DNA of 64,000 nt, taken from an archaeon (GTDB taxonomy: Archaea > Nanobdellota > Nanobdellia > Woesearchaeales > GW2011-AR9). The stretch lies in contig JABHSG010000003.1 of the NCBI GenBank assembly GCA_018697095.1, positions 150,895 through 214,894 of the forward strand, in the 5' to 3' direction. Made by a program: the position numbers and the translations under genes. The notes beneath the pieces are model-generated. The model saw only the letters and a list, made by a program, of their open reading frames with translations, did no database searches and was not told the DNA's origin. This document shows, piece by piece, positions 1 to 64,000 of the stretch (positions are counted from its first letter, which is position 1; each line of letters opens with the position of its first letter).

Positions 1-491
1 AATGGGTTTGGTGAACCAAACGGATCAATGTCAATATAATCAAAATGTCGATTGTCAAGCAAAAATAATTCTGCATCTTTCTCAAAAACTTTAATGTCTA
101 AGTCAGAACCTTCTAATTTTTGCCCCTTAGTTTCTTTTGGAACTAAATCCAAAGAAACACCATTTACAGCAGCCAATTCTTTAAAATCTTTTTCAAATCC
201 AATTCGTTTGTCATTCACATAAAACTTAGCAATCCGACCAACTTCTAATTCAGTCAAAAACCTAAGGCCTCTAATTCCAGATCCACAAAGTGGTAGTGCA
301 ATTTTCCAAGATTTCAATGAATCAAATTCAACATCGCAATAAGTTCCGCCATTCATCAAAGCAGATAAAACAGCAACACTTACATTTCTATTATGGACCA
401 TCTCTGGATTGTAAAATACATCCATATCTTTAGAAACATCTCCTTCAGGTACTTCAATATCTAAAACGATCTTTTCTTCTTGAATATGCAT
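1..491 (-). CDS. trm1: tRNA (guanine(26)-N2)-dimethyltransferase Trm1, N-terminal part
   Basis: This gene runs off the left edge; only the first ~163 codons are present. Translating the minus strand from the ATG at 491 gives an open frame to the window edge. Visible Trm1 features are an early FYNP segment followed by HNRNVS, the SAM-binding stretch CGSGIRGLRF, and DIDPFGSPNP near the edge, the hallmark catalytic motif of the family. Known role: SAM-dependent dimethylation of G26 in tRNA. It diverges from infB across about 120 bases that must hold both promoters. Identification is strong although the C-terminal half is missing. Confidence 0.9.
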   Translation of the reverse strand, partial: MHIQEEKIVLDIEVPEGDVSKDMDVFYNPEMVHNRNVSVAVLSALMNGGTYCDVEFDSLKSWKIALPLCGSGIRGLRFLTELEVGRIAKFYVNDKRIGFEKDFKELAAVNGVSLDLVPKETKGQKLEGSDLDIKVFEKDAELFLLDNRHFDYIDIDPFGSPNP

Positions 492-584
492 ACTTAAGCA
501 AAACAAACTCTACTTTAAAGGTCTTACTAGTAGATCCATCAAAATTGTATTATGGGATCTTGGCTTAGATTAACAAGGCAAACC

Positions 585-593
585 TTAAAAATA
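585..593 (+). promoter_or_regulatory. TATA-like box of infB
   Basis: TTAAAAATA centred 25 bases before the infB ATG. With archaeal TATA boxes usually lying 26-27 bases before the transcription start, the transcript would begin at or next to the AUG, so infB is probably leaderless. No Shine-Dalgarno sequence is seen before the ATG. Confidence 0.5.
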
Positions 594-613
594 CGCTCAA
601 GCATCCCAAGGTC

Positions 614-2410
614 ATGGCACTTCGAAAGCTCTTAATCACAGTTCTAGGTCACGTAGATCATGGTAAAACATCTCTACTGGACAAAATTAGACGTTCCACT
701 GTGGCTGCTGGCGAAGCTGGAGCAATTACCCAAGCAATCGGAGTTTCTATAATCCCAATTAGTGTAATTGAAAAAATTTGTGGTGCACTTCTAAATCATA
801 TGAAAGGAAAAATCACAATTCCTGGATTTTTAACAATCGATACTCCTGGTCACGCTGCTTTCACTAGCCTTAGAAAACGTGGAGGGTCTTTAGCAGACAT
901 TGCTATTTTAGTTGTAGATATCAATGAAGGTTTCAAACCTCAAACAATTGAGTCAATTGAAATTCTAAAAGCAAACAAAGTACCATTCGTTGTAGCCGCT
1001 AATAAAATAGATCTACAACATGGCTGGCTTTACGATAAAGACAAAATCCTTCTAAAAAATATTGAAAGTTTAGATTACCAGCACCAAGGTGAGTTCGAAA
1101 AAAAGATGTATGAACTAGTTGGTCAGTTTGGCGAATTAGGAATTCAAGCAGAACGTTTCGATAGAGTTCAAGATTATACAAAGCAAGTTGCTATTGTTCC
1201 ACTTTCAGCTTTTACTGGCCAAGGTATCCCAGAACTTCTAATGGTAATGACTGGTCTTGCTCAAAAGTTCTTTGAAGAAAAACTAGAACTTCATGAAGAA
1301 GATAACGCTAAAGGAAGTATCTTAGAAGTTAAAGAAGAAAAAGGGCTTGGCGTTACAATTGATACAATTATTTATGATGGTAATATCAAAGTTAATGACA
1401 CATTAATCATTGGCAGTATGAATGAGCCTATTGTTACAAAAGTAAGAGCACTTCTAGAACCAAAAGAGCTAAGTGACCTTCGAGATAAAAAATCAAAATT
1501 CAAACATTGTAAACAACTTCTCGCAGCGACAGGAGTTAAAATTGCCGCACCTAATTTAGAAAACGCTATGAGTGGTATGCCAATTCGCGCAGTAACTAAG
1601 CCAACAAATAAAGAACTTGAAGAAATAAAAGCTGAAGTTCAAACTGAAGTTGAGGAAGTTCTAATTGAAATTGACGACCAATCTTGCGGAGTTATGATTA
1701 AAGCAGATACATTAGGCGGTCTTGAAGCAATGAAATCTCTTTTAGAAGATAAACAAATCCCAATAGCTAGTGCGGGTCTTGGAGATGTAAGTAAACGCGA
1801 CCTATCCACTTTAGAATCTCTAAAAGAAAACGACGAGTTTACAGGTATTCTTTTAGGTTTCAACATAAAAGTCCCTGAAGAACTAAACATCCAAATAAAA
1901 AATAAAAATCTTACAATTATCAGCCACGATGTGATCTATAAAACAATTGAAGATTACGATAAATTCACAACCAAACTAAAAGAGCAAATAGAAAAAAGAG
2001 AACTAACCAAGATCACAAGGCCTTGTAAATTTTCAATCATGTCTGGCTACATATTTCGGCAAAGTAATCCTGCCATCTGCGGAGTGGATATCGAAATTGG
2101 AACAATCAAAGTTGGTGATCCGATTATGAATACTGAAGGAATTAAAATTACGTCTGTGAAAAGTCTCAAAAACGACAAAAAAGAATCAATTACAATTGCG
2201 CAGCAAGGTATGCAAGTTCCAATGGCTATGCCTAATATTACAATTGGCCGCCAAATCAATGAAGGAGATTACCTTTATACAGATCTTACTGAAGATGATT
2301 ATAATAAATTAAAAACACTCAAAAAACACCTAAGTAAAAACGAAATAGCTTTAATTAAAGAAATTGTTGAAATCAAAAGAAGAGACAACCCGGTTTGGGG
2401 AGTCCAATAA
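614..2410 (+). CDS. infB: Translation initiation factor aIF5B (IF-2 family GTPase)
   Basis: A 598-residue archaeal/eukaryotic-type IF2, about the normal archaeal length and without the long N-terminal region of bacterial IF2. GTPase motifs: G1 GHVDHGKT at residues 12-19, G3 DTPGH at 76-80, G4 NKID at 130-133 and G5 near SAFTGQG around 198. The rest corresponds to domains II to IV. Known role: GTP-dependent subunit joining and placement of initiator tRNA. The ATG at 614 begins MALRKLLITV just before the G domain and suits the TATA position. Confidence 0.96.
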   Translation: MALRKLLITVLGHVDHGKTSLLDKIRRSTVAAGEAGAITQAIGVSIIPISVIEKICGALLNHMKGKITIPGFLTIDTPGHAAFTSLRKRGGSLADIAILVVDINEGFKPQTIESIEILKANKVPFVVAANKIDLQHGWLYDKDKILLKNIESLDYQHQGEFEKKMYELVGQFGELGIQAERFDRVQDYTKQVAIVPLSAFTGQGIPELLMVMTGLAQKFFEEKLELHEEDNAKGSILEVKEEKGLGVTIDTIIYDGNIKVNDTLIIGSMNEPIVTKVRALLEPKELSDLRDKKSKFKHCKQLLAATGVKIAAPNLENAMSGMPIRAVTKPTNKELEEIKAEVQTEVEEVLIEIDDQSCGVMIKADTLGGLEAMKSLLEDKQIPIASAGLGDVSKRDLSTLESLKENDEFTGILLGFNIKVPEELNIQIKNKNLTIISHDVIYKTIEDYDKFTTKLKEQIEKRELTKITRPCKFSIMSGYIFRQSNPAICGVDIEIGTIKVGDPIMNTEGIKITSVKSLKNDKKESITIAQQGMQVPMAMPNITIGRQINEGDYLYTDLTEDDYNKLKTLKKHLSKNEIALIKEIVEIKRRDNPVWGVQ

Positions 2411-2435
2411 AAAGTAAAATTACAATTAATTCTGA

Positions 2436-2864
2436 TCACAAATCAATGCCACTAGGTGCATACATTCTTTTAGTATTTTCTCTTTTCTCAAAAACTCTTC
2501 CAGTAAGACCACCAATACCAGCTCCGATAACTGCTCCAGCGCCTAGTACTAAAGCAGCAACAGCAGCGTAGCCAGAAACTTCCCCATCGTACACTTGTAG
2601 AGCATCTAGTAGTCCTGGTGATTGTGCTGCAAGAACCCCAGCTGAAGCAAGTAATCCACCAGCAGCCCCCCCAAGCGCCGCTGGCTTCATATAATTACTT
2701 TCTAAATCTCCATTGGTGGGCCCACTAATCACTGTTCTTGGAGCAACTCTTCCAGCTGCTTTAGCACTTTCAACTGTTGTATATGCCACACTTGGAACGT
2801 TAATTTCAGTTGGTCCCTCAGCATAATCATAAGCTCCATCTTCAGCAATATTTCCGTTTACCAT
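2436..2864 (-). CDS. Small Gly/Ala-rich membrane protein, unknown function
   Basis: 142 residues with no recognised family. The N-terminal ~55 residues are polar and acidic. Two Gly/Ala-rich hydrophobic stretches follow (about residues 60-80 and 98-122), separated by a short polar loop, giving a helical hairpin typical of small membrane proteins. The C-terminus is basic and short. It is convergent with infB, with only 25 bases between the stops. An ordinary ATG start. I see no catalytic motif; it could be a structural membrane component. Confidence 0.6.
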   Translation of the reverse strand: MVNGNIAEDGAYDYAEGPTEINVPSVAYTTVESAKAAGRVAPRTVISGPTNGDLESNYMKPAALGGAAGGLLASAGVLAAQSPGLLDALQVYDGEVSGYAAVAALVLGAGAVIGAGIGGLTGRVFEKRENTKRMYAPSGIDL

Positions 2865-2968
2865 ACAAAAAGAAATACTAAGAAATTATCTAAACAGTTT
2901 CTGCGACATAAGTGGTAGAGAACAAAAAATAATAATCTAAAAATAAAAATAAGAACACTAAAAAATCA

Positions 2969-3670
2969 TCAAATAATTCCATACCAAAGTAGAATCAATG
3001 CATCAGCAGCTTTCAAAAGCTCATCTTCATTCCCAATTACTTTGATGCACATTTCATCAAACTCAACACGTCCTCTCCCATTTAGTGCATCTTCTTCAAG
3101 AACAAATTCAATTATTGGCAAATTATCAGGATTATTTGAGCAGCTTATAACCTCACGTTCAGTACACGCTTCGTGTGAAACTGTGCACCCAGCAACTGGG
3201 CGTCGCATAATTCCTTTAACTAAATTAAAATTTATTTCAGAAAGCGCTAAGGTATAATACTTGTTTTGCACATTCGGGTCAATTGCAATGTAAATGTCAG
3301 CATCGTCATCAAATTCCAAGTCTAATTCGCCTGAAAATACAACGTGTTCAATATCTAATGCACCATAGTGAAGTGGTACTTGTAAAATAGTGTTTCTGTC
3401 TTCTAAATAAACTGCAGTCCACCAAAGTCCATCGTAAAGTGCGAATCTAAAATCTCCATATTGGTAAGAGATAGTATCTCCATTTTCAGAATAGCTTTCA
3501 TTACTTAGTTCTGAAGATGCAACGAAACTTCCGCCACTCTCAGACACAAAAGGAGCTACGCCATAAAGCGATTCATCAACCATTCCAGTATCGAAATGGC
3601 GTAAAAAAAGTACTGATAAAATTACAAGCAAGAAAATATAAAACAAATTTTTTCTAAAATTGAATTTCAA
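2969..3670 (-). CDS. Membrane-anchored protein, tandem paralog B
   Basis: 233 residues: an N-terminal basic patch, a single hydrophobic helix (about residues 9-24), then an exported-looking domain. It is clearly homologous to the gene immediately upstream (3674-4543): both share DGLWWT, PLHYG, a run beginning AIDPNVQNKYYTLALSE, NFN-VKGI, and a Cys-bearing stretch ending SC-NNP. Only three bases separate the two genes, so they are probably co-transcribed. The conserved cysteines could form disulfides outside the cell, which would fit the VKOR/thioredoxin genes at 43-45 kb. Function unknown; no enzyme motif recognised. Confidence 0.75.
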   Translation of the reverse strand: MKFNFRKNLFYIFLLVILSVLFLRHFDTGMVDESLYGVAPFVSESGGSFVASSELSNESYSENGDTISYQYGDFRFALYDGLWWTAVYLEDRNTILQVPLHYGALDIEHVVFSGELDLEFDDDADIYIAIDPNVQNKYYTLALSEINFNLVKGIMRRPVAGCTVSHEACTEREVISCSNNPDNLPIIEFVLEEDALNGRGRVEFDEMCIKVIGNEDELLKAADALILLWYGII

Positions 3671-3673
3671 CTT

Positions 3674-4543
3674 CTATACCTCAACGCCTTCAGCAGATTC
3701 AACTACAGCAACTTGCATATCCTCAAGAGGCATAATACTATACCAGTGAAGTAGCCATCTATCAGCTGCATGCATCAAAGTTTCATCGTCTCCGATAAGT
3801 TTAACACAGCTTCCATCAAATTCAATTTCACCTAAACTTCCTTCTTCAATCACAAGTTCAATTACAGCTAGGCTTTCAGGGTTATTTGCACAACTAAGGA
3901 TTTCTCGCCCAGCACATTCATCAGCTTCTTCAGTACATACAGCAAGTGGTTTACGTCCAATCCCTTTAACGATGTTAAAGTTTAATTCAGATAATGCTAA
4001 AGTATAATATTTATTTTGTACATTAGGGTCAATTGCTAAAAAAACTTCAATTTCGCTATCAAAAGATGCATCCAGTACTCCACTGTTTGTCACAGCTTCA
4101 ACGTCTTGTGGTCCGTAATGTAGTGGTGTTTTAACGATCTCAATTCCTTGGCCATCAACACGATTTTTTACAAGCTCCGTCCACCAAAGCCCATCAAGTA
4201 GTACAAAACTAAACTCATTGTACATGTATCCTTCTTCAGAGTTTAGTGTTCCTTCAATATTTTGGTCATGTAACGTATCAACATCAGCAACTACTGCTGA
4301 AGTTGGAGCTATTCCATCAAACATTCCGATGATATCTCCACCAAAACCTGCTACTAAAAATAATCCAACCAGTACAGCAGCTGTAATTCCAATAGTTTTA
4401 GAATCAAGCCCAAGACCACCAGTTACTTCTTCAACTACTTCAGCGCTCTGAATTTTAGCATTTTCATCAACGGCAGCCTGCGCCTCTTTTTGCGCTTCTA
4501 GCATAGCTTCTCTTTCAAAATTCTTGCCAATATCAATATCCAT
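3674..4543 (-). CDS. Membrane-anchored protein, tandem paralog A
   Basis: 289 residues, first gene of the tandem pair. An acidic N-terminus of about 45 residues (cytosolic) precedes a hydrophobic segment near residues 50-70 and the same globular domain as its downstream neighbour, including AIDPNVQNKYYTLALSE and the C...C..RE..SC cysteine pattern. It differs by a longer cytosolic tail and a C-terminal extension of about 20 residues. The orientation would place the conserved domain outside. Identity to its paralog is high in the core and low at both ends, consistent with an old tandem duplication followed by divergence. Confidence 0.75.
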   Translation of the reverse strand: MDIDIGKNFEREAMLEAQKEAQAAVDENAKIQSAEVVEEVTGGLGLDSKTIGITAAVLVGLFLVAGFGGDIIGMFDGIAPTSAVVADVDTLHDQNIEGTLNSEEGYMYNEFSFVLLDGLWWTELVKNRVDGQGIEIVKTPLHYGPQDVEAVTNSGVLDASFDSEIEVFLAIDPNVQNKYYTLALSELNFNIVKGIGRKPLAVCTEEADECAGREILSCANNPESLAVIELVIEEGSLGEIEFDGSCVKLIGDDETLMHAADRWLLHWYSIMPLEDMQVAVVESAEGVEV

Positions 4544-4618
4544 ATTACAATGATCCGAGCAATCACCCTATAAAAACGTTGTGGACAAGAAATAACTCCT
4601 AATTGACTATGAAAAAAG

Positions 4619-4717
4619 AGCCCTCAGCGAGATTTGAACTCGCGACCTTCTGCTAACCCTTGATTAAAAAAACATGAATCGTACGAGGCAGACGCTCTAC
4701 CACTGAGCTACGAGGGC
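4619..4717 (-). tRNA. tRNA-Thr(CGU) with a 27-nt intron
   Basis: On the minus strand the acceptor strands GCCCUCG and UGAGGGC pair over 7 bp (last pair G-U), followed by a 4-bp D stem GCUC/GAGC, an anticodon stem UCUGC/GCAGA and a T stem GCGAG/CUCGC with UUCAAAU loop. The anticodon loop reads C U C G U A then the intron then A, giving anticodon CGU. The discriminator base is U and no CCA is encoded; U73 is common for archaeal tRNA-Thr. The mature exons total 72 bases. The anticodon call depends on placing the intron at 37/38. Confidence 0.9.
4655..4681 (-). other. tRNA-Thr intron (position 37/38)
   Basis: 27 bases between A37 and A38 of the tRNA. Within it GAUU and AAUC pair around a U-rich loop, and C32-U33-C34 can pair with GGG near the 3' splice site, leaving unpaired UAC and UUA at the two junctions. 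This resembles a slightly irregular bulge-helix-bulge substrate for the splicing endonuclease encoded at 56082-56846. Confidence 0.75.
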
Positions 4718-4770
4718 ATAATTTCACATTATGTGGGTAAGCTTTTACGCATCCCGCACTTCTTTATGTT

Positions 4771-4790
4771 CTATCCTTTGTAAAGGATAG
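4771..4790. repeat. Perfect hairpin between the tRNA and its fragment copy
   Basis: A 9-bp perfect inverted repeat (CTATCCTTT / AAAGGATAG) with a 2-base loop, directly abutting the duplicated tRNA fragment at 4791. It could form a stable RNA hairpin on either strand. Confidence 0.6.
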
Positions 4791-4813
4791 CCACTGAGCT
4801 ACGAGGGCATAAT
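4791..4813 (-). repeat. Exact 23-bp copy of the tRNA-Thr 5' end
   Basis: Identical to 4700-4722, that is the first 18 bases of the tRNA (acceptor strand, D stem and part of the D loop) plus 5 upstream bases, offset by 91 bp. The rest of a tRNA is absent here: the sequence changes to a hairpin after GTGG. It is therefore a truncated tRNA copy rather than a second tRNA gene. Confidence 0.8.
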
Positions 4814-4888
4814 GGTTTCAATATTTTTGTTTTGGGAAGTACTCACTAACTCCTTAGAACTAATTTTTAAGTTTTTGTATAAAAAATA

Positions 4889-5182
4889 TTAATGTGAATA
4901 AGATGCAACTTGCTCTAATCCACCTATATTTTGTTTTTCTTGGTAATCTGTAATTGCCATTGATCTTCCAACTAACGTAAAATAAGAAAAAGGATTATTA
5001 TCTTGTATCCGTTCTACTTGCGTAACGCTCATCAGTTCTGCGTCTAGTGACTGAGTAATATTTCTATACTCACCAATGTTCAACGCAGTTACAATAAGGC
5101 CAGCCAGCCCTAAAACTTTCGCCCAATTAAGTTTTCCAACAGGTTTAACCCTATTTGCAGAATTATAATGACCTGGAACCAC
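4889..5182 (-). CDS. Small single-helix membrane protein, hypothetical
   Basis: 97 residues starting at GTG. One hydrophobic stretch (about residues 22-37, KVLGLAGLIVTALNIG) follows a basic N-terminus, then a soluble tail rich in Gln, Asn and Ser. No family recognised. It lies alone between the tRNA region and the divergent abce1 gene. The alternative start codon and lack of recognised homology keep confidence moderate; composition is protein-like and no better frame exists here. Confidence 0.45.
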   Translation of the reverse strand: MVPGHYNSANRVKPVGKLNWAKVLGLAGLIVTALNIGEYRNITQSLDAELMSVTQVERIQDNNPFSYFTLVGRSMAITDYQEKQNIGGLEQVASYSH

Positions 5183-5298
5183 ACCAAAAAGATATTCTTG
5201 AACTATTTAATCCAGGTGACATATTCTTAAAAAAATCGCCTCCAAAGAGTATAATCTTAAAAACCACTTTTCTGGTTTGAAAATATTCTAAGGGCATA

Positions 5299-5307
5299 TT
5301 TTAAAAA
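5299..5307 (+). promoter_or_regulatory. TATA-like box of abce1
   Basis: TTTTAAAAA centred about 28 bases before the ATG at 5331, consistent with a leaderless or nearly leaderless transcript. Confidence 0.5.
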
Positions 5308-5330
5308 CTATCTCTTGCGCTTGCTTTGCA

Positions 5331-7136
5331 ATGAAAAGACGTATCGCGGTAATTCACAAAGACAAATGTAATCCTTTGGGCTGTGGTAACTATCTTTGCG
5401 CAAAATTGTGCCCAGTTAACCGTACTGGGGAAGACTGTGTAAAAGAAGGTGACGATACAACTACTAAAGCAATTATTGATGAAGTTTTGTGTACTGGTTG
5501 TGGTATTTGTCCAAAACGTTGTCCTTATGGTGCTATTGAAATTATTAATCTTCCAACTTCTTTAAACAAATCACCAATTCACAGGTTCGGTGAAAACTCT
5601 TTTGCTCTTTTTTCACTTCCAACACCGCTCTTTGGTAAAGTTGCTGGAGTTCTTGGAAGAAATGGTATAGGTAAATCAACTGCTTTCAAAATTTTGGCAG
5701 GACTTTTCAAAGCTAATTTGGGTCAGTATGACAAAGAGATCACAAATAAAGATGTACTTGAATATTTCAAAGGAACTCAAATGCAAGCTTTTCTTGAGGA
5801 ACTTTTCAAAGGCAACATTACACTATCATACAAACCTCAGCAAGTTGAGCTAATTCCAAAAAACTTCAAAGGGACAACCAAAGAATTACTTAAAAAAGCC
5901 AACTCTAACACAAAAGACGATTCAGACAAACAAATTCAAGAAGTTGCAAAAGCTTTGGATCTAACTCCTTACTTAGACAGAAACATTAGTGAATTAAGTG
6001 GTGGAGAATTACAACGTACAGTAATAGCGGCAACTGTTCTAAAAGATGCTAACTTAATTCTTTTCGATGAGCCATCATCTTACTTGGATATCAAACAACG
6101 TATCAAAGTTTCCCAGTTTATCAGATCTTTAGCTGAAAACAAAAACAAATCTCAAAATCAAAATGCAGTAATGGTAATTGAGCACGATTTAATAATCCTT
6201 GACTTTATGACGGACCTTCTAAATATCATGTATGGTCATGATGCTGTTTACGGAATAGTTTCTGGTGTTAAAAACACCCGTGAAGGAATCAATCAATTTT
6301 TGGACGGACAATTAAAAGAAGAAAATGTTAGATTCCGTTCAACTCCGCTCAAATTCGAAGGGGGAGTTGACAAGGGGGAAACACTTCCAGTGGAACTGAT
6401 TTCTTGGGAAGACCTCAAATTAAAGTATGAACATTTCGCTCTTAACGCCAACTCTGGAACTATTTACAAAAATGAAGTTATTGGAATTTTAGGAGAAAAT
6501 GGTATTGGGAAATCTTCATTCATCAAAATGTTAGCTGGACTTCAAAAACCAAGCTCTGGTTCACTCAATGAAGAAATTTCAGTTTCATACAAGGGACAGT
6601 ATCTTGATTACCAAGATGATGAAACTTTAGTTGCAGAGTTTTTACATTTAGCAGTTACAAATTACAGTACTCAATTAGTTAAACCACTTAGTTTAGACAA
6701 ATATTTAACAAAAAAATTAAACGAACTTTCTGGCGGTGAATTGCAACGTGTTGTTGTTGCAAAAACTTTAGCGCAGGAAGCTGACCTTTATCTTTTAGAT
6801 GAGCCATCTGCATATCTTGACATAGAGCAAAGGCTTCTAATTACAAAAGTTATCAAACGTTTTGCAATCGAAAAAGAAACAACAGTTCTAGTAGTAGATC
6901 ACGATTTGATGTTTTTAGACAATATCTCTGACCGCTTAATGGTTTTCACAGGTAAACCTGGGATTGAAGGAAACTTGCAAGGGCCAATGGGTAAAGTTGA
7001 AGGTATGAATACTTTTCTAAAAGAATTAGGGATCACATTAAGACGTGACCCACAATCTAAACGTCCAAGAATCAATAAACCTGGTAGCGTAAAAGATCGA
7101 GAGCAACGTGCAGCAAACAAATTATATTACGCTTAA
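5331..7136 (+). CDS. abce1: Ribosome recycling ATPase ABCE1/Rli1
   Basis: 601 residues, full length. The N-terminus holds two iron-sulfur motifs: a spaced Cys set within residues 13-36 and CTGCGICPKRCP near 54-65. Two ABC domains follow. NBD1 has Walker A GRNGIGKST at 109-117, signature LSGGELQR and Walker B FDEPSSYLD. NBD2 has GENGIGKSS, LSGGELQR and LDEPSAYLD. Known role: splits ribosomes after termination and acts in initiation. It is universal in archaea and eukaryotes. The ATG fits the TATA spacing. Nothing is missing or truncated. Confidence 0.97.
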   Translation: MKRRIAVIHKDKCNPLGCGNYLCAKLCPVNRTGEDCVKEGDDTTTKAIIDEVLCTGCGICPKRCPYGAIEIINLPTSLNKSPIHRFGENSFALFSLPTPLFGKVAGVLGRNGIGKSTAFKILAGLFKANLGQYDKEITNKDVLEYFKGTQMQAFLEELFKGNITLSYKPQQVELIPKNFKGTTKELLKKANSNTKDDSDKQIQEVAKALDLTPYLDRNISELSGGELQRTVIAATVLKDANLILFDEPSSYLDIKQRIKVSQFIRSLAENKNKSQNQNAVMVIEHDLIILDFMTDLLNIMYGHDAVYGIVSGVKNTREGINQFLDGQLKEENVRFRSTPLKFEGGVDKGETLPVELISWEDLKLKYEHFALNANSGTIYKNEVIGILGENGIGKSSFIKMLAGLQKPSSGSLNEEISVSYKGQYLDYQDDETLVAEFLHLAVTNYSTQLVKPLSLDKYLTKKLNELSGGELQRVVVAKTLAQEADLYLLDEPSAYLDIEQRLLITKVIKRFAIEKETTVLVVDHDLMFLDNISDRLMVFTGKPGIEGNLQGPMGKVEGMNTFLKELGITLRRDPQSKRPRINKPGSVKDREQRAANKLYYA

Positions 7137-7158
7137 CCCAAAAAAACTTTTCTCACAT

Positions 7159-8199
7159 CTACAATGATTTATTATTCAGAACACTAAAAGTGGCTTGATC
7201 ATACCCAAAAGTAACTCTTGAACTCCCTCCAACATACGTTCCACCAACTTGCACTGGGTGTGGTAAATCATCTTGAAAAGAAACAGTCACTTTGCCACCT
7301 CTTCTAATCACATAATCTTCTCCGACACTTGCGTCTGGAGAACCGTCTAAAAATAAACGAGGCCCATAAAGAAAAAGTTTAGGCAAAGTACTAAGTTTAG
7401 GTCCCTTCAAAACTCGCATTTCAATTTCGTCACTTTGTCTACTAGGGAACAATGTAGCACCATTACCAACATTCCTAATTCCTCCAAGCATAACTGCCCA
7501 TGTTTCATTAACTATTTTTCCTGATTGGGTATTCCTCATTTCTCCATTTTCAAGATACAATTTTTTAACAAATTCTGGGTCATAATTAAATGTAACATCT
7601 GGTAATTTTTCAAAAAGTCGTCTAAGTTCATGTGGCAAAGTGCGTGTAGAAATAGATGCCAAATAACCTAAAAGTCCTCTAGTTGACCAAAAACCACCTT
7701 TTTTTCGGTGCTCTTCTGCATCCCTAATTATTTGTCCATCAAGCCCAATTCCTGCTAGTGAGTAAAAACGTCGCCCTCCAATAATCCCTTCAAAATTTGT
7801 TGATATCAATGGGATCTCTAAAAATTCTAATCCATCAGTATCGCCTTCATTCAAACGTCGCAAACTTCTAACTGGCTTTTTCATTTTGCCAATTGTAGCG
7901 ATCATCGAGTTCCCTGAACCTCTTCCAAGGTGTGCAAAAGTCATTAATTCTGAAAAAGCATCAGCTCCAAGCTCTTGCCTCAAAGAAGTAACTCCACTCT
8001 CAAAAACACCATCACCTCCAATGAATGTAGCGCGAAGTTCATCTCCAGTTTTAGTAGCATGCCTTAAAATCCCATCAGCTTCTTCTGCACTTCTGGTCGC
8101 ATAAAAAGAATCTCCAAGTGCAGCATATAACTCATCAATTAAAGCTTCATTAACACCGCCAGAATTTCTTCCACAAATAAAAATGGGTCTTACCATCAA
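7159..8199 (-). CDS. Diacylglycerol kinase-like lipid kinase (DAGKc/YegS-type)
   Basis: 346 residues. The N-terminal domain shows the nucleotide-binding pattern of the diacylglycerol/sphingosine/NAD kinase superfamily: GGDG followed about 30 residues later by HLGRGSGN, which corresponds to the usual P-x-GTxND element. The C-terminal beta-rich half is typical of YegS/DgkB-like proteins. Predicted reaction: ATP-dependent phosphorylation of a lipid alcohol; the substrate in an archaeal lipid background is unknown. GTGN reads GRGSGN here, a mild deviation. It is convergent with abce1. Confidence 0.75.
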   Translation of the reverse strand: MMVRPIFICGRNSGGVNEALIDELYAALGDSFYATRSAEEADGILRHATKTGDELRATFIGGDGVFESGVTSLRQELGADAFSELMTFAHLGRGSGNSMIATIGKMKKPVRSLRRLNEGDTDGLEFLEIPLISTNFEGIIGGRRFYSLAGIGLDGQIIRDAEEHRKKGGFWSTRGLLGYLASISTRTLPHELRRLFEKLPDVTFNYDPEFVKKLYLENGEMRNTQSGKIVNETWAVMLGGIRNVGNGATLFPSRQSDEIEMRVLKGPKLSTLPKLFLYGPRLFLDGSPDASVGEDYVIRRGGKVTVSFQDDLPHPVQVGGTYVGGSSRVTFGYDQATFSVLNNKSL

Positions 8200-8295
8200 C
8201 TTTCAAACAAAGCTTTCTTTAAAAGAATTCAGTGCATAAATCACAATAATCAAAAGAAGTTAAAAATAAAAAAGTAATAAAAATTAACTAATTTC

Positions 8296-8730
8296 CTATT
8301 CTAAAACAAGAACAGATCCACGCATACCTGGGTGAAAGCTACAAAAGTATCTTGCTTCTCCAAGTTCATCCTCAGCGGTGAAAGTATAACTAACAATAGC
8401 TCCTGCAGGAACTTCAACGTCAAACCTACCATCTTCGAAGGTAACGGTGTGATCAACAGAATCTTTGTTAATCCATTCAACTGTGTCTCCAGCATTCACT
8501 GTGATATCAGCTGAGGAATATGCCATCCCTTCAATAACAACTTGAGATACTCCAGAAGCTCGCGCAACATCGCTACTTTCTGTGTTCAAGTCACTTTCAT
8601 CAACAGGTAAATCTTCAGAAACTTCTTCTACAGTTTCTACTGGGTCACCACTAACTTCGCTGCTACATGAGCTAAGTGCTAGCATCATAATGGCAAGTAA
8701 TCCTACAATCAATAATATTTTTTTCTGCAT
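8296..8730 (-). CDS. Cupredoxin (blue copper) lipoprotein
   Basis: 144 residues from the chosen ATG at 8730, which has GGAGG about 8 bases upstream; the frame can be extended to a TTG at 8745 but that codon overlaps the Shine-Dalgarno site. The signal peptide ends in a lipobox-like ALSSC, so the Cys is probably lipidated. A Ser/Asp/Glu-rich linker leads to a plastocyanin-like domain with copper ligands His (DHTV), Cys, His and Met in CSFHPGM. Likely role: extracytoplasmic electron carrier. The lgt gene lies just upstream in the same direction. Confidence 0.88.
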   Translation of the reverse strand: MQKKILLIVGLLAIMMLALSSCSSEVSGDPVETVEEVSEDLPVDESDLNTESSDVARASGVSQVVIEGMAYSSADITVNAGDTVEWINKDSVDHTVTFEDGRFDVEVPAGAIVSYTFTAEDELGEARYFCSFHPGMRGSVLVLE

Positions 8731-8766
8731 TTTCATTTCCTCCAATAACCAATCCTACTTCTAAAA

Positions 8767-9123
8767 CTATAATCTAAATTGCCGAGCAAAATGCCCAATC
8801 AGTGGCAGTTCTTTTTTTTGCCCAGTTAAAGCCATTACTACTCCATATACAAAAAGTACTAACAGTACAATTTGTAAAACTGCCATTGTAAAAATACCAA
8901 AAAATGGGATAATCCATAATACGCTGTTTAAGATATTCACTGCAGCTGCAGTGATCAAAAACACAATAGCTTGCCCTACATGAAATGCCGCAAATTTGTC
9001 ATTTCGCATTTTTTCATCCATAAAAAACCAGATGATTCCAAATAGCAAGTATGATAGTGCCCCGCAAGCTTTACTTTGCTCAAGCTTTTGCCTTTTGCTT
9101 AATTTTGTTTTTTTCAATGCCAT
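8767..9123 (-). CDS. DUF4870/Tic20-like small membrane protein
   Basis: 118 residues from the ATG at 9123. A longer frame reaches 9210 but would overlap lgt by 29 bases and adds a basic stretch with no support. The protein has a basic N-terminus, a hydrophobic segment, the FHVGQA element after a charged loop (resembling the FHA/G-R/G-Q feature of DUF4870 proteins), two more membrane helices and a short basic tail. Function unknown. It sits between lgt and the cupredoxin, all in one direction, suggesting one transcript. Confidence 0.7.
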   Translation of the reverse strand: MALKKTKLSKRQKLEQSKACGALSYLLFGIIWFFMDEKMRNDKFAAFHVGQAIVFLITAAAVNILNSVLWIIPFFGIFTMAVLQIVLLVLFVYGVVMALTGQKKELPLIGHFARQFRL

Positions 9124-9181
9124 GTTCAATAATCGTCCCTTATCTATATTTGACTTCACTTTTCTTTTTATTAAACTTTGC

Positions 9182-10000
9182 TCAACTAGTTTTTGTTTTG
9201 AAAAAACCATTAATCAGCTTCTTCCAATCTTCTTTATGCCTAAGTAACAGGAACCATCCACCAATTACTACCATTACCAAACTAAACCATTGCCCAAGGG
9301 TTAGGCCAAGCGTCAAAGGATCAACTCGCCAAAAGTCAAGTACAAATCTACCAAGCCCATCCCAAAATACAAAATTCCAAAAGATAAACCCTGGTTTGAA
9401 TCCAAAATTTCTAAAATATTGGAAATAAGACAAGCCAAATAGTCCAAATGCAAATACAAACCTTCTCAAAGCAGCATAAACTGCCCAAGGGTGTCTACAT
9501 GACTCATCATAAGAAGGAAATACGACGCACCAAGGTCCATCAAAAATGCGTCCCACAAGTTCACCATTAACAAAGTTAGCAAGCCGTCCAACGCCAAGTG
9601 CTAAAAGCATTGGAAAAGCCGCAACATCTGCAAGTACAAAAAAATTAGCTCCTTTTTTCTTGCGAGCAAATAATAATCCTGCAACTATTATTCCAAACAA
9701 GCCTCCATGGAAACTCATCCCTCCATGCCATACTCTAAATATTTCTAATGGGTCACCAAAATAAACACTTGGTTGCCAAAAAATCATAAATAGTCGTGAT
9801 CCTGCTAAAATTCCAACAAGTAGGTACAAAACCAAATCCCAACAATCATCTGAAGAAAAATCAGGTAGTTCTCCTTTGCGCTGTAAAAACAGTAGCCACC
9901 AAAGCCCAAAAAGTGCCCCAAATAAGTAAGCAAGGCCATACCACCTAATACTAACTGGACCAAGTGAAAATAGGATTGGATCTAAATTGTGAATCCACAT
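9182..10000 (-). CDS. lgt: Prolipoprotein diacylglyceryl transferase Lgt
   Basis: 272 residues with about seven membrane helices. Hallmarks include GGMSFHGG (the conserved His region) and the Lgt signature GRLANFVNGELVGR with its Arg, Asn, Glu and Gly. Known reaction in bacteria: transfer of a diacylglyceryl group to the lipobox Cys of prolipoproteins. Archaea generally use other enzymes with ether lipids, so this looks acquired from bacteria. Adjacent and co-directional with a lipobox-bearing cupredoxin, and a second lipobox protein is encoded at 44447. The ATG start gives the usual short N-terminus. Confidence 0.93.
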   Translation of the reverse strand: MWIHNLDPILFSLGPVSIRWYGLAYLFGALFGLWWLLFLQRKGELPDFSSDDCWDLVLYLLVGILAGSRLFMIFWQPSVYFGDPLEIFRVWHGGMSFHGGLFGIIVAGLLFARKKKGANFFVLADVAAFPMLLALGVGRLANFVNGELVGRIFDGPWCVVFPSYDESCRHPWAVYAALRRFVFAFGLFGLSYFQYFRNFGFKPGFIFWNFVFWDGLGRFVLDFWRVDPLTLGLTLGQWFSLVMVVIGGWFLLLRHKEDWKKLINGFFKTKTS

Positions 10001-10042
10001 AAACCTTCATTAATCCCTTGCCATTCATTAAACTTACGAATC

Positions 10043-10052
10043 AATTAAATAG
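10043..10052 (+). promoter_or_regulatory. TATA-like box of the permuted GTPase gene
   Basis: AATTAAATAG centred about 27 bases before the ATG at 10074, suggesting a leaderless transcript. Confidence 0.45.
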
Positions 10053-10073
10053 CCTGGCCAAAAATAAGACCTC

Positions 10074-10829
10074 ATGGCACAGTTTTGGAAACACGTAAAC
10101 GATGTAATTGAGGAATCAGGCATCTTAATTGAAGTACTTGATGCCCGGCAGGTTCAACAATCTCGTAACATTGAAATTGAGCATAAAGTACTGAACTCCA
10201 AAAAAATCTTACTATACGTAATCAATAAAATAGATTTAGCCAAAAAAGAAGATATTGAAAAATACAAACGAATTCTTCGTCCAAGCGTGTTCATATCTTC
10301 TACTCAAAAACTTGGAACTACTATTCTCAAAAAGAAAATCCGTGAACTTGCAAAAGGAGAACATGCTGTTGTTGGTGTTTTGGGGTATCCTAATGTTGGA
10401 AAATCTTCACTAATCAACGCACTTTCTGGAAGGCACGCAGCTAGAACTTCCGCTAAATCAGGTTTCACAAGAGGTATGCAAAAAGTAAAAGTTGACAACA
10501 ATATTATGCTTCTCGACGCACCTGGAGTTTATCCTTATGGTGAAAAAGACGATTACCGCCACGCTAAAATTGCTGCTATCGACGCTAATCAACTAAAAGA
10601 TCCTGAAGATATTGCCTTGCACTTTATTCTTGAAAAATTTGATCTGGTTACAACTCATTACGAAATCCCAAAAGAAGTCAAAGTAGCAGCAAAAGAAGAC
10701 CCTGAAGCAATTCTAATTTATCTAGCAAACAAAAACAATCTTTTTTTAAGAGGCAAAAAGCCTGATATTGTAAGAGCTTCAATTATGTTAGTTCAAGATT
10801 GGCAACGCGGTAAAATGAACGAGTGTTAA
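10074..10829 (+). CDS. Circularly permuted GTPase, RbgA/YlqF-like
   Basis: 251 residues with the motif order G4-G1-G3 typical of the YlqF/YawG family: LDAR near residue 22, NKIDL near 59, then the P-loop GYPNVGKSSLIN near 101 and DAPGVYP near 145. A C-terminal helical region follows. Known members act in large ribosomal subunit assembly (bacterial RbgA, eukaryotic Nog2/Lsg1); the archaeal protein probably does the same. Leaderless start inferred from the TATA position. Divergent from lgt. Confidence 0.88.
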   Translation: MAQFWKHVNDVIEESGILIEVLDARQVQQSRNIEIEHKVLNSKKILLYVINKIDLAKKEDIEKYKRILRPSVFISSTQKLGTTILKKKIRELAKGEHAVVGVLGYPNVGKSSLINALSGRHAARTSAKSGFTRGMQKVKVDNNIMLLDAPGVYPYGEKDDYRHAKIAAIDANQLKDPEDIALHFILEKFDLVTTHYEIPKEVKVAAKEDPEAILIYLANKNNLFLRGKKPDIVRASIMLVQDWQRGKMNEC

Positions 10830-10857
10830 AGTAAAACAAATTCTTCTAATTAAAAAA

Positions 10858-11433
10858 CTACTTAGCCCCAGCTGGTTCAAGTTCTCTTTGGCCCCCAAAA
10901 ATTCTCCCCCAAAGTCCTCTTTTTGGTGTTTTAGGAATCGCAGCAACTTGTGGTCTATGTTGAGCTACTCTTTGTTCATGGCATCTTTGTAGTGCATTTA
11001 AAAATAAACTAATATTATTCCCATGTCCAAAAAAATCAACTAAATGATTAGCATCTTGAACAAATTCTCTTGTTTTTTTTCCTAAGAAAATATTAGCACT
11101 TTGAAGTAATAATCTGAAATTTTGATCTAAATACCCTAGAGAGCTTGCTTTATCTCTACCAAAAGTGTAATTTTTATTATGAAACAAAGCAGTTGCAGAA
11201 ACTTGATTTTGAACGTGTACTGTGTGTCCTCTCCAACTAAAAGCTCCATTTGAACTAACAACTAATGGAATACCAATTTGATTCCTTTCCCGATAAAAAC
11301 CAGCTTGCGCAAGCCAATACAATAAATCATAAGCAACAGGGTAAAGTAGCCAAGTCTTCACAGAATGAATATCTAATTCAACTACATAAAAATCTGGACG
11401 CGTTTCAAGATGACGTAAACCCAAAATTGACAT
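10858..11433 (-). CDS. Protein with an unrecognised repeated domain (single copy)
   Basis: 191 residues, no family recognised. The first ~100 residues (starting RPDFYVVEL, with LLYPVAYDLLYWLA and PLVVSSNGAF) resemble two segments of the larger neighbour at 11502-12905, which begin HPDLFLLRI and EPDFYLTKL. The C-terminus is basic with Pro. No signal peptide or clear membrane helix, so probably cytosolic. The shared domain and adjacent position suggest the two proteins arose by duplication and may act together. The upstream gene ends 69 bases before this ATG. Confidence 0.65.
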   Translation of the reverse strand: MSILGLRHLETRPDFYVVELDIHSVKTWLLYPVAYDLLYWLAQAGFYRERNQIGIPLVVSSNGAFSWRGHTVHVQNQVSATALFHNKNYTFGRDKASSLGYLDQNFRLLLQSANIFLGKKTREFVQDANHLVDFFGHGNNISLFLNALQRCHEQRVAQHRPQVAAIPKTPKRGLWGRIFGGQRELEPAGAK

Positions 11434-11501
11434 TTCTAAAACCTCTTTTTAATAGACAAGCAAACCTAAGAACTTAAATCTTTCTATAATTTAAATCCCA
11501 A

Positions 11502-12905
11502 TCACTTAGCAGCAATTCCCATATCAGAATCTTCGCGTCGCATATTTTTAGCAGCAGATATAGTTTGTCCAGGCAAAGGATAGACTGTTGCAAGCGGTTT
11601 TTTATGGGATCGCACTGGTTTCTTCTTTTCTATTGCACCTACAATCCCCTGCGCAATCAAACGTTTCTGAAGGACAAGTTGATAACGAGGAATTAACATT
11701 GTAATAGCCTTCTTGCCACGAAATCGTGTGCCTACTTCTTTACTACTTAAAATATACATTCGTAACCGATTAAAATATTTGCCAAGTTTTTGTCGGTTTA
11801 ATCGTTGATCAGCAAATTTGATGTATGTTTCAAAAGAAAACTTTACCTTATGCTTTTCTATTCCTTCAATTCGTGCAAGATCTTTAAGTGTTCCAATTTC
11901 AACTTCCTTAAGCGAATTTCGTAATCGATATTTTCCAGTAGAAGAAAAAAGTAGTGGGCCAGAAAACGCACTAAACCTACGTAAGCGAGCCCAAATACTA
12001 GTTTCAGCTAAAATCAAATCTTTGGACAATGGGAAAAGTAAGTACACATCTCCAATTGGAATAGAAGAACTATACTTGTCTGAATCAACACGTAATTTTG
12101 TCAAATAAAAATCAGGTTCTTTAGATGATGAACCACTGAAAATCCCACGTTTTTTGGGTAATAATTTTTTACGGCGTTCTTTTTCTCGGTGCAATCTTAG
12201 TTGTTTTTCTTCTCCTTGAGCTGCAATTCGCTTCGCTAACCCTCTCTTTTGAGCTTCATACATTCTTTTATCATAAAGAAATTGTTCGAAAAAACGTGCA
12301 CGAAATATATTGTCATCTCCTCCAAAATATTCGCTTTTTTTTTCACCAGGAAGTTTAATACTTTTGGCTGGGATTTTTTTAAGAAAGGAATTTGGGTTAG
12401 CCACTTGACTAACAATGTATGCAGAATTAAGTCCTTCTTTTTGCATTCGGAGTTTTGCAGTATTTAGGTCATCAGTAACTGTGAACCCTTGTAGCATACT
12501 TGAAAGATTGTAAAGTCTCATACACGCAGCCCGCGGTGTTAACAATGCGGCTCCTTGTATGTTGGCAAGTAGAGGAAGGTATGCCTTATCTTTTGGCAAT
12601 TTAGAAGAAAGGTATTCTAATAAATCACGTTGTAGCGCAAATATTGCGACAGTATAGTTATTTTCGCTTGGTTTTGGTATTCTTAATAAGAATAAATCAG
12701 GATGAGAATTATCCATATGGAAATATTCAGATAAGTCAGTCCCAAGAGCTTTTTTGGTATCTTCTTCATCAAAAAGTTCCCTAGGTGGGTTGACTTTTTC
12801 TGTACTATGTTCATAAAGAGAATCATCTGAAAATGTTGGGTCAGCTTTAGTTGGATCAGCTTTAGTAAAATCAAAATCTCGAGTAAAATTATCGTCTTCA
12901 TCCAT
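11502..12905 (-). CDS. Large protein with two copies of the same unrecognised domain
   Basis: 467 residues. An acidic N-terminus contains a short repeat (KADPTKADPTF). Two copies of a domain are visible: about residues 68-165 (PDLFLLRI... FALQRDLLEYL... PLLANIQGAAL) and about 265-400 (PDFYLTKL... LFPLSKDLILAE... PLLFSSTGKYRL). They are separated by a strongly basic, helical segment near 215-260 that could bind nucleic acid. No enzyme motif seen. It sits between hef and the single-domain paralog, all on the minus strand. Function unknown. Confidence 0.65.
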   Translation of the reverse strand: MDEDDNFTRDFDFTKADPTKADPTFSDDSLYEHSTEKVNPPRELFDEEDTKKALGTDLSEYFHMDNSHPDLFLLRIPKPSENNYTVAIFALQRDLLEYLSSKLPKDKAYLPLLANIQGAALLTPRAACMRLYNLSSMLQGFTVTDDLNTAKLRMQKEGLNSAYIVSQVANPNSFLKKIPAKSIKLPGEKKSEYFGGDDNIFRARFFEQFLYDKRMYEAQKRGLAKRIAAQGEEKQLRLHREKERRKKLLPKKRGIFSGSSSKEPDFYLTKLRVDSDKYSSSIPIGDVYLLFPLSKDLILAETSIWARLRRFSAFSGPLLFSSTGKYRLRNSLKEVEIGTLKDLARIEGIEKHKVKFSFETYIKFADQRLNRQKLGKYFNRLRMYILSSKEVGTRFRGKKAITMLIPRYQLVLQKRLIAQGIVGAIEKKKPVRSHKKPLATVYPLPGQTISAAKNMRREDSDMGIAAK

Positions 12906-12967
12906 CCTAAATAAACCAAAGACCCTATGTTATTTAACTATTACTTTTAGAAAACCTCAATGGAACT

Positions 12968-15283
12968 TCACTTCTTCTCATACTTAGAACTAACCAACCC
13001 TGCAATAGCACTTGCAATAGTCTTTCCAACACCATCCACTTCAAGCAAATCTTTCTCACTCGCATTAATTACCCCTTGCACAGATCCAAAATGAACTAGT
13101 AACCCGCGCGCCATTTTCGGACCAACTTTTGGGAGCGCAGAAATCAAGTACTCTTGCGAATTACTTATTGACCCTCCAGCGGTTTTGTCAGTATGCAAAA
13201 CTTTACTTCCACCACCACTTTGGCTACGTTTTGCCATCAAAAGCAACAATTCCGCAGTATCTTTTTCATCGCGAGTGTACAAAACAGGAACTCCAAAGCC
13301 TAGGCCAATTGAAGCTAGAGCCCCACGTATCGCATTCGCATGCACACGCCTAACAGAATAAATATCCTCTTGACCTTCCACAATCACAACAGATTTAGCG
13401 AACTCGCGCCTAAGTTCTCCAACTTGTTTAAGCAGCCTGCCATCAACTAAACTATTAACAAAGTCGGGAACTTTCTTGAGCTCCACTCCCACTTCTCCAC
13501 CAAGTACATAATCAGCGCATTTTAATTGAGAAAGCCTAACAGTGCAATCCATTTCAAACAATTCTTTCAAAACCAAATTTCCTTTTTCACGATGGTCACA
13601 AAGTATCAAAGGTCCACTTTTTTTCCCAACCTTTTCTTCTTCAACGCCATTACCAACTTTACTCACTTCACTCTTCACACTAAAGCCACCTAGTTTTTTC
13701 TGCCCAGTAATTTCTGATGGAACACCCTCCTTACCAGCAAGCACCAAAGAAATATCTCGTTTCAAGTCTTCCAAAAATTTGTACATTCTTTTTTCTTTAT
13801 GATGCGCTGCCCATTTGTAAGCTTCATCACGTGTTCCTTTGCAAACAAGTATCCTAACTGACCCACTTGCACTACGCCCAGTACGTCCACGGCGTTGAAT
13901 TGTGCGAATAGCACTTGGTGTAGGTTCAAAAAAAATCACAGAATCAACTTTTGGAATATCCAGTCCTTCTTCAGCTACTGATGTCGCAACCATCACAGGA
14001 AATTCGCCACTTCGAAATCTTTCAAGCATTTCTTTTTGCTTTTTTTGCGTCAATCCTAAACCTCTTTTTTTTGCCTGACCAACAAATATCTCTGACCGAA
14101 TTTCCTTAGTCTCCAAAGCTGCAGCAATTTCTAAAGCGCTATCACGTAGTTCAGTAAAAAGTAAAATTTTGGCAAGCGGATATTTAATCAATTCTTTATA
14201 CACCATAGAAATAAGCAAATCAAACTTGGGATGCTGCTTCCCAGAATCAACTAGTCCTTTAGCTAAGGTAACGCATTCTTTAAAGTCAGCATCCCATGCT
14301 AAATTTTTCACAGCTTTTGTTTTACTTGAAGCTGCACTCTCAATCAAATTACTCAAATAATAATTACAAGCTCCAGCTCCCTGGCACTCTAAAAGACCAA
14401 CACTATGTTCAACTTTAAGTGCTTCAGCCAAAAGTGATAATGCTTTCATCACATCATAATCAACTCCATTTGATAACTTACGTTGCAATTCACGTTGAAA
14501 CATTAACAGCTGTTTTTTAGTCAGACCCAGCTTATTCAGTAAACCAAGTTTTTGGATTGCTACAAGTTTTTTCTTCATAACAAATTTTAATTTTTCATGT
14601 AGAATTTTATAACATGAAGGAAAAGCCACCTCCAAATAAGTTTTCTCAATTTCCTGCACATATTCTCGTACATCACTATCGTTGTCGGTACGAACTTCAA
14701 TTGCGGATATGAATAAATTAGAACAAACTTCTTTGATTTTATCTAGTTCAGATCCAGGCGAAGCCGTCAATGCCAAAATACGACCAGCAGAAGACGTCAT
14801 TTTTTCGTATTGTTTAGCTACCCACACATAACTGTAATCACCAGTAGCGTGATGGGCTTCATCAAAAATCAAACAAGAAACTTGTGACAAATCAATACGA
14901 GAACTAATTACATCATTTTCAAGGCCCTGCGGAGTACTAATCACAATTCGCGCATTTTCCCAAAGTGCAGCTCTTTTTTTTGGAGATATTGTTCCAGTAA
15001 ACACTACAACACTTTCTTCTCCTTTAGAAATTCCTAAACTTTCAAAATCTAAATGCGCTTTAAAACTTTTAGCATGTTGCTCACAAAGTGGTTTTGTTGG
15101 TGCCAGCATTAATATTTTCAAATCAGGGTTCTGCTTAAGTCGCAAGGCAGCTAGCATCATAGCAATCGCTGTTTTACCTAAACCTGTTGGCAAAACAACA
15201 AGTGTATTACTTTTAACGCAACTCCCTAGTATTGTTTGCTGATACAGTCTTGGTGTAATTCCTTTAAGCACCACTATCACCAC
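12968..15283 (-). CDS. hef: Hef helicase-nuclease (XPF/FANCM family)
   Basis: 771 residues in the usual Hef order. The SF2 helicase has Walker A GLGKTAIA near residue 35, DEAH near 140, LTASPGS, and motif VI RRGRTGR near 465. A charged linker leads to the ERCC4-type nuclease domain, then two HhH motifs at the C-terminus (LPKVGPKMAR and VDGVGKTIAS). Known role: processing stalled forks. The nuclease motif normally read as ERK is ELKKVPD here, with Arg replaced by Leu. The first codons include several GTGs, so the exact start is uncertain. It overlaps the upstream ORF6N gene by 20 bases. Confidence 0.92.
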   Translation of the reverse strand: MVIVVLKGITPRLYQQTILGSCVKSNTLVVLPTGLGKTAIAMMLAALRLKQNPDLKILMLAPTKPLCEQHAKSFKAHLDFESLGISKGEESVVVFTGTISPKKRAALWENARIVISTPQGLENDVISSRIDLSQVSCLIFDEAHHATGDYSYVWVAKQYEKMTSSAGRILALTASPGSELDKIKEVCSNLFISAIEVRTDNDSDVREYVQEIEKTYLEVAFPSCYKILHEKLKFVMKKKLVAIQKLGLLNKLGLTKKQLLMFQRELQRKLSNGVDYDVMKALSLLAEALKVEHSVGLLECQGAGACNYYLSNLIESAASSKTKAVKNLAWDADFKECVTLAKGLVDSGKQHPKFDLLISMVYKELIKYPLAKILLFTELRDSALEIAAALETKEIRSEIFVGQAKKRGLGLTQKKQKEMLERFRSGEFPVMVATSVAEEGLDIPKVDSVIFFEPTPSAIRTIQRRGRTGRSASGSVRILVCKGTRDEAYKWAAHHKEKRMYKFLEDLKRDISLVLAGKEGVPSEITGQKKLGGFSVKSEVSKVGNGVEEEKVGKKSGPLILCDHREKGNLVLKELFEMDCTVRLSQLKCADYVLGGEVGVELKKVPDFVNSLVDGRLLKQVGELRREFAKSVVIVEGQEDIYSVRRVHANAIRGALASIGLGFGVPVLYTRDEKDTAELLLLMAKRSQSGGGSKVLHTDKTAGGSISNSQEYLISALPKVGPKMARGLLVHFGSVQGVINASEKDLLEVDGVGKTIASAIAGLVSSKYEKK

Positions 15284-16151
15284 CTAATTTATCTAAAATA
15301 ATTGATACATCCAAATGTAATCTAGAAAACGCAAACCATTTTTTGCCAAGGTCCTTAAAAGAGGCCCCAATATGATACACTTCTTTATCATCAATTATCA
15401 AAAACCGATCATGTGATTTTGTAAATTTCTTCAATTTAATTGGTCCATATTGTGTGTTAAATCTTTCAAGGTCAAGCATTAGCTTTTTACTAATATCTTT
15501 TGTGTAAATGATAACCTTGACTCCTTCCATTCTCGTTGAAAATAGAGTTAGGACAGAATCATCAATATAGTTATCAATCAACACAAGTGAACTCTTGGCT
15601 TTTCGAATAAGATCTGATGCAAACACATGTCCATCAAATACCTGCCCTTCAAAAAAGATACCTTGATTAGGAGTTATTTGTTTACTTTCAATTGCATCAA
15701 AAATTTGTGTAAAATTTTTATCATGTTCAAGAAGCTTTTGTTCAATAACCCAGGTTCTTTGAAAGATCTGCGCATTTGTAGAGATAAACCTGCGCATAGA
15801 CACAAATGCTCGCATAATTTGGATATTAACTCCTACTGCTTTATCACCACGTAAGACTCCAGAGAGCATAGCAACTCCTTGCTCTGTAAAAACATATGGT
15901 AAATGTCCTCCAAGCTGTTGTTTTGAAGGTATCGCATTTTGCGATACCATTAATTTTGTTTCTTCTTTTGTGAGTTGAAAGGCAAAATCCTTAGGGAATC
16001 TTTCAATGTTTCTTTTAAATTGCTCACGTAGCCGAATATTCTTTACTTCATAAAGATCAGCCAGGTCACGGTCTAACATTACTTGAACGCCGCGAATGGC
16101 ATGGATTTTAGATTTAACCTCTTCAAACATTTGCAAATCATTTGTTTCCAT
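15264..16151 (-). CDS. ORF6N-domain DNA-binding protein with PLD-like C-terminus
   Basis: 295 residues. The N-terminal ~110 residues match the ORF6N (KilA-N related) pattern: IRGVQVMLDRDLADLY, RNIERFPKDFAFQLT, then the LPYVFTEQGVAMLS segment. The C-terminal ~130 residues resemble a phospholipase-D-like fold, with HDRFLIID and YHIGASFKDLG; the usual Lys of the HxK motif is Arg. This architecture is common in bacteria and phage-related loci, so horizontal transfer is likely. It overlaps hef by 20 bases, which suggests coupled expression. Confidence 0.85.
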   Translation of the reverse strand: METNDLQMFEEVKSKIHAIRGVQVMLDRDLADLYEVKNIRLREQFKRNIERFPKDFAFQLTKEETKLMVSQNAIPSKQQLGGHLPYVFTEQGVAMLSGVLRGDKAVGVNIQIMRAFVSMRRFISTNAQIFQRTWVIEQKLLEHDKNFTQIFDAIESKQITPNQGIFFEGQVFDGHVFASDLIRKAKSSLVLIDNYIDDSVLTLFSTRMEGVKVIIYTKDISKKLMLDLERFNTQYGPIKLKKFTKSHDRFLIIDDKEVYHIGASFKDLGKKWFAFSRLHLDVSIILDKLGGDSGA

Positions 16152-16585
16152 AATTCTAGACAGATTGACTTAGATTTAAAAACAAACCCCAAACTTGACC
16201 AGTGCGGGAGTGGAAAATAATCCTAATAATTTCTCTAATTGCCAAGGGAGTCTACTTCCACCACCCAAGTAGCATTTCTTCTAAACAAAACCTATAGCCT
16301 CTCCTTCTATAAACTATATAAACAAAAACATAGCAAAAACTCCAAAGTCAGTGATTGTATTTCCAAAAAAGCAATTATGTCACTACTTTATCAGAATAAA
16401 ATACAAAAAATTTATAAAGAAACCTCGGCTTTAGCAACACATTCGTAGTTCAATTACGATTTTAAGAAGTGATGGATGTAAAGTAATTTGATTTTTGATC
16501 AAGATCAATTTTACTTGCACAAAGAAACCAATTGAATTTCTTTGTGTCATTGTTGGCGCTGGATGGTTACGGTACCAAACAAACA
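16152..16585 (+). promoter_or_regulatory. Intergenic region with two TATA-like boxes and a structured leader
   Basis: 434 bases without a convincing gene. TATA-like boxes lie at 16312-16323 (AACTATATAAAC) and 16411-16419 (TTTATAAAG). Transcription from the second would start near 16440 and give a leader of about 145 bases for the gene at 16586, holding a palindrome TTGATC-AA-GATCAA at 16495-16508 and a 10-bp hairpin at 16518-16546. A 23-codon frame from 16378 exists but has no support. Confidence 0.4.
16518..16546 (+). repeat. 10-bp perfect hairpin upstream of the island's first gene
   Basis: CACAAAGAAA and TTTCTTTGTG are exact complements around a 9-base loop, ending 39 bases before the chosen ATG. 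The loop holds the TTG that would begin a longer frame (16532), which argues against that start. It could be a leader hairpin or protein-binding site. Confidence 0.55.
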
Positions 16586-18559
16586 ATGACAACAAACCTT
16601 GAAGCATTAGTAGCAGCTGCACAAAGTCAATTCTCTCCAGCGCAAGCTTCGTTAGTTAAAGATATTCTTAGGTATGGTGGGACTGGCCACCTTTCTAATA
16701 AGTTTGGAAAAGTAGTATTTAATCTAGGGAAAAGGCAAGTTGGAATGAGAAGATTACGTGGCCCAGTAATGGTTGGCTTAGATGGAGAACATAGGGAAGG
16801 CCAAAAAGTTACAACTGATTTAGCTTCTAGTATTCAAGTTTATACCACTGCAATGCAAGCAGCAACTAATGAATTAATTGCTAGAAATGAAGCACTTCCA
16901 GATAGTGAGACTGTAGAATTAACTCATTTACATGATCCACAAATAAGCGCTTTTGTAGCAGACCATAGATTATATCTTCACAACGGTAAATTTCATTCAT
17001 TAACAGAGTTCACTGATCACAACGATAGGGTCTATAAGGCAGGAGTCAAATTAGATTCAGCTACTGTCCTTAAAATGTTAGCAGGTGCAACTTCTGGCGA
17101 AGAAACTTCATTTTTCAATATCCCTAGGCCAGCCAGTGCTGATCCAGGCGTTAGCGCAGTATCAGTCCCGCAAGGTCTCGAGTCAGTAGCAATAGATTTA
17201 CCTGCTCCAGTGCAACCTCAATCTGACTCTCTATCATTTTTAAGCCCAATAGGGTATCTAGATGAGTTAAGAACTGCAGTCGCAGATTACAATTTACTTA
17301 ACCACGAAGTCGAAGGTTTTGTTCCAGTAAGAATGGATCAGCTTCGAAGAGTTCTTGGTATCCCTGAAGGAACTAGTCATGGGGCACATCACTATAGTGT
17401 TGCTGTAGATGAAACTGGTCCAAAACTTTATGGACCGCTTGCATTTGAGGGAGTAACTTTTGCCAAAATAGTGAAACTCACTGACATTTTAGCAAGAAGA
17501 GATACAAATTTTCAAGCAAAAGCAAAAGAAATATTTGATGAAAATATTGGATTTTATTCCCAAGAAGGCGACGACCCATTAGCTTTCGCAAAAAGCCGAG
17601 GAGTTCGTTTTTCTTATTCTCTTAAAGGGATGATTTCACCAACAAGTGATTGGGAATCTTACTTAACAGATGCTATTCAAATAGAAGTAAAAGCAAGACA
17701 ATTAGCACAAGACGCACAACTTTTGCCTGACATCATCGAACGAGTAAGAGAATTCGCTGCTGGACAAAAAGCAGAAGTAGAAGGAATTCTTGGCGGCCCA
17801 GTTGAAGGTTATGAAGATCGTGTTGCAGTAGTTCCAAAAGCAGATTATGAAGGGGTTTTAGCAGACGCAGAAAGGGCTCTCGATCAAGCTATCAATACTG
17901 GCGCAGTAGCAGATGTAGCAATATTAAGGGGAGAATTAGCCTATTCACAAAGGGAATTAGCAGCTGCACAAGGAAATGCCGCAGCACTATCAGTTGCAGT
18001 TGCAGATCACGCAGATCTTTTAGCTGATTACAGAGTAATAAACCCAGAACCATCTTCTCTTGCAGCTAGTTTAGCTGCAGGATTAACTAGCGCGCGTGAA
18101 CTTGCATCTTTAAGAGAAGATACAGCAGATTACGCTACTCTTCAAGTAGAGTTGGCTGAATTAAGAGAAGGTACAGCAGATTACGCTACTCTTCAAGGCG
18201 AACTCGCAGAAGCAAGAGGCCAAAATGAAACTTACACAGGAAGAATTAGTGACTTAGAATCTGCAGCAGCAACTAGTAGAGGTGACTTTGCAAGATTAGC
18301 TGGAGAACTAAGTAGTGCAAGAGCAAGATACACTGGTAGAGAAGCAGTTGTAGCTGCAGAATTTGCCAAAGCAAGACTTGCTTCTGGTGAATTAACTGGT
18401 GCAGCACTTGTTCGAGTAGCGCAGTATATTGTAAACCACGCAGCAGCAGAACAAGATGATACTCCTCCACTAACACAATCAGAAATAACATCAGCTGCAG
18501 CAGGTTTAGGATATAACACATCTGGTCTTCCACCAGCAAATACAAATGTTGACTTTTAA
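16586..18559 (+). CDS. Island protein 1: Ala-rich soluble coiled-coil protein, unknown
   Basis: 657 residues from the ATG at 16586; a TTG extension to 16532 is rejected because it starts inside a hairpin. No signal peptide or membrane helix. The N-terminal and middle regions (to about residue 410) look globular, with no family recognised. The last ~230 residues are Ala/Glu/Leu-rich heptad-like coiled coil, including two tandem 17-residue repeats (LREDTADYATLQVELAE, LREGTADYATLQGELAE). It is followed after 15 bases by island protein 2. A cytosolic scaffold or filament is possible but unproven. Confidence 0.7.
   Translation: MTTNLEALVAAAQSQFSPAQASLVKDILRYGGTGHLSNKFGKVVFNLGKRQVGMRRLRGPVMVGLDGEHREGQKVTTDLASSIQVYTTAMQAATNELIARNEALPDSETVELTHLHDPQISAFVADHRLYLHNGKFHSLTEFTDHNDRVYKAGVKLDSATVLKMLAGATSGEETSFFNIPRPASADPGVSAVSVPQGLESVAIDLPAPVQPQSDSLSFLSPIGYLDELRTAVADYNLLNHEVEGFVPVRMDQLRRVLGIPEGTSHGAHHYSVAVDETGPKLYGPLAFEGVTFAKIVKLTDILARRDTNFQAKAKEIFDENIGFYSQEGDDPLAFAKSRGVRFSYSLKGMISPTSDWESYLTDAIQIEVKARQLAQDAQLLPDIIERVREFAAGQKAEVEGILGGPVEGYEDRVAVVPKADYEGVLADAERALDQAINTGAVADVAILRGELAYSQRELAAAQGNAAALSVAVADHADLLADYRVINPEPSSLAASLAAGLTSARELASLREDTADYATLQVELAELREGTADYATLQGELAEARGQNETYTGRISDLESAAATSRGDFARLAGELSSARARYTGREAVVAAEFAKARLASGELTGAALVRVAQYIVNHAAAEQDDTPPLTQSEITSAAAGLGYNTSGLPPANTNVDF
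18110..18211 (+). repeat. Two tandem 51-bp repeats within island gene 1
   Basis: Units 18110-18160 and 18161-18211 encode 17-residue coiled-coil repeats. The first ~38 bases of the units are nearly identical, with one substitution at the Asp/Gly codon, then they diverge, pointing to a fairly recent internal duplication. Confidence 0.75.
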
Positions 18560-18574
18560 TAGGGAAAAAACAAA

Positions 18575-20449
18575 ATGACAGACGAACCAAGCCAATGGCA
18601 ACCAGTACTTGATTTAGGAGTAAATCCAGACGAACTTAGATCAATAATTCAATCTGGTGCACTAGAAGTCAATCCAGATGTACCTGGAGAATACAGAGTA
18701 AGAGCAGATGATGATGGTGGTATAAATGTTGCAGGGGTTCTTATCTCTACTGGAACTTCTGTGTCAGCTCCTATGGCAGCAGCAATAATTCAATCAAGTT
18801 CTACAATCTCAACTCTAGAAGAGCAAGTTGGTGGTCTCGAATTAGGGATCGCAAGATATGATTCTCTTACAGGAGGAAGTGAAGGATTCTCTGAACGTTT
18901 TGTTTCAAAAGATCTGCTCCAACATGAATTAAGAAAAGCGCACCCAGGTTACACTGGTGTTAGTGTAGCAAATTTAGTTCAAGGCATTATACATGAAGGT
19001 CCAAACAAACCAAGTGATTTTTCAGTTGTTAAAGAATTACTTAAAACAAATATTCGTGGGATATATTTTCAAAACCATGGTGATACTAATCATGCACAAA
19101 TCCCAGGACAAGATCCAGTAACACTTACTGATCTAGCTGACACAGTAATACGTAAGGCCAACCATTTAATTGGCCTTCAAGATGCTACAAATGTGGCTTT
19201 CGCTACAGCAGGTTATGCTGATGTCAATGACCAAGAAATAGATGGATTAAGAAGGCAACTCCAATTAGAATTAAATTATTCGAGTGCAAATATTTCTATA
19301 TTAATCCCAAATGCAAATGAAAGACATACTTTTGCTAATGACCAAGAAGCAGTAGCTAAAGATATTGTGCCAATTATTTCAGACGCATTAGCTAGAATGA
19401 AATCTACTGGAGCAAGAGAAATTGCACACGGTATTGGGCATTCTGTAGAAAATGTAACTTATGCCTTAGAGGGAATTGTTCCTCTAGCAGGTGGTGACTG
19501 GTTTGTTAATAGTGAAAGAACTCTTTATCAAGGTAATGAAACACACAAAGTAGATACTAGTGCATTAGGTAGTGCAATAAACAATTACATCACTGCAGCA
19601 AGAGACCCACTTAAAGTGCACATTGACAACGCAATTAGCGACCTTGGTCAAACAGATAATCTTGCACTTAGATTTCTTGTTGAAACTGCTCTATCATTTA
19701 ATTTGGCAGAACAGGCATACGAAGTTGTAGATGCATTTGGAATTGAAGACCCACAAGGCATATTTGAACAAAACAGTCTTCTAACTACACAAGGTCAATT
19801 AGAATCAGCAGTAGCACAGATCTATTCTACAATTTCATCACCAAGTGCTCCTTCACAACCAAAACCAAAATCTCCATCTCTCAAAAGAAGATTTTTGAAT
19901 GGAGCAATCGCACTTTTAACTGGCACAGTATTAGTCGCAGGTGGGGCAGCAGTTGGGTATTCTCTATCATCACCAAATTCAATATTTGCACCAGTAAAAG
20001 ATCGAATAGATTTATACTTAGCCTCTCAAGAAGAAATAACTGGACTTGAGCGAAAAAATGCTGGCTTAGAGGCTAAAGCAGATTACACTCAAAGCCAATT
20101 AGATTCTGCACCCATTCCTACCTATTGCGCAGCTCTTGCAGACTTAAATCCATCTGATAATAATGACGCAAGAAAACTATTTTCTATTGCTGATCTTTAC
20201 TTAGGGGCTTCTGGAGATAGAACTGAAACTGAAGGAGAAGTTAGATTCACAATGACTTTTGCTGGCGCACCCGATACTTCAGAAGCTTTTGTCAATAAAA
20301 TGTATGGTTCTTGTAACTTAGAAGTCCCACATTTTGCAGCAGACACTTTGAATCTTCTTGATGGTGGAGACCAAGTTTATACCACACTAAATGACTTCAA
20401 TTCTGCAAAGGGGATCTATTCAACATCAAATCAGAGCGTACCACGATAA
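18575..20449 (+). CDS. Island protein 2: single-pass membrane protein, unknown
   Basis: 624 residues. A large N-terminal region of about 435 residues without signal peptide is followed by a Pro/Ser/Lys stretch and one membrane helix (about residues 446-466, LLTGTVLVAGGAAVGYSL). After it come a short coiled coil and a C-terminal domain with two cysteines (TYCAAL and GSCNLE). The basic residues just before the helix predict N-inside, C-outside. It would therefore connect the cytosol with the surface. No family recognised. Start ATG has a purine-rich AGGGAAA upstream, 15 bases after the previous stop. Confidence 0.7.
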   Translation: MTDEPSQWQPVLDLGVNPDELRSIIQSGALEVNPDVPGEYRVRADDDGGINVAGVLISTGTSVSAPMAAAIIQSSSTISTLEEQVGGLELGIARYDSLTGGSEGFSERFVSKDLLQHELRKAHPGYTGVSVANLVQGIIHEGPNKPSDFSVVKELLKTNIRGIYFQNHGDTNHAQIPGQDPVTLTDLADTVIRKANHLIGLQDATNVAFATAGYADVNDQEIDGLRRQLQLELNYSSANISILIPNANERHTFANDQEAVAKDIVPIISDALARMKSTGAREIAHGIGHSVENVTYALEGIVPLAGGDWFVNSERTLYQGNETHKVDTSALGSAINNYITAARDPLKVHIDNAISDLGQTDNLALRFLVETALSFNLAEQAYEVVDAFGIEDPQGIFEQNSLLTTQGQLESAVAQIYSTISSPSAPSQPKPKSPSLKRRFLNGAIALLTGTVLVAGGAAVGYSLSSPNSIFAPVKDRIDLYLASQEEITGLERKNAGLEAKADYTQSQLDSAPIPTYCAALADLNPSDNNDARKLFSIADLYLGASGDRTETEGEVRFTMTFAGAPDTSEAFVNKMYGSCNLEVPHFAADTLNLLDGGDQVYTTLNDFNSAKGIYSTSNQSVPR

Positions 20450-20535
20450 AAAAATCACTATAAAAAATTAAGAAAAAACCCAAAATAAAACACCAAAAAA
20501 AACCATAAAATAAAACATATACGAGGAAAAAAACA

Positions 20536-21897
20536 ATGTCACTAACAAATCTATTAAAAAACAATGCTCCAGTTTTTGCAGCAGCAGCTCTATCTTTAGC
20601 AGTACCAACAACTTCATATGCTCTTGCACCTGGCAGTAGCAGCGCACCAGCAGCAGCACCAACAGCAACAACTATGGATTTTGGTGGTTGCGACGACGAC
20701 GTAGCTTATATCTGTGGTGTAGAAGGTGGCGATAATTTTCAAGGAGTACTAAATAAAACTTTCAGTAATAGAAGTGATTCTATTAGAGACCCATCTAAGT
20801 GGGATTGTGTTGCTGAAGATCTAGCAACCGATATGCCTGGAGGGGAACTAATCCTTAAAAATTATTGTCCAGATAGTGCTGGCCCAATAAAATGTTCATA
20901 TGTTGGTGAAGCACCAGTTGCTGCAGCAGCACCAGCAGCTCCTACGCCATCTCCATTGCCACCACCATCCCCTGCAGCACCACCATCTCCTGCAGCCCCA
21001 CCAGCGGCTGGAGATACTATTATTACTAACATAACCACAAACAACGTTGTTTATTCTGTTCCTAGTGACCTAGCAGCTGCTAAAAGTTCAGATGCAAGTG
21101 GGTCAGGAAGAATTGTACCTTTTGCTGATATTAAAGCAGGGGGCATGAGCACCCTTGGCCAAAAAAATAACACTGGCGGATTTTTCGGAGCATTAACTCT
21201 TGGATTTGAAGGTGAAGATACTGGTCTTGGACTTCACATTTTAGGAGCTTACGCAGGCATTGGTGACGATAGAACTCTAACTTCTACTGGCGATGTTACA
21301 GAACAACTAGAAACAATTAGTTACGCACGTTTAGGAACAATTCCTTGTGAACCATGGATGCAACAAGAATCAGATGGGGCCTGCGGTATGTATGGTCTTT
21401 CTGAACTTGCAACTAGTAGCCAAGTAAGAGAAAAAATTACTGGGGATAGTGGTGTATATTTAATTGGTGGCGGACCAAATATTTCATTTAAACTTGGAGA
21501 CAATTGGAGAATGGATTTTAGAGTAGCAGCAGTTGCAGCTTTAGGTGGAGACGAACAAGTTTCTCAAACTGAAATCAATCGGCAAGAGCAAGTTAGACAC
21601 AGCCTTGGAGCAATTAATGAAACTTCTGGCGAATATCAAGCAATAGAATTCGCAGAGGACACAGATTGGGCAAGTATTTCAAATAGAAATCTTTCAGATA
21701 ATGTTGTTGACCGCGGTTATGGTTTAGGTGCTATTGGTTCAGTTGATGCATCATTTCGTCCAGAAGCAATAAAACCAGTTGGTTTTGGTCTTGGAGTTAT
21801 GGGTGGAGTAGTTCCGGGATTTGTAATTTCAACCGATTATAAGGGAGCAACACCTGTTTTAGGTGGCTATGCTATGGTAAATGTTACAGGAAGGTAA
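20536..21897 (+). CDS. Island protein 3: secreted protein with beta-barrel-like C-terminus
   Basis: 453 residues. A signal peptide (about residues 1-30, ending SYALA) is followed by a short domain with four or more cysteines, a Pro/Ala-rich linker (about 138-160), and a C-terminal half of alternating amphipathic beta strands rich in Gly and aromatic residues (FFGALTLGFEG, GLHILGAYAGIG, GVYLIGGGPNISF, GFGLGVMGGVVPGFVI). This resembles bacterial outer-membrane barrels, which is odd for an archaeon; a secreted beta-sandwich is the alternative. ACGAGGAAAA precedes the ATG. Third gene of the island. Confidence 0.7.
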   Translation: MSLTNLLKNNAPVFAAAALSLAVPTTSYALAPGSSSAPAAAPTATTMDFGGCDDDVAYICGVEGGDNFQGVLNKTFSNRSDSIRDPSKWDCVAEDLATDMPGGELILKNYCPDSAGPIKCSYVGEAPVAAAAPAAPTPSPLPPPSPAAPPSPAAPPAAGDTIITNITTNNVVYSVPSDLAAAKSSDASGSGRIVPFADIKAGGMSTLGQKNNTGGFFGALTLGFEGEDTGLGLHILGAYAGIGDDRTLTSTGDVTEQLETISYARLGTIPCEPWMQQESDGACGMYGLSELATSSQVREKITGDSGVYLIGGGPNISFKLGDNWRMDFRVAAVAALGGDEQVSQTEINRQEQVRHSLGAINETSGEYQAIEFAEDTDWASISNRNLSDNVVDRGYGLGAIGSVDASFRPEAIKPVGFGLGVMGGVVPGFVISTDYKGATPVLGGYAMVNVTGR

Positions 21898-21984
21898 GCC
21901 TTCAAGGTAATAGATCACTGGGCACATCAAAATAATAAAAATAATACACAAAAATCAAAATACTACAAAGCTAGTCTTTGTCGG

Positions 21985-22009
21985 TTTAGAAATGTAATAC
22001 ATTTCTAAA
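21985..22009. repeat. 11-bp hairpin, similar to one at 44891
   Basis: TTTAGAAATGT and ACATTTCTAAA are exact complements around AAT. The flank GTCGG-TTTAGAAATG is close to GACGG-CTTAGAAATG at 44882-44896, where a 7-bp hairpin also follows. It lies between island gene 3 and the surface protein gene, so it may be a terminator or processing signal. Confidence 0.5.
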
Positions 22010-22031
22010 ATAAATAAGAAATAACAAATCT

Positions 22032-22040
22032 CGGGGGAGA
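22032..22040 (+). promoter_or_regulatory. Purine-rich ribosome binding site of the surface protein gene
   Basis: CGGGGGAGA ends 6 bases before the ATG at 22047. A nearly identical CGGGGGAAGA stands before the surface protein gene at 25998, so both genes share this unusual leader element. Confidence 0.6.
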
Positions 22041-22046
22041 ATAAAT

Positions 22047-25000
22047 ATGACATATAAAAAAATCGCATTTTTTGCAATCGCAATAATGCTTTGCATGGTT
22101 CCATTTGTACTTGCAGCAGCAGTAACACCTGTTGCAGTTTGGGACGGCGCAGGAACTTCTACTGAAGCAGTTGAAGCAGACTTAGTTGACGCTGTAATTC
22201 AAGCATCAGGTACTTCTAGGTACACAATAGATGTTGACTTAGTTAATTCAGGTACAAGTACTGTTGTTCAATCAAACATTATCTACCAAACTGGGCGTGG
22301 CTCAAGCAGTGGATACACTACTCAATATTATTACCCCGAAATTGATACAGATGGTCTTGGCGGATCTAGTTCAGCAGATTATGATTTGAGAGTAAGAATT
22401 ACTGACTCCTCTGGATCTATTTCAACTGACACAATCGACTTGACTGTTTACGCAGATGATGATGGAGATGGCGTACCTAACGTTGACGATAACTGCCCTG
22501 ATGAAGCTAACGCAGATCAATCAGATATTGATAGCGATGGTTTTGGAGATGTTTGTGATCTTCAAGAATGGACCACTGAAGCTGGCGACATGACTGTAAT
22601 TGAAGATAACACTGGTTCAGTAACTGTTGTTGTTGACCCTAATGAAGGAAGCGAAACCATGCTTTTCTCAGTTAACATCGATACAATCTCTGATGACGGA
22701 ACTACTGTAACTACTCAGATCTCATCTAGTGAAGCTCCTTCAGGTAACCGTTTTGTTTGGTCAACTAATGTACTTTACGATTTTATCGATCACGCTAACT
22801 ATGCAACTGGCGGCCTAACAGATAATTTTGGTGTAACCATTTACGCACTTGATGACGCAGATGGTGATGGAAATTACGATAGTTTTGGTTCATATCAAGA
22901 GCACCGTATTTCAACTTCTTTTACAGTTAATGTAGAAGACTTGAACCGTGATCCAGAATTTACCAGTACTTGCAGCCTAACTGTAGCTGAAGATGCAGTT
23001 GACTCTTTAGACTTATCAACTTTCACAAGTGATGATGACAACGACGATCTTGTTTTCACAAGCGACAGTACAGAACCTAGTTTTGTAACTGTAGATGCTA
23101 ATGGATTAATTACTGCAGATTTAACAGGTATTTTTGATGAATCAACCGCTACAGCTTCAGCATCATACACTTTTGATGTAACTGTAGAAGATTATTTTAC
23201 AACAACCACTACGGCTGTTGGTGGTTCAGATACAATTACTTGTGATTTAACAATTACCGATACACCTCGTCCTCCTTATGCTTTCGAAGCAGTATCAGCT
23301 ACTGCACCTTCAACAGCTGGAGTAATTGGTCCATACCTTGAAGGCGAAACCATTGATTTGGAAGAAGCATTTTATTATGGTGACTTAGACGATTTAACTC
23401 TTACAACTTCAACTGTAACTATTAGTAGTACACCTACTTTTCCTGGAACTTTCACAGATCTTGGACTAACTAGTGATGTTGATGGAGATGGAGTTACCGA
23501 TGGAGTTGCGCAAATCTACTATGAAATTCCAATCGATGGTACTTCTGTTGGAACTTACACATTTCAAGTGGATGTTCTTGATGACACTGGCCTTACAGCA
23601 ACTGCTACTCTTGATTTAGAGATTCTAGCTGATACCGACGGTGATGGCGTAGCAGACGTTGATGACAATTGTCCTGATACATACAACCCTGACCAATCAG
23701 ATATTGACGGTGACGGATTTGGAGATGTTTGTGATGAACCTATTATCACTGCAATTGCAGATCAAACAGTTCCTGAAGGAACAACTGCAACTTTTACAAC
23801 TACTGCTTCCGCTGAAGATGGTGGGGAAACCCTTAGTTTTCTTGTGGAATACGATGCAACCTCTACTGATGGTGCAAGTGTTGGAACAGTAACAACTTTT
23901 TTACCAAGTTACCCAGCAACTAACACAGTAAGTATTGATATAACTCCACTTTACGAGTTTATTGATCATGCAAACTATCCAGATTTATCTGACGAGTTTA
24001 CAGTAACTGTGACTGCTTACGAAGATAATGATGGTGATGGAGCAATTGACTCAACAACTGAGCACAGTGATTCAACTACTTTTATTGTAACTGTAACAGA
24101 TGTTAATCAAGACCCTTACGAATCAAGTACTTGCGAAATGACTGCAACTGAAGGAGTTGACGAAACATTTGACTTAAATGATTTTGTAGCTGACGATGAC
24201 TTAGATGATTTACTATACTCTCTTAGCAGCGCAAGCACCCTAGAATCTTGGGCAACCTTAAACTCTGATGGAACTCTTGACGTGGCTCTTGTAGGTAACA
24301 ATGACGCATATGATTTAGGACCTGACTACTCTTTTGATGTAGACGTATTAGATTATTATCCTGACGGAACTTTAACTAATGCTGCAGGTGGATCTCTAAC
24401 TATTACTTGTACAGTTACTGTAGCTGATGATGGTACTACTACTAGTACAAACGCGCCAGTTGTAATTGCTTCAGACCCAGCGCCTACTTACGAAGAAGGT
24501 GAAACAATTAGTGAATCTTTTACTTACGAAGACGCGAACGGTTTTTCTGACATTGTTTCTGTAACAATTACCGAGTCACCTACTTTTCCTGGAGACATTG
24601 ATGACCATGGAGAACAAGATCTTGATGGCGATGGAGTTTATGATGAAATTGGGCTAATCGAAGTTTCATACGCAATCCCAACTGACGGTACAGCTATTGG
24701 TACTTACACAATAACTGTGACTGCGCAAGATGCTGCTGGTTTAACTGGATCTGATACAATAGTGATTACTATTGATGAACTTTCTGGCGATGACCCAGTA
24801 ATTGAAGACATTGATGATGTTGAAGTAGAAGCAGAAGATACCTTAGAAATCGAAATCACAGCTGAAGACAGCGACGAAACTGACATCGCTGATTTAGAGG
24901 CTGAAATTACTGTTGGTAATGAAGACGCAACTCTTCATGATAACGAAGATGGAACTTGGGATTTAGAATGGATCACTGATTGTGATGACATTGGAAGTCA

Positions 25001-25844
25001 CGTATTTGAAATCGTTGTAACTGATAGCGATGGAAACACCGATACTGTAACTTTTGTTGTAACTGTTGTTGATACTGACGGATCATGTTCTGATCGTGAT
25101 GTTGACGGAATCCCAGACGATGACGACAACTGTCCAGATACTTACAACCCAGACCAAGCAGATGCTGACGGCGATGGAATTGGAGATGTTTGCGACGAAA
25201 GTCCATCTCCAAACAATGTTCCAACAATTGGTGGTGAAGATGTAACTGTTAACGAAGGAGATACTGCAACTGTGCAAATATCATACATTGACTTAGATGG
25301 TGATTCTTTGAGTATAAGTTACGAAGGTCTTCCTGAAGACATTATTGTTGACCCAGATTGTGGTAGTTACGCAAATATTTGTTTTAGTTGGATAACTGAA
25401 TCTGGAGACGAGGGAGTTTACGAATGGGACTTTACTGTTTTTGAAACAGATAACCCTGACGCAAGTGGTACAACTACTGTAACAGTGACTGTTCTTGAAG
25501 CTCTAGATACTGGGGCAACCCACGGAACTTTAGGAAGAGCAGTGTATTCAAACGTTCAGTTTGACAATGAAGAAGTAATAGCAGGCGATTACGCTCTACT
25601 AAACATTGCAATTGAAAACGACGGATTCATCGATTTGGAAAACATGCAGGTAACTGTTGTGATTCCAGAACTTGGTCGCAAATTCGCAAGCCGTGGATTT
25701 GATTTAGACATGGACGAACAAACAAGTGTGAACGTTCCAGTTTACATCCCAAGTTACGCAGCTGGCAGAGAATATTTAGTTCAAGTCACATTGACTGGTG
25801 AGGATTATAGCCACACCACTCATCGTGAATTAAGGGTAATTTAG
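22047..25844 (+). CDS. Giant secreted surface protein with Ig/cadherin-like and TSP3 repeats
   Basis: 1265 residues. A signal peptide (about 1-24, ending FVLAAA) is followed by repeated beta-sandwich domains with Asp/Thr-rich, cadherin- or Ig-like features (for example SDTITCDLTITD, TYTFQVDV). Three thrombospondin type-3 calcium-binding motifs of the form DGDGV...DNCPD...GDVCD occur near residues 135, 530 and 1015. The C-terminal ~110 residues form a CARDB-like domain with no membrane anchor visible. Very acidic. Probably an S-layer or adhesion protein. Stop codon is TAG. The next gene, also a surface protein, carries a membrane anchor and may hold this one. Confidence 0.85.
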   Translation: MTYKKIAFFAIAIMLCMVPFVLAAAVTPVAVWDGAGTSTEAVEADLVDAVIQASGTSRYTIDVDLVNSGTSTVVQSNIIYQTGRGSSSGYTTQYYYPEIDTDGLGGSSSADYDLRVRITDSSGSISTDTIDLTVYADDDGDGVPNVDDNCPDEANADQSDIDSDGFGDVCDLQEWTTEAGDMTVIEDNTGSVTVVVDPNEGSETMLFSVNIDTISDDGTTVTTQISSSEAPSGNRFVWSTNVLYDFIDHANYATGGLTDNFGVTIYALDDADGDGNYDSFGSYQEHRISTSFTVNVEDLNRDPEFTSTCSLTVAEDAVDSLDLSTFTSDDDNDDLVFTSDSTEPSFVTVDANGLITADLTGIFDESTATASASYTFDVTVEDYFTTTTTAVGGSDTITCDLTITDTPRPPYAFEAVSATAPSTAGVIGPYLEGETIDLEEAFYYGDLDDLTLTTSTVTISSTPTFPGTFTDLGLTSDVDGDGVTDGVAQIYYEIPIDGTSVGTYTFQVDVLDDTGLTATATLDLEILADTDGDGVADVDDNCPDTYNPDQSDIDGDGFGDVCDEPIITAIADQTVPEGTTATFTTTASAEDGGETLSFLVEYDATSTDGASVGTVTTFLPSYPATNTVSIDITPLYEFIDHANYPDLSDEFTVTVTAYEDNDGDGAIDSTTEHSDSTTFIVTVTDVNQDPYESSTCEMTATEGVDETFDLNDFVADDDLDDLLYSLSSASTLESWATLNSDGTLDVALVGNNDAYDLGPDYSFDVDVLDYYPDGTLTNAAGGSLTITCTVTVADDGTTTSTNAPVVIASDPAPTYEEGETISESFTYEDANGFSDIVSVTITESPTFPGDIDDHGEQDLDGDGVYDEIGLIEVSYAIPTDGTAIGTYTITVTAQDAAGLTGSDTIVITIDELSGDDPVIEDIDDVEVEAEDTLEIEITAEDSDETDIADLEAEITVGNEDATLHDNEDGTWDLEWITDCDDIGSHVFEIVVTDSDGNTDTVTFVVTVVDTDGSCSDRDVDGIPDDDDNCPDTYNPDQADADGDGIGDVCDESPSPNNVPTIGGEDVTVNEGDTATVQISYIDLDGDSLSISYEGLPEDIIVDPDCGSYANICFSWITESGDEGVYEWDFTVFETDNPDASGTTTVTVTVLEALDTGATHGTLGRAVYSNVQFDNEEVIAGDYALLNIAIENDGFIDLENMQVTVVIPELGRKFASRGFDLDMDEQTSVNVPVYIPSYAAGREYLVQVTLTGEDYSHTTHRELRVI

Positions 25845-25916
25845 TTCCCTATTTTTTTTAACTTTTTTAAGACTAAATAACTAATTGACTACTCGAAAGT
25901 AACACAGGAACCAAAA

Positions 25917-25930
25917 GGTTTAAAAAGAAT
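25917..25930 (+). promoter_or_regulatory. TATA-like box of the anchored surface protein gene
   Basis: GGTTTAAAAAGAAT about 75 bases before the ATG at 25998, predicting a leader of roughly 45-50 bases that includes CGGGGGAAGA at 25981-25990. Confidence 0.45.
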
Positions 25931-25997
25931 TTGTTACTTTAGAGTAAAATACATTCCAAACTTTGTAATATAGCAAAGAACGGGGGAAGATAGAAAA

Positions 25998-27278
25998 ATG
26001 AAAAAAGCATTACAAATTGTTGCTGCTCTCGCAGTAATGTTTCTAGCACTTGCAAGTACAGCTTTCGCTGTAGGCGCAGACGGTCTTACAATCGATACAA
26101 TCGAAGTAAACGGCCACAGTGTTGAAACTGGTGAAGGAGCTATTAGCGCACTTACTGTTGAACAAGACGGACGCCTAAGCGTAGAAGTTGGACTTCAAGC
26201 AGGTGTTGACAATGTTGAAAACGTAGAAGTTGAAATTGAAATTTCCGGCTACGAATATGATGATCATGAAGATCTTGAAGATGAATCTCATGTATTTGAT
26301 ATGGACGCTTTGACCACCAAATACGTTAATCTTGAGATTGATTTGCCAGCTAAATTAGACGACGACGTTTACTACTTAAGAATTCGTGTTGACGATAAAG
26401 CTTCAGCAACTCAAGAAGTTATTGTAAGATTATCAGTTGAACCATCTCGTCATGGTATTGACATCGCAGATCTTGTATTATCCTCAAGTTCTGTAGAAGC
26501 TGGTCGATCAGTTCTTGCTACTGTTGAAGTAGAGAACTTCGGTGACCGTGATGAAGAAGATGTTAAAGTAACTGTTTCAGTTCCTGCTCTAGATATTAGT
26601 GCATCCGACTTTATTGACAACGTAGAAGTTGATGAAGACGGTGAAGGAGTTGAATACGAAACTAGCGAAGAGATGTTTCTAAGTATTCCTGATTGTGCAG
26701 AAGCTGGTGTATACGAGCTTGTTGTAGAACTTGATTACGACGAATACTCAACTGTTAGTGAGTCTTACGCTTTAACTGTAACTGACGGACGATACTGTTC
26801 CGAAGAAAGCAGCGATGCTAGTGAAGAACGTCTTGTAATTGCAGTTGGCCCTGAAAGCCAAGATGTAAGTGCAGGTCAAACCGCTACCTTTGCTGTTGCT
26901 CTAAGTAACGAAGGCGACGAAACCGAAACCTTTACCCTTAACTTAGAAGCAGCTTCTGGAAGTGCATCCCTAAGTGAGAGCCTAGTTGTTCTTACCGCAG
27001 GAGAATCCCAAGTTGTTTACGGATATGTAGCTGTTACCGATGCTGCTGGAATTGTTCCAGTAACTCTAACTGTTGCAAGCGAAGGCGAAACTCTTGAAAC
27101 CATTGGTCTAACTGTAGATGTAGACGCAGACTCAAGTAGTGTAAGTGAAGGAGCTTCTTTAAGAAACGCTCTTGAAATCGCACTAATTGTACTTGTTGTA
27201 CTTCTAGTATTAGTTGGTCTAATTATTGGGTTTACAAGACTTCGTAAAGACGACGACGAAGAACAAACATACTACTAA
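25998..27278 (+). CDS. Membrane-anchored surface protein, S-layer-like
   Basis: 426 residues: signal peptide (about 1-25, ending STAFAV), several acidic beta-sandwich domains with the CARDB-like pattern of surface proteins (for example VLATVEVENFGDRDEEDV), and a C-terminal membrane helix of about 23 residues (ALIVLVVLLVLVGLIIGF) followed by a short Arg/Lys/Asp tail. This type I topology would display the protein on the cell. It follows the giant surface protein after 153 bases with its own promoter. Function inferred as structural, possibly S-layer anchoring. Confidence 0.8.
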   Translation: MKKALQIVAALAVMFLALASTAFAVGADGLTIDTIEVNGHSVETGEGAISALTVEQDGRLSVEVGLQAGVDNVENVEVEIEISGYEYDDHEDLEDESHVFDMDALTTKYVNLEIDLPAKLDDDVYYLRIRVDDKASATQEVIVRLSVEPSRHGIDIADLVLSSSSVEAGRSVLATVEVENFGDRDEEDVKVTVSVPALDISASDFIDNVEVDEDGEGVEYETSEEMFLSIPDCAEAGVYELVVELDYDEYSTVSESYALTVTDGRYCSEESSDASEERLVIAVGPESQDVSAGQTATFAVALSNEGDETETFTLNLEAASGSASLSESLVVLTAGESQVVYGYVAVTDAAGIVPVTLTVASEGETLETIGLTVDVDADSSSVSEGASLRNALEIALIVLVVLLVLVGLIIGFTRLRKDDDEEQTYY

Positions 27279-27340
27279 TTACTTACAAACGCTAGAAATA
27301 GCTAAGTAGATAATTTGGAGTATGATCTGTCTTCCTCCTT

Positions 27341-27361
27341 TCTTTTTTTTTTCTTTTTTTT
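27341..27361 (+). terminator. T-rich terminator after the surface protein genes
   Basis: Two long T runs interrupted by C, about 65 bases after the stop of the anchored surface protein, flanked by CCTCC and GAGGAG which can pair. Runs of T are typical archaeal termination signals. Confidence 0.55.
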
Positions 27362-27554
27362 GAGGAGACATATTTTTTCACACTAAGAAATTTCAAAAAA
27401 CAAAACTAGGCAATTTGCCTTTTTTCTTTTAATTATTTTTTTAAGAACTTTTTTCATCAATTTTTAAATTAGATTCTAAATAATTCATTTAATCTCTTCA
27501 CTAAATCTTCTTTTCATTCACAACACTTTTAACCAAACCTAAACCTAATCTCTT

Positions 27555-28799
27555 ATGAAACACTCTTCTAATAAATCTCTTGATATTGCAATTATTGGGG
27601 CTGGCCCAGTTGGCTGCCATGCAGCTACTCTTCTAGCTAAACTTGGTCATAATGTTACAGTTTACGAAGAACACAAAAAGGTAGGTGAACCAATTCAATG
27701 TACTGGGCTTCTAACAAAAGACTTCGATAAATTCTTTCCACAAATAGCTAAATCAAAAGATGATTTCTTAGTAAATACATTCAGTGAAGTAATTGTAAAA
27801 TCCAAAAATCAAACATTAATCACAAATCAAAAAGAGTATCTTGTGTGTAGGACTAAGTTCGATCAGAGCTTCAAAAAAAGAGCACAAGCAGCAGGCGCTA
27901 CAATCAAAACCCAGCACTCATTCATTAGAAAAGAAGGCAGAGGCCTCATAATCAAAAACAAAACCACGCAAAACAACTCAGATCACTCAAACCACCAAAA
28001 TCACTCAAACCACAAAAACCACCATGAGTTCAAAATAATCCCTGACTTGGTAATCGCAGCTGACGGCCCACTTAGCAAAACAGCTAAAGCATACGGTTTC
28101 TATGAAAAAACCAGAAAAAATTATTATGGCATCCAGGCAGTTGTAGAAAAGCAACATGGCCCTAACAACAATCATAATACTGCTTCTCTGAACCATTTCA
28201 ACAAAGATACCTTCATAACATACTTTCGTAATGATTGGTGCCCAGATTTTTTCATTTGGGACGTACCAGAAAACAAGCAGCAAAGCCGTGTGGGACTCGC
28301 AAGTAAAAAACCTCCAAAAAAGTTCTTCCAAAAATTCATCCAAGACAACAACTTTGAAATCAAACAAATGCAAGCTGGTGTAATTCCAATTTACTCTCAC
28401 AAACAAAAAATGCAAAAAGATAATTGTTATCTTTTAGGGGATGCTGCTGGGCACGTCAAAGCAACAACCCTAGGTGGCTTAATTCCCGGGCTTCGCGCAG
28501 CCAAAATTCTCTCACAAAAGATTCAATCAAACACTTACAAAGTTGGTGGTTATCACAAAGCCCTAAATAAATTAAGACGTGAACTCTTACTGCACAAGAT
28601 AATCAGAAATTTAATGGACCATTTTACTAATAACGATTGGGATAAACTTCTCTCTTTAGTCTCTCAAAAAAAGATTCAAAAAGTTTTTGAAAAATACAGT
28701 AGAGACAATCCTATTCCACTAACTTTTTTTTCCTTAATCAAAGAGCCAAGATTTCTTTACTTTACAAGGCACTTGCCTAAACTGATTCTAAAAAACTAA
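27555..28799 (+). CDS. Geranylgeranyl reductase-family FAD-dependent oxidoreductase
   Basis: 414 residues. The N-terminal dinucleotide-binding motif GAGPVGCHAA (about residues 15-24) and the following VGEPIQCTG match the geranylgeranyl reductase family, as does the second FAD motif GDAAGHVKATTLGGL near 295-310. In archaea these enzymes saturate the isoprenoid chains of membrane lipids. An Asn/His-rich insertion near residue 140 (SNHQNHSNHKNHH) is unusual. Substrate not determinable from sequence; some relatives act on quinones or other isoprenoids. No clear Shine-Dalgarno. Confidence 0.82.
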   Translation: MKHSSNKSLDIAIIGAGPVGCHAATLLAKLGHNVTVYEEHKKVGEPIQCTGLLTKDFDKFFPQIAKSKDDFLVNTFSEVIVKSKNQTLITNQKEYLVCRTKFDQSFKKRAQAAGATIKTQHSFIRKEGRGLIIKNKTTQNNSDHSNHQNHSNHKNHHEFKIIPDLVIAADGPLSKTAKAYGFYEKTRKNYYGIQAVVEKQHGPNNNHNTASLNHFNKDTFITYFRNDWCPDFFIWDVPENKQQSRVGLASKKPPKKFFQKFIQDNNFEIKQMQAGVIPIYSHKQKMQKDNCYLLGDAAGHVKATTLGGLIPGLRAAKILSQKIQSNTYKVGGYHKALNKLRRELLLHKIIRNLMDHFTNNDWDKLLSLVSQKKIQKVFEKYSRDNPIPLTFFSLIKEPRFLYFTRHLPKLILKN

Positions 28800-28837
28800 A
28801 ACTGCAAGAGTAGCGAAGCATAAGGCACATCACAACA

Positions 28838-28846
28838 TTTATATAC
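28838..28846 (+). promoter_or_regulatory. TATA-like box of the small basic membrane protein gene
   Basis: TTTATATAC about 50 bases before the ATG at 28892; a start near 28869 would leave a short leader containing the GGTGAT ribosome binding site at 28879-28884. Confidence 0.5.
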
Positions 28847-28891
28847 GCAAATCAGCTTTCCAAAAGATATCATTTAGAGGTGATTATACTT

Positions 28892-29185
28892 ATGGCAAGA
28901 AAAAAATCTGCAGCAAGAAAACCTGCAAAAAAGCGTTCAAGTTCAACAAGAACTACTAAAAGAAGAACTTCAGCAAGACGCGCAAGTCCAGCTGCAGTGC
29001 AAATGGCTCCAGCTATGCCCTCAAGATCATGTTCAGGACTAGCTCCTAAGTGGAAAGGTTTAGGTCTTTTCTTTATCGGTGCACTTGTTATCCTTAACGG
29101 ATGGCGTGGATGGACAACTTGGCCAGTATTCATTGGTTTATTAGTTGGTCTTAAAGGACTTTGGATTTATTTCAAATACGGATAA
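28892..29185 (+). CDS. Small membrane protein with a highly basic N-terminal tail
   Basis: 97 residues from the ATG at 28892, chosen because GGTGAT lies 7 bases before it; the frame extends to a GTG at 28880 that lies within this site. The first ~45 residues are rich in Lys, Arg, Ser and Ala, like a nucleic-acid-binding tail. Two hydrophobic segments follow (about 52-68 and 73-92). The positive tail predicts an inside N-terminus, so the protein could tether DNA or RNA to the membrane. This is inference only; no family is recognised. Confidence 0.65.
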   Translation: MARKKSAARKPAKKRSSSTRTTKRRTSARRASPAAVQMAPAMPSRSCSGLAPKWKGLGLFFIGALVILNGWRGWTTWPVFIGLLVGLKGLWIYFKYG

Positions 29186-29313
29186 AACCAAAAAACAGAT
29201 CATATTTTTTTTTTGTTAATTTTAAAATCACATTTTTTAATTTTTTTTTAACGGTGATCGGTTTCCGATCCCAATACCCCTTTTTTCTAACAAATCATAA
29301 AAAATTAGTAAAT

Positions 29314-29323
29314 AACTTAAATC
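29314..29323 (+). promoter_or_regulatory. TATA-like box of the PUA-domain gene
   Basis: AACTTAAATC centred about 29 bases before the ATG at 29348, consistent with a leaderless transcript. Confidence 0.4.
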
Positions 29324-29347
29324 AGCATCAAAATAACCACTTCTAAC

Positions 29348-29836
29348 ATGGGCCAATCACCAAATAAAAATATCAAACGTCTTCGAAGAAAAGATATTAC
29401 TAAAATTCTTGATACAATCAAAGAGCGTTTTGATGTAGATTTCCCAAGTGACTACCTTTTCTATGAAACAGCTAAAGGTAAAATATACATAATTTCTCCT
29501 GAATTTCAAAACTTTGATTTTGAAAATATGAGAATTGATAAAGGTGGGTTTTACTTTTGCGAAAGAAAAGGTGATTTTCTAAGACTCAGCATGCAAGCAG
29601 CTCAAAAAATCGGTCAAATAGCCAAAAGCGCTAAAATAGAACCAAAAAATTCTCTAAAACTAACAGAGCCTGACTATCTAACTTACATGAAAGGCGAAGA
29701 GATCAAAACAGATCACCCAAATAATAGTTCAATTCTACTTATATTCCAAGATGAAGTTTTTTGTTGGGCTCAAGTAAAAGATGGATATATCATAAATTAT
29801 GTACCAAAAGCCTACCGTGGGACCATAATTATCTGA
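29348..29836 (+). CDS. PUA-domain protein, possibly Nip7-like
   Basis: 162 residues, basic at the N-terminus. The C-terminal half (about 80-160) has the PUA-like layout: LRLSMQAAQ, a middle strand, then ILLIFQDEVFCWAQVKDG and a final strand. The two-domain size resembles archaeal Nip7/UPF0113-type RNA-binding proteins that act in ribosome or tRNA metabolism. That specific assignment is uncertain; PUA-like fold is the safer call. It lies alone between surface genes and has its own TATA box. Confidence 0.55.
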   Translation: MGQSPNKNIKRLRRKDITKILDTIKERFDVDFPSDYLFYETAKGKIYIISPEFQNFDFENMRIDKGGFYFCERKGDFLRLSMQAAQKIGQIAKSAKIEPKNSLKLTEPDYLTYMKGEEIKTDHPNNSSILLIFQDEVFCWAQVKDGYIINYVPKAYRGTIII

Positions 29837-29900
29837 TTCTAGCTTCTAAAAAGCCGCCCTAAACAAGATACTACTAAAAAGTTACATATTTGACATAAAG

Positions 29901-29909
29901 TTTATAAAG
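29901..29909 (+). promoter_or_regulatory. TATA-like box of the third surface protein gene
   Basis: TTTATAAAG about 77 bases before the ATG at 29982. The predicted leader of about 50 bases carries GGTGAT at 29971-29976, 5 bases before the ATG. Confidence 0.55.
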
Positions 29910-29981
29910 TAAGTTAGTTCTTGAAGGTAGTAACTCGAGCGATTATTAAACTAATAGTACTATAAACCAAGGTGATATATC

Positions 29982-32435
29982 ATGAATAAATTAACAAAAA
30001 TTTTCGGAATTTTAATGCTGGCCCTACTTATGGTTGGCACTTTAGCAGGCTCAGCTTTTGCTGACGCACCAACATTTCCAGTAGAAGCGATAGGTACTGG
30101 GGCAATGGTAGGAGATACCATTCCAGTTATGATCATCGCAGAAGATACTGATGGTGACGCACTAACATTCTCATTAGCGGTAAGCTGTACAGATTGTGTG
30201 GGAACATCCACTCTTGAAGAACAAGAATTTAGTACTCCAGTAGAAATTATGACTAATTCTTATCTAGTTGAATTAGAATGGATTCCAACAGAAGACGATG
30301 CTGGAGCAATTGGTCCGGCAAGTCATGAAGTAACAGTAGAAGTAACTGATGGAACTTCAACAATATCTCAAAGTTTTACAATTACAGTAGGTTCATACGG
30401 ACCTTCTCACGAAGAGATTCAAGAAGAAATGTTTGATCAAATGATTTCTGATCTTGAAGATCAAGCAGATGAACTTCTAAGTGAATTAGAAGCAGCTACA
30501 ACTGAAGAAGCTGAACTTATCGAAGAACAACTTGAAAGTATCGAAGAAAGGCTTGATCAACTTTTAGAACACATTGAAGATATGGCAGCAGATGGAGCAA
30601 TCACTGAAGCTGGAGCGGAAACTCTTGAAGCTTCTGCACAAGCAGTAGTTGATGAAATTGAAGCTGCAGTTGAAGGATCAGATGATGGTTCTGAAGATCC
30701 AGAAGATCCTATCCCTGATTCTGATGGTGATGGGATTGCAGATGATGTTGATAACTGCCCAGCAACTATCAATCCAGATCAATTAGATACTGACGCTGAT
30801 GGTCTAGGTGACGAATGTGACCCAGTAGACGATAGTACAGGTTCAGCACCATCCTTAACTGGAGAAGAAGCCTACGATATTACTCTTGGTGAAACCGCTA
30901 ATCTTTACGTTGAATTTGCAGACGCAGATGAAGATGGTCTTCTTTCAGTTTCTATCGCTTATGTAGATGGTACTGGATCTGAAGTTTTAGTTGACTTATC
31001 TGAGATCACTTTATTCGAAGTGGAACCAGAGTATGATTACTGGTCAATTGAATACGATTTCACTCCAAGCGCAGCTGGAACATACGTTTTTACAGTTGTA
31101 GCAACCGATGGAAGTGGAGCAGATTCAGATGATTTTACAACCACTGTAACTGTTACTGAAGAAACCGATCCAAGTGAAACTGATTCTGATGGTGACGGAG
31201 TAACTGACGACCTTGATGTTTGTGAAGGATCTGATGACACTGTTGACACTGACGCTGACGGAACACCTGATGGATGTGATGATTCAGATGCTGACGGAGT
31301 AACTGATGATTTAGACGTTTGTGAAGGCTTTGACGACACTGTTGACACTGATGCTGACGGCACACCTGATGGTTGTGACGACGACGACGATGGCGACGGA
31401 GTTTTAGACGCTGACGATGTTTGTGAAGGATCTGACGACACAGTTGATACTGATGGCGATGGAACTCCAGACTGTTTAGACGAAGATACAACTTACTCTC
31501 CAGTTTTTGACGCTGTAGCAAGTCAAGAAGCAACATCAGGCGAAGAATTTACTCTAAGTTTTAATGTAACTGATGAAGATACAACTGACACAATTACTTT
31601 AGCAAACGCTAGTGTAACTTGTACAAGTACATGTACAACTTCAACTCTTGACTTAACCGAAGACGTTGATTTAACTTTTGACGGAACAACTTTTACAATT
31701 ACTTGGACACCAAGTGATAGCGATATCGGAACTCAAGAAGTTTCAATTGTTGCTAGTGATGATGCAGCTAACACAGATACTGTTACTTTTTCAATTACTG
31801 TAAACGAAAGTTGTGACGGCTCAAGTGACTATTGTGCATATGTAGCTGACATCGAAGAATTCGAAACAAACCTTGAAGACTTTGAAGCTGACTTTGAAGA
31901 TCTTGAAGAAGATTACGAAGATGCAATTGACGATGATGACGAAAGTGATCTTGAAGATGCAACTGAGGAACTCGAAGACATGCTTGACGACTTAGATGAT
32001 ATGCTTGATGAAATTGATGACTTAGAAGACGACATTGATGACTCAGAAGACGATGAAGATATCACTAGTGATGAAGAAGACGAATTAATTGATAGTCTTG
32101 ATGATTTACGTGATGATATTGAAGACTTAATTGACGACATCGAAGATCTTTTAGGAATTGAAAGTGAAGACAATAGCGCAAGCTCATGGTCAACAGCTAG
32201 TGTTTCATCTAGTAGTACATCTAGTAGTAATGATGATAGCGATGATGAAGACGATAGCGGTTTCACAGTTGATTTGACAACTCTTGGTTTAGATACAAGT
32301 AATGAAGATACAACTACTTATACTCAAGAAAACTCTTGGGAAGATATTAGGTATTTAGTATATCTTTTAGCTGGTATTGTAATTGCTCTTGCAGCTCTAG
32401 TTTTTCTAGTAGCTATAATGGCAACTAAGAACTAA
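29982..32435 (+). CDS. Membrane-anchored acidic surface protein with TSP3 repeats and coiled coil
   Basis: 817 residues. Signal peptide (about 1-27, ending SAFADA), a cadherin-like domain, an acidic helical stretch (about 145-230), one TSP3 motif near 245-275, a second beta domain, then three tandem TSP3-like units near 400-505 with repeated VTDDLDVCEG and DADGTPDG. After another beta domain comes a remarkably Asp/Glu-rich coiled-coil segment (about 618-735), a Ser-rich stretch and a C-terminal membrane helix. Probably a calcium-binding stalk on the cell surface. GGTGAT supports the start. Confidence 0.82.
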   Translation: MNKLTKIFGILMLALLMVGTLAGSAFADAPTFPVEAIGTGAMVGDTIPVMIIAEDTDGDALTFSLAVSCTDCVGTSTLEEQEFSTPVEIMTNSYLVELEWIPTEDDAGAIGPASHEVTVEVTDGTSTISQSFTITVGSYGPSHEEIQEEMFDQMISDLEDQADELLSELEAATTEEAELIEEQLESIEERLDQLLEHIEDMAADGAITEAGAETLEASAQAVVDEIEAAVEGSDDGSEDPEDPIPDSDGDGIADDVDNCPATINPDQLDTDADGLGDECDPVDDSTGSAPSLTGEEAYDITLGETANLYVEFADADEDGLLSVSIAYVDGTGSEVLVDLSEITLFEVEPEYDYWSIEYDFTPSAAGTYVFTVVATDGSGADSDDFTTTVTVTEETDPSETDSDGDGVTDDLDVCEGSDDTVDTDADGTPDGCDDSDADGVTDDLDVCEGFDDTVDTDADGTPDGCDDDDDGDGVLDADDVCEGSDDTVDTDGDGTPDCLDEDTTYSPVFDAVASQEATSGEEFTLSFNVTDEDTTDTITLANASVTCTSTCTTSTLDLTEDVDLTFDGTTFTITWTPSDSDIGTQEVSIVASDDAANTDTVTFSITVNESCDGSSDYCAYVADIEEFETNLEDFEADFEDLEEDYEDAIDDDDESDLEDATEELEDMLDDLDDMLDEIDDLEDDIDDSEDDEDITSDEEDELIDSLDDLRDDIEDLIDDIEDLLGIESEDNSASSWSTASVSSSSTSSSNDDSDDEDDSGFTVDLTTLGLDTSNEDTTTYTQENSWEDIRYLVYLLAGIVIALAALVFLVAIMATKN

Positions 32436-32450
32436 GTCAATGTTACGCAA

Positions 32451-32480
32451 GTTTTTTATTATTTTTTTTAAATTTCTTTT
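32451..32480 (+). terminator. T-rich stretch after the third surface protein gene
   Basis: Runs of 6 and 8 Ts within 45 bases after the stop codon and just before the next gene at 32491, consistent with archaeal T-tract termination. Confidence 0.4.
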
Positions 32481-32490
32481 CAATTAAAAA

Positions 32491-33147
32491 ATGAATTATA
32501 AAACAATTACAAGAATTGGTACCATAGCAGGACTATATAATTCTCCAAATGATCTTTCTGGAGATGTCCCAAGATTTAATGTACCTGTAGCTTCACTAAG
32601 ATTTGACATTGGCGGAATCATTGGGTCCACATATCACGGTGTTACAACAAGTTCAAAACCATTTCGCAATCCTTTAATCCCAGAAGGCACACTTGTTAGA
32701 AATACGCGGCAATGGCTTGCAATCTCTCAAGCAGAACTTGATACGATCCACCAGCGTTTATGCCTTTCTAAAGAAGAAACTTTAGAAGCAAGAATGTTAG
32801 GTGCTAACATGTTAATAGAACCAGATCAAGGTGACACGTTTCTTTCTAGATTCCATGGGTATAGTTTAGTGATCAGTCCAGATGGTAATTATCAAGGTGG
32901 CCCAGTAGGAAATGATGCTGTAGTACTTGAAGGGTATGCTGGAGCAATGCCATGTAAACAGACAGGGAAAAAACTTGCAAAACACTTTGGTGATGAAACT
33001 TTGAAAACAAGATTCAAACCAGCAGCACTAATTCAAGAAGGAGAAAGAAAACAACCCATTAGAGGTTTAGTTGGCTCCGTACTTAAGGGTGGTAAAGTTC
33101 AAAGAGGTCAATTTTTGTATGCCCTTAAACCAACTGGCTTTGAATAA
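32491..33147 (+). CDS. MOSC-like domain protein, tentative
   Basis: 218 residues, cytosolic. The central part (about residues 35-115) has the order of elements seen in MOSC domains: GSTYHGVTT followed by RNTRQWLAISQAELDTI and then LGANMLIEP. The region after residue 115 is Gly-rich with a YQGGPVGNDAVVLEG stretch and a C-terminal small domain. MOSC proteins carry activated sulfur or bind molybdenum cofactor; the usual catalytic Cys of MOCOS proteins is not evident. The assignment is based on pattern resemblance only. Confidence 0.5.
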   Translation: MNYKTITRIGTIAGLYNSPNDLSGDVPRFNVPVASLRFDIGGIIGSTYHGVTTSSKPFRNPLIPEGTLVRNTRQWLAISQAELDTIHQRLCLSKEETLEARMLGANMLIEPDQGDTFLSRFHGYSLVISPDGNYQGGPVGNDAVVLEGYAGAMPCKQTGKKLAKHFGDETLKTRFKPAALIQEGERKQPIRGLVGSVLKGGKVQRGQFLYALKPTGFE

Positions 33148-33188
33148 ATAAAAAATTAATAATAATAAGAATAAATAAATCAACAAAT

Positions 33189-33443
33189 CTAAAGCATTTC
33201 ACCTAAATCCTTTTTGCCTTTCATTTTTTTAACAGGATTTTTAGTAGCACCAGGTTTTGCTGCTTCAGCGGCCAAGTCAACGCCCATTTTTTTAAGTTCT
33301 TCAATGTGCATATGCATTAGTTGTTCTACTATTTGAACCATACGAGATAACTCTTCACGCTCTTTACTAAGTGTCGCAAGGCTACCTTTGTGAAAGCCAA
33401 CTCTTTCAATTTCTTCTTCACTTCTTGATTTTTTAACTGCCAT
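33189..33443 (-). CDS. Small basic helical protein, unknown
   Basis: 84 residues. A central amphipathic helix (about residues 20-55, with LSKEREELSRMVQIVEQLM) suggests a coiled-coil dimer, and the C-terminus is basic (KMKGKKD). A TATA-like TTAATATTTAA at 33462-33472 lies about 24 bases before the ATG, so the gene is probably transcribed and leaderless. No family recognised. Confidence 0.6.
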   Translation of the reverse strand: MAVKKSRSEEEIERVGFHKGSLATLSKEREELSRMVQIVEQLMHMHIEELKKMGVDLAAEAAKPGATKNPVKKMKGKKDLGEML

Positions 33444-33605
33444 AATCTGCTTTTAGCAGGCTTAATATTTAAACTTTCCACCTAAATTTTGGTTTCTGCC
33501 ACTTTGAATACCTAAATTGGCCCACCATAAAGTTTTTATAAGCAAAAACAGAGACATCTAACATAAAAAACACATTAGGTAGTATATAATTCACAGGTGA
33601 GGGTC

Positions 33606-33866
33606 ATGGAAAAAGAAAAAAGTTATTCTAAGGATCTTTTAGGCAAAACAGTTGTCTCAAAGATGGGTAAAAAATTCGGTGAAGTAGGAGATTTAGTCTT
33701 TGAAGTAGGTTCAGGCGAACTAATTCATTTGGTTCTAAGAAATCCAACTAGCTACACTGATAGAATGGAACTAGAAAAAGATAAAGAGGGAGAACAATTA
33801 ATCCCTTTTAGCGCAGTTATTGCTAGCGGCGACTTTATTGTAGTTTCTGAAGAAGACATTATCTAA
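33606..33866 (+). CDS. PRC-barrel domain protein
   Basis: 86 residues from the ATG at 33606; GGTGA lies at 33596-33600, so the GTG three codons upstream is less likely. The sequence KDLLGKTVVSKMGKKFGEVGDLVF and the later LIPFSAVIASGDFIVV match the PRC-barrel pattern, a small beta-barrel found in photosynthetic reaction centre H subunits and in RNA-processing proteins such as RimM. Archaea often encode stand-alone copies. A TATA-like box TTTTTATAAG near 33533 would give a leader of about 40 bases. Confidence 0.8.
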   Translation: MEKEKSYSKDLLGKTVVSKMGKKFGEVGDLVFEVGSGELIHLVLRNPTSYTDRMELEKDKEGEQLIPFSAVIASGDFIVVSEEDII

Positions 33867-33924
33867 ATATATTTTTTTTTAATTATATTTTTCTAATAAA
33901 TTTAATTTTTTTTGCTCTAATAGT

Positions 33925-36900
33925 TTAAATCCTTTTCAAATAAATTGCTTGGTGGTCTTCAGGGCCAACTCCTATCCCCAAAACTCTTGCCTCAGTATAA
34001 AATTCAATTGCATTCAAAACTTTAGATACTTCAATTGGGATACTTTTAGTCAAATAATTCATTTCTTTTCCTTTCCAACCCTTAAATTTACGAATAATTG
34101 GCAAGCAATATTCTAATACAAAACTTTCTGGCAATGCATCACCACAATTAATTATGTCTCCAGTCCTATATTTTTTTCCTCCAGAAACTAAATAACTCCC
34201 TTTCTCGTCTTCACAAACTTCCCCTTCACTTTCTTTTGGAAGTGAAACAACATAGGCAATTATTAGTCCAACATCATTATAATCTGATCCTCTATCAAAT
34301 GCAGAGATAAACAAATTTTTTCCCTGAGCTAAAGTTTGTTGGTAAGCTGAAACACAATCAAACCAACCACAAATTCTTGGTTTCCCAGTAGTTGCCCCTC
34401 TTTCTTTAAGGTTTCTTGAACTACAAATGGCCATTGCTTCTCCAATTTCATAACTTTTACCAAATCCAGTAAGTGAAGAATTAGGTTCTTGTTTTTCATC
34501 AAAACCAACAACTCCTTTGTCATGATACATCCCAGGTTCTAAAATTCCTGAATCATTTATTAATCCAAAATATCTTTTGTGAATTTCATCAAAATTATTG
34601 CATGCGTTACCTAATTCAAAAATACTCGTAATCCCTTGAGAAGAAAACCTAGTTTGGTCTGTAAAAGAGCTAGGTATATTCCCTCTCCCAACTCTTGTGC
34701 TCCCAGGATATTTGTGCACAGAGAAGCTTACTACTTTATGGCTACTTCCATCAATTCCACTCGCAGATAGAACTCCCATTGAGGTTGTGTCTGCAGAGGT
34801 CGCGTTAGCAAATCCTTGAAAAACATTATTTGATAAAAAATAGCTCTGTGTTCCTTCTAATAGTAACCTTTTTCCTTTTTTAAGTTCTAAACTAATTTCA
34901 TAAGAAACGTCACAAGTTCTCGGGAAAAAAGAATTTAGAACAACCCGTTCTTTGTATAGATTATAAAGCCACAAAAGTGCTTTTTCAAGACCTTCTTCGT
35001 AGTGTACTTTTGCAAAATTAAGGACGTGCATCGGAACTACTCTTTGATTTTTTTTCCTAACTTCTAATAATTTTTCATATACATTTTTTAAATTAATTTC
35101 CTTCACAAATAAAAAACCTAAATAATTCTCTATATTTTTTCTTAATATAGAAACAACAAAATTAGGAGAATTATATATATGGTCTAAGCGCAAACTTCTT
35201 TTCATTTTCATGCAAGCATGGCTTGCCTTAATCCCAACGCCTGTAGAACTGTTATTTTTACTCCCAATCACATCCATTATTCTATGATATGGAGTGGTGA
35301 TGTGGAAATTTCCAAGAGACAAATTATCATAAGAAATCTCTTTAGAGGATAACGCAGATAATTCTTCATCAAATAAGCTAATTGGGTCACATACTACTTC
35401 TGGACCAACATAACACTTCTTTCCATGCACTATTGCAGAAGGAATTATGTGAAAAACAAATTTTTGCCCTTCAAGATATACAGTTCTTCCTGTGTTCGCA
35501 CCAGAATTGGCTCTTACAACAAAATCACAATATTTACTAAGCACATTCCCCCATTTCCCTTTCCCTTCATCTCCATAAAATGCTCCTCCAACAATAATTA
35601 TTTGAGAGTCAGAAATTTTCAAATGCACGGCTTCTTTTTCTTCTAAAACTTCATAATCAAAATTACTTATTTCAAAATTAAGAGCAGGAGGTGGCAAAAT
35701 ATCTTTTACTTGAGAATAGGCTTTTTGCTTTAAAGATAAATAACCCTCTTTGATTTTTAATTTTTCAACTTTTTTAAAAATTTCAGAAGAAAAATGATTG
35801 CTGGTTATTTTCTCATCAGAATCCCTTGAAGATTTTTTTGAAGAAAAATATCTCTCAACCAATTCACAACTAAGCCCAACATAATTTTCAGGATAAAGCA
35901 AAAGTAGTTCTTCTTTACATTTCAATGGTACATCTAAATTTAATATGAAACGACGCAAATTATCTAAATCAATAGTTTTTCCTTGACTATATGTTTTAAG
36001 CAATTCATATGCATCTGGCTTACCTTCTAAACGCAATTTAGTTTGAATAGCCTCACAAATAACTTCAGGGGCAGCTAAAACTTGTTTTTTACAAAATTCT
36101 CTATTAACACAAACTTTAGAAATCCCTTTTGAAACATTCTTATAAGCAGTTAAACTATGCCCAAAACTAACCCCTATATTCCTCAAAACAGTACTGTCTG
36201 AAAGGTCTCTTTGTAATCTAGAAACAGGCAACTTTTTCCCAAAAAAAGAAAACAAACTATTACTAATTCCTAAATTCCCCTCTGCATTTTCAAAGTTCAC
36301 AGGATTTACTTTGTGTGGCATTGTGGACGAACCAACACTTCCAGCTTCAATTGCCTGAATTAATATCCCATCACTAATATATCTCCACATATCTTGACAA
36401 AAATCAAGTAAGATACTATTAGCCCTAACAAAAACATCAAAAATTTCACATAAACTATCATGTGACTCAATTTGTGTATTATAAATCCCCATTTTCAGAT
36501 AATTTCCATTTGTTGAAGAAAGTTTTTCAACAAACTTTTGCGAAAAATTTATCCAATCTACATCCTCAAGTGAATGCTTCCATGCAGCAAATGTCCCAGT
36601 GGCACCACTGAACTTAACTTGCAAGGTGAAAGAGCAAAGTCTATTAATTTGTCTATTTAACCTTGAAGCAAATACAATCATTTCTTTGCCAAATGTGCTT
36701 GGGCTAGCAGTTTGTCCGTGCGTTCTAGACAGTAAAACTGTATCTTTTTCTAAAAGAGCCAATTCTTCAATATTTGCCAAGACAAGTTTTAATTCAGGAA
36801 CCAAAATTTCATTTACTGCTTCACCAACCATTAAAGCATAACTAATATTATTGATGTCTTCAGAAGTCAAAGCAAAATGAACTAAAGGGCAAATTCGCTC

Positions 36901-37254
36901 AAGGCCAATCTTTTTCAATTTCAAACGTAAATAATATTCAACTGCCTTTAAATCATGCCTGGTTGCAGAAATTTCTAAACCAACATGCCCTTTTTCTTCA
37001 ATCTCTTTAATCAAAGATATATCTTCGTCAGAAACATCACTCAGTTCACTTATTTTTTTAAAATCGCCACTTAATTCCCCAAATTTTTCTTTGATTCCCC
37101 CAATTTCTAACAAAGAAAGTAAATACTGGACTTCAATGTATACTCTTCTTCTAATCAATGCAGATTCACTAAAATAAGAAGTCAACTCTTTTGTAATTTT
37201 AAAATACCGCCCATCAAGGGGACTTAAAGCACTAAGTTCAAATCCAGCATCCAT
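33925..37254 (-). CDS. purB-purA: Fused adenylosuccinate lyase-adenylosuccinate synthetase (PurB-PurA)
   Basis: About 1109 residues in one uninterrupted frame. Residues 1 to about 470 are an E. coli-type PurB: SPLDGRY, TRHDLKAVEY, SRTHGQTASPSTFGKEM and the signature GSSTMPHKVNP near 310. After a linker of about 75 residues comes PurA: P-loop YGDEGKGK near 560, LLEGTQS, KPRICGWFD and a final GVGPEDHQ. Reactions: IMP plus Asp plus GTP to adenylosuccinate (PurA), then AMP plus fumarate (PurB). The PurA NAGHT motif reads NTGRT, so the catalytic His is Arg. Start is the ATG at 37254, 29 bases from a TATA-like CTTTAAAG. Confidence 0.92.
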   Translation of the reverse strand: MDAGFELSALSPLDGRYFKITKELTSYFSESALIRRRVYIEVQYLLSLLEIGGIKEKFGELSGDFKKISELSDVSDEDISLIKEIEEKGHVGLEISATRHDLKAVEYYLRLKLKKIGLERICPLVHFALTSEDINNISYALMVGEAVNEILVPELKLVLANIEELALLEKDTVLLSRTHGQTASPSTFGKEMIVFASRLNRQINRLCSFTLQVKFSGATGTFAAWKHSLEDVDWINFSQKFVEKLSSTNGNYLKMGIYNTQIESHDSLCEIFDVFVRANSILLDFCQDMWRYISDGILIQAIEAGSVGSSTMPHKVNPVNFENAEGNLGISNSLFSFFGKKLPVSRLQRDLSDSTVLRNIGVSFGHSLTAYKNVSKGISKVCVNREFCKKQVLAAPEVICEAIQTKLRLEGKPDAYELLKTYSQGKTIDLDNLRRFILNLDVPLKCKEELLLLYPENYVGLSCELVERYFSSKKSSRDSDEKITSNHFSSEIFKKVEKLKIKEGYLSLKQKAYSQVKDILPPPALNFEISNFDYEVLEEKEAVHLKISDSQIIIVGGAFYGDEGKGKWGNVLSKYCDFVVRANSGANTGRTVYLEGQKFVFHIIPSAIVHGKKCYVGPEVVCDPISLFDEELSALSSKEISYDNLSLGNFHITTPYHRIMDVIGSKNNSSTGVGIKASHACMKMKRSLRLDHIYNSPNFVVSILRKNIENYLGFLFVKEINLKNVYEKLLEVRKKNQRVVPMHVLNFAKVHYEEGLEKALLWLYNLYKERVVLNSFFPRTCDVSYEISLELKKGKRLLLEGTQSYFLSNNVFQGFANATSADTTSMGVLSASGIDGSSHKVVSFSVHKYPGSTRVGRGNIPSSFTDQTRFSSQGITSIFELGNACNNFDEIHKRYFGLINDSGILEPGMYHDKGVVGFDEKQEPNSSLTGFGKSYEIGEAMAICSSRNLKERGATTGKPRICGWFDCVSAYQQTLAQGKNLFISAFDRGSDYNDVGLIIAYVVSLPKESEGEVCEDEKGSYLVSGGKKYRTGDIINCGDALPESFVLEYCLPIIRKFKGWKGKEMNYLTKSIPIEVSKVLNAIEFYTEARVLGIGVGPEDHQAIYLKRI

Positions 37255-37408
37255 CAAAAATAAAACAACACAATTGTTCTTTAAAGATTATGCCACTGCA
37301 AAACTACAATCAATCAACATTAAAGAAAAGAAAAAGAAAAATAAAAATAACTAAAAAATTTTAATAGAAAAAATATTAATCTCAACTCAGATTCTGGTTT
37401 AAATATTT

Positions 37409-37912
37409 TTAATCAATTTTAGGAATTGGTTCAGCTTCATCTACTCGTTCAAGTGAAAACTCTTCATCAACAGATTTCAGATACTCACGTACCCGGCCAA
37501 GAACACTTTTCAAAATAAATCCTTCAATTTTGTCACGGAAAAGCTCACCTAGGCCAGCATTTTCCATGATCCGATATAAGTTAGCATTACTTTCAATTAA
37601 ATGCATATCTTTCAATCTTTTTAACTGACGTCTAATATTAGAACTTGCAATCCCAAGCATAGGAAGACCCTTCTCTTTACGAATACTCATAACTGCAAAT
37701 TTGATTTCTTCAGAATGTAATTCTTCGCTGCGCTGTCGAGCACGCAAAAGAACATACAAAATATCGACCATCACATCCCGAGAATCTCCTGGCTGTAAAA
37801 GTCCAAGTGATAAACAAACGCGACGTACTAGTTCTCGCCCTGTTACCGCTGGCTTTTCATAACGCCTAAGCGTCAATTCAGCAAGCGGTGTATCTATGCT
37901 TATCTTTCCCAT
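37409..37912 (-). CDS. Winged-helix DNA-binding protein, archaeal type
   Basis: 167 residues. A conserved-looking N-terminus (TPLAELTLRRYEKP) is followed by a helical region (ELVRRVCLSLGLLQPGDSRDVMVDILYVLL), then a winged-helix-like segment in the middle (about 85-125, ASSNIRRQLKRLKDMHLIE then a short wing). It looks like a transcriptional regulator or nucleoid protein; no specific family is named. GGTGAGG precedes the ATG. The 272 bases up to gltX hold paired hairpins and A/T-rich promoter-like sequence. Confidence 0.65.
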   Translation of the reverse strand: MGKISIDTPLAELTLRRYEKPAVTGRELVRRVCLSLGLLQPGDSRDVMVDILYVLLRARQRSEELHSEEIKFAVMSIRKEKGLPMLGIASSNIRRQLKRLKDMHLIESNANLYRIMENAGLGELFRDKIEGFILKSVLGRVREYLKSVDEEFSLERVDEAEPIPKID

Positions 37913-38056
37913 ACCCTCACCACTATACTCATTTTTCCCACCTTTTGGTGCAAAAAATTATTTAAATTTTTTAGCAAATTTTTCCACCCATATAATAATT
38001 AATCAACATTCAACCTTTAGCAGCCACCCAAGCGCTAAAACCAAATGCATAAAGCA

Positions 38057-38097
38057 ATGAAACAGAGTTTCATTCATAAGTGAATTTCACTCACTTA
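38057..38097. repeat. Two adjacent hairpins between gltX and the winged-helix gene
   Basis: ATGAAAC-AGA-GTTTCAT at 38057-38073 and TAAGTGA-ATTTCAC-TCACTTA at 38077-38097 are perfect 7-bp hairpins separated by 3 bases. They lie in a 272-base gap, 3' of gltX, and could be a terminator, an operator or part of a small RNA. Confidence 0.45.
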
Positions 38098-38184
38098 ATG
38101 ATAATAAACTCTAATCATTGATAAAGCTAACTATTTCAAATACAGTAAGCTCGGTACAAAGAACTAAAAAAAAGAAGAAATAAT

Positions 38185-39939
38185 TTAATTATGTAATTCC
38201 CAGAGCCAAACTTTGCCACTTTCAGAATCAATTCTATCAACTCTTGCAAAGTATTCTCTCTCTAATTGCACAATGTCTCCAACGCTGCAAGACAAAAGCC
38301 CAACTTCGCCACTTCCCTTAACTATTTTATGACCCATTCGCATAATTTCTAAGTCACAAACATTACTAGCTCCAGCAGGTAAATAATGCAAAATCTTGCC
38401 TCGGTTAGCAGCATCTCTATACTCATCATAACTTTCTGAATGAAACAAAAACCTGCCATTTTCATCAACAGTAAAATTGCAACAATCAATCAAGCGGTGT
38501 ACACGCGAAGTAGCTAGGGTCTTAAAATCCTTAGAAGCAAGTACTAATTTTGGACCAACAACAAAAGAGCGATTTCCTCGATCCACAAAATCAGGATGCA
38601 TAGCAAGCGAAACATCATGGGACGACATCCCCTCAACATTAATTTCAACAGGATCTTCTACAAAGAAATACCTATTAGCCAGCGGTTCTACAATCTCTTT
38701 GTTAAAAGAATTAACCATTTTCCAAAACTCATCCCACGAGACAGTTTTATCATTAGGGCTCAAACCAATAGCAGCAGCGAATTTAGAAAAAGCGCCAACT
38801 TGGTATCCACGACGACGTAAAGTACGCAAAGTTGCAAGACGTATATCATCCCATCCAGTATATTCTCCTTGCTCAATTGCAATGCGAGTTTTAGAAGTTG
38901 ATAACGCAAAACCTTCGAAGTTAATTCGTCCCCAATGTTGATACAAAGGAACACGTAAACCTAACTTTTCAAGTATCAAAGTTTCCTTGCGGCCATTATC
39001 TAAATGGTCTTTCCCATTCAAAACATGTGTAATACCAAGTAATGTGTCGTCAATTGCAACACTCATAATCATCAGTGGCCAAACTCGCGTAGCTCCTGAA
39101 GCTTTTGGATGTGCATGATCATTAATTCTAAACAGTGAAAAATCTCGCATTGCTGGATTTTTGTGAGCAATATCTGTTTTTAATCGCACAACAACATCTC
39201 CTTCACTATATCCACCATCAACAACTGGAATAAACATTTTATCCCAACGTGTTTGCTGATCAACTATCTCTAAATCACGGCAACTACATGCTGCCTTTTT
39301 TGCTTTCATCTCTCGCCAATTATCAGAGTCACAATCACAAACATATGAGTCTCCTGAATCAATCAAATCACGACCATACTTATAGTAAGTTTCGAGTCTT
39401 TCACTTTGTACAACGCAGTTTACAACTTTCCCATTTGTTAGCCATTTAACATCATCAAGTATTAAGTCATATGCTGGACTGTAAATATTTGAAGGGTTAG
39501 TGTCTTCAATACGTAAAATAAATTCGCCGCCATACATCTGCGCGTACATAAAATTCAAAAGAGACCCGTAAGCATGCCCAATATGTAGTGGCCCACTTGG
39601 TGAAGGTGCAATTCTAACACAAAGTTTTCCTTTTTCTGCGCCACGCAGCGGCTTAAGTGGTCCTTTAACTTCTTCTTTTTTACTTGCGTTCAATTGCGCC
39701 TCAAAATCAGGAGCAACCTCTACTAAACGAGCTTTCAAATCATCTACGCTTTTTCCAGAAATCTCAGATTCTACAATCCCGCCCACAGCAGCAAGTACTA
39801 ATTTAGCATCTTTTCGTAATTCAGGCAAATGTTTTAGAACAAATCCCATAGAAGCTTTCGGATTAACCTTCCCGCTAAAAGAAATAGCATTATGTAATAC
39901 AAACGGTAATATTTTACTCTTTAATTCATTCTCAGCCAT
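38185..39939 (-). CDS. gltX: Glutamyl-tRNA synthetase, archaeal type
   Basis: 584 residues from the ATG at 39939, about 24 bases from a TATA-like TTTTTATATAG; an earlier ATG at 39945 is possible. Archaeal/eukaryotic GluRS layout with an extra N-terminal domain of about 100 residues. The HIGH motif reads PSGPLHIGHAYG near 115, and the KMSKS-equivalent is ALSTSKTR near 355. A Cys-rich patch (VCDCDS, ACSCRD) lies in the insert. The C-terminal beta-barrel anticodon-binding domain is typical of this branch. Known role: charging tRNA-Glu. Confidence 0.95.
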   Translation of the reverse strand: MAENELKSKILPFVLHNAISFSGKVNPKASMGFVLKHLPELRKDAKLVLAAVGGIVESEISGKSVDDLKARLVEVAPDFEAQLNASKKEEVKGPLKPLRGAEKGKLCVRIAPSPSGPLHIGHAYGSLLNFMYAQMYGGEFILRIEDTNPSNIYSPAYDLILDDVKWLTNGKVVNCVVQSERLETYYKYGRDLIDSGDSYVCDCDSDNWREMKAKKAACSCRDLEIVDQQTRWDKMFIPVVDGGYSEGDVVVRLKTDIAHKNPAMRDFSLFRINDHAHPKASGATRVWPLMIMSVAIDDTLLGITHVLNGKDHLDNGRKETLILEKLGLRVPLYQHWGRINFEGFALSTSKTRIAIEQGEYTGWDDIRLATLRTLRRRGYQVGAFSKFAAAIGLSPNDKTVSWDEFWKMVNSFNKEIVEPLANRYFFVEDPVEINVEGMSSHDVSLAMHPDFVDRGNRSFVVGPKLVLASKDFKTLATSRVHRLIDCCNFTVDENGRFLFHSESYDEYRDAANRGKILHYLPAGASNVCDLEIMRMGHKIVKGSGEVGLLSCSVGDIVQLEREYFARVDRIDSESGKVWLWELHN

Positions 39940-39969
39940 AATCATTCATAAAGAGAACTATATAAAAAG

Positions 39970-40683
39970 TTATGCTAGTGCAGTGCCAAGTACCGCAAAT
40001 ATCATTCCAGTAACAAGTCCACTTAGTAGCAAAATAGCCACAATCACTACAATTGTAGCTAGAAGAATCATTCCAATACTTTTACCAAAACTAATATTTT
40101 CATAAAGTACAACTCCAGAAGTCATAGCATAAAGTACATGTATAAAAGAAGCAACTGACAAAATTCCTCCAAGAACAAATAGTACTATTGTAGGAGTGGA
40201 TTCTAAAATTCCTGCTCCACTAGCAAAACTAGCGTATAAATTTCCTGGAGTTGCTAGTTCAAAAACAAAAAATAGTAGTGCTGAAACAATAGCATAAGGT
40301 ACTGCAATAGTTCTAGAATATCCAACTACCTTAAACAAAGGTGCAAAATCAACTTTACTACTTACAATCCACCTAAATAAATAATATAAAACACCAGCAA
40401 TCAAAAAAATAGCAAGTAATGTGAAAATAGGTTCTAAAATAATCATTATTGAAGAGAAGACAATTTGCATAACTCCACTAGCTCCTTGACCAATAAGTGA
40501 AGGCAAAGCAAACACAAAATTTAGTGCTGCTGCAATTAAACTTAAAACCGCAACAAAAATTACTACTGGGCCAATCTCTTTTTCTTTTCGAATATCATGA
40601 AAAAATAATCCTGGGTTCAAAAATAACTGTTTATACCGTAGTAGCCAATCCTTAATTCCTAAACTTTTTGTCATTTTAGTCAT
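39970..40683 (-). CDS. Yip1-family membrane protein
   Basis: 237 residues with a soluble N-terminus of about 40 residues containing LLRYKQLFLNPGLFFHDIRKEKEIG, then five hydrophobic segments. The N-terminal -LNP--FF--I- element plus five helices is the usual layout of Yip1-domain proteins in archaea. Eukaryotic members act in vesicle traffic; the archaeal role is unknown. It sits just upstream of gltX in the same direction with about 25 bases between, which overlaps the gltX promoter. Confidence 0.8.
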   Translation of the reverse strand: MTKMTKSLGIKDWLLRYKQLFLNPGLFFHDIRKEKEIGPVVIFVAVLSLIAAALNFVFALPSLIGQGASGVMQIVFSSIMIILEPIFTLLAIFLIAGVLYYLFRWIVSSKVDFAPLFKVVGYSRTIAVPYAIVSALLFFVFELATPGNLYASFASGAGILESTPTIVLFVLGGILSVASFIHVLYAMTSGVVLYENISFGKSIGMILLATIVVIVAILLLSGLVTGMIFAVLGTALA

Positions 40684-40719
40684 TTTTTCATCTCTTTAGA
40701 AACATAATCTATTCTAATT

Positions 40720-41529
40720 TTACTTGTGGTATTTGTATATTATTCTCTTCATCCTGGCTACAAATTTCCCCGCTTCTGTGTGCAACTTTTCATACTGTGG
40801 ACCAGTTACTTTCTCAAGTTTACGGTGTACAATATCTTTATTGAGTTTGTAAAAGCTATTCATTGTGTCAACATAATGCTCTTCTAATTCTCTTTTTTTC
40901 ACAAAAGTTTTATGCAAATATTCTCCTACGTGGTCCGGGCTTGGTGGGATCACATTAGCGCTCATAAGTGCTGCATGTGCTGAATCAATCACTGCCCAAT
41001 ATAAATCAAGAGTTGCTTGCATAACATGCCAACGTGAGTTAGCAAGCGTACTTGGTGCTCTACTATAATATCTCCATACAGCTTCATCTGTAGGTTTAAT
41101 TCTACCTTGTTTTAGTAAATGTTGAAGTGGTTTAAAACTTCCAGTATCATAAAGTGCAACTCCATCTCGAAGCATGTTTGTTACAATCGGATCGCCTACT
41201 TTAGCGTATTCCCAAAATGAACTTAGTGTCATAGAAGTCACATGTAGTTTTGGACTAATTTTCACAATCAGCTTTTCAATGATTAATCGATATGCTTCCA
41301 TAAAAGAGCCAGTCATCTTAAAATCCATATCATTACCAATAACTAGTACATCAATATCACTGTGTGCTCCAGCTTTACCCTTTGCATGACTTCCAAAAAC
41401 TACAACTCCAACTAGAAAATCTTGAAATTCCTTTTCCAAAGCAGTGGCAAACTTTCGTGCTATGCGTAAATCATCAGTAGGAATTCGCTGTAAGCGATCA
41501 TCATCTTTAGCAGCCATACGGAATTTCAT
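40720..41529 (-). CDS. Nucleotidyltransferase-HEPN fusion (MNT-HEPN)
   Basis: 269 residues. The N-terminal domain shows the polymerase-beta-type nucleotidyltransferase signature GSHAKGKAGAHSDIDVLVI (G-S then D-x-D) near residues 46-64. The C-terminal ~120 residues are helical with the layout of a HEPN domain, including KDIVHR near the end. MNT and HEPN are usually separate neighbouring genes forming a toxin-antitoxin or nucleic-acid-associated pair; here they are one chain with no partner. Function could be regulatory or defensive. The start could be either the first ATG or the one 12 bases inside. Confidence 0.75.
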   Translation of the reverse strand: MKFRMAAKDDDRLQRIPTDDLRIARKFATALEKEFQDFLVGVVVFGSHAKGKAGAHSDIDVLVIGNDMDFKMTGSFMEAYRLIIEKLIVKISPKLHVTSMTLSSFWEYAKVGDPIVTNMLRDGVALYDTGSFKPLQHLLKQGRIKPTDEAVWRYYSRAPSTLANSRWHVMQATLDLYWAVIDSAHAALMSANVIPPSPDHVGEYLHKTFVKKRELEEHYVDTMNSFYKLNKDIVHRKLEKVTGPQYEKLHTEAGKFVARMKRIIYKYHK

Positions 41530-41601
41530 AGCACTAACAAAGAGAACATCGTTTATTAAATTAACCTCTAAGGTATCTTAATCTAGAAGCAAAAAGAATA
41601 C

Positions 41602-41844
41602 TTAATCACCAAGATACAATTTAAAATTAAAAGTAGCTAAATCTTTTATTTTGTCAGAATCATCTTTGTACCGCAACCATTCAGTTTCTGTTTTTGGAAA
41701 CTGACCATAATCTATGACAATATAACCTTTGCCAAGAGTAAGATTATGCATTGGTGGCATATTTTTCGCACAATCATCAGTGATTTGAACCATGGTTTCT
41801 CCTAAAACAATATCTCCAAGTTCTGTTCTTACTGTATCTGTCAT
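41602..41844 (-). CDS. Small hypothetical protein with a strong ribosome binding site
   Basis: 80 residues, mixed alpha/beta composition, no membrane helix or signal. No family recognised. The ATG at 41844 is preceded by GAGGTAAT, 3 bases away, which supports real translation. It lies divergent from trxB, which begins 111 bases away. Confidence 0.6.
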   Translation of the reverse strand: MTDTVRTELGDIVLGETMVQITDDCAKNMPPMHNLTLGKGYIVIDYGQFPKTETEWLRYKDDSDKIKDLATFNFKLYLGD

Positions 41845-41925
41845 AGATTACCTCTATTTTTTTTGATTATAAACATTATTGTGTTATAATACATCATTAA
41901 TCAACCAACTTTTCCTTCCAATATC

Positions 41926-41934
41926 TTTTTATAC
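41926..41934 (+). promoter_or_regulatory. TATA-like box of trxB
   Basis: TTTTTATAC centred 25 bases before the ATG at 41955, predicting a leaderless transcript. Confidence 0.5.
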
Positions 41935-41954
41935 ACAAAAAGTCCAAAAAACAG

Positions 41955-42935
41955 ATGGCAGACACAATCAATTCTAATGAAAACACAAATTCTTCTCAAG
42001 TTAAAGATCTAATCATAATAGGTGCGGGCCCTTCTGGCTTGACGGCTGCAATTTATGCAGCGCGTGCTGAACTAAAACCACTAGTAATTGAAGGTTACAA
42101 GGCAGGTGGGCAATTAATGCTAACAACTGAAGTGGAAAATTTTCCTGGTTTTGAGCAAGGTGTTAACGGGCCAGACTTAATAACGACAATGCGAAAACAA
42201 GCGCAAAGGTTCAACACAGAATTCCTAACCGAAGACGTTACAGAAGTAGATTTCAAAAATTCTCCATTTACAATTAAAACTGGAAGCCAAACCTTTCAAG
42301 CTAAAGCAGTTATTATCTCAACTGGGGCCGACGCAAGATGGCTTGGCTTAGATTCAGAGAAAGCTCTTATGGGCAAGGGCGTAACTTCTTGTGCAACATG
42401 CGATGGTGCTTTTTACAAAGGTGAGGAAGTAGTAGTTATTGGTGGTGGAGATTCAGCAATGGAAGAAGCAACTTTTCTAACTAAGTTCGCAAGTAAAGTT
42501 ACAGTTATTCACCGAAGAGATACTCTAAAAGCAAGTAAAGCAATGCAAAAAAGAGCAATGGATAATCCTAAAATTAATTTTATCTATGATAGCGAAGTAC
42601 TTGAAGTAATGGACGTAAACGAAAAAAAGGTAACTGGTGCTAAAATCAAAAATACCAAAACTGGCGAAGAGACAATTGTTCCTTGTACTGGATTTTTTCT
42701 AGCAATTGGCCATGTTCCAAACACCAAACTTTTCAGCGACACAAAAATTGAATTAGATGAGCATAAATACATTAAAACAATTCCAGGATCAACAAAAACA
42801 ACAATCTCAGGGGTTTTTGCTTGCGGAGATGTCCAAGATACTAAATATCGTCAGGCAATCACTGCAGCCGGCACTGGATGTATGGCAGCACTTGAAGCAG
42901 AGCATTACATCGCTTCCTTAAACGATAAAGAGTAA
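41955..42935 (+). CDS. trxB: Thioredoxin reductase
   Basis: 326 residues. FAD motif GAGPSGLTAAIYAAR near 25-39, then GGQLMLTTEVENFPGF, the redox pair in SCATCDG near 150, the NADPH motif GGGDSAMEEA near 175, and the C-terminal FACGDVQD. All typical low-molecular-weight TrxR features are intact. Reaction: NADPH-dependent reduction of thioredoxin or similar small redox proteins. It begins the row trxB, VKOR, S66 peptidase and thioredoxin-like lipoprotein, each starting within about 30 bases of the previous stop, so one redox-related operon is likely. Confidence 0.94.
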   Translation: MADTINSNENTNSSQVKDLIIIGAGPSGLTAAIYAARAELKPLVIEGYKAGGQLMLTTEVENFPGFEQGVNGPDLITTMRKQAQRFNTEFLTEDVTEVDFKNSPFTIKTGSQTFQAKAVIISTGADARWLGLDSEKALMGKGVTSCATCDGAFYKGEEVVVIGGGDSAMEEATFLTKFASKVTVIHRRDTLKASKAMQKRAMDNPKINFIYDSEVLEVMDVNEKKVTGAKIKNTKTGEETIVPCTGFFLAIGHVPNTKLFSDTKIELDEHKYIKTIPGSTKTTISGVFACGDVQDTKYRQAITAAGTGCMAALEAEHYIASLNDKE

Positions 42936-42960
42936 ATACAATAGCAAAGAAGTGAAATTT

Positions 42961-43431
42961 ATGGCAAGAAAAAAGAGCAAGACCAAAACCAAAAAATCTA
43001 GCAAGCTTATTCCAATACTCCTAATTGTTTTCTCAATAATCGGTTTAATGTCATCAATTTACCTTTTGCAAATTCACAACAAAGAATCTGATAATCCAAG
43101 TGTCTGTGATATTAATGATAAAGTTTCATGCACTCTTTTGGCTCAATCAAAATATTCTAGCATAGCTGGAATTCCAATAGCCGCGATGGGAATTGTGGGT
43201 TACATCGTTCTCTTACTCACAGCAATTACTCACTTTCACAAACTAAAAGAAAATGCAAGACAAAAGCTAAAACAGTTTCAGTTATCTCTAGCAAGTATTG
43301 CTATGCTTTTCACAATATACTTAATCATTACAGAAATCATAGTGGGAATATTATGTCTTGGCTGCTTAGTCTCTCAAATCTCAATCACAATTATCTTTAT
43401 CTTAAGTTACATTTATTACTTCAAACAATAA
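42961..43431 (+). CDS. Vitamin K epoxide reductase (VKOR) family membrane protein
   Basis: 156 residues from the ATG at 42961; a GTG three codons earlier is less likely. A very basic N-terminus precedes the first helix. The VKOR layout is present: a Cys pair in a loop (VCDINDKVSC), a Ser/Thr-containing helix, and the CxxC redox site ILCLGC near residue 140 in the last part. Four helices in total. Known role in bacteria and archaea: quinone-coupled oxidation of a thioredoxin-like partner to make disulfides outside the cytoplasm. A candidate partner is the lipoprotein at 44447. Confidence 0.87.
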   Translation: MARKKSKTKTKKSSKLIPILLIVFSIIGLMSSIYLLQIHNKESDNPSVCDINDKVSCTLLAQSKYSSIAGIPIAAMGIVGYIVLLLTAITHFHKLKENARQKLKQFQLSLASIAMLFTIYLIITEIIVGILCLGCLVSQISITIIFILSYIYYFKQ

Positions 43432-43450
43432 TCATTACTCTACTTCCAAA

Positions 43451-44428
43451 ATGATTCCTCCTAAATTAAAAGTTGGCGATGAGATTCGTATTATTGCTCC
43501 TTCAAGAAGTATCTCTATTCTAAGTAAAGAATTAATCCAAGAAGCAACAACCAAATTAGAAGATCTTGGTCTAAAAGTAACCTTTGCAAAACATGTAAAA
43601 AAATCTGATGATTTTGACTCTTCATCAATTAAATCAAGAATAAATGATCTTCATGAAGCATTTAAAGATAAAAATGTTAAAGCAATTTTAACAGTAATAG
43701 GTGGTTTTAATTCAAATCAACTTCTTAGCAATATTGATTATCAGCTAATTAAAGAAAACCCTAAAATCTTCTGTGGATATTCTGATATCACTGCGCTTAC
43801 AAATGCAATCTACCACAAAACCAAACTTGTAACTTACTCTGGGCCACATTTCTCCAGTTTCGGAATGAAAAAAGGATTTGAGTTTACAATAAAATATTTC
43901 CAAAAATGCTTCATGCAAAATGCAAAGATTCAACTGATTCCAAGCAAAACTTGGAGTGATGATGCTTGGTATTCAAATCAGAAAGAACGTAAGTTCATCA
44001 AAAACAAAGGTTATTGGCTAATTAATCAAGGAAAGGCCAAAGGAAAAATAATTGGTGGTAATCAATGTACATTGAATCTTCTTCAGGGGACAAAATTTAT
44101 GCCAGACCTAAAAAATAAGATTCTTTTTATTGAAGATGATTATGAAGCTCACGTAAAAACTTTTGACCGTGACCTCCAATCTCTTTTACATTTACCAAAT
44201 GCAAAATACTTAAGGGGGATAGTAATTGGTAGATTCCAAAAGCAAACTCAAATGACCAAAGACTTACTCACAAAAATAATCAAAACTAAAGTAGAATTAA
44301 ATAAAATTCCAGTTATTGCTAACGTGGATTTCGGGCATACAAACCCAAGGATTACTTTTCCAATAGGTGGGGAATGCGAAATCATCGCGTCAAAAAAAGA
44401 AATAAAAACCACTCTCACAAAACACTAA
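43451..44428 (+). CDS. Peptidase S66 family protein (LD-carboxypeptidase/MccF-like)
   Basis: 325 residues, cytosolic. The nucleophile motif GYSDITAL (catalytic Ser) lies near residue 112, and a Glu in FIEDDYEAH and a His in VDFGHTNPR complete the usual S66 catalytic set. Relatives cleave LD-peptide bonds in peptidoglycan fragments or detoxify microcin C-like compounds (MccF). With no archaeal peptidoglycan, an MccF-like detoxifying role or use on bacterial peptides is more likely. It is embedded in the redox operon, an odd position. Confidence 0.87.
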   Translation: MIPPKLKVGDEIRIIAPSRSISILSKELIQEATTKLEDLGLKVTFAKHVKKSDDFDSSSIKSRINDLHEAFKDKNVKAILTVIGGFNSNQLLSNIDYQLIKENPKIFCGYSDITALTNAIYHKTKLVTYSGPHFSSFGMKKGFEFTIKYFQKCFMQNAKIQLIPSKTWSDDAWYSNQKERKFIKNKGYWLINQGKAKGKIIGGNQCTLNLLQGTKFMPDLKNKILFIEDDYEAHVKTFDRDLQSLLHLPNAKYLRGIVIGRFQKQTQMTKDLLTKIIKTKVELNKIPVIANVDFGHTNPRITFPIGGECEIIASKKEIKTTLTKH

Positions 44429-44446
44429 AAAATTAAAGGTGACAAC

Positions 44447-44833
44447 ATGAATATGAAACAAATAATTATACTAACACTTCTAGCGGCAACTTTGCTTCTA
44501 AGTGCATGCACAACTGCAAACGATCTTGACATTAATAACGCAGACCCTGCTCTTTTAGATTTGGCAACCTGTATAAGTGACTCAGGAGCTAACTTTTACG
44601 GGGCATACTGGTGCCCACATTGTGAAGAACAAAAAGATATTTTTGGAGCAGCGCAAGTTAATCTTCCATATACAGAATGCGATGCTAAAGGTACAAATGG
44701 TGACCCACAAGCTTGCACTGAAGCTGGAATTACAAGTTACCCTACCTGGATTTTTGCAGATGGAACAGTTATCTCTGGGACTCAAACCTTTGACACTCTT
44801 GCAGGTATAACTGGTTGCACTTGGGAAGGATAA
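44447..44833 (+). CDS. Thioredoxin-like lipoprotein with CPHC motif
   Basis: 128 residues. Signal peptide with a lipobox-like LLLSAC (Cys about residue 22-23), then a compact thioredoxin fold with the active site YWCPHCEEQK near 63-72 and a cis-Pro element SYPTWIF. Two further cysteines (TECDA, QACTE) and a final GCTWEG. AAGGTGA lies 4 bases before the ATG. Likely an extracytoplasmic partner of the VKOR protein. Lgt (9182-10000) could lipidate it. Confidence 0.85.
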   Translation: MNMKQIIILTLLAATLLLSACTTANDLDINNADPALLDLATCISDSGANFYGAYWCPHCEEQKDIFGAAQVNLPYTECDAKGTNGDPQACTEAGITSYPTWIFADGTVISGTQTFDTLAGITGCTWEG

Positions 44834-44890
44834 ATCAAACCAAAATAATAAACAAATACGAAAACTTCAGGACAAAGTTCTGACGGCTTA

Positions 44891-44907
44891 GAAATGCAAG
44901 GCATTTC
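44891..44907. repeat. 7-bp hairpin, similar to one at 21985
   Basis: GAAATGC-AAG-GCATTTC between convergent genes. The flank GACGG-CTTA matches GTCGG-TTTA of the hairpin at 21985 in most positions, suggesting a recurring small element or shared terminator. Confidence 0.45.
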
Positions 44908-44951
44908 AAAGAAACAAACAATAGATTTTTTTAATTTTTATTTTACTTATT

Positions 44952-46916
44952 TTACTTTTTTGAATTCTTTTGTATCTCTTTTACAAGATGTTCTTCAATA
45001 GCTTTAGCCATCTCGCGAGTTGACTTAGATTTTCTAATTTTACGTGCTAACCATCTTTTTTTGAACACGTCCTTTATCCAAAAAGCAAACTCATTATTTC
45101 TTCCAAAGTGTCCGTATTCTATCATAGAGGAATCTTTCATTCTTTTCAAAACAATTACTAATTCATCTAAGTACTCAATTTCAGAGCCATCATCAAAGCG
45201 AAATTTTCCTTCAGCCAAAATATGTGGTCTTTTTAGTAATCGTCTTTTAGCAAAACTCAAAAACCATGAAGATCCACTTAGTTTCAAAAGTACAACTACT
45301 AAGATAAAAAGTAGACACACATACCCAATTAAAAGTAATATTTCAGGTCCAAGTGATACAATCCCACTTTGAAACAATATTGACTTTTTCAAAAGTTCAC
45401 TACTTAGCATGTAAGGGTTATACAAAAGTGCCTCGCGAATGATATAAGAAAAACTTTCAATTGGTAGTATCAAATTAGACAAAAAGGTGAGCGCACCTCC
45501 TAGCGATAGTAAAGCAATATTTGTTCCTTCTTGAGTTTTGAAAATATAACCAATCAAATATCCAAGTAGTAAAAATAAACTAATTGAGAGCACTAGTATC
45601 AATCCAGTCATCGCAATATTTGCAAAAACCGGGATGTGTAAAAAAAACTGTGCTGCTAACAAAACTAATGTTGCTTGTAGTGCTAAAACTACAAATGTAA
45701 CACAAAACCTAGCAAAAAATCTAGTTAAGTTAGAAGTAGGGCTAGTATTATTTCTAAAATAAGCTTTTGATTGCCTTTCGATAACAATCAAGTTACTAGC
45801 AAGTATCATCCCAACAAATAATAATAGTAAACAAAGGTAATATGGGAACATAAATAGTGATTTGTCTGATGAAGATAGGATTTCATGTACTGAAATTCCA
45901 AACTTATTCTCAATATCTTGTCCTGAAAGAGCTGCAATCACATTCGCTGAAGTCCCAATGTCACTAAGTTCATCTTCAACTAATCCAATCTGGGTTTGTA
46001 ATGAACTAACACTACTTGAAAGACTTTCTGAAGAACTAAGTAATCCTTCCATACTTGTATCCATTGTGCCAACTGCGCTAGCAAGTGAACCCATAGCTGA
46101 TTCAAGATCATTTAGTACATCAGTAATATTTTCTCCTTCAGTATCTAGAGCTTCTTGCAATGCCTCTTGTGCATCACTTAAACTACTACTTGGGTCTGTA
46201 ATTGCATCAACTTCATCCAAGATGTCTTCTGCATTTTCAAGAATAGTATTGTATGAATCACTCATCTCATCAACAAGTAATACTCCACTAGCTGAATCAC
46301 TAACTGCTGACCCCATTTCAGAATCAATGCTGTCCACGTCTGACTCAACATCACTACTTGATGAACTGATCTCACTCATAGCAAAAGAAGCTTCACCTTC
46401 AAGAATTTGCATAGCTTCTTCTTGTGACAAACTAATACTCAAAACCTCTTCTCCAATTCCACCAAGAACTTCTTTAGTTTTCTCATCAGTGATCTCTTCA
46501 CTGGTGCTCTCAATATTTGCACCGACAGAGTATATTACTTCTTGGGCAACATTAAGTCTTGATTGATCAACATAAAATTCTACATTTTTATCAGAATCAT
46601 CTTCAGACACAAAATTTTCAGGGAAATTAACACACAAATTAATTATCGAGAACTTCAAATCTTCAATACAATCATCAACATTTTCATAATCAATTAAAGT
46701 ATATCCTTCTTCTTCAAGTCCAGTAAAAAAATCAGTTCCAACTCCCTCTTGTGATGAACCTGATATCCCTATTGAAACATTTAATTCTTGGCTTGATGAA
46801 AAAGCGAATAAAATAAGTGCTATAATTAGCATAGGGCCAATAAAAGCTGTGAATGCTGAAGATTTGCTTCTAAGCAGCAATTTGAAATCTTTGTGTAATA
46901 TTGTGAAAAATTTCAT
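44952..46916 (-). CDS. ABC-2-type exporter permease with a large extracellular coiled-coil domain
   Basis: 654 residues. An N-terminal membrane helix (about 20-40) is followed by an acidic, Ser-rich, coiled-coil extracytoplasmic region of about 310 residues, then five helices between about 360 and 555 and a cytosolic tail. This fits ABC-2/YhgE-Pip-like permeases. The gene overlaps the ATPase gene by 4 bases (ATGA), a classic translation-coupling arrangement. Substrate unknown; export of lipids or peptides is common for the family. Confidence 0.85.
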   Translation of the reverse strand: MKFFTILHKDFKLLLRSKSSAFTAFIGPMLIIALILFAFSSSQELNVSIGISGSSQEGVGTDFFTGLEEEGYTLIDYENVDDCIEDLKFSIINLCVNFPENFVSEDDSDKNVEFYVDQSRLNVAQEVIYSVGANIESTSEEITDEKTKEVLGGIGEEVLSISLSQEEAMQILEGEASFAMSEISSSSSDVESDVDSIDSEMGSAVSDSASGVLLVDEMSDSYNTILENAEDILDEVDAITDPSSSLSDAQEALQEALDTEGENITDVLNDLESAMGSLASAVGTMDTSMEGLLSSSESLSSSVSSLQTQIGLVEDELSDIGTSANVIAALSGQDIENKFGISVHEILSSSDKSLFMFPYYLCLLLLFVGMILASNLIVIERQSKAYFRNNTSPTSNLTRFFARFCVTFVVLALQATLVLLAAQFFLHIPVFANIAMTGLILVLSISLFLLLGYLIGYIFKTQEGTNIALLSLGGALTFLSNLILPIESFSYIIREALLYNPYMLSSELLKKSILFQSGIVSLGPEILLLIGYVCLLFILVVVLLKLSGSSWFLSFAKRRLLKRPHILAEGKFRFDDGSEIEYLDELVIVLKRMKDSSMIEYGHFGRNNEFAFWIKDVFKKRWLARKIRKSKSTREMAKAIEEHLVKEIQKNSKK

Positions 46917-48124
46917 TGCTCTTCTCCCTCATTTTCAATTTTTACTTCTTCTACTTGCACTTTTGCTTCTTCCTCTTCTTCTTCCACAACAGATTTTGAT
47001 TTCTTATTATTTTTCTTTCTTTTTTTCTTAGACTTCGCTGCTCTTTTTGCTTTTTTTCTATCTACTTTTTTCTTCTTTTGAGCAATTTTAACATTAGAAT
47101 CGTTTTCTTTAGCAACCGCAGTAATTTTGCCTTTCTCATTTTTTTGAAGATCTACAAATACAGTATCTAAACTAGGCTTAGAAAGTTCAATCTCTACTAT
47201 CTTCTCACGAGATTTTTTCAAAGTTTCCATGATAGCCATAAGTACGTTTGGCGCATCCAAAGTTTTAATCATCAAAAGTTTCCCTTTAAGGTTAGTGCCT
47301 TTAATTTTGGAGCGAATATCTAAACTAAGTGAATTCAAAAGAGCAGTATACTTACCAGGTTCACTATGCAAATAAATTTGCTCTTCAAAACAAGCTTTTT
47401 CTTTAATTTGTTTAGCAGTCCCAAGCGCAGTAACCTTTCCTTCACTAAGAACAACAAACCTATGACATAAGTATTCTAATTCGAAAATATTATGGCTCAC
47501 AATAATAATAGTGGTGCCTTTTGCATTAACTTTTCGCAAGATTTCCCAAATAGCATTACTCAAAATTGGGTCCAAGTCTGAAGTTGGCTCATCAAGAATT
47601 AAAACACTTGGTCCATGAATCAATGCGCATGCAATATCAAGACGTCTTTGCATCCCTCCACTCATCTCTTTTGCCAAGATATTTTTTGAAGCGTGTAGTT
47701 CAACTAATTCAAGTAAACTCTCAGCGTTTGCAAGTAAGACTTTTTTAGAAATACCATAAAGCGATCCAAAATAGATCAGATTCTCCATTACAGTCAGGTT
47801 TGGATAAAAACTAGGGCTTTGCGAAGCAAACCCATACATTTTTTTCAAATCACTTTTTTCTTTGAATACAGATCTAAGAGCAGTTGAGTCGTCAACACTA
47901 TCAACAAGTTTTGTATCACGAAATAATATTTTTCCTTTATCAGGTTTAGTATCAGCAATTAGCATATTCAAAAGTGTTGTTTTTCCACAACCGCTTTTTC
48001 CAATTACTCCAAAAATCTCTCCAAGTTTAATAGAAAAACTAACGTTGTTGAACACATAACGTCCATTATAGATCTTACTAATGCCATCAATTTTAAACAA
48101 ATCTTTTTTTTGGGAAGAAACCAC
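46913..48124 (-). CDS. ABC transporter ATPase with a long charged C-terminal tail
   Basis: 403 residues. ABC motifs: Walker A GKSGCGKTT near 42, Q-loop FASQSPSFYP, signature MSGGMQRR near 153, Walker B VLILDEPTSDLDP and a switch His in IIVSHN. About 310 residues suffice for the ATPase; the last ~85 are low complexity, first Lys/Arg-rich, then Glu-rich. Coupled with the downstream permease through an ATGA overlap. The tail may be a localisation or binding segment; it has no recognised motif. Confidence 0.92.
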   Translation of the reverse strand: MVSSQKKDLFKIDGISKIYNGRYVFNNVSFSIKLGEIFGVIGKSGCGKTTLLNMLIADTKPDKGKILFRDTKLVDSVDDSTALRSVFKEKSDLKKMYGFASQSPSFYPNLTVMENLIYFGSLYGISKKVLLANAESLLELVELHASKNILAKEMSGGMQRRLDIACALIHGPSVLILDEPTSDLDPILSNAIWEILRKVNAKGTTIIIVSHNIFELEYLCHRFVVLSEGKVTALGTAKQIKEKACFEEQIYLHSEPGKYTALLNSLSLDIRSKIKGTNLKGKLLMIKTLDAPNVLMAIMETLKKSREKIVEIELSKPSLDTVFVDLQKNEKGKITAVAKENDSNVKIAQKKKKVDRKKAKRAAKSKKKRKKNNKKSKSVVEEEEEEAKVQVEEVKIENEGEEQ

Positions 48125-48286
48125 AATAATAAACTACAAAATTCATATTTAAAACTAACCCCTGCGAAAAGTGTTTTCAAAACAAAATAATAATAAAATA
48201 AACCCAATTAATCAATCAAATCTTGATTAATCATCCTATCTTTTCAAAAATTCTTATAAACTAAGGGTCAAAAATAAGACTAATCA

Positions 48287-48296
48287 ACTTAAAATC
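48287..48296 (+). promoter_or_regulatory. TATA-like box of the ferredoxin gene
   Basis: ACTTAAAATC centred about 28 bases before the ATG at 48319, consistent with a leaderless transcript. Confidence 0.4.
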
Positions 48297-48318
48297 AAAA
48301 TAAACCGCATTTACAAAT

Positions 48319-48576
48319 ATGGCAAAATTAAAAGTACTTCATTTTAAACCAGACTGCATCTCTTGTGGAGCTTGCGCAGCTATAGCTCCAGAATTTTGGG
48401 AGATGGACGACGAAGGCTTAGCTCAACTTAAAGGTTCAAATAAAATTAACGCAAACCAAGACGAAAAAACCCCTGAAGAACATTGGGAACTAGAAATAAA
48501 AAAAGACCAAAAAGAAGCAAACCAAGATGCAAGTGATGTTTGCCCTGTGCAGATAATCAAAGTTCAAGAAGAATAG
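48319..48576 (+). CDS. Single-cluster ferredoxin
   Basis: 85 residues. Cluster ligands are CISCGAC near residues 14-20 and CP in DVCPVQII near 76, the pattern of one [4Fe-4S] ferredoxins. An insert of about 30 charged residues separates the two parts. Role: electron carrier; partner not indicated by context, as it lies between the divergent ABC ATPase and the broken phosphatase gene. Ends with TAG. Confidence 0.9.
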   Translation: MAKLKVLHFKPDCISCGACAAIAPEFWEMDDEGLAQLKGSNKINANQDEKTPEEHWELEIKKDQKEANQDASDVCPVQIIKVQEE

Positions 48577-48626
48577 AAGACAAACAAAAGTAATAATTAA
48601 TTCAAATTTTCTAATTAAATTATCAG

Positions 48627-49166
48627 TCACATGAAGCTACAATAAAATCCTACCCTCCAATCACCTTTGTCAAAAGTAAGTTCATAAAGGTTACCATTTC
48701 CCATAAGTCCATATTCTCTATCTCCAATTAATCTTAAGAAATCCCTATTTCTAATCCCGTGCCCAACTACAAATAAGTCTCTTTCTGGGTTTTCAGTAAT
48801 GATCGCTTCAAGAGCATTTTTCATTGGTGTTGCATCTGTACCTGGGGCTGTTTCATTTAATGCAGTTAATCTTGCATAATTTTCTCCTAGTGCCAATCTA
48901 TGCTCTGTTTTACTAACAGCATTTTGCATAGTTTTACTTGTTCGGAAGCGATCAGAATTAACAAAATAAGGATTTACTAAAGAAGCGTCTGAAATCTATT
49001 TGCTCAATCTAGTACACTGCAAAACTCCTTTTGGCGTCAAAGTATCTCTTATATCTGTAACTTCTACTGGAACAACTGGCTTTGGATCAAACTTGAGTCC
49101 AATTTCCCACTCTAAAGTTTTGTTATACCAAGTCTGCCCGTGCCTTGCTAAAATAATTTTAGTCAT
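48627..49166 (-). pseudogene. Histidine phosphatase (phosphoglycerate mutase-like) split by an in-frame TAG
   Basis: Read from the ATG at 49166, the frame gives an N-terminal part with the catalytic motif LARHGQTWYN, continues to codon 56, meets TAG at 48996-48998 (codon 57), and continues in the same frame for 122 more codons to the true stop at 48627. The distal part has the second catalytic His in VVGHGIRNRDFLRL. Total length 179 codons fits a small histidine phosphatase. The single nonsense codon is the only lesion seen. An internal ATG at 48929 would yield a 100-residue C-terminal piece lacking the RHG motif. Either recently inactivated, a sequence error, or read through. Confidence 0.85.
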
Positions 49167-49177
49167 TTAAATGGAAC

Positions 49178-50095
49178 CTATCTACGTTTTCCATCTCTAC
49201 TTCCTCTACTAGAATTCTTTTCTCTTTTATTACCAGAATCACTTTTGTTTTTTTCAAACGATCTAAAACTAGAACTACGGTTTTTAGAAGAATCCCGGTT
49301 TCCAGAATCTCTAAAACTTCCTTTTTTTTTTCCACTACTATTTTTTCCTTTGTTAGGATTCACAGCAGGAGCTTTTTTCTTAATTGCAATCATGTAATGA
49401 TCAACTTCATGGGGTTCCAAATCGCGAAACTCAGTTACCATAAATTCAGATCCAATCTCATCGCGTACAGCCTCACAAATTTCAGAAGCTCGACCTTTAA
49501 CTGAGATACTTCGTGCCTTTACGGCAAGTAGGCCAATTCCGCCTTCCTTTAGAAACATCCTAACGTTACGCAAAAATATTTTTGCCTGTTCGCGCTGTGA
49601 AATATCCATGAAAACCATATCAACTTCACATATACGGTGAGCGTAAGTTTCTGGGTGCATAGCATCGGCCAAAATTGGAGCCATATTAGTTCTATTTTCA
49701 CAAATAAAAACCAAATCGCGAACAACTCGCGGTGCAAAGTCAAGTGCAAATACAAACCCGTCAGGTCCAACCATATCTGACACATAAGTTGGTGTATGTC
49801 CATGTGATGCTCCTAAATATAATACAACTGAGCCACTTCGAATTCCAGTATTAACACAACCATTTGTGATAAAAGCAGCCAGTTTAGACCTTTTAGCATC
49901 CCATTCACGGTATACTCCATCTCTTTCCTTAACACAACGTTCACCAAATTCAGAAAGCCTAGTCCCAAGAAGTGATTTAGTATACAATTTTTGTTTACGG
50001 CGCGCATCAGTATAAACTTCAAAGATACCTTGCGGTATGATCTTTTTACCAGATCTTCCTTTCTTAAAATTCCCTTTACCCTTACTTTCTGCCAT
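49178..50095 (-). CDS. flpA: Fibrillarin-like rRNA/tRNA 2'-O-methyltransferase with extra basic tail
   Basis: 305 residues; archaeal fibrillarins are usually about 230. Core features: VLYLGASHGHTPTYVSDMVG (SAM-binding), GFVFALDFAPR, VDMVFMDISQ and the late VKARSISVK, all family hallmarks. The last ~80 residues are a low-complexity tail of Ser, Lys, Arg, Asn and Gly. Known role: catalytic subunit of C/D-box RNPs that methylate rRNA and tRNA. Upstream in the same direction is trm5. Confidence 0.93.
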   Translation of the reverse strand: MAESKGKGNFKKGRSGKKIIPQGIFEVYTDARRKQKLYTKSLLGTRLSEFGERCVKERDGVYREWDAKRSKLAAFITNGCVNTGIRSGSVVLYLGASHGHTPTYVSDMVGPDGFVFALDFAPRVVRDLVFICENRTNMAPILADAMHPETYAHRICEVDMVFMDISQREQAKIFLRNVRMFLKEGGIGLLAVKARSISVKGRASEICEAVRDEIGSEFMVTEFRDLEPHEVDHYMIAIKKKAPAVNPNKGKNSSGKKKGSFRDSGNRDSSKNRSSSFRSFEKNKSDSGNKREKNSSRGSRDGKRR

Positions 50096-50175
50096 TAACT
50101 TCCTCTCTAAACAAGGCCCTATAATATAAAACTACTCAATAAATTCATTAAAATAACAAATAATCAATTAACTCT

Positions 50176-51246
50176 CTAACTAACAATCAAATCATAACAA
50201 ACCCTAAATGTGTAAGGTGCATGTTGCCCGCACTTCACTACTTTGTCAAGTTTCAATGTAAAACCCATCTCTTCGCACAAATTCACAATTCGTTTGCCTT
50301 CATCATCAATTTCTTTTTCATTCAAAAAAGCATACAAATGAATCATCCCACCAGGACGTACCACTGGAAGTGCATCTCCTAAGAACTCTTCAGATGTTTT
50401 TGGTAGCGGCATTAGTACCCGATCAAACTTAGTAAAACCACCTTCTTTTTCTTCGCCATGAGCAATTAATCTAGGAACTTCAACTTGCACATCTCCATTA
50501 ATTAATTCAACGCGATCAGAACTTACTTTATTCTTCTCGCGATTCTTAACTGCAAAAGCATGTGCGTCAGGGTTCAATTCAATCCCTACAATCTTACTTG
50601 CTTGCGTATGTTTTGCAAGAACTAGTGGATATGGTGCACTGCCAGAAAACATCACCAAAACTCGTTCGCCTTTTTTAACCAATTTAGCAATCCGTAATCG
50701 CTCAGAACCTAAACGAGCAGAAAAATAACTTTTCTCTAAATGTAAGTATAATCTAACTCCTGATTCTAAATGCGTTGTATCTTTACGATCTTCGCCAGCG
50801 AGTACTTCAACACCACGGGTTCTAAATTGCCCTGAATGAATTGCTGATTTCTTAACAACAACGTTCACTTGTTTATTAGATTCTAAAAACGCAGAAGCAA
50901 TTTCTTTTTCTTTTCCAATCAAACGTTCATCAACTTCAATAATCATAATGTCGCCAACAACTTCTTGGCTGCGACCAACAAGTGCCAACTCCTCAGTATT
51001 CAAAAACCCAGCAAGCCTATCATTAAGAGATATATTCACTCGCTTTTCAGGCATCTCGCGTTCTACAATCTCAACGCTCTCCAAACCAAGAACTACTGAA
51101 TCCTCACTCCCTTCAGCTAAAGGAAAGTAAATGTGCTCAGAATCACGATCTGGCATGTGCGAAGTATCAAGGGCATTAGTTTCAATTAGCTTCTTCTTCA
51201 CCAATTGCGCATCGCATAAACGAACTTTAACAGCTTTCATAACCAA
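50176..51246 (-). CDS. trm5: tRNA (guanine(37)-N1)-methyltransferase Trm5
   Basis: 356 residues. The N-terminal region resembles the D1 domain of archaeal Trm5. The catalytic part has AIHSGQFRTRGVEVLAG, then FSARLGSERLRI, the SAM site VLVMFSGSAPYPLVLAK, and DRVLMPLPKTSEEFL, which correspond to conserved Trm5 blocks. Reaction: SAM-dependent m1G37 formation, guarding reading frame. It precedes flpA on the same strand with about 80 bases between, giving a small RNA-modification cluster. Confidence 0.92.
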   Translation of the reverse strand: MVMKAVKVRLCDAQLVKKKLIETNALDTSHMPDRDSEHIYFPLAEGSEDSVVLGLESVEIVEREMPEKRVNISLNDRLAGFLNTEELALVGRSQEVVGDIMIIEVDERLIGKEKEIASAFLESNKQVNVVVKKSAIHSGQFRTRGVEVLAGEDRKDTTHLESGVRLYLHLEKSYFSARLGSERLRIAKLVKKGERVLVMFSGSAPYPLVLAKHTQASKIVGIELNPDAHAFAVKNREKNKVSSDRVELINGDVQVEVPRLIAHGEEKEGGFTKFDRVLMPLPKTSEEFLGDALPVVRPGGMIHLYAFLNEKEIDDEGKRIVNLCEEMGFTLKLDKVVKCGQHAPYTFRVCYDLIVS

Positions 51247-51292
51247 TCAAGAAATTACTAGTTTTATAAAACTAAGGGAGAATTATCAAGAA

Positions 51293-51850
51293 CTACCTAA
51301 TATTCCCTTCTTTTATAGATTCAACAAAGGTCTGTACAAAACGAAATATTTTTTCAAAGTCACTATGTTCATTAATTTCCCAATGGTATGCAACTCTTTT
51401 TGTAGAGCGCAAAACTAGTGTGATAGAATGCTCTGTGATAACAAGATAATACAAAGGATAATAAATGTAATTTGAGTGAGATTTAGGTTCAGCAGATTCT
51501 TCTTTCCCTAGATATTTACGAGTATATTGTGAAACAAGAGGAATCACAGGTTTTTTTTTATATTTTGGAATTTCCTTCATCCATAATTCAACAGTTGCTA
51601 AAGTCGAATCACGGGGAGCTAGTGGAAAATATCGTATGGCATGAATTGGTTGTCTATTAATCATAAACACTAAGTTTTCGCCACCAGCAATAGAAACTTC
51701 TAATCCTTTTATTGTTACAGTTATAACAAAACGATCAATCATCTCTTGTCCTTTACTTGGAGATTTACCTAAGTCCTTTGATTCACCTTTGGCATTTGGA
51801 TAGTGTTTCTTAATAATTTCAGCAATCTCTCGCGGGGATACTTCAGGCAT
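51293..51850 (-). CDS. Hypothetical protein, alpha/beta
   Basis: 185 residues, soluble, no family recognised. An N-terminal helix (SPREIAEIIKKHYPNAKG) is followed by several beta strands (FVITVTIKGLEVSIAGGENLVFMI, YYPLYYLVITEHSITLVLRS) and a C-terminal helix with Phe/Glu. The ATG at 51850 is just upstream of the trm5 gene on the same strand. It is divergent from the Zot/HerA-like gene; only 52 bases separate the starts. Confidence 0.6.
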   Translation of the reverse strand: MPEVSPREIAEIIKKHYPNAKGESKDLGKSPSKGQEMIDRFVITVTIKGLEVSIAGGENLVFMINRQPIHAIRYFPLAPRDSTLATVELWMKEIPKYKKKPVIPLVSQYTRKYLGKEESAEPKSHSNYIYYPLYYLVITEHSITLVLRSTKRVAYHWEINEHSDFEKIFRFVQTFVESIKEGNIR

Positions 51851-51871
51851 AAAATATTGTAAAGAATTATA

Positions 51872-51880
51872 TTTATAAAT
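51872..51880 (+). promoter_or_regulatory. TATA-like box of the Zot/HerA-like ATPase gene
   Basis: TTTATAAAT centred about 27 bases before the ATG at 51903. Being symmetric, it could also serve the divergent gene at 51850. Confidence 0.5.
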
Positions 51881-51902
51881 TCAGTGGTATTCGTTTTGTA
51901 TA

Positions 51903-52868
51903 ATGCCTAGGAAAAGCTCTAAATCTAGTAAAAAATCAACAAGTTCTTCTAGCAAGCGCTCTAAGACTAAATCCACTTCTAAAAAACGTAAATCTAAATT
52001 ATTCAACAAATCAGATCCACTTCTTCTAAAACTTCTAAAACTTCTCTGGCACTGTTTCAAATGGACCATGGTGAAAATCGGACAACTAGTAGCATGGGTA
52101 ACTAAATCTCTTCACAAAAAAGCAAAACAATCTCATAAAACTCATAAAAAAAACAAACAAATCAAAAAACAAAAAGAGCATCTAAAAGCTATTCAGCCTC
52201 AATCTCCACCACAAAAAATCCCTTTAGAAGAAGTTGAAGTGTTAGAAGGCAATCTTAAAAAATTTGAATCCTGGTTTTACAAAAAAAAATCCACCATTGG
52301 TATCATCCTTGGAGCACGTGGTTCAGGTAAATCAGCTCTTGGTATGTTTCTACTAGAAAACTTCAAAGCTAAAACTAAAAAGCAAACTTATGCTATGGGT
52401 TTCCAAGAAGAATCTCTACCTGAATACATCAAGTCAGTAAGTCATATTGATGAAATAAAAAACGATTCCGTAATTTTAATTGACGAAGGAGGAATTGAAT
52501 TCTCTTCCCGTAACGCAATGACTAATGCCAATAAACTTCTCAGCGAGATTCTTCTAATTGCAAGGCATAAAGATTTGTGTGTTATTTTTATCACGCAAAA
52601 TTCCAGCAATTTAGAAATCAATGCAATCAGGCAAGCAGACTATTTACTTCTCAAACCCAGCTCCTTACTTCAAAAAGACTTCGAACGTAAAAAAATCAAA
52701 GACATCTATGAAGAAGTGCAAGAAGACTATAAAATCCATAAGGATACAACTGGAGTACTATACATTTACGCAGACAAGTTCCGTGGATTCGCAACAAACA
52801 CACTTCCAACCTTTTGGAGCGATAATGTAAGTAAAGGTTACGCGAAGCGAGACTACAGCAAAGAATAA
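51903..52868 (+). CDS. Zot/HerA-like P-loop ATPase with a basic N-terminal tail
   Basis: 321 residues. The first ~40 residues are nearly all Ser, Lys, Arg and Thr. A Leu/Trp-rich hydrophobic or amphipathic segment follows (about 38-65), then another basic stretch. The ATPase domain starts near residue 120 with Walker A GARGSGKSALG, Walker B ILIDEGGIEF near 198, and a sensor-like FITQNSS near 235. This arrangement resembles Zot-type and A32/HerA-type packaging ATPases of viruses and conjugative elements. Possibly a domesticated virus gene; no capsid or integrase genes accompany it. Confidence 0.7.
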   Translation: MPRKSSKSSKKSTSSSSKRSKTKSTSKKRKSKLFNKSDPLLLKLLKLLWHCFKWTMVKIGQLVAWVTKSLHKKAKQSHKTHKKNKQIKKQKEHLKAIQPQSPPQKIPLEEVEVLEGNLKKFESWFYKKKSTIGIILGARGSGKSALGMFLLENFKAKTKKQTYAMGFQEESLPEYIKSVSHIDEIKNDSVILIDEGGIEFSSRNAMTNANKLLSEILLIARHKDLCVIFITQNSSNLEINAIRQADYLLLKPSSLLQKDFERKKIKDIYEEVQEDYKIHKDTTGVLYIYADKFRGFATNTLPTFWSDNVSKGYAKRDYSKE

Positions 52869-52879
52869 CTAAACACAAA

Positions 52880-53491
52880 TTATTCTTGCCTTCTTAAGTA
52901 AACAACATTTCCATATTGCCGTAAACCACTATCTGTAAAACTAGTATTCTCAATCTCCCATTCATGTAAATCAGTTAAGACAACTTGTCGCTCATCAGCC
53001 CTACTATCACCACAATAAATTACTTCTTTTTCCAAATCATAATTCTCCGGCGGCGTGAATCCTTTATGCCTTGCCTCGCGAAGTGCTTCTTGCGCAAGTG
53101 ACATTGCATTGCTCCTCTCCCACCCAGATAACATCCCAATAGAAGTCCCTCTAACTTTTTCCATCACAAGGCTAATGCGATGTCCAAATAATAATCCACC
53201 AAGAGTATTAACTGTTCGTACACGAATACTATAAATCCCTTCGGGTCTAGGAACTGCTAAATTCAAAGAATACATCTGACGCATTACAGCGTACTCATGT
53301 GCAAGTCCATGTTCAGCATCATGCATCCACTCATCATGGTGTTTCCAAGGTGCCACTAACACATGTGGAACTTTTGCAGCCAACCGGTCCCCTAAACTAT
53401 AAACTGTAGCGAACCTTCCAGAACTAATTCGTGGTGTGAAATAAGATTGTCCAAAGAATTCAGGTACGTCCATCAAATAAAAAGAAGTCAA
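52880..53491 (-). CDS. Protein kinase-like fold, probably atypical
   Basis: 203 residues. The N-lobe pattern is recognisable: ISSGRFATVYSLGDRLAAKVPH resembles a Gly-rich loop with the ATP-binding Lys, followed by a Glu-containing helix (HEYAVMRQM) and ISLVMEKVRGT as hinge. The C-lobe is shortened and no HRD-type catalytic loop is evident; VLTDLHEWEIEN may stand for the DFG region. It might be an RIO/ABC1-like small kinase or a pseudokinase. It ends next to the Zot-like gene and follows fen on the same strand. Confidence 0.5.
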   Translation of the reverse strand: MTSFYLMDVPEFFGQSYFTPRISSGRFATVYSLGDRLAAKVPHVLVAPWKHHDEWMHDAEHGLAHEYAVMRQMYSLNLAVPRPEGIYSIRVRTVNTLGGLLFGHRISLVMEKVRGTSIGMLSGWERSNAMSLAQEALREARHKGFTPPENYDLEKEVIYCGDSRADERQVVLTDLHEWEIENTSFTDSGLRQYGNVVYLRRQE

Positions 53492-53510
53492 ACAACTAAC
53501 TTAAACACTC

Positions 53511-54548
53511 CTAAAACCATTCGCCAAGGCCTTTTTGCGCTTTAGCTTTTTTAGCTTCAACCAAACCACCTAACTTTGAGCGAACCCGATCCTCATTAAA
53601 CTCATGCTTCCCAACCAAACAACTAACAAGTCCTTCAAAGTCAACGTCCTTAAACGATGCATCATAGTCATCAGTAACTGGCATATCTTTGATCACTGAA
53701 AACACTTCTTTCCAAGCTAGGTCAGGATACAATTCTGACCAATTAACTGATGAAAACAATGCTTCAAAGTCATGACCAAATTGCTTAACCAATTTCAATC
53801 CTTTTTTCTGACCAATTCCTTTAATCCCGTCTGGATTATAATCAGTTCCAATTAAAACAGCAAGTACAATAAGTTGATCTGAATCAAGTTCCCATAAAGT
53901 TAAATTTTCGTCCAAAATAATCTGTTCAGGCTCAATTTTGTCATGTGCAAATTTTCCTGCACGTTTACGACGTCCAGCAATAGATAAGTTTCTAATTAAC
54001 CTAGGACAACCAAATACAATGTTGTCATAATCCTGACTGACACATCCATAAGCTTTGCCAGTAGCCACCATGTGTGAAGCCTGCGCCTCTCCTTCCGATG
54101 GAGCTTGAACTACAGGAAGCCCAAGCAAGCGAATCACTTCTTTAGAATCTTCAATCATCTCACGAGACAATTTTACCGTACGCCCAGCATACTTTCGCAT
54201 TCCTTCTGAGTCGCCAGCTTCACGAGCTTCTTCAAGTAGCAAACTAGCCTTTTTTTTAGCAGCCTCGCGTTTCTCCCATGTAACTCGTTTCAAATCAGGC
54301 GCTTTTCCATCAAAGACAAATATTAGTTTCAAATCTTGCGCCATTAGTGATGTCACTCGATTAAATAAACCAATCAGATGTGATGTTACAGCCCCACTAT
54401 TGTTAGTAAATGGGTTACCATCAGGCCCACGAATTGTAGTAAGAAATTGATATAGTAAATTCATTGTGTCCACAGCGAGTACTTTCCCACTAAGGTCCGA
54501 AATTTTTATCGGCTGTTTCAAAACAATATCTTTAATTTTTAATCCCAT
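53511..54548 (-). CDS. fen: Flap endonuclease FEN1
   Basis: 345 residues, normal archaeal length. The N nuclease domain has VLAVDTMNLLYQFL and FVFDGKAPDLK; the I domain has APSEGEAQASHM near 155 and VSQDYDNIVFGC near 175; then VLIGTDYNPDGIKGIGQKKG with acidic metal ligands and the helix-hairpin-helix. The C-terminal QKGLGEWF is a PCNA-interaction motif. Known role: removal of 5' flaps in Okazaki fragment maturation and repair. Confidence 0.96.
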   Translation of the reverse strand: MGLKIKDIVLKQPIKISDLSGKVLAVDTMNLLYQFLTTIRGPDGNPFTNNSGAVTSHLIGLFNRVTSLMAQDLKLIFVFDGKAPDLKRVTWEKREAAKKKASLLLEEAREAGDSEGMRKYAGRTVKLSREMIEDSKEVIRLLGLPVVQAPSEGEAQASHMVATGKAYGCVSQDYDNIVFGCPRLIRNLSIAGRRKRAGKFAHDKIEPEQIILDENLTLWELDSDQLIVLAVLIGTDYNPDGIKGIGQKKGLKLVKQFGHDFEALFSSVNWSELYPDLAWKEVFSVIKDMPVTDDYDASFKDVDFEGLVSCLVGKHEFNEDRVRSKLGGLVEAKKAKAQKGLGEWF

Positions 54549-54572
54549 AACACACCTAATAAAATGATCTCA

Positions 54573-55952
54573 TCAATCTAAATCCAATTTAAGTAATATC
54601 AAATTCACAAACTCTCCGCTTTCTAAAAACTCTTCTGCCTTTCGACTTAAGGTTCCAGTATACAAAAATAGTAGTGGCAATTTATCAATTTGCGCTTCCA
54701 TGTAAGCTGCACTAATGTCTTTTTCATCGCAGCGCGACTTATGTTTGGCCTTACAAAATACCATGATATCACCAACTTTGGAAGGCACATAAATTTTCAA
54801 AGTAATTTCAGAATTTTTACGTACAACTTCATGCGAGTCAACGTTCATCCCTTGGCGATCAAAATATGCAAGTACTTCAGGTAAAAAATCGCCAATCTTT
54901 TTGCGGCTTCCACCCATTAGTTTTTCTTTAATCTTTTGAACTAAACTTTTCGGAGCCTCTTTAACTTCAACTTCCTTCTTTTGAGGCACTTCTTTAACTT
55001 CGGTTTCCTTAACTTCAGCTTCTTTTTGTTTCTTAGAATTTAATGTCTCTTGTTTAGGACTTACCTTTTTTGTTTCTTTTTCTTGAGGAGCTTCTTCAAC
55101 TACAACTTCAGGCTCAATTGCAACTTTTGTGGTAATTTGCTCTTTGACATCTTCCAAAACTTCTTCTTTAACTATTTCAGTCTCAACACTTACTTCTTCG
55201 ACTACTTCTTCTTTTTTATCAGTTACAACTGCCTGCACAACATCGTTTGCCAAAGAATCTCCACGTGGCACATTTGCAGTATTTGGTGGATAAGAATATG
55301 TTCTAACTTCCTCTTCACGTTTAGTAGTTACTGGTGGATATGATGATTCATTAACTTCTGCTGTCGGAAAACTTTTTTGGTCAAAACCACTTTGTTCTTG
55401 AGGAACTTCCTCAACCCTAGGTACTTCAGGCGCCACAGTTTCTCTTGGAACTTCTTCTTGCACAACAGGAGCAACATCACTAACTTGCTCAGGGGCACTA
55501 ACTACAACTCCATAAAGTAATTCGCGGATTTTACTATTCACTTCTTGCGAACTAGACAAATACCATCTCCAAAATATCTCTGGCCCTTGTCCAACATCAA
55601 CTTGCATCGGTTTGGTAAAATCAGGCATTTTGCGAAGCGCGACCTTATACAAAAGATCTAAGTCTCTTTCACGTAAAACTTTCTCAGTAGATATTCTCTC
55701 AAATACTTGGTAGTCTCTGCCACTAAACACTTTTCCAGCGAATTTAACTAATTGGTTTTCTTGTCCAGCTAAGTAATAAAGTGGGGAACTCCCAATTTTC
55801 ATTTTACTAATTTCAATTTTCCCAGCACTTCGAAGTTCACCTAGGTATGCTGAAGCAATTAGGGTATTCTCTTTGATATTTTTAGAAACAGCAGTTGGCA
55901 AACTAGGGCCATTATACTTCAAAAAATTCAGAATCATATCAGTTGTCAACAT
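54573..55952 (-). CDS. Winged-helix protein with a low-complexity middle and nuclease-like C-terminus
   Basis: 459 residues. The N-terminal ~75 residues resemble a winged helix (NFLKYNGPSLPTAVSKNIKEN). Residues about 175-345 are Glu/Val/Pro-rich low complexity. The C-terminal ~110 residues look like a restriction-endonuclease-like fold of the Mrr type: DIMVFCKAKHKSRCDEKDISAAYMEA then LPLLFLYTG-LSRKAEEFLE. The DxxxxCKA motif could correspond to a weakened D-(E/Q)xK, with Cys at the usual acidic position. It lies directly upstream of fen, so a DNA-related role is plausible. Confidence 0.6.
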   Translation of the reverse strand: MLTTDMILNFLKYNGPSLPTAVSKNIKENTLIASAYLGELRSAGKIEISKMKIGSSPLYYLAGQENQLVKFAGKVFSGRDYQVFERISTEKVLRERDLDLLYKVALRKMPDFTKPMQVDVGQGPEIFWRWYLSSSQEVNSKIRELLYGVVVSAPEQVSDVAPVVQEEVPRETVAPEVPRVEEVPQEQSGFDQKSFPTAEVNESSYPPVTTKREEEVRTYSYPPNTANVPRGDSLANDVVQAVVTDKKEEVVEEVSVETEIVKEEVLEDVKEQITTKVAIEPEVVVEEAPQEKETKKVSPKQETLNSKKQKEAEVKETEVKEVPQKKEVEVKEAPKSLVQKIKEKLMGGSRKKIGDFLPEVLAYFDRQGMNVDSHEVVRKNSEITLKIYVPSKVGDIMVFCKAKHKSRCDEKDISAAYMEAQIDKLPLLFLYTGTLSRKAEEFLESGEFVNLILLKLDLD

Positions 55953-56081
55953 AACTAAAAAAACACTAATCTAGCTTTATTAACTTTTTGAGCCCACAGA
56001 CCCAAGAAAAGACATGATAAAAAAAATTAAGAAGAAATCATAAATGAAAATAAGATAATAAATTAAAAATAATAAGTAATT

Positions 56082-56846
56082 TCAGGGTTTCATCCATCTT
56101 ACTTCGTAGTACGTAACATCTCCTTCGTCATCAACTACTCCAATCAAAAGACGTTTCTTAGTTGAATGTGCAACTCGGTTTTTAGCAGAAAATTCGTGCC
56201 AAGTTAATGTCTCTCCTTCATGAACTGCGTAAACTACCCATCTTGCGTGGTCTTCTCCAGGTTTAATCCCTCTGTCGTATACTCTAAAGTCAGCACCGAA
56301 TTTAAGTGCAGTTTTGATAATATAACCACGGCTACGAATATCTTTGAAAACTAAGTAGCGAATCCAAAAGTTAGGTTCAACTTTACGTGCCTTTCGTAGA
56401 TAAGATTCAAACGTAACTTTACGTCCAGCTTCACTACGCAAATCAAGTCTATTTCTCTCAAATAAATAAAGTCCTTCAAGTAAACTAAGCTCAACTTTCC
56501 CTCCTTCAATGATATTTCCAAATCTGGATTGGTTATAGAATTCGCGTGCAGCCTCGCTAGATTCAGTAATTACTCGTTCTCGAGCAACCATCGCTTTAAC
56601 AATTTGTTTTTTGCAAACTTCTTTTTCGACTTTACGTTTTGTAGATTCATCAATTGGGTCAAGTTCATGTTGTACTACTGCACTTTTGAGTTTTCCATTT
56701 ATCAGATCATTTTCAACTACAATCGATTTAGCAACTTCATCTAGTGATAATAAAGCCTTTTTTTCTTCCATTTCTATAGCAGTAATCTCTGCATTTTCTT
56801 GATCAGTACCATCAGTAGCACCTTCAACTAGTGTTTGTTGGGTCAT
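56082..56846 (-). CDS. endA: tRNA-splicing endonuclease EndA
   Basis: 254 residues from the ATG at 56846, which has GGAGAA upstream; an earlier start at 56909 adds a hydrophobic stretch unlike the family. The catalytic domain shows FRVYDRG (Tyr), EDHARWVV (His) and AHSTKKR (Lys), the EndA triad, preceded by GGKVELSLLEGLYLFE. Canonical single-domain EndA is about 180 residues; this one has an extra ~70, including a charged insert between the first strand and FYNQSRFG. It cleaves bulge-helix-bulge introns such as the one in the tRNA-Thr at 4619. Confidence 0.92.
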   Translation of the reverse strand: MTQQTLVEGATDGTDQENAEITAIEMEEKKALLSLDEVAKSIVVENDLINGKLKSAVVQHELDPIDESTKRKVEKEVCKKQIVKAMVARERVITESSEAAREFYNQSRFGNIIEGGKVELSLLEGLYLFERNRLDLRSEAGRKVTFESYLRKARKVEPNFWIRYLVFKDIRSRGYIIKTALKFGADFRVYDRGIKPGEDHARWVVYAVHEGETLTWHEFSAKNRVAHSTKKRLLIGVVDDEGDVTYYEVRWMKP

Positions 56847-56946
56847 TGTGTATTCTCCACACGTGCCAGAAATAACAAAGACAACTAAAATAGCGCCTTC
56901 GTACGTCACTTAAGACATATCGTGTAACTAGCTCAGAACAATGCAG

Positions 56947-56956
56947 CTTTAAAAAG
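56947..56956 (+). promoter_or_regulatory. TATA-like box of the ArsC/Spx-like gene
   Basis: CTTTAAAAAG centred about 26 bases before the ATG at 56977, suggesting a leaderless transcript. Confidence 0.45.
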
Positions 56957-56976
56957 ATTACTCACTTTCTAAACAT

Positions 56977-57339
56977 ATGACCTTGAAACTATATTCCTAC
57001 AATCTTTGTGGTTCTTGCCGTAAAGCCAAAAAGTTCCTTGACTCTCGAGGGATCAAATATCAAGAAATCCCAATTAGGATCCAGCCACCAACTAAAGGAG
57101 AATTAAAACAAATGGCTGCAAAACTGCACCTCAAAAGATTATTCAACACTTCAGGTCAAGACTATAGATTACTAAACATAAAAGAGAAACGTGAAACCCT
57201 CACAATCAAAGAGCAAATCGAACTCCTACATAGCAATGGCAACCTCATAAAACGACCTTTTGCAATTGGAACAGCTCATGGAAAAACTATCCACATAACA
57301 GGTTTCAAAGAAGAAGAATGGAAACAATTATTCCCTTAA
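56977..57339 (+). CDS. ArsC/Spx-family thioredoxin-fold protein
   Basis: 120 residues, the usual family length. The N-terminal LYSYNLCGSCRKAKKFLDSRGI has the CxxC (or CxxS-equivalent) redox site, and LKRLFNTSGQDYR plus RPFAIG match ArsC/Spx-type conserved blocks. Members are arsenate reductases or redox regulators; both cysteines here favour a redox or Spx-like role, but that cannot be decided. It is convergent with the gene at 57328, overlapping by 12 bases. Confidence 0.85.
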   Translation: MTLKLYSYNLCGSCRKAKKFLDSRGIKYQEIPIRIQPPTKGELKQMAAKLHLKRLFNTSGQDYRLLNIKEKRETLTIKEQIELLHSNGNLIKRPFAIGTAHGKTIHITGFKEEEWKQLFP

Positions 57340-57696
57340 GCGTGTTTTATGTGCTTTTATGATTCCAGGGTAATCTTGACCAGCTTCAACTTTTAAAAGA
57401 TCAACAACTCCTTCAATTTTGGGTGTAATTCGATGTATCTCTTCAAAATCATAATGAATAATAGTCGGATCACCAAATTTGTCTTTTACTCTTCTTACAT
57501 GGTCTTCTAGATCAATATGTAAATATCTTGTATCATTTGTTCCAGTTGTGAACACAACAATGTCTAGATTATCATCTCGTTGTAGCAATTGGTCCACAGT
57601 ACCATATAAAGTGAATCGTTCTGCACCATGAAGAAATTCAAAATAAGAATTCATCAGAGAATCAGTGCAAACCATTGCTAAATCGTATTCTACCAT
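57328..57696 (-). CDS. Small alpha/beta protein, possibly pseudo-receiver
   Basis: 122 residues. Starts with a strand (YDLAMVCTDSL) and has LDIVVFTTGTND, resembling the alternating strand-helix layout of response-regulator receiver domains, but the usual phospho-accepting Asp and Lys pattern is not clear. No family recognised with confidence. Same direction as the gene upstream (57764-58267), which has a similar central strand (PELVVFDLCG). It overlaps the end of the ArsC-like gene tail to tail. Confidence 0.5.
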   Translation of the reverse strand: MVEYDLAMVCTDSLMNSYFEFLHGAERFTLYGTVDQLLQRDDNLDIVVFTTGTNDTRYLHIDLEDHVRRVKDKFGDPTIIHYDFEEIHRITPKIEGVVDLLKVEAGQDYPGIIKAHKTRLRE

Positions 57697-57763
57697 AACT
57701 TCCTAAATTCATCTGTCTTTTAAAAAAGCTAACATCAAAAATCAACCAAAAATCCATAATCAC

Positions 57764-58267
57764 TCATCTGCTTGCTTTCTGTTCCTGTAAAACTTTATAC
57801 AATCCAAGTGCTTCTGTTTTTAACATTTCAAGAAGATTCACTTCCCTATCTTTAGTTATATTCTGATTCCAAAGACCTTCATCAAATTTGCTAGAATCAA
57901 TTCTTTTACTCCTAGGATGACTCAAATACCCAATACTTACTCCGGGAACTTTTTCTCGTAAACGACCCATCTCTGTATAAAGGTCAAGTGTTTCATGGCC
58001 ACCACCTCTTCTTGCAACTTGAAATCTTGGCAAATCTTCGGCAGCTAAACCACATAAATCAAATACTACTAATTCTGGGCTTAAAAATGAGAGATCTCCT
58101 CTAGTAGTAACCATTATTTGTGTGTTATTAAAAATTCGAACTTCTTCTCTTGCCCCTCCTTGAGTTCCAAGGCACACTCCTTCTGAAAAATATCTTCCAA
58201 AAAGGGCAACATTATAACTAAATCCCATAGTTTTATTTTCAAATTGTCTCTTTAAAAACTTAATCAC
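57764..58267 (-). CDS. Small alpha/beta protein downstream of guaB
   Basis: 167 residues, or 154 if the ATG at 58228 is used; the longer start overlaps guaB by 8 bases. A central FLSPELVVFDLCGLAAEDLP suggests a Rossmann-like or receiver-like core. The rest is helical with a basic end. No family recognised. The overlap with guaB points to co-transcription with it. Confidence 0.5.
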   Translation of the reverse strand: MIKFLKRQFENKTMGFSYNVALFGRYFSEGVCLGTQGGAREEVRIFNNTQIMVTTRGDLSFLSPELVVFDLCGLAAEDLPRFQVARRGGGHETLDLYTEMGRLREKVPGVSIGYLSHPRSKRIDSSKFDEGLWNQNITKDREVNLLEMLKTEALGLYKVLQEQKASR

Positions 58268-59705
58268 TCATTTTATCGCCGCGACTTCCACTCTCATGAA
58301 ACCCAGCAGCAGTGATTCGAATAAATTCAGCGTTCTCTTGCATGCCTTTAATATCGCGTGCACCACAATAACTAATCCCTGAACGCAGTCCTTTTACTAG
58401 TCCTTCAACAACGCCTTCAGCTGACCCACGATAATCTTTGAGTATTGGAACTCCTTCAACATGCACATTGAATTGTTTACGAATACGTTTGCCAGCAACT
58501 TTTTCTTTAGTCTCATGATTGTTCGCATAAGAAGCAGAGCCCATGTATCGTTTATACCTACGGCCATTTTTACTAATAATTGGTCCAGGTGATTCATCGC
58601 ACGGTGCAAAATGTGATCCTGTCATAATGTTAGATGCACCTGCAGCAAGTGCCTTAGACACATCGCCTGGATAAGTTATTCCCCCGTCAGCACAAACTGG
58701 AATCCCATGTATACGAGCAACTCTACATACATCCCAAACTGCAGTAAGTTGTGGGACGCCAGCTCCTGCCATGATTCGAGTAGTACATACTGGTGAAGGT
58801 CCAACTCCAACTTTGATTCCATCAACTCCTGCCTCAATAAGCGCAGTAGCTGCTTCTCCAGTTGCTACATTCCCTGCAATTAAATCAACATCAGGCCACT
58901 TTGCTTTCAATTCAGAAATACGTGAAATTGCATAATCAGAATGGCAGTGCGCAATATCTAAACAAAGTACATCAACTCCAGCGTCAATTAGTAGTTCTGC
59001 TCTTTTCATTGCATCTTTAACGCCAACAGCTGCGCAAACAACAAGGCGTCCTTTAGAATCACGATTCGCGTTTGGATAACGCTCTAGTTTCACAATATCT
59101 TTACTTGTAATAAGTCCAGCAAGTCGACCAGAAGGATCTAGCAAAGGCAATTTTTCAATTCTATGGATATGTAAAAGTTCTTTAGCTTCAAGTAAACTAA
59201 TTCCTGGTTCACCAACAACTAATTTGTCTCGTGGTGTCATAACTGATAAGACTAATTTGGAATGATCTTCTTCAAATTGATAATCCTTGTGTGTGAAAAT
59301 CCCAACAACTTCTCCAGTCATGAATCCATCATTTGTTACAACTAAACTAGTGATTCCTTTATCTTCAAGTAGTTCAACTGCGCCAGCAACAGTTGCGTTA
59401 GGTGCAACGCAAATTGGTTTTTCAATCACAAAAGAAGTTGAACGTTTAACTCGCCTAACTTCAGCTGCCTGAAATTGCGCAGTACAAAACTGGTGGATAA
59501 TTCCAATTGCCCCTAATCTAGCAAGTGCAATAGACATTTTAGATTCACATACAGTTGCCATGTTGGCCGCAACTATTGGCAAATTTAATTTAACATTTCG
59601 AGTGAAATGTGTTCGCACATCAGCTTCTGAGCGAGACTTTAGATATGTTTTTTTCGGCACCAGCAAAACATCAGAATATGTCAGTCCTAAACGTAAGTTA
59701 TCCAT
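58260..59705 (-). CDS. guaB: IMP dehydrogenase
   Basis: 481 residues, full length. Two CBS domains (about residues 90-210) are inserted in the TIM barrel. The catalytic loop reads GVGPSPVCTTRIMAGAGVPQ with the active Cys; the flap region has KRYMGSASYANN, and IPVCADGGITYPGD and AAGASNIMTGS are also conserved. Reaction: NAD-dependent oxidation of IMP to XMP, first step to GMP. The Gly-Ser usually before the Cys is Ser-Pro-Val here, a small variation. With PurB-PurA at 34-37 kb it covers both branches from IMP. Confidence 0.94.
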   Translation of the reverse strand: MDNLRLGLTYSDVLLVPKKTYLKSRSEADVRTHFTRNVKLNLPIVAANMATVCESKMSIALARLGAIGIIHQFCTAQFQAAEVRRVKRSTSFVIEKPICVAPNATVAGAVELLEDKGITSLVVTNDGFMTGEVVGIFTHKDYQFEEDHSKLVLSVMTPRDKLVVGEPGISLLEAKELLHIHRIEKLPLLDPSGRLAGLITSKDIVKLERYPNANRDSKGRLVVCAAVGVKDAMKRAELLIDAGVDVLCLDIAHCHSDYAISRISELKAKWPDVDLIAGNVATGEAATALIEAGVDGIKVGVGPSPVCTTRIMAGAGVPQLTAVWDVCRVARIHGIPVCADGGITYPGDVSKALAAGASNIMTGSHFAPCDESPGPIISKNGRRYKRYMGSASYANNHETKEKVAGKRIRKQFNVHVEGVPILKDYRGSAEGVVEGLVKGLRSGISYCGARDIKGMQENAEFIRITAAGFHESGSRGDKMSD

Positions 59706-59847
59706 TGCGTTATTTACTGCTCCAAAAGAAACTATAAATATCTACTGTTACCCCTACTTCTAAACAACCAAATCAACTTTGCCTTTACACAAAATATAAA
59801 AATACTAAAAATAATAACTATTCATAATATACTGGAAATGATGCTTA

Positions 59848-60837
59848 ATGTGGATAAACTACCTTATTGTTCTATTACTTTTAATTCTTTCAGCTCTTTT
59901 CTCAGGCTTAACTCTAGGCTTGATGGGTCTTGATGCTTCTGAAGTAAAACGTAAAGCTAAATTAAAAGACAAAAATGCAATTAGGATATATCCTTTAAGA
60001 AAAAAAGGTAACCAACTTTTATGTACACTTTTAATTGGAAACGTTGCAGTAAATTCTGCCTTAGCAGTATTTCTTGGATCCATTGCAACTGGACTTATCG
60101 CTGGACTTACGGCAACTGCGCTAATTGTGATTTTTGGGGAGATTATTCCTCAATCAGTATTTTCAAGACATGCTCTAAAGTATGGCGCAAAAGCAATCCC
60201 AATTGTTTATCTATTTCACATCATTCTTTTTCCACTAACTTGGCCACTTGCTAAAATACTTGATAGGGCTTTAGGTAGGGAACTTCCAACTGTTTATTCA
60301 AAACGCGAATTAAAACTGCTTTTAGAAGATCATAAAAAAAGTAAACGCTCTAAGTTAGATCACGATGAACTATCAATTTTACACGGTGGCCTTTCATATT
60401 CAGATAAATTAGTAAAAGATGTTATGACTCCACGAGTTAATATATTTTTTGTAAACAAATCTCAAATTTTAACCAAAACTATTCTAAAAAAAATAACTAA
60501 AAAAGGACATTCTAGAATTCCAGTTTTTGACAAAACTGTTGACGACGTTGTTGGAATTTTGTATGCTAAGGACCTTATTCCGATAGATCCGCGTGATAAA
60601 GTGAAAATAGAATCAGTTATGCGAAAATCAGTACAATCCATCACAAAGAAAAAACCTCTTGATAATGTTTTAAATCGCTTCAAAAAACAGCGCGTTCATA
60701 TCTTAATTGTTAAGGATCAATTTGATGGGGTTGCTGGAATTATTACACTTGAAGATGTTCTTGAAGAAATAGTTGGAGAAATTGTAGATGAATTTGATAA
60801 AGTGGTTGATATGCGAAAGCTAGAAGCCAAAAGTTAG
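59848..60837 (+). CDS. CNNM/DUF21-CBS membrane protein
   Basis: 329 residues. The DUF21 domain has three to four helices with FSGLTLGLMGLD at the first and FGEIIPQSVFSRHALKYG later. A pair of CBS domains follows (MTPRVNIFFV..., then MRKSVQSI...), ending near LEDVLEEIVGEIVDE. The CorC_HlyC C-terminal domain of many bacterial relatives is absent. Members are linked to magnesium or other cation transport. ATG at 59848; ends with TAG. Confidence 0.88.
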   Translation: MWINYLIVLLLLILSALFSGLTLGLMGLDASEVKRKAKLKDKNAIRIYPLRKKGNQLLCTLLIGNVAVNSALAVFLGSIATGLIAGLTATALIVIFGEIIPQSVFSRHALKYGAKAIPIVYLFHIILFPLTWPLAKILDRALGRELPTVYSKRELKLLLEDHKKSKRSKLDHDELSILHGGLSYSDKLVKDVMTPRVNIFFVNKSQILTKTILKKITKKGHSRIPVFDKTVDDVVGILYAKDLIPIDPRDKVKIESVMRKSVQSITKKKPLDNVLNRFKKQRVHILIVKDQFDGVAGIITLEDVLEEIVGEIVDEFDKVVDMRKLEAKS

Positions 60838-60878
60838 AGCTAAAAGTTAGAAGTCAAGAGTTAGTCAAGCACCAAAAC

Positions 60879-60888
60879 CCTTAAATCA
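60879..60888 (+). promoter_or_regulatory. TATA-like box of rfcL
   Basis: CCTTAAATCA centred about 31 bases before the ATG at 60915; a short or absent leader is predicted. Confidence 0.35.
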
Positions 60889-60914
60889 TCTCAAAAGCCA
60901 AACTTCTCTATAAC

Positions 60915-62132
60915 ATGAAATTATTCCTAAATCAATACGAGCCAAAACATTCCAGCCAAATTATCGGTCAAGAAGCAGGCATGCATAAACTAAAACATTT
61001 TCTAACTAATTACAAAGAGCTCAAAGGCAAATTCAAAGCAGCTTTAGTCCATGGCCCGCTTGGTACTGGGAAAACTTCTGCAGTATACGCTTTAGCAAGC
61101 GAATTAGATATGGATATTTTAGAAATAAATTCTTCAAACAAAAGAAATAAGGCAAATATTGATTCCTTTCTCTCAGCTGCCATGGGTCAGATGTCTTTAT
61201 TCATGAAACCTAAATTAATCTTAATAGATGAAGTTGATAATTTCTCGGGTAGGTATGATCGTGGTGGAACTGCGCAGCTCATCAAGGCCCTAAGTAAATC
61301 TCAATTCCCAGTAATCTGTACAGCAAATGATCCTAGTGATTCTAAATTAAAAGGTCTTAGAAAAATTTCCATGATGGTGGAGTTCGATAAAATTCCCTAC
61401 GAAAATATGCTTGGTTTTCTAACAAAAATCAAACAAGAACAACATATTCAAATTCAAGATAGTGCACTCTCAGCCCTAGTTAGGCAATCTGACGGGGATA
61501 TGCGAAGCGCTCTTATTGATTTACAAACTTTGGCAGGAATAAATACTCTAAGTACTCTTGACGACATAACTAGCCTAGGCGACAGAAAAAGAACAACAAC
61601 TATCATAAACGCCTTAAGAATTGTTTTCAAAAGCAGCAGTGCCAAAACAGCAAAAGAAGCGTTTCGCGACATTGATGTTGACATGGATAAACTTTTTTTA
61701 TGGCTTGAAAAAAACATTGCAAAAGAATATTTCAAACCACAAGAGTTACAAAAAGCCTACGAATATCTAGCACGTGCAGATGTTTACCGAGGTAGAATTA
61801 GGCGTTGGCAACACTGGAGATTCATGGTTTACATTTTTGATCTACTCAGTGCAGGAATCAGTACGGCTAAAATTCAAAGAAATCCAGATTTTGTTAAGTA
61901 CGAAGAATCAAGGCGCCTTCTAAAAATTTGGATGAGCAAAATGAAATTCGGAAAACGTAATGATATAGCAGATCATTTAGCAAAACATTCTCATACTAGT
62001 AAAAAACGTGCAATTCAAATGATGCCATTCATCAAAAAAACTTTTCAAAATTCAACTCCAGATATCCAAAACGATATCGCAAATGAATTAGAATTGGATC
62101 AAGATCACATTCTCTGGTTAAAAAAACCATAA
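60915..62132 (+). CDS. rfcL: Replication factor C large subunit
   Basis: 405 residues. AAA+ motifs: Walker A HGPLGTGKTS near 46-55, Walker B LILIDEVDNF near 101-110, sensor 1 VICTAND. The rest is the RFC-L type collar, with GDMRSALIDLQTLAG and basic C-terminal helices. Known role: clamp loader large subunit, opens PCNA with RfcS. Starts at the ATG with QYEPKHSSQIIGQ, typical of RFC. It lacks the long C-terminal tail of some archaeal versions. Confidence 0.95.
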   Translation: MKLFLNQYEPKHSSQIIGQEAGMHKLKHFLTNYKELKGKFKAALVHGPLGTGKTSAVYALASELDMDILEINSSNKRNKANIDSFLSAAMGQMSLFMKPKLILIDEVDNFSGRYDRGGTAQLIKALSKSQFPVICTANDPSDSKLKGLRKISMMVEFDKIPYENMLGFLTKIKQEQHIQIQDSALSALVRQSDGDMRSALIDLQTLAGINTLSTLDDITSLGDRKRTTTIINALRIVFKSSSAKTAKEAFRDIDVDMDKLFLWLEKNIAKEYFKPQELQKAYEYLARADVYRGRIRRWQHWRFMVYIFDLLSAGISTAKIQRNPDFVKYEESRRLLKIWMSKMKFGKRNDIADHLAKHSHTSKKRAIQMMPFIKKTFQNSTPDIQNDIANELELDQDHILWLKKP

Positions 62133-62183
62133 TTGCCATAAATAAGTAATTCTAACTAAAAATAAAGCAATTATATCAGCAAG

Positions 62184-62195
62184 CTTAATAAAAAG
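62184..62195 (+). promoter_or_regulatory. TATA-like box of glyS
   Basis: CTTAATAAAAAG centred about 26 bases before the ATG at 62215; leaderless transcript predicted. Confidence 0.45.
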
Positions 62196-62214
62196 AAATC
62201 AAAGTCATTATCTC

Positions 62215-63768
62215 ATGTCTAAAGATAATCAATCTAATCACAGCTCCCAAGACCTAGCTACTTTTGCAAAAAAGAAAGGTTTCATCTATCCTTCTTCTGA
62301 GATTTATGGTGGTTTAGCTGGATTTTATGATTATGGTCATCTTGGAACTATGCTTAAACATAACTTTCAAAATGTTTGGAGAAAGTTTTTCTTAGATCTG
62401 AATCAAAACTTTTACGAAATTGAAACAGCTAATATTATGCATAAAAATGTCTTCAAAGCTTCAGGTCATTTAGAAAATTTTGCAGATCCAATTGTGCACT
62501 GCGCTAAACTTGCAAAAAACAAAAATTGTGATTGGAGCGCTAGAGCTGATCATCTTCTTGAAGAACATACAAAACAGCGTGCTGAAGATTTGACCAGTGA
62601 ACAACTAACAACTGCAATTAAAAAAGCAGATCTCAAATGTCCAGAATGTAATTCAGAACTTCAAGATGTAGAAACAATGAATATGATGTTTCCAGTAAAT
62701 CTTGGTGTTGGTTCCAAAGGTTCAGGTTACTTAAGGCCAGAAACTGCTCAATCTCCTTATGTGAATTTCAAAGCTCAATATGAATTGCAAAGAAAAAAAC
62801 TCCCCATGGGTTTAGCACTTATCGGGCGTGCATACCGTAATGAAATCTCGCCAAGAAACCTCACAATTCGTTTAAGAGAATTTACTCAAGCAGAACTGCA
62901 AATTTTTTTCAATCCAAACTTAATCGAAGAGCACGAAGACTTCGAATCAATTAAAGACGTGAAAATCCAAACACTTCTTTTAGAAGACCGTAAAACTAAC
63001 AAAATAGTTCAACGCTCAGCAAGCGAATTAGTAACAAAACATAACTTGCCAAAGTTCTACATTTACCATTTAGTGAAAATCCAAGAGTTTTACCTAAATC
63101 ATCTAAAAATACCAAAAACTCATATCAGATTTTATCAATTAAATGATAAAGAAAAAGCATTTTACAACAAATTTCATTTTGACATTGAAGCAGATCTTAA
63201 TACTCATGGTTGGACTGAAATAGGTGGGTTGCACTATCGAACAGATCATGACCTTTCTGGACATCAAAAAGTTTCCAAAACAAAAATGGAAATCTTCGAT
63301 GAACAAAGTAAACAAAAATTCATCCCTCATGTTTTAGAACTAAGTTTCGGAGTAGACCGTAATGTTTACACTCTTTTAGATTTAAATTATCAAAAAGACC
63401 AAAAAGAAAATAAGGATGCAAGAGGAAATGATGTACTAAATCTTCCAAAATCAGTAACTCCTTTTACTGCTGCAGTTTTGCCACTTGTTAAAAACAAACA
63501 GCCAATCACAAACAAGGCAAAAGAAGTATTAAAACTTCTAAAAGATAACAATGTAAAAACTTTCTACGACGAGGTTTCAAGTATCGGAAGACGTTACGCT
63601 AGAGCAGACGAAGCAGGGATCAAATATGCAATTACAATAGATTTTGACACGCTCGCACTCGACGAAGACAGCGATCCAAAACTCAAAGATACTGTGACGG
63701 TTAGAGATAGAAACACTTCAGAGCAAACAAGAGTAAAAATCACTGACTTAATCAAAGAAATAAGCTAG
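62215..63768 (+). CDS. glyS: Glycyl-tRNA synthetase (class II, alpha2 type)
   Basis: 517 residues. Class II motifs: YPSSEIYGGLAGFYDYGHLG near 22-41 (typical GlyRS start), motif 2 region GRAYRNEISPRN near 203, and motif 3 SFGVDRNVY near 380. A zinc-like Cys set CPECNSEL is present near 142. The C-terminal anticodon-binding domain (VLPLVKNK, SIGRRYARADEAG) is intact. Charges tRNA-Gly. Ends with TAG. Confidence 0.96.
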   Translation: MSKDNQSNHSSQDLATFAKKKGFIYPSSEIYGGLAGFYDYGHLGTMLKHNFQNVWRKFFLDLNQNFYEIETANIMHKNVFKASGHLENFADPIVHCAKLAKNKNCDWSARADHLLEEHTKQRAEDLTSEQLTTAIKKADLKCPECNSELQDVETMNMMFPVNLGVGSKGSGYLRPETAQSPYVNFKAQYELQRKKLPMGLALIGRAYRNEISPRNLTIRLREFTQAELQIFFNPNLIEEHEDFESIKDVKIQTLLLEDRKTNKIVQRSASELVTKHNLPKFYIYHLVKIQEFYLNHLKIPKTHIRFYQLNDKEKAFYNKFHFDIEADLNTHGWTEIGGLHYRTDHDLSGHQKVSKTKMEIFDEQSKQKFIPHVLELSFGVDRNVYTLLDLNYQKDQKENKDARGNDVLNLPKSVTPFTAAVLPLVKNKQPITNKAKEVLKLLKDNNVKTFYDEVSSIGRRYARADEAGIKYAITIDFDTLALDEDSDPKLKDTVTVRDRNTSEQTRVKITDLIKEIS

Positions 63769-63780
63769 TTCTCTATTTTC

Positions 63781-64000
63781 TTACCCTAAAGCGCATAAAC
63801 AAGTCCAATCACCACTAATCACAGCATTGTTTTGCACAATTTCCCCATCAAGTGTACTGGCAATAGCGTAGCTTCCACTTTGTCCACATTTGTAATTGCA
63901 CTTCATAACTCCACTGCCAGAATGTAAAACACTTTCTTGCGAAATAATTTCAACAACACCAAGTGAATCAATGGCTCCACTATCCGTAGCGTCTCCAGTA
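63781..64000 (-). CDS. C-terminal part of a Cys-containing protein, unknown
   Basis: The minus strand is open from the right edge to a TAA at 63781-63783, 72 codons. The visible end contains KCNYKC and TCLCALG, two close Cys pairs suggesting disulfides or metal binding, and Gly/Ser-rich beta-type sequence. It is convergent with glyS, with only 12 bases between stops. The start lies outside the window. No family recognised. Confidence 0.55.
   Translation of the reverse strand, partial: TGDATDSGAIDSLGVVEIISQESVLHSGSGVMKCNYKCGQSGSYAIASTLDGEIVQNNAVISGDWTCLCALG

Follow-up and report, generated by a model that had tools for sequence, protein, structure and literature searches.

The locus analyzed here raises two questions: whether PurB and PurA, which catalyze consecutive steps between IMP and AMP, have been joined into one polypeptide in an archaeon, and what a PurA that lacks its catalytic histidine would do. 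PurA (adenylosuccinate synthetase) is among the best-studied enzymes of purine metabolism. In bacterial PurA His41 is regarded as essential and catalytic, a fixed part of the mechanism that normally assists in moving a phosphoryl group of the triphosphate onto O6 of IMP; our literature search found no open paper confirming that it is essential in E. coli PurA. The stretch of DNA that was analyzed (64,000 nucleotides, hereafter the window) derives from a member of the order Woesearchaeales with a genome of about 1.3 Mb.

The purB-purA gene (33925..37254, minus strand) starts with an ATG at 37254, immediately preceded by TTG, and forms a single frame of 1109 codons without an internal stop. The Pfam domains in the encoded protein, all above the curated cut-offs, follow in the order Lyase_1 plus ASL_C (residues 121-459) and Adenylsucc_synt (residues 554-1104). 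The first-pass annotation, which left the strand unstated, had read the locus as one frame of about 1109 codons encoding PurB and then PurA, and both frame and domains bear this out: the fusion is a real single-chain PurB-PurA. As the genus is represented by one genome among those compared, an assembly or sequencing error that merged two adjacent genes has to be considered, but we regard this as highly improbable, because the junction contains neither a stop nor a purA start codon, a 573-kb contig encloses the locus, synteny is maintained on both sides, and similar fusions are found in other genomes. No in-frame ATG is present between residues 460 and 580, so that no trace of a lost purA start remains and the junction is unlike that of two genes merged through a lost stop. 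The same holds for the linker (residues 478-503; 35746..35823, minus), which is predicted to be disordered (AF2 pLDDT < 50). Both halves of the gene are alike in composition (GC 0.326 and 0.332; GC3 0.21 and 0.21), and its GC3 resembles that of the neighboring genes.

The surroundings of the gene indicate how the fusion arose. Ahead of it lie a 167-aa gene that matches nothing in Pfam or NCBIfam (37409..37912, minus) and gltX, encoding an archaeal-type glutamyl-tRNA synthetase (38185..39945, minus), and on the opposite side a PRC-barrel-like gene with a weak RimM match (33597..33866, plus). Two other genomes of this archaeal order, G196 and G200, share the series nucleotidyltransferase, gltX, the 167-aa gene and a stand-alone long purA, followed in G196 by the PRC-barrel gene. 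The window has the same arrangement, with purB inserted directly ahead of purA and fused to it; in G196 purB is located elsewhere in the genome, and G200 has no Lyase_1 protein. This synteny shows that purA stood apart before purB was added to it: purB came to sit before a pre-existing purA of the long type, with in-frame fusion following. The gene of about 160 residues that adjoins purA and has no Pfam or NCBIfam match recurs at 37409-37912 in the window, L136 2251-2898, L137 3871-4347 and L183 5423-5896. The window further encodes fibrillarin, TYW2, an XPG-type nuclease and a tRNA intron endonuclease, which together with the archaeal-type GltX speak for an archaeal source, and the genome size would suit a DPANN lineage. 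It also encodes an 817-aa protein (29982-32435) with repeated Asp-rich motifs (DSDGDGVTDDLDVC) that appear thrombospondin type 3-like by eye; its N terminus is signal-like and a hydrophobic segment is found at its C terminus, which makes it a likely surface protein.

The PurB module (residues 1-470; 35845..37254, minus) is of the E. coli type and scores 538 bits against NF006764, above the cut-off of 446. Alignment to 2pts places His179 (36718..36720, minus) at E. coli His171 and Ser309, in the motif SSTMPHKVNP (36328..36330, minus), at E. coli Ser295, so that both catalytic residues, the His and the Ser of SSxMPxKxNP, are intact in the fusion. The first-pass annotation had taken the bacterial type of this part as a hint of transfer. 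E. coli-type PurB is common across this archaeal order, which together with the uniform composition leaves no sign of a recent transfer from bacteria, and we reject that origin.

The PurA module (residues 499-1109; 33928..35760, minus) is long and bears an N-terminal extension, as do the stand-alone long PurAs described below. It matches PF00709 over the full length of the profile (1-416) with 183.6 bits (cut-off 27), yet falls below every NCBIfam purA cut-off, with 153.7 bits at best against the 402 of the purA equivalog. The AF2 model of this half has a pLDDT of 92.2, and Foldseek ranks adenylosuccinate synthetases as its closest structures (E 1e-29, target TM up to 0.86), which establishes the fold; PurZ structures match much more weakly (E 1e-10). 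The P-loop GDEGKGK (35554..35574, minus) is present, with Asp562 aligned to E. coli Asp13. The motif that reads NAGHT elsewhere is NTGRT (35482..35496, minus; context NSGANTGRT), with Thr588 where other PurAs have Ala and Arg590 aligned with His41. The Arg590 codon, AGA at 35485-35487, is two base changes away from either His codon. In GATTGKPR (34375..34398, minus) Lys958 takes the place of E. coli Arg303, and the guanine motif (N/T)KxD reads SAFDRG (34288..34305, minus), without the Lys and with Asp987 kept. The alignment thus upholds the earlier reading of NAGHT changed to NTGRT with the P-loop Asp retained; the module is, however, not an ordinary PurA with a single change, as had been implied, but a member of a divergent long subfamily in which R143K, R303K and loss of NKxD accompany the altered histidine.

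This subfamily, which we name long PurA, emerged from a homologue search that covered relatives first and then 353 genomes of the order. Fifteen other genomes of the order encode stand-alone homologues, which are about 580-660 residues long, share 32-47% identity with residues 499-1109, include the extension of about 60-70 residues ahead of the P-loop and form a fully supported clade (100/100). Across 371 sampled genomes of the phylum the long PurA is confined to this order, and a scan of genome contigs returned canonical bacterial PurA only. The window's genome encodes no other PF00709 protein, and the same is true of 13 of the 15 other carriers, the exceptions being G245, with a second PurA, and G150, with a 56-residue fragment. 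Relative to E. coli PurA, the long PurAs carry Lys in place of Arg143 throughout, Lys at the Arg303 place in 15 of 16 (Asn in G150) and in no case the Lys of (N/T)KxD, whereas Asp13, Asn38, Gly40, Thr42 and Gln224 are kept. The two stand-alone PurAs closest to that of the window, from G196 (L136) and G200 (L137), have GDEAKGK as P-loop rather than GDEGKGK.

At the level of sequence, these family-wide changes point to altered nucleotide handling, and the low profile scores combined with the loss of the guanine-motif Lys suggest that donor or substrate may differ. We therefore weighed whether the entire subfamily, the window's module included, differs in the nucleotide that it uses as donor, with ATP replacing GTP for instance, or in its acceptor, which might be of the (d)GMP type as in phage PurZ. 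The substitutions at (N/T)KxD, R303 and R143 fit this idea, as do the Lys at the R303 place of phage VC8 PurZ (PMC8342488) and the preference of PurZ0 for ATP (PMC12884076). In phage PurZ, however, Asp13 is replaced by Ser or Gly (PMC12884076), while Asp562 retains this position in the window's protein, and the structural comparison favors PurA over PurZ by a wide margin in E-value. Phage origin or identity with PurZ was also rejected on the basis of viral and phage searches, which gave weak partial matches only (at most 48% over short stretches). The gene neighborhoods argue in the same direction: guaB, encoding IMP dehydrogenase, adjoins the long purA in nine loci, guaA or purH genes come next in some (purH beside guaB-purA in G046 and G298), and purB/purC-type genes are found in G044, which locates the family where the routes from IMP diverge, in line with an adenylosuccinate synthetase. 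Taken together, we consider a changed donor or acceptor unlikely; a changed donor would be compatible with conversion of IMP to AMP, the reading we prefer, whereas a changed acceptor would not.

In contrast to these family-wide substitutions, the change of the catalytic histidine is restricted to two members. Among the PurAs compared, the His41 place is occupied by His in 84 and by Arg in 2. The nearest relative of the window's PurA, the stand-alone protein of G196 (46-47% identical), also has NTGRT, and the two form a supported clade (100/98); their Arg codons differ, CGA in G196 and AGA in the window. A DNA pattern that combines the P-loop with N-x-G-R-T matched in these two genomes only, among 353 genomes of the order and 371 of the phylum, and the reversed control pattern gave no match in either survey. 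As the G196 protein is not fused, the change is independent of the fusion. Apart from insertions, just two sites that are invariant in the other 14 long PurAs changed alike in both proteins, A588T and H590R. At the sites where these two agree against the other long PurAs neither has gained a histidine, and takeover of the catalytic place by another His was accordingly rejected; the residue in the His41 place is Arg590.

Loss of a residue regarded as catalytic and the low profile scores could also mean that the PurA half is dead or much weakened and has a scaffolding or regulatory role towards PurB instead. We hold this to be quite unlikely, since it is the only PurA of the genome, the Arg is conserved in two genera through different codons, and decay or error would scatter changes rather than confine those in common to A588 and H590. 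This pattern suggests a specific functional switch, and the His-to-Arg change is probably working chemistry and not damage. The broader proposal, that the PurAs of at least two archaeal genera form a clade that works without the catalytic His and uses Arg instead, in an arginine-finger-like phosphoryl transfer, and that one of these genera fused the enzyme to PurB, appears to us evenly balanced between being right and wrong.

For the window's protein itself, we consider it likely that it is a bifunctional IMP-to-AMP enzyme consisting of two flexibly tethered modules, with Arg in the His41 place. The C-terminal PurA module would convert IMP, aspartate and a nucleoside triphosphate to adenylosuccinate, from which the N-terminal PurB module would release AMP and fumarate. 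Asp562 would still activate IMP, and the likeliest role of Arg590 would be that of a positively charged, arginine-finger-like stabilizer of the transferred phosphoryl group. Since PurB forms tetramers and PurA dimers in other systems, the separately folded domains on their floppy tether would probably assemble into a mixed oligomer.

It is tempting to ascribe the fusion to channeling of adenylosuccinate between the active sites, a possibility that the first-pass annotation raised: one step follows directly on the other, and the order has seen such fusions arise repeatedly. The AF2 model of the whole protein (pTM 0.57) offers a different picture, with a disordered linker (pLDDT below 50) and two modules without confident packing; moreover, PurA is first in reaction order but second in the chain, and fusion within an operon suffices as an explanation without kinetic benefit. 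We judge channeling improbable as the reason for the fusion, and any kinetic benefit would be hypothetical.

The metabolic setting suggests another reason. The search for PurC found none in any of the four fusion genomes, the window's included, and none in G200 or G046; the unfused G196 encodes it, and G044 gives a weak match. Without PurC, and hence without SAICAR, adenylosuccinate would be the only substrate of PurB, leaving less reason to keep the enzymes apart, and this may explain why the fusion is tolerated. The link between loss of PurC and fusion is only suggestive, since the unfused G200 and G046 also lack PurC and the comparison is small. The window's genome encodes guaB for the other branch from IMP (58260..59705, minus). 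As to the source of IMP in this genome, we found no salvage phosphoribosyltransferase and no PurC, and its single phosphoribosyltransferase-family match (L273 1414-2328) resembles PRPP synthetase. The partnership of PurA and PurB is not universal among carriers of the long PurA: G200, G327, G304 and G133 (92-98% complete) have no Lyase_1 protein, and adenylosuccinate would be formed there without a recognizable lyase.

To the first-pass annotation no description of a PurB-PurA fusion was known, and we likewise found none in the open literature searched; the fusion is nevertheless not unique. A search for chains with both domains identified PurB-PurA-HAD in one frame in G019 (L135 679-4395, 1239 codons) and G123 (L134 934-4602, 1223 codons), and a tentative PurB-PurA of 880 codons in G310, where the PurB start is in another frame. 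The PurA parts of these three are canonical, with NAGHT. In G027, G190, G191, G294 and G016, purB and purA(-HAD) are adjoining separate genes; of these genomes, G027 and G294 also have the HAD part after PurA. A common origin of all four fusions is rejected, as they form no clade on the PurB tree (p-AU 0.00025) or the PurA tree (p-AU 1e-6), and the window's fusion thus arose independently of the others. A single PurB clade of G019, G123 and G310 is rejected as well (p 0.003); these three may reflect an ancestral fusion with later splits. The frames of G213 and G214, fusion-like by length, were set aside, as they contain PurB with another N-terminal part. This part, in frame before PurB in G214 (L181 2283-4127) and G213 (L182 2101-3792), resembles a winged helix-turn-helix (IREIAERLKISPAKVHQTIQIF), and these proteins are perhaps DNA-binding PurBs.

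A natural and conserved His-to-Arg PurA that is the sole copy in its organism would make the role of this residue directly testable, and the stand-alone Arg enzyme of G196, the stand-alone His enzyme of G200 and the fused Arg enzyme of the window provide a comparison series. Repeated PurB-PurA fusion within one archaeal order, in genomes that yielded no PurC, likewise offers a natural setting in which to test why enzymes of consecutive steps become fused.

In comparison with known systems, the PurB module agrees with E. coli-type PurB (NF006764; 3bhg, 2ptq-2pts) in full-length homology, the His171/Ser295 equivalents and the ASL_C domain, and the window's protein differs in bearing the additional C-terminal PurA module. 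With PurA (PF00709; E. coli 1ade/1cg1) that module has in common the fold, the P-loop with Asp13, Asn38, Gly40, Thr42, Gln224, RVG and GATT..PR. In contrast to E. coli PurA, it carries Arg for His41 and Lys for both Arg143 and Arg303, lacks the NKxD Lys, and measures about 610 residues against 430, including an N-terminal extension of about 60 residues. Members of the long PurA subfamily (G196, G200, G044 and others) match it over the full length, extension included, at 32-47% identity and with the family-wide substitutions in common, but they are stand-alone proteins and keep the His in all but G196. PurZ, PurZ0 and DgsS of Z-DNA phages have the same fold and some of the same substitutions at the Arg303 place, and differ in the Ser for Asp13 (PMC12884076) and in a much weaker structural match. 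Finally, the PurB-PurA-HAD proteins of G019 and G123 and the PurB-PurA of G310 unite the same two enzymes in the same order and in one frame, yet they differ from the window's protein in their canonical NAGHT PurA, in the terminal HAD hydrolase of two of them and in their separate origin.
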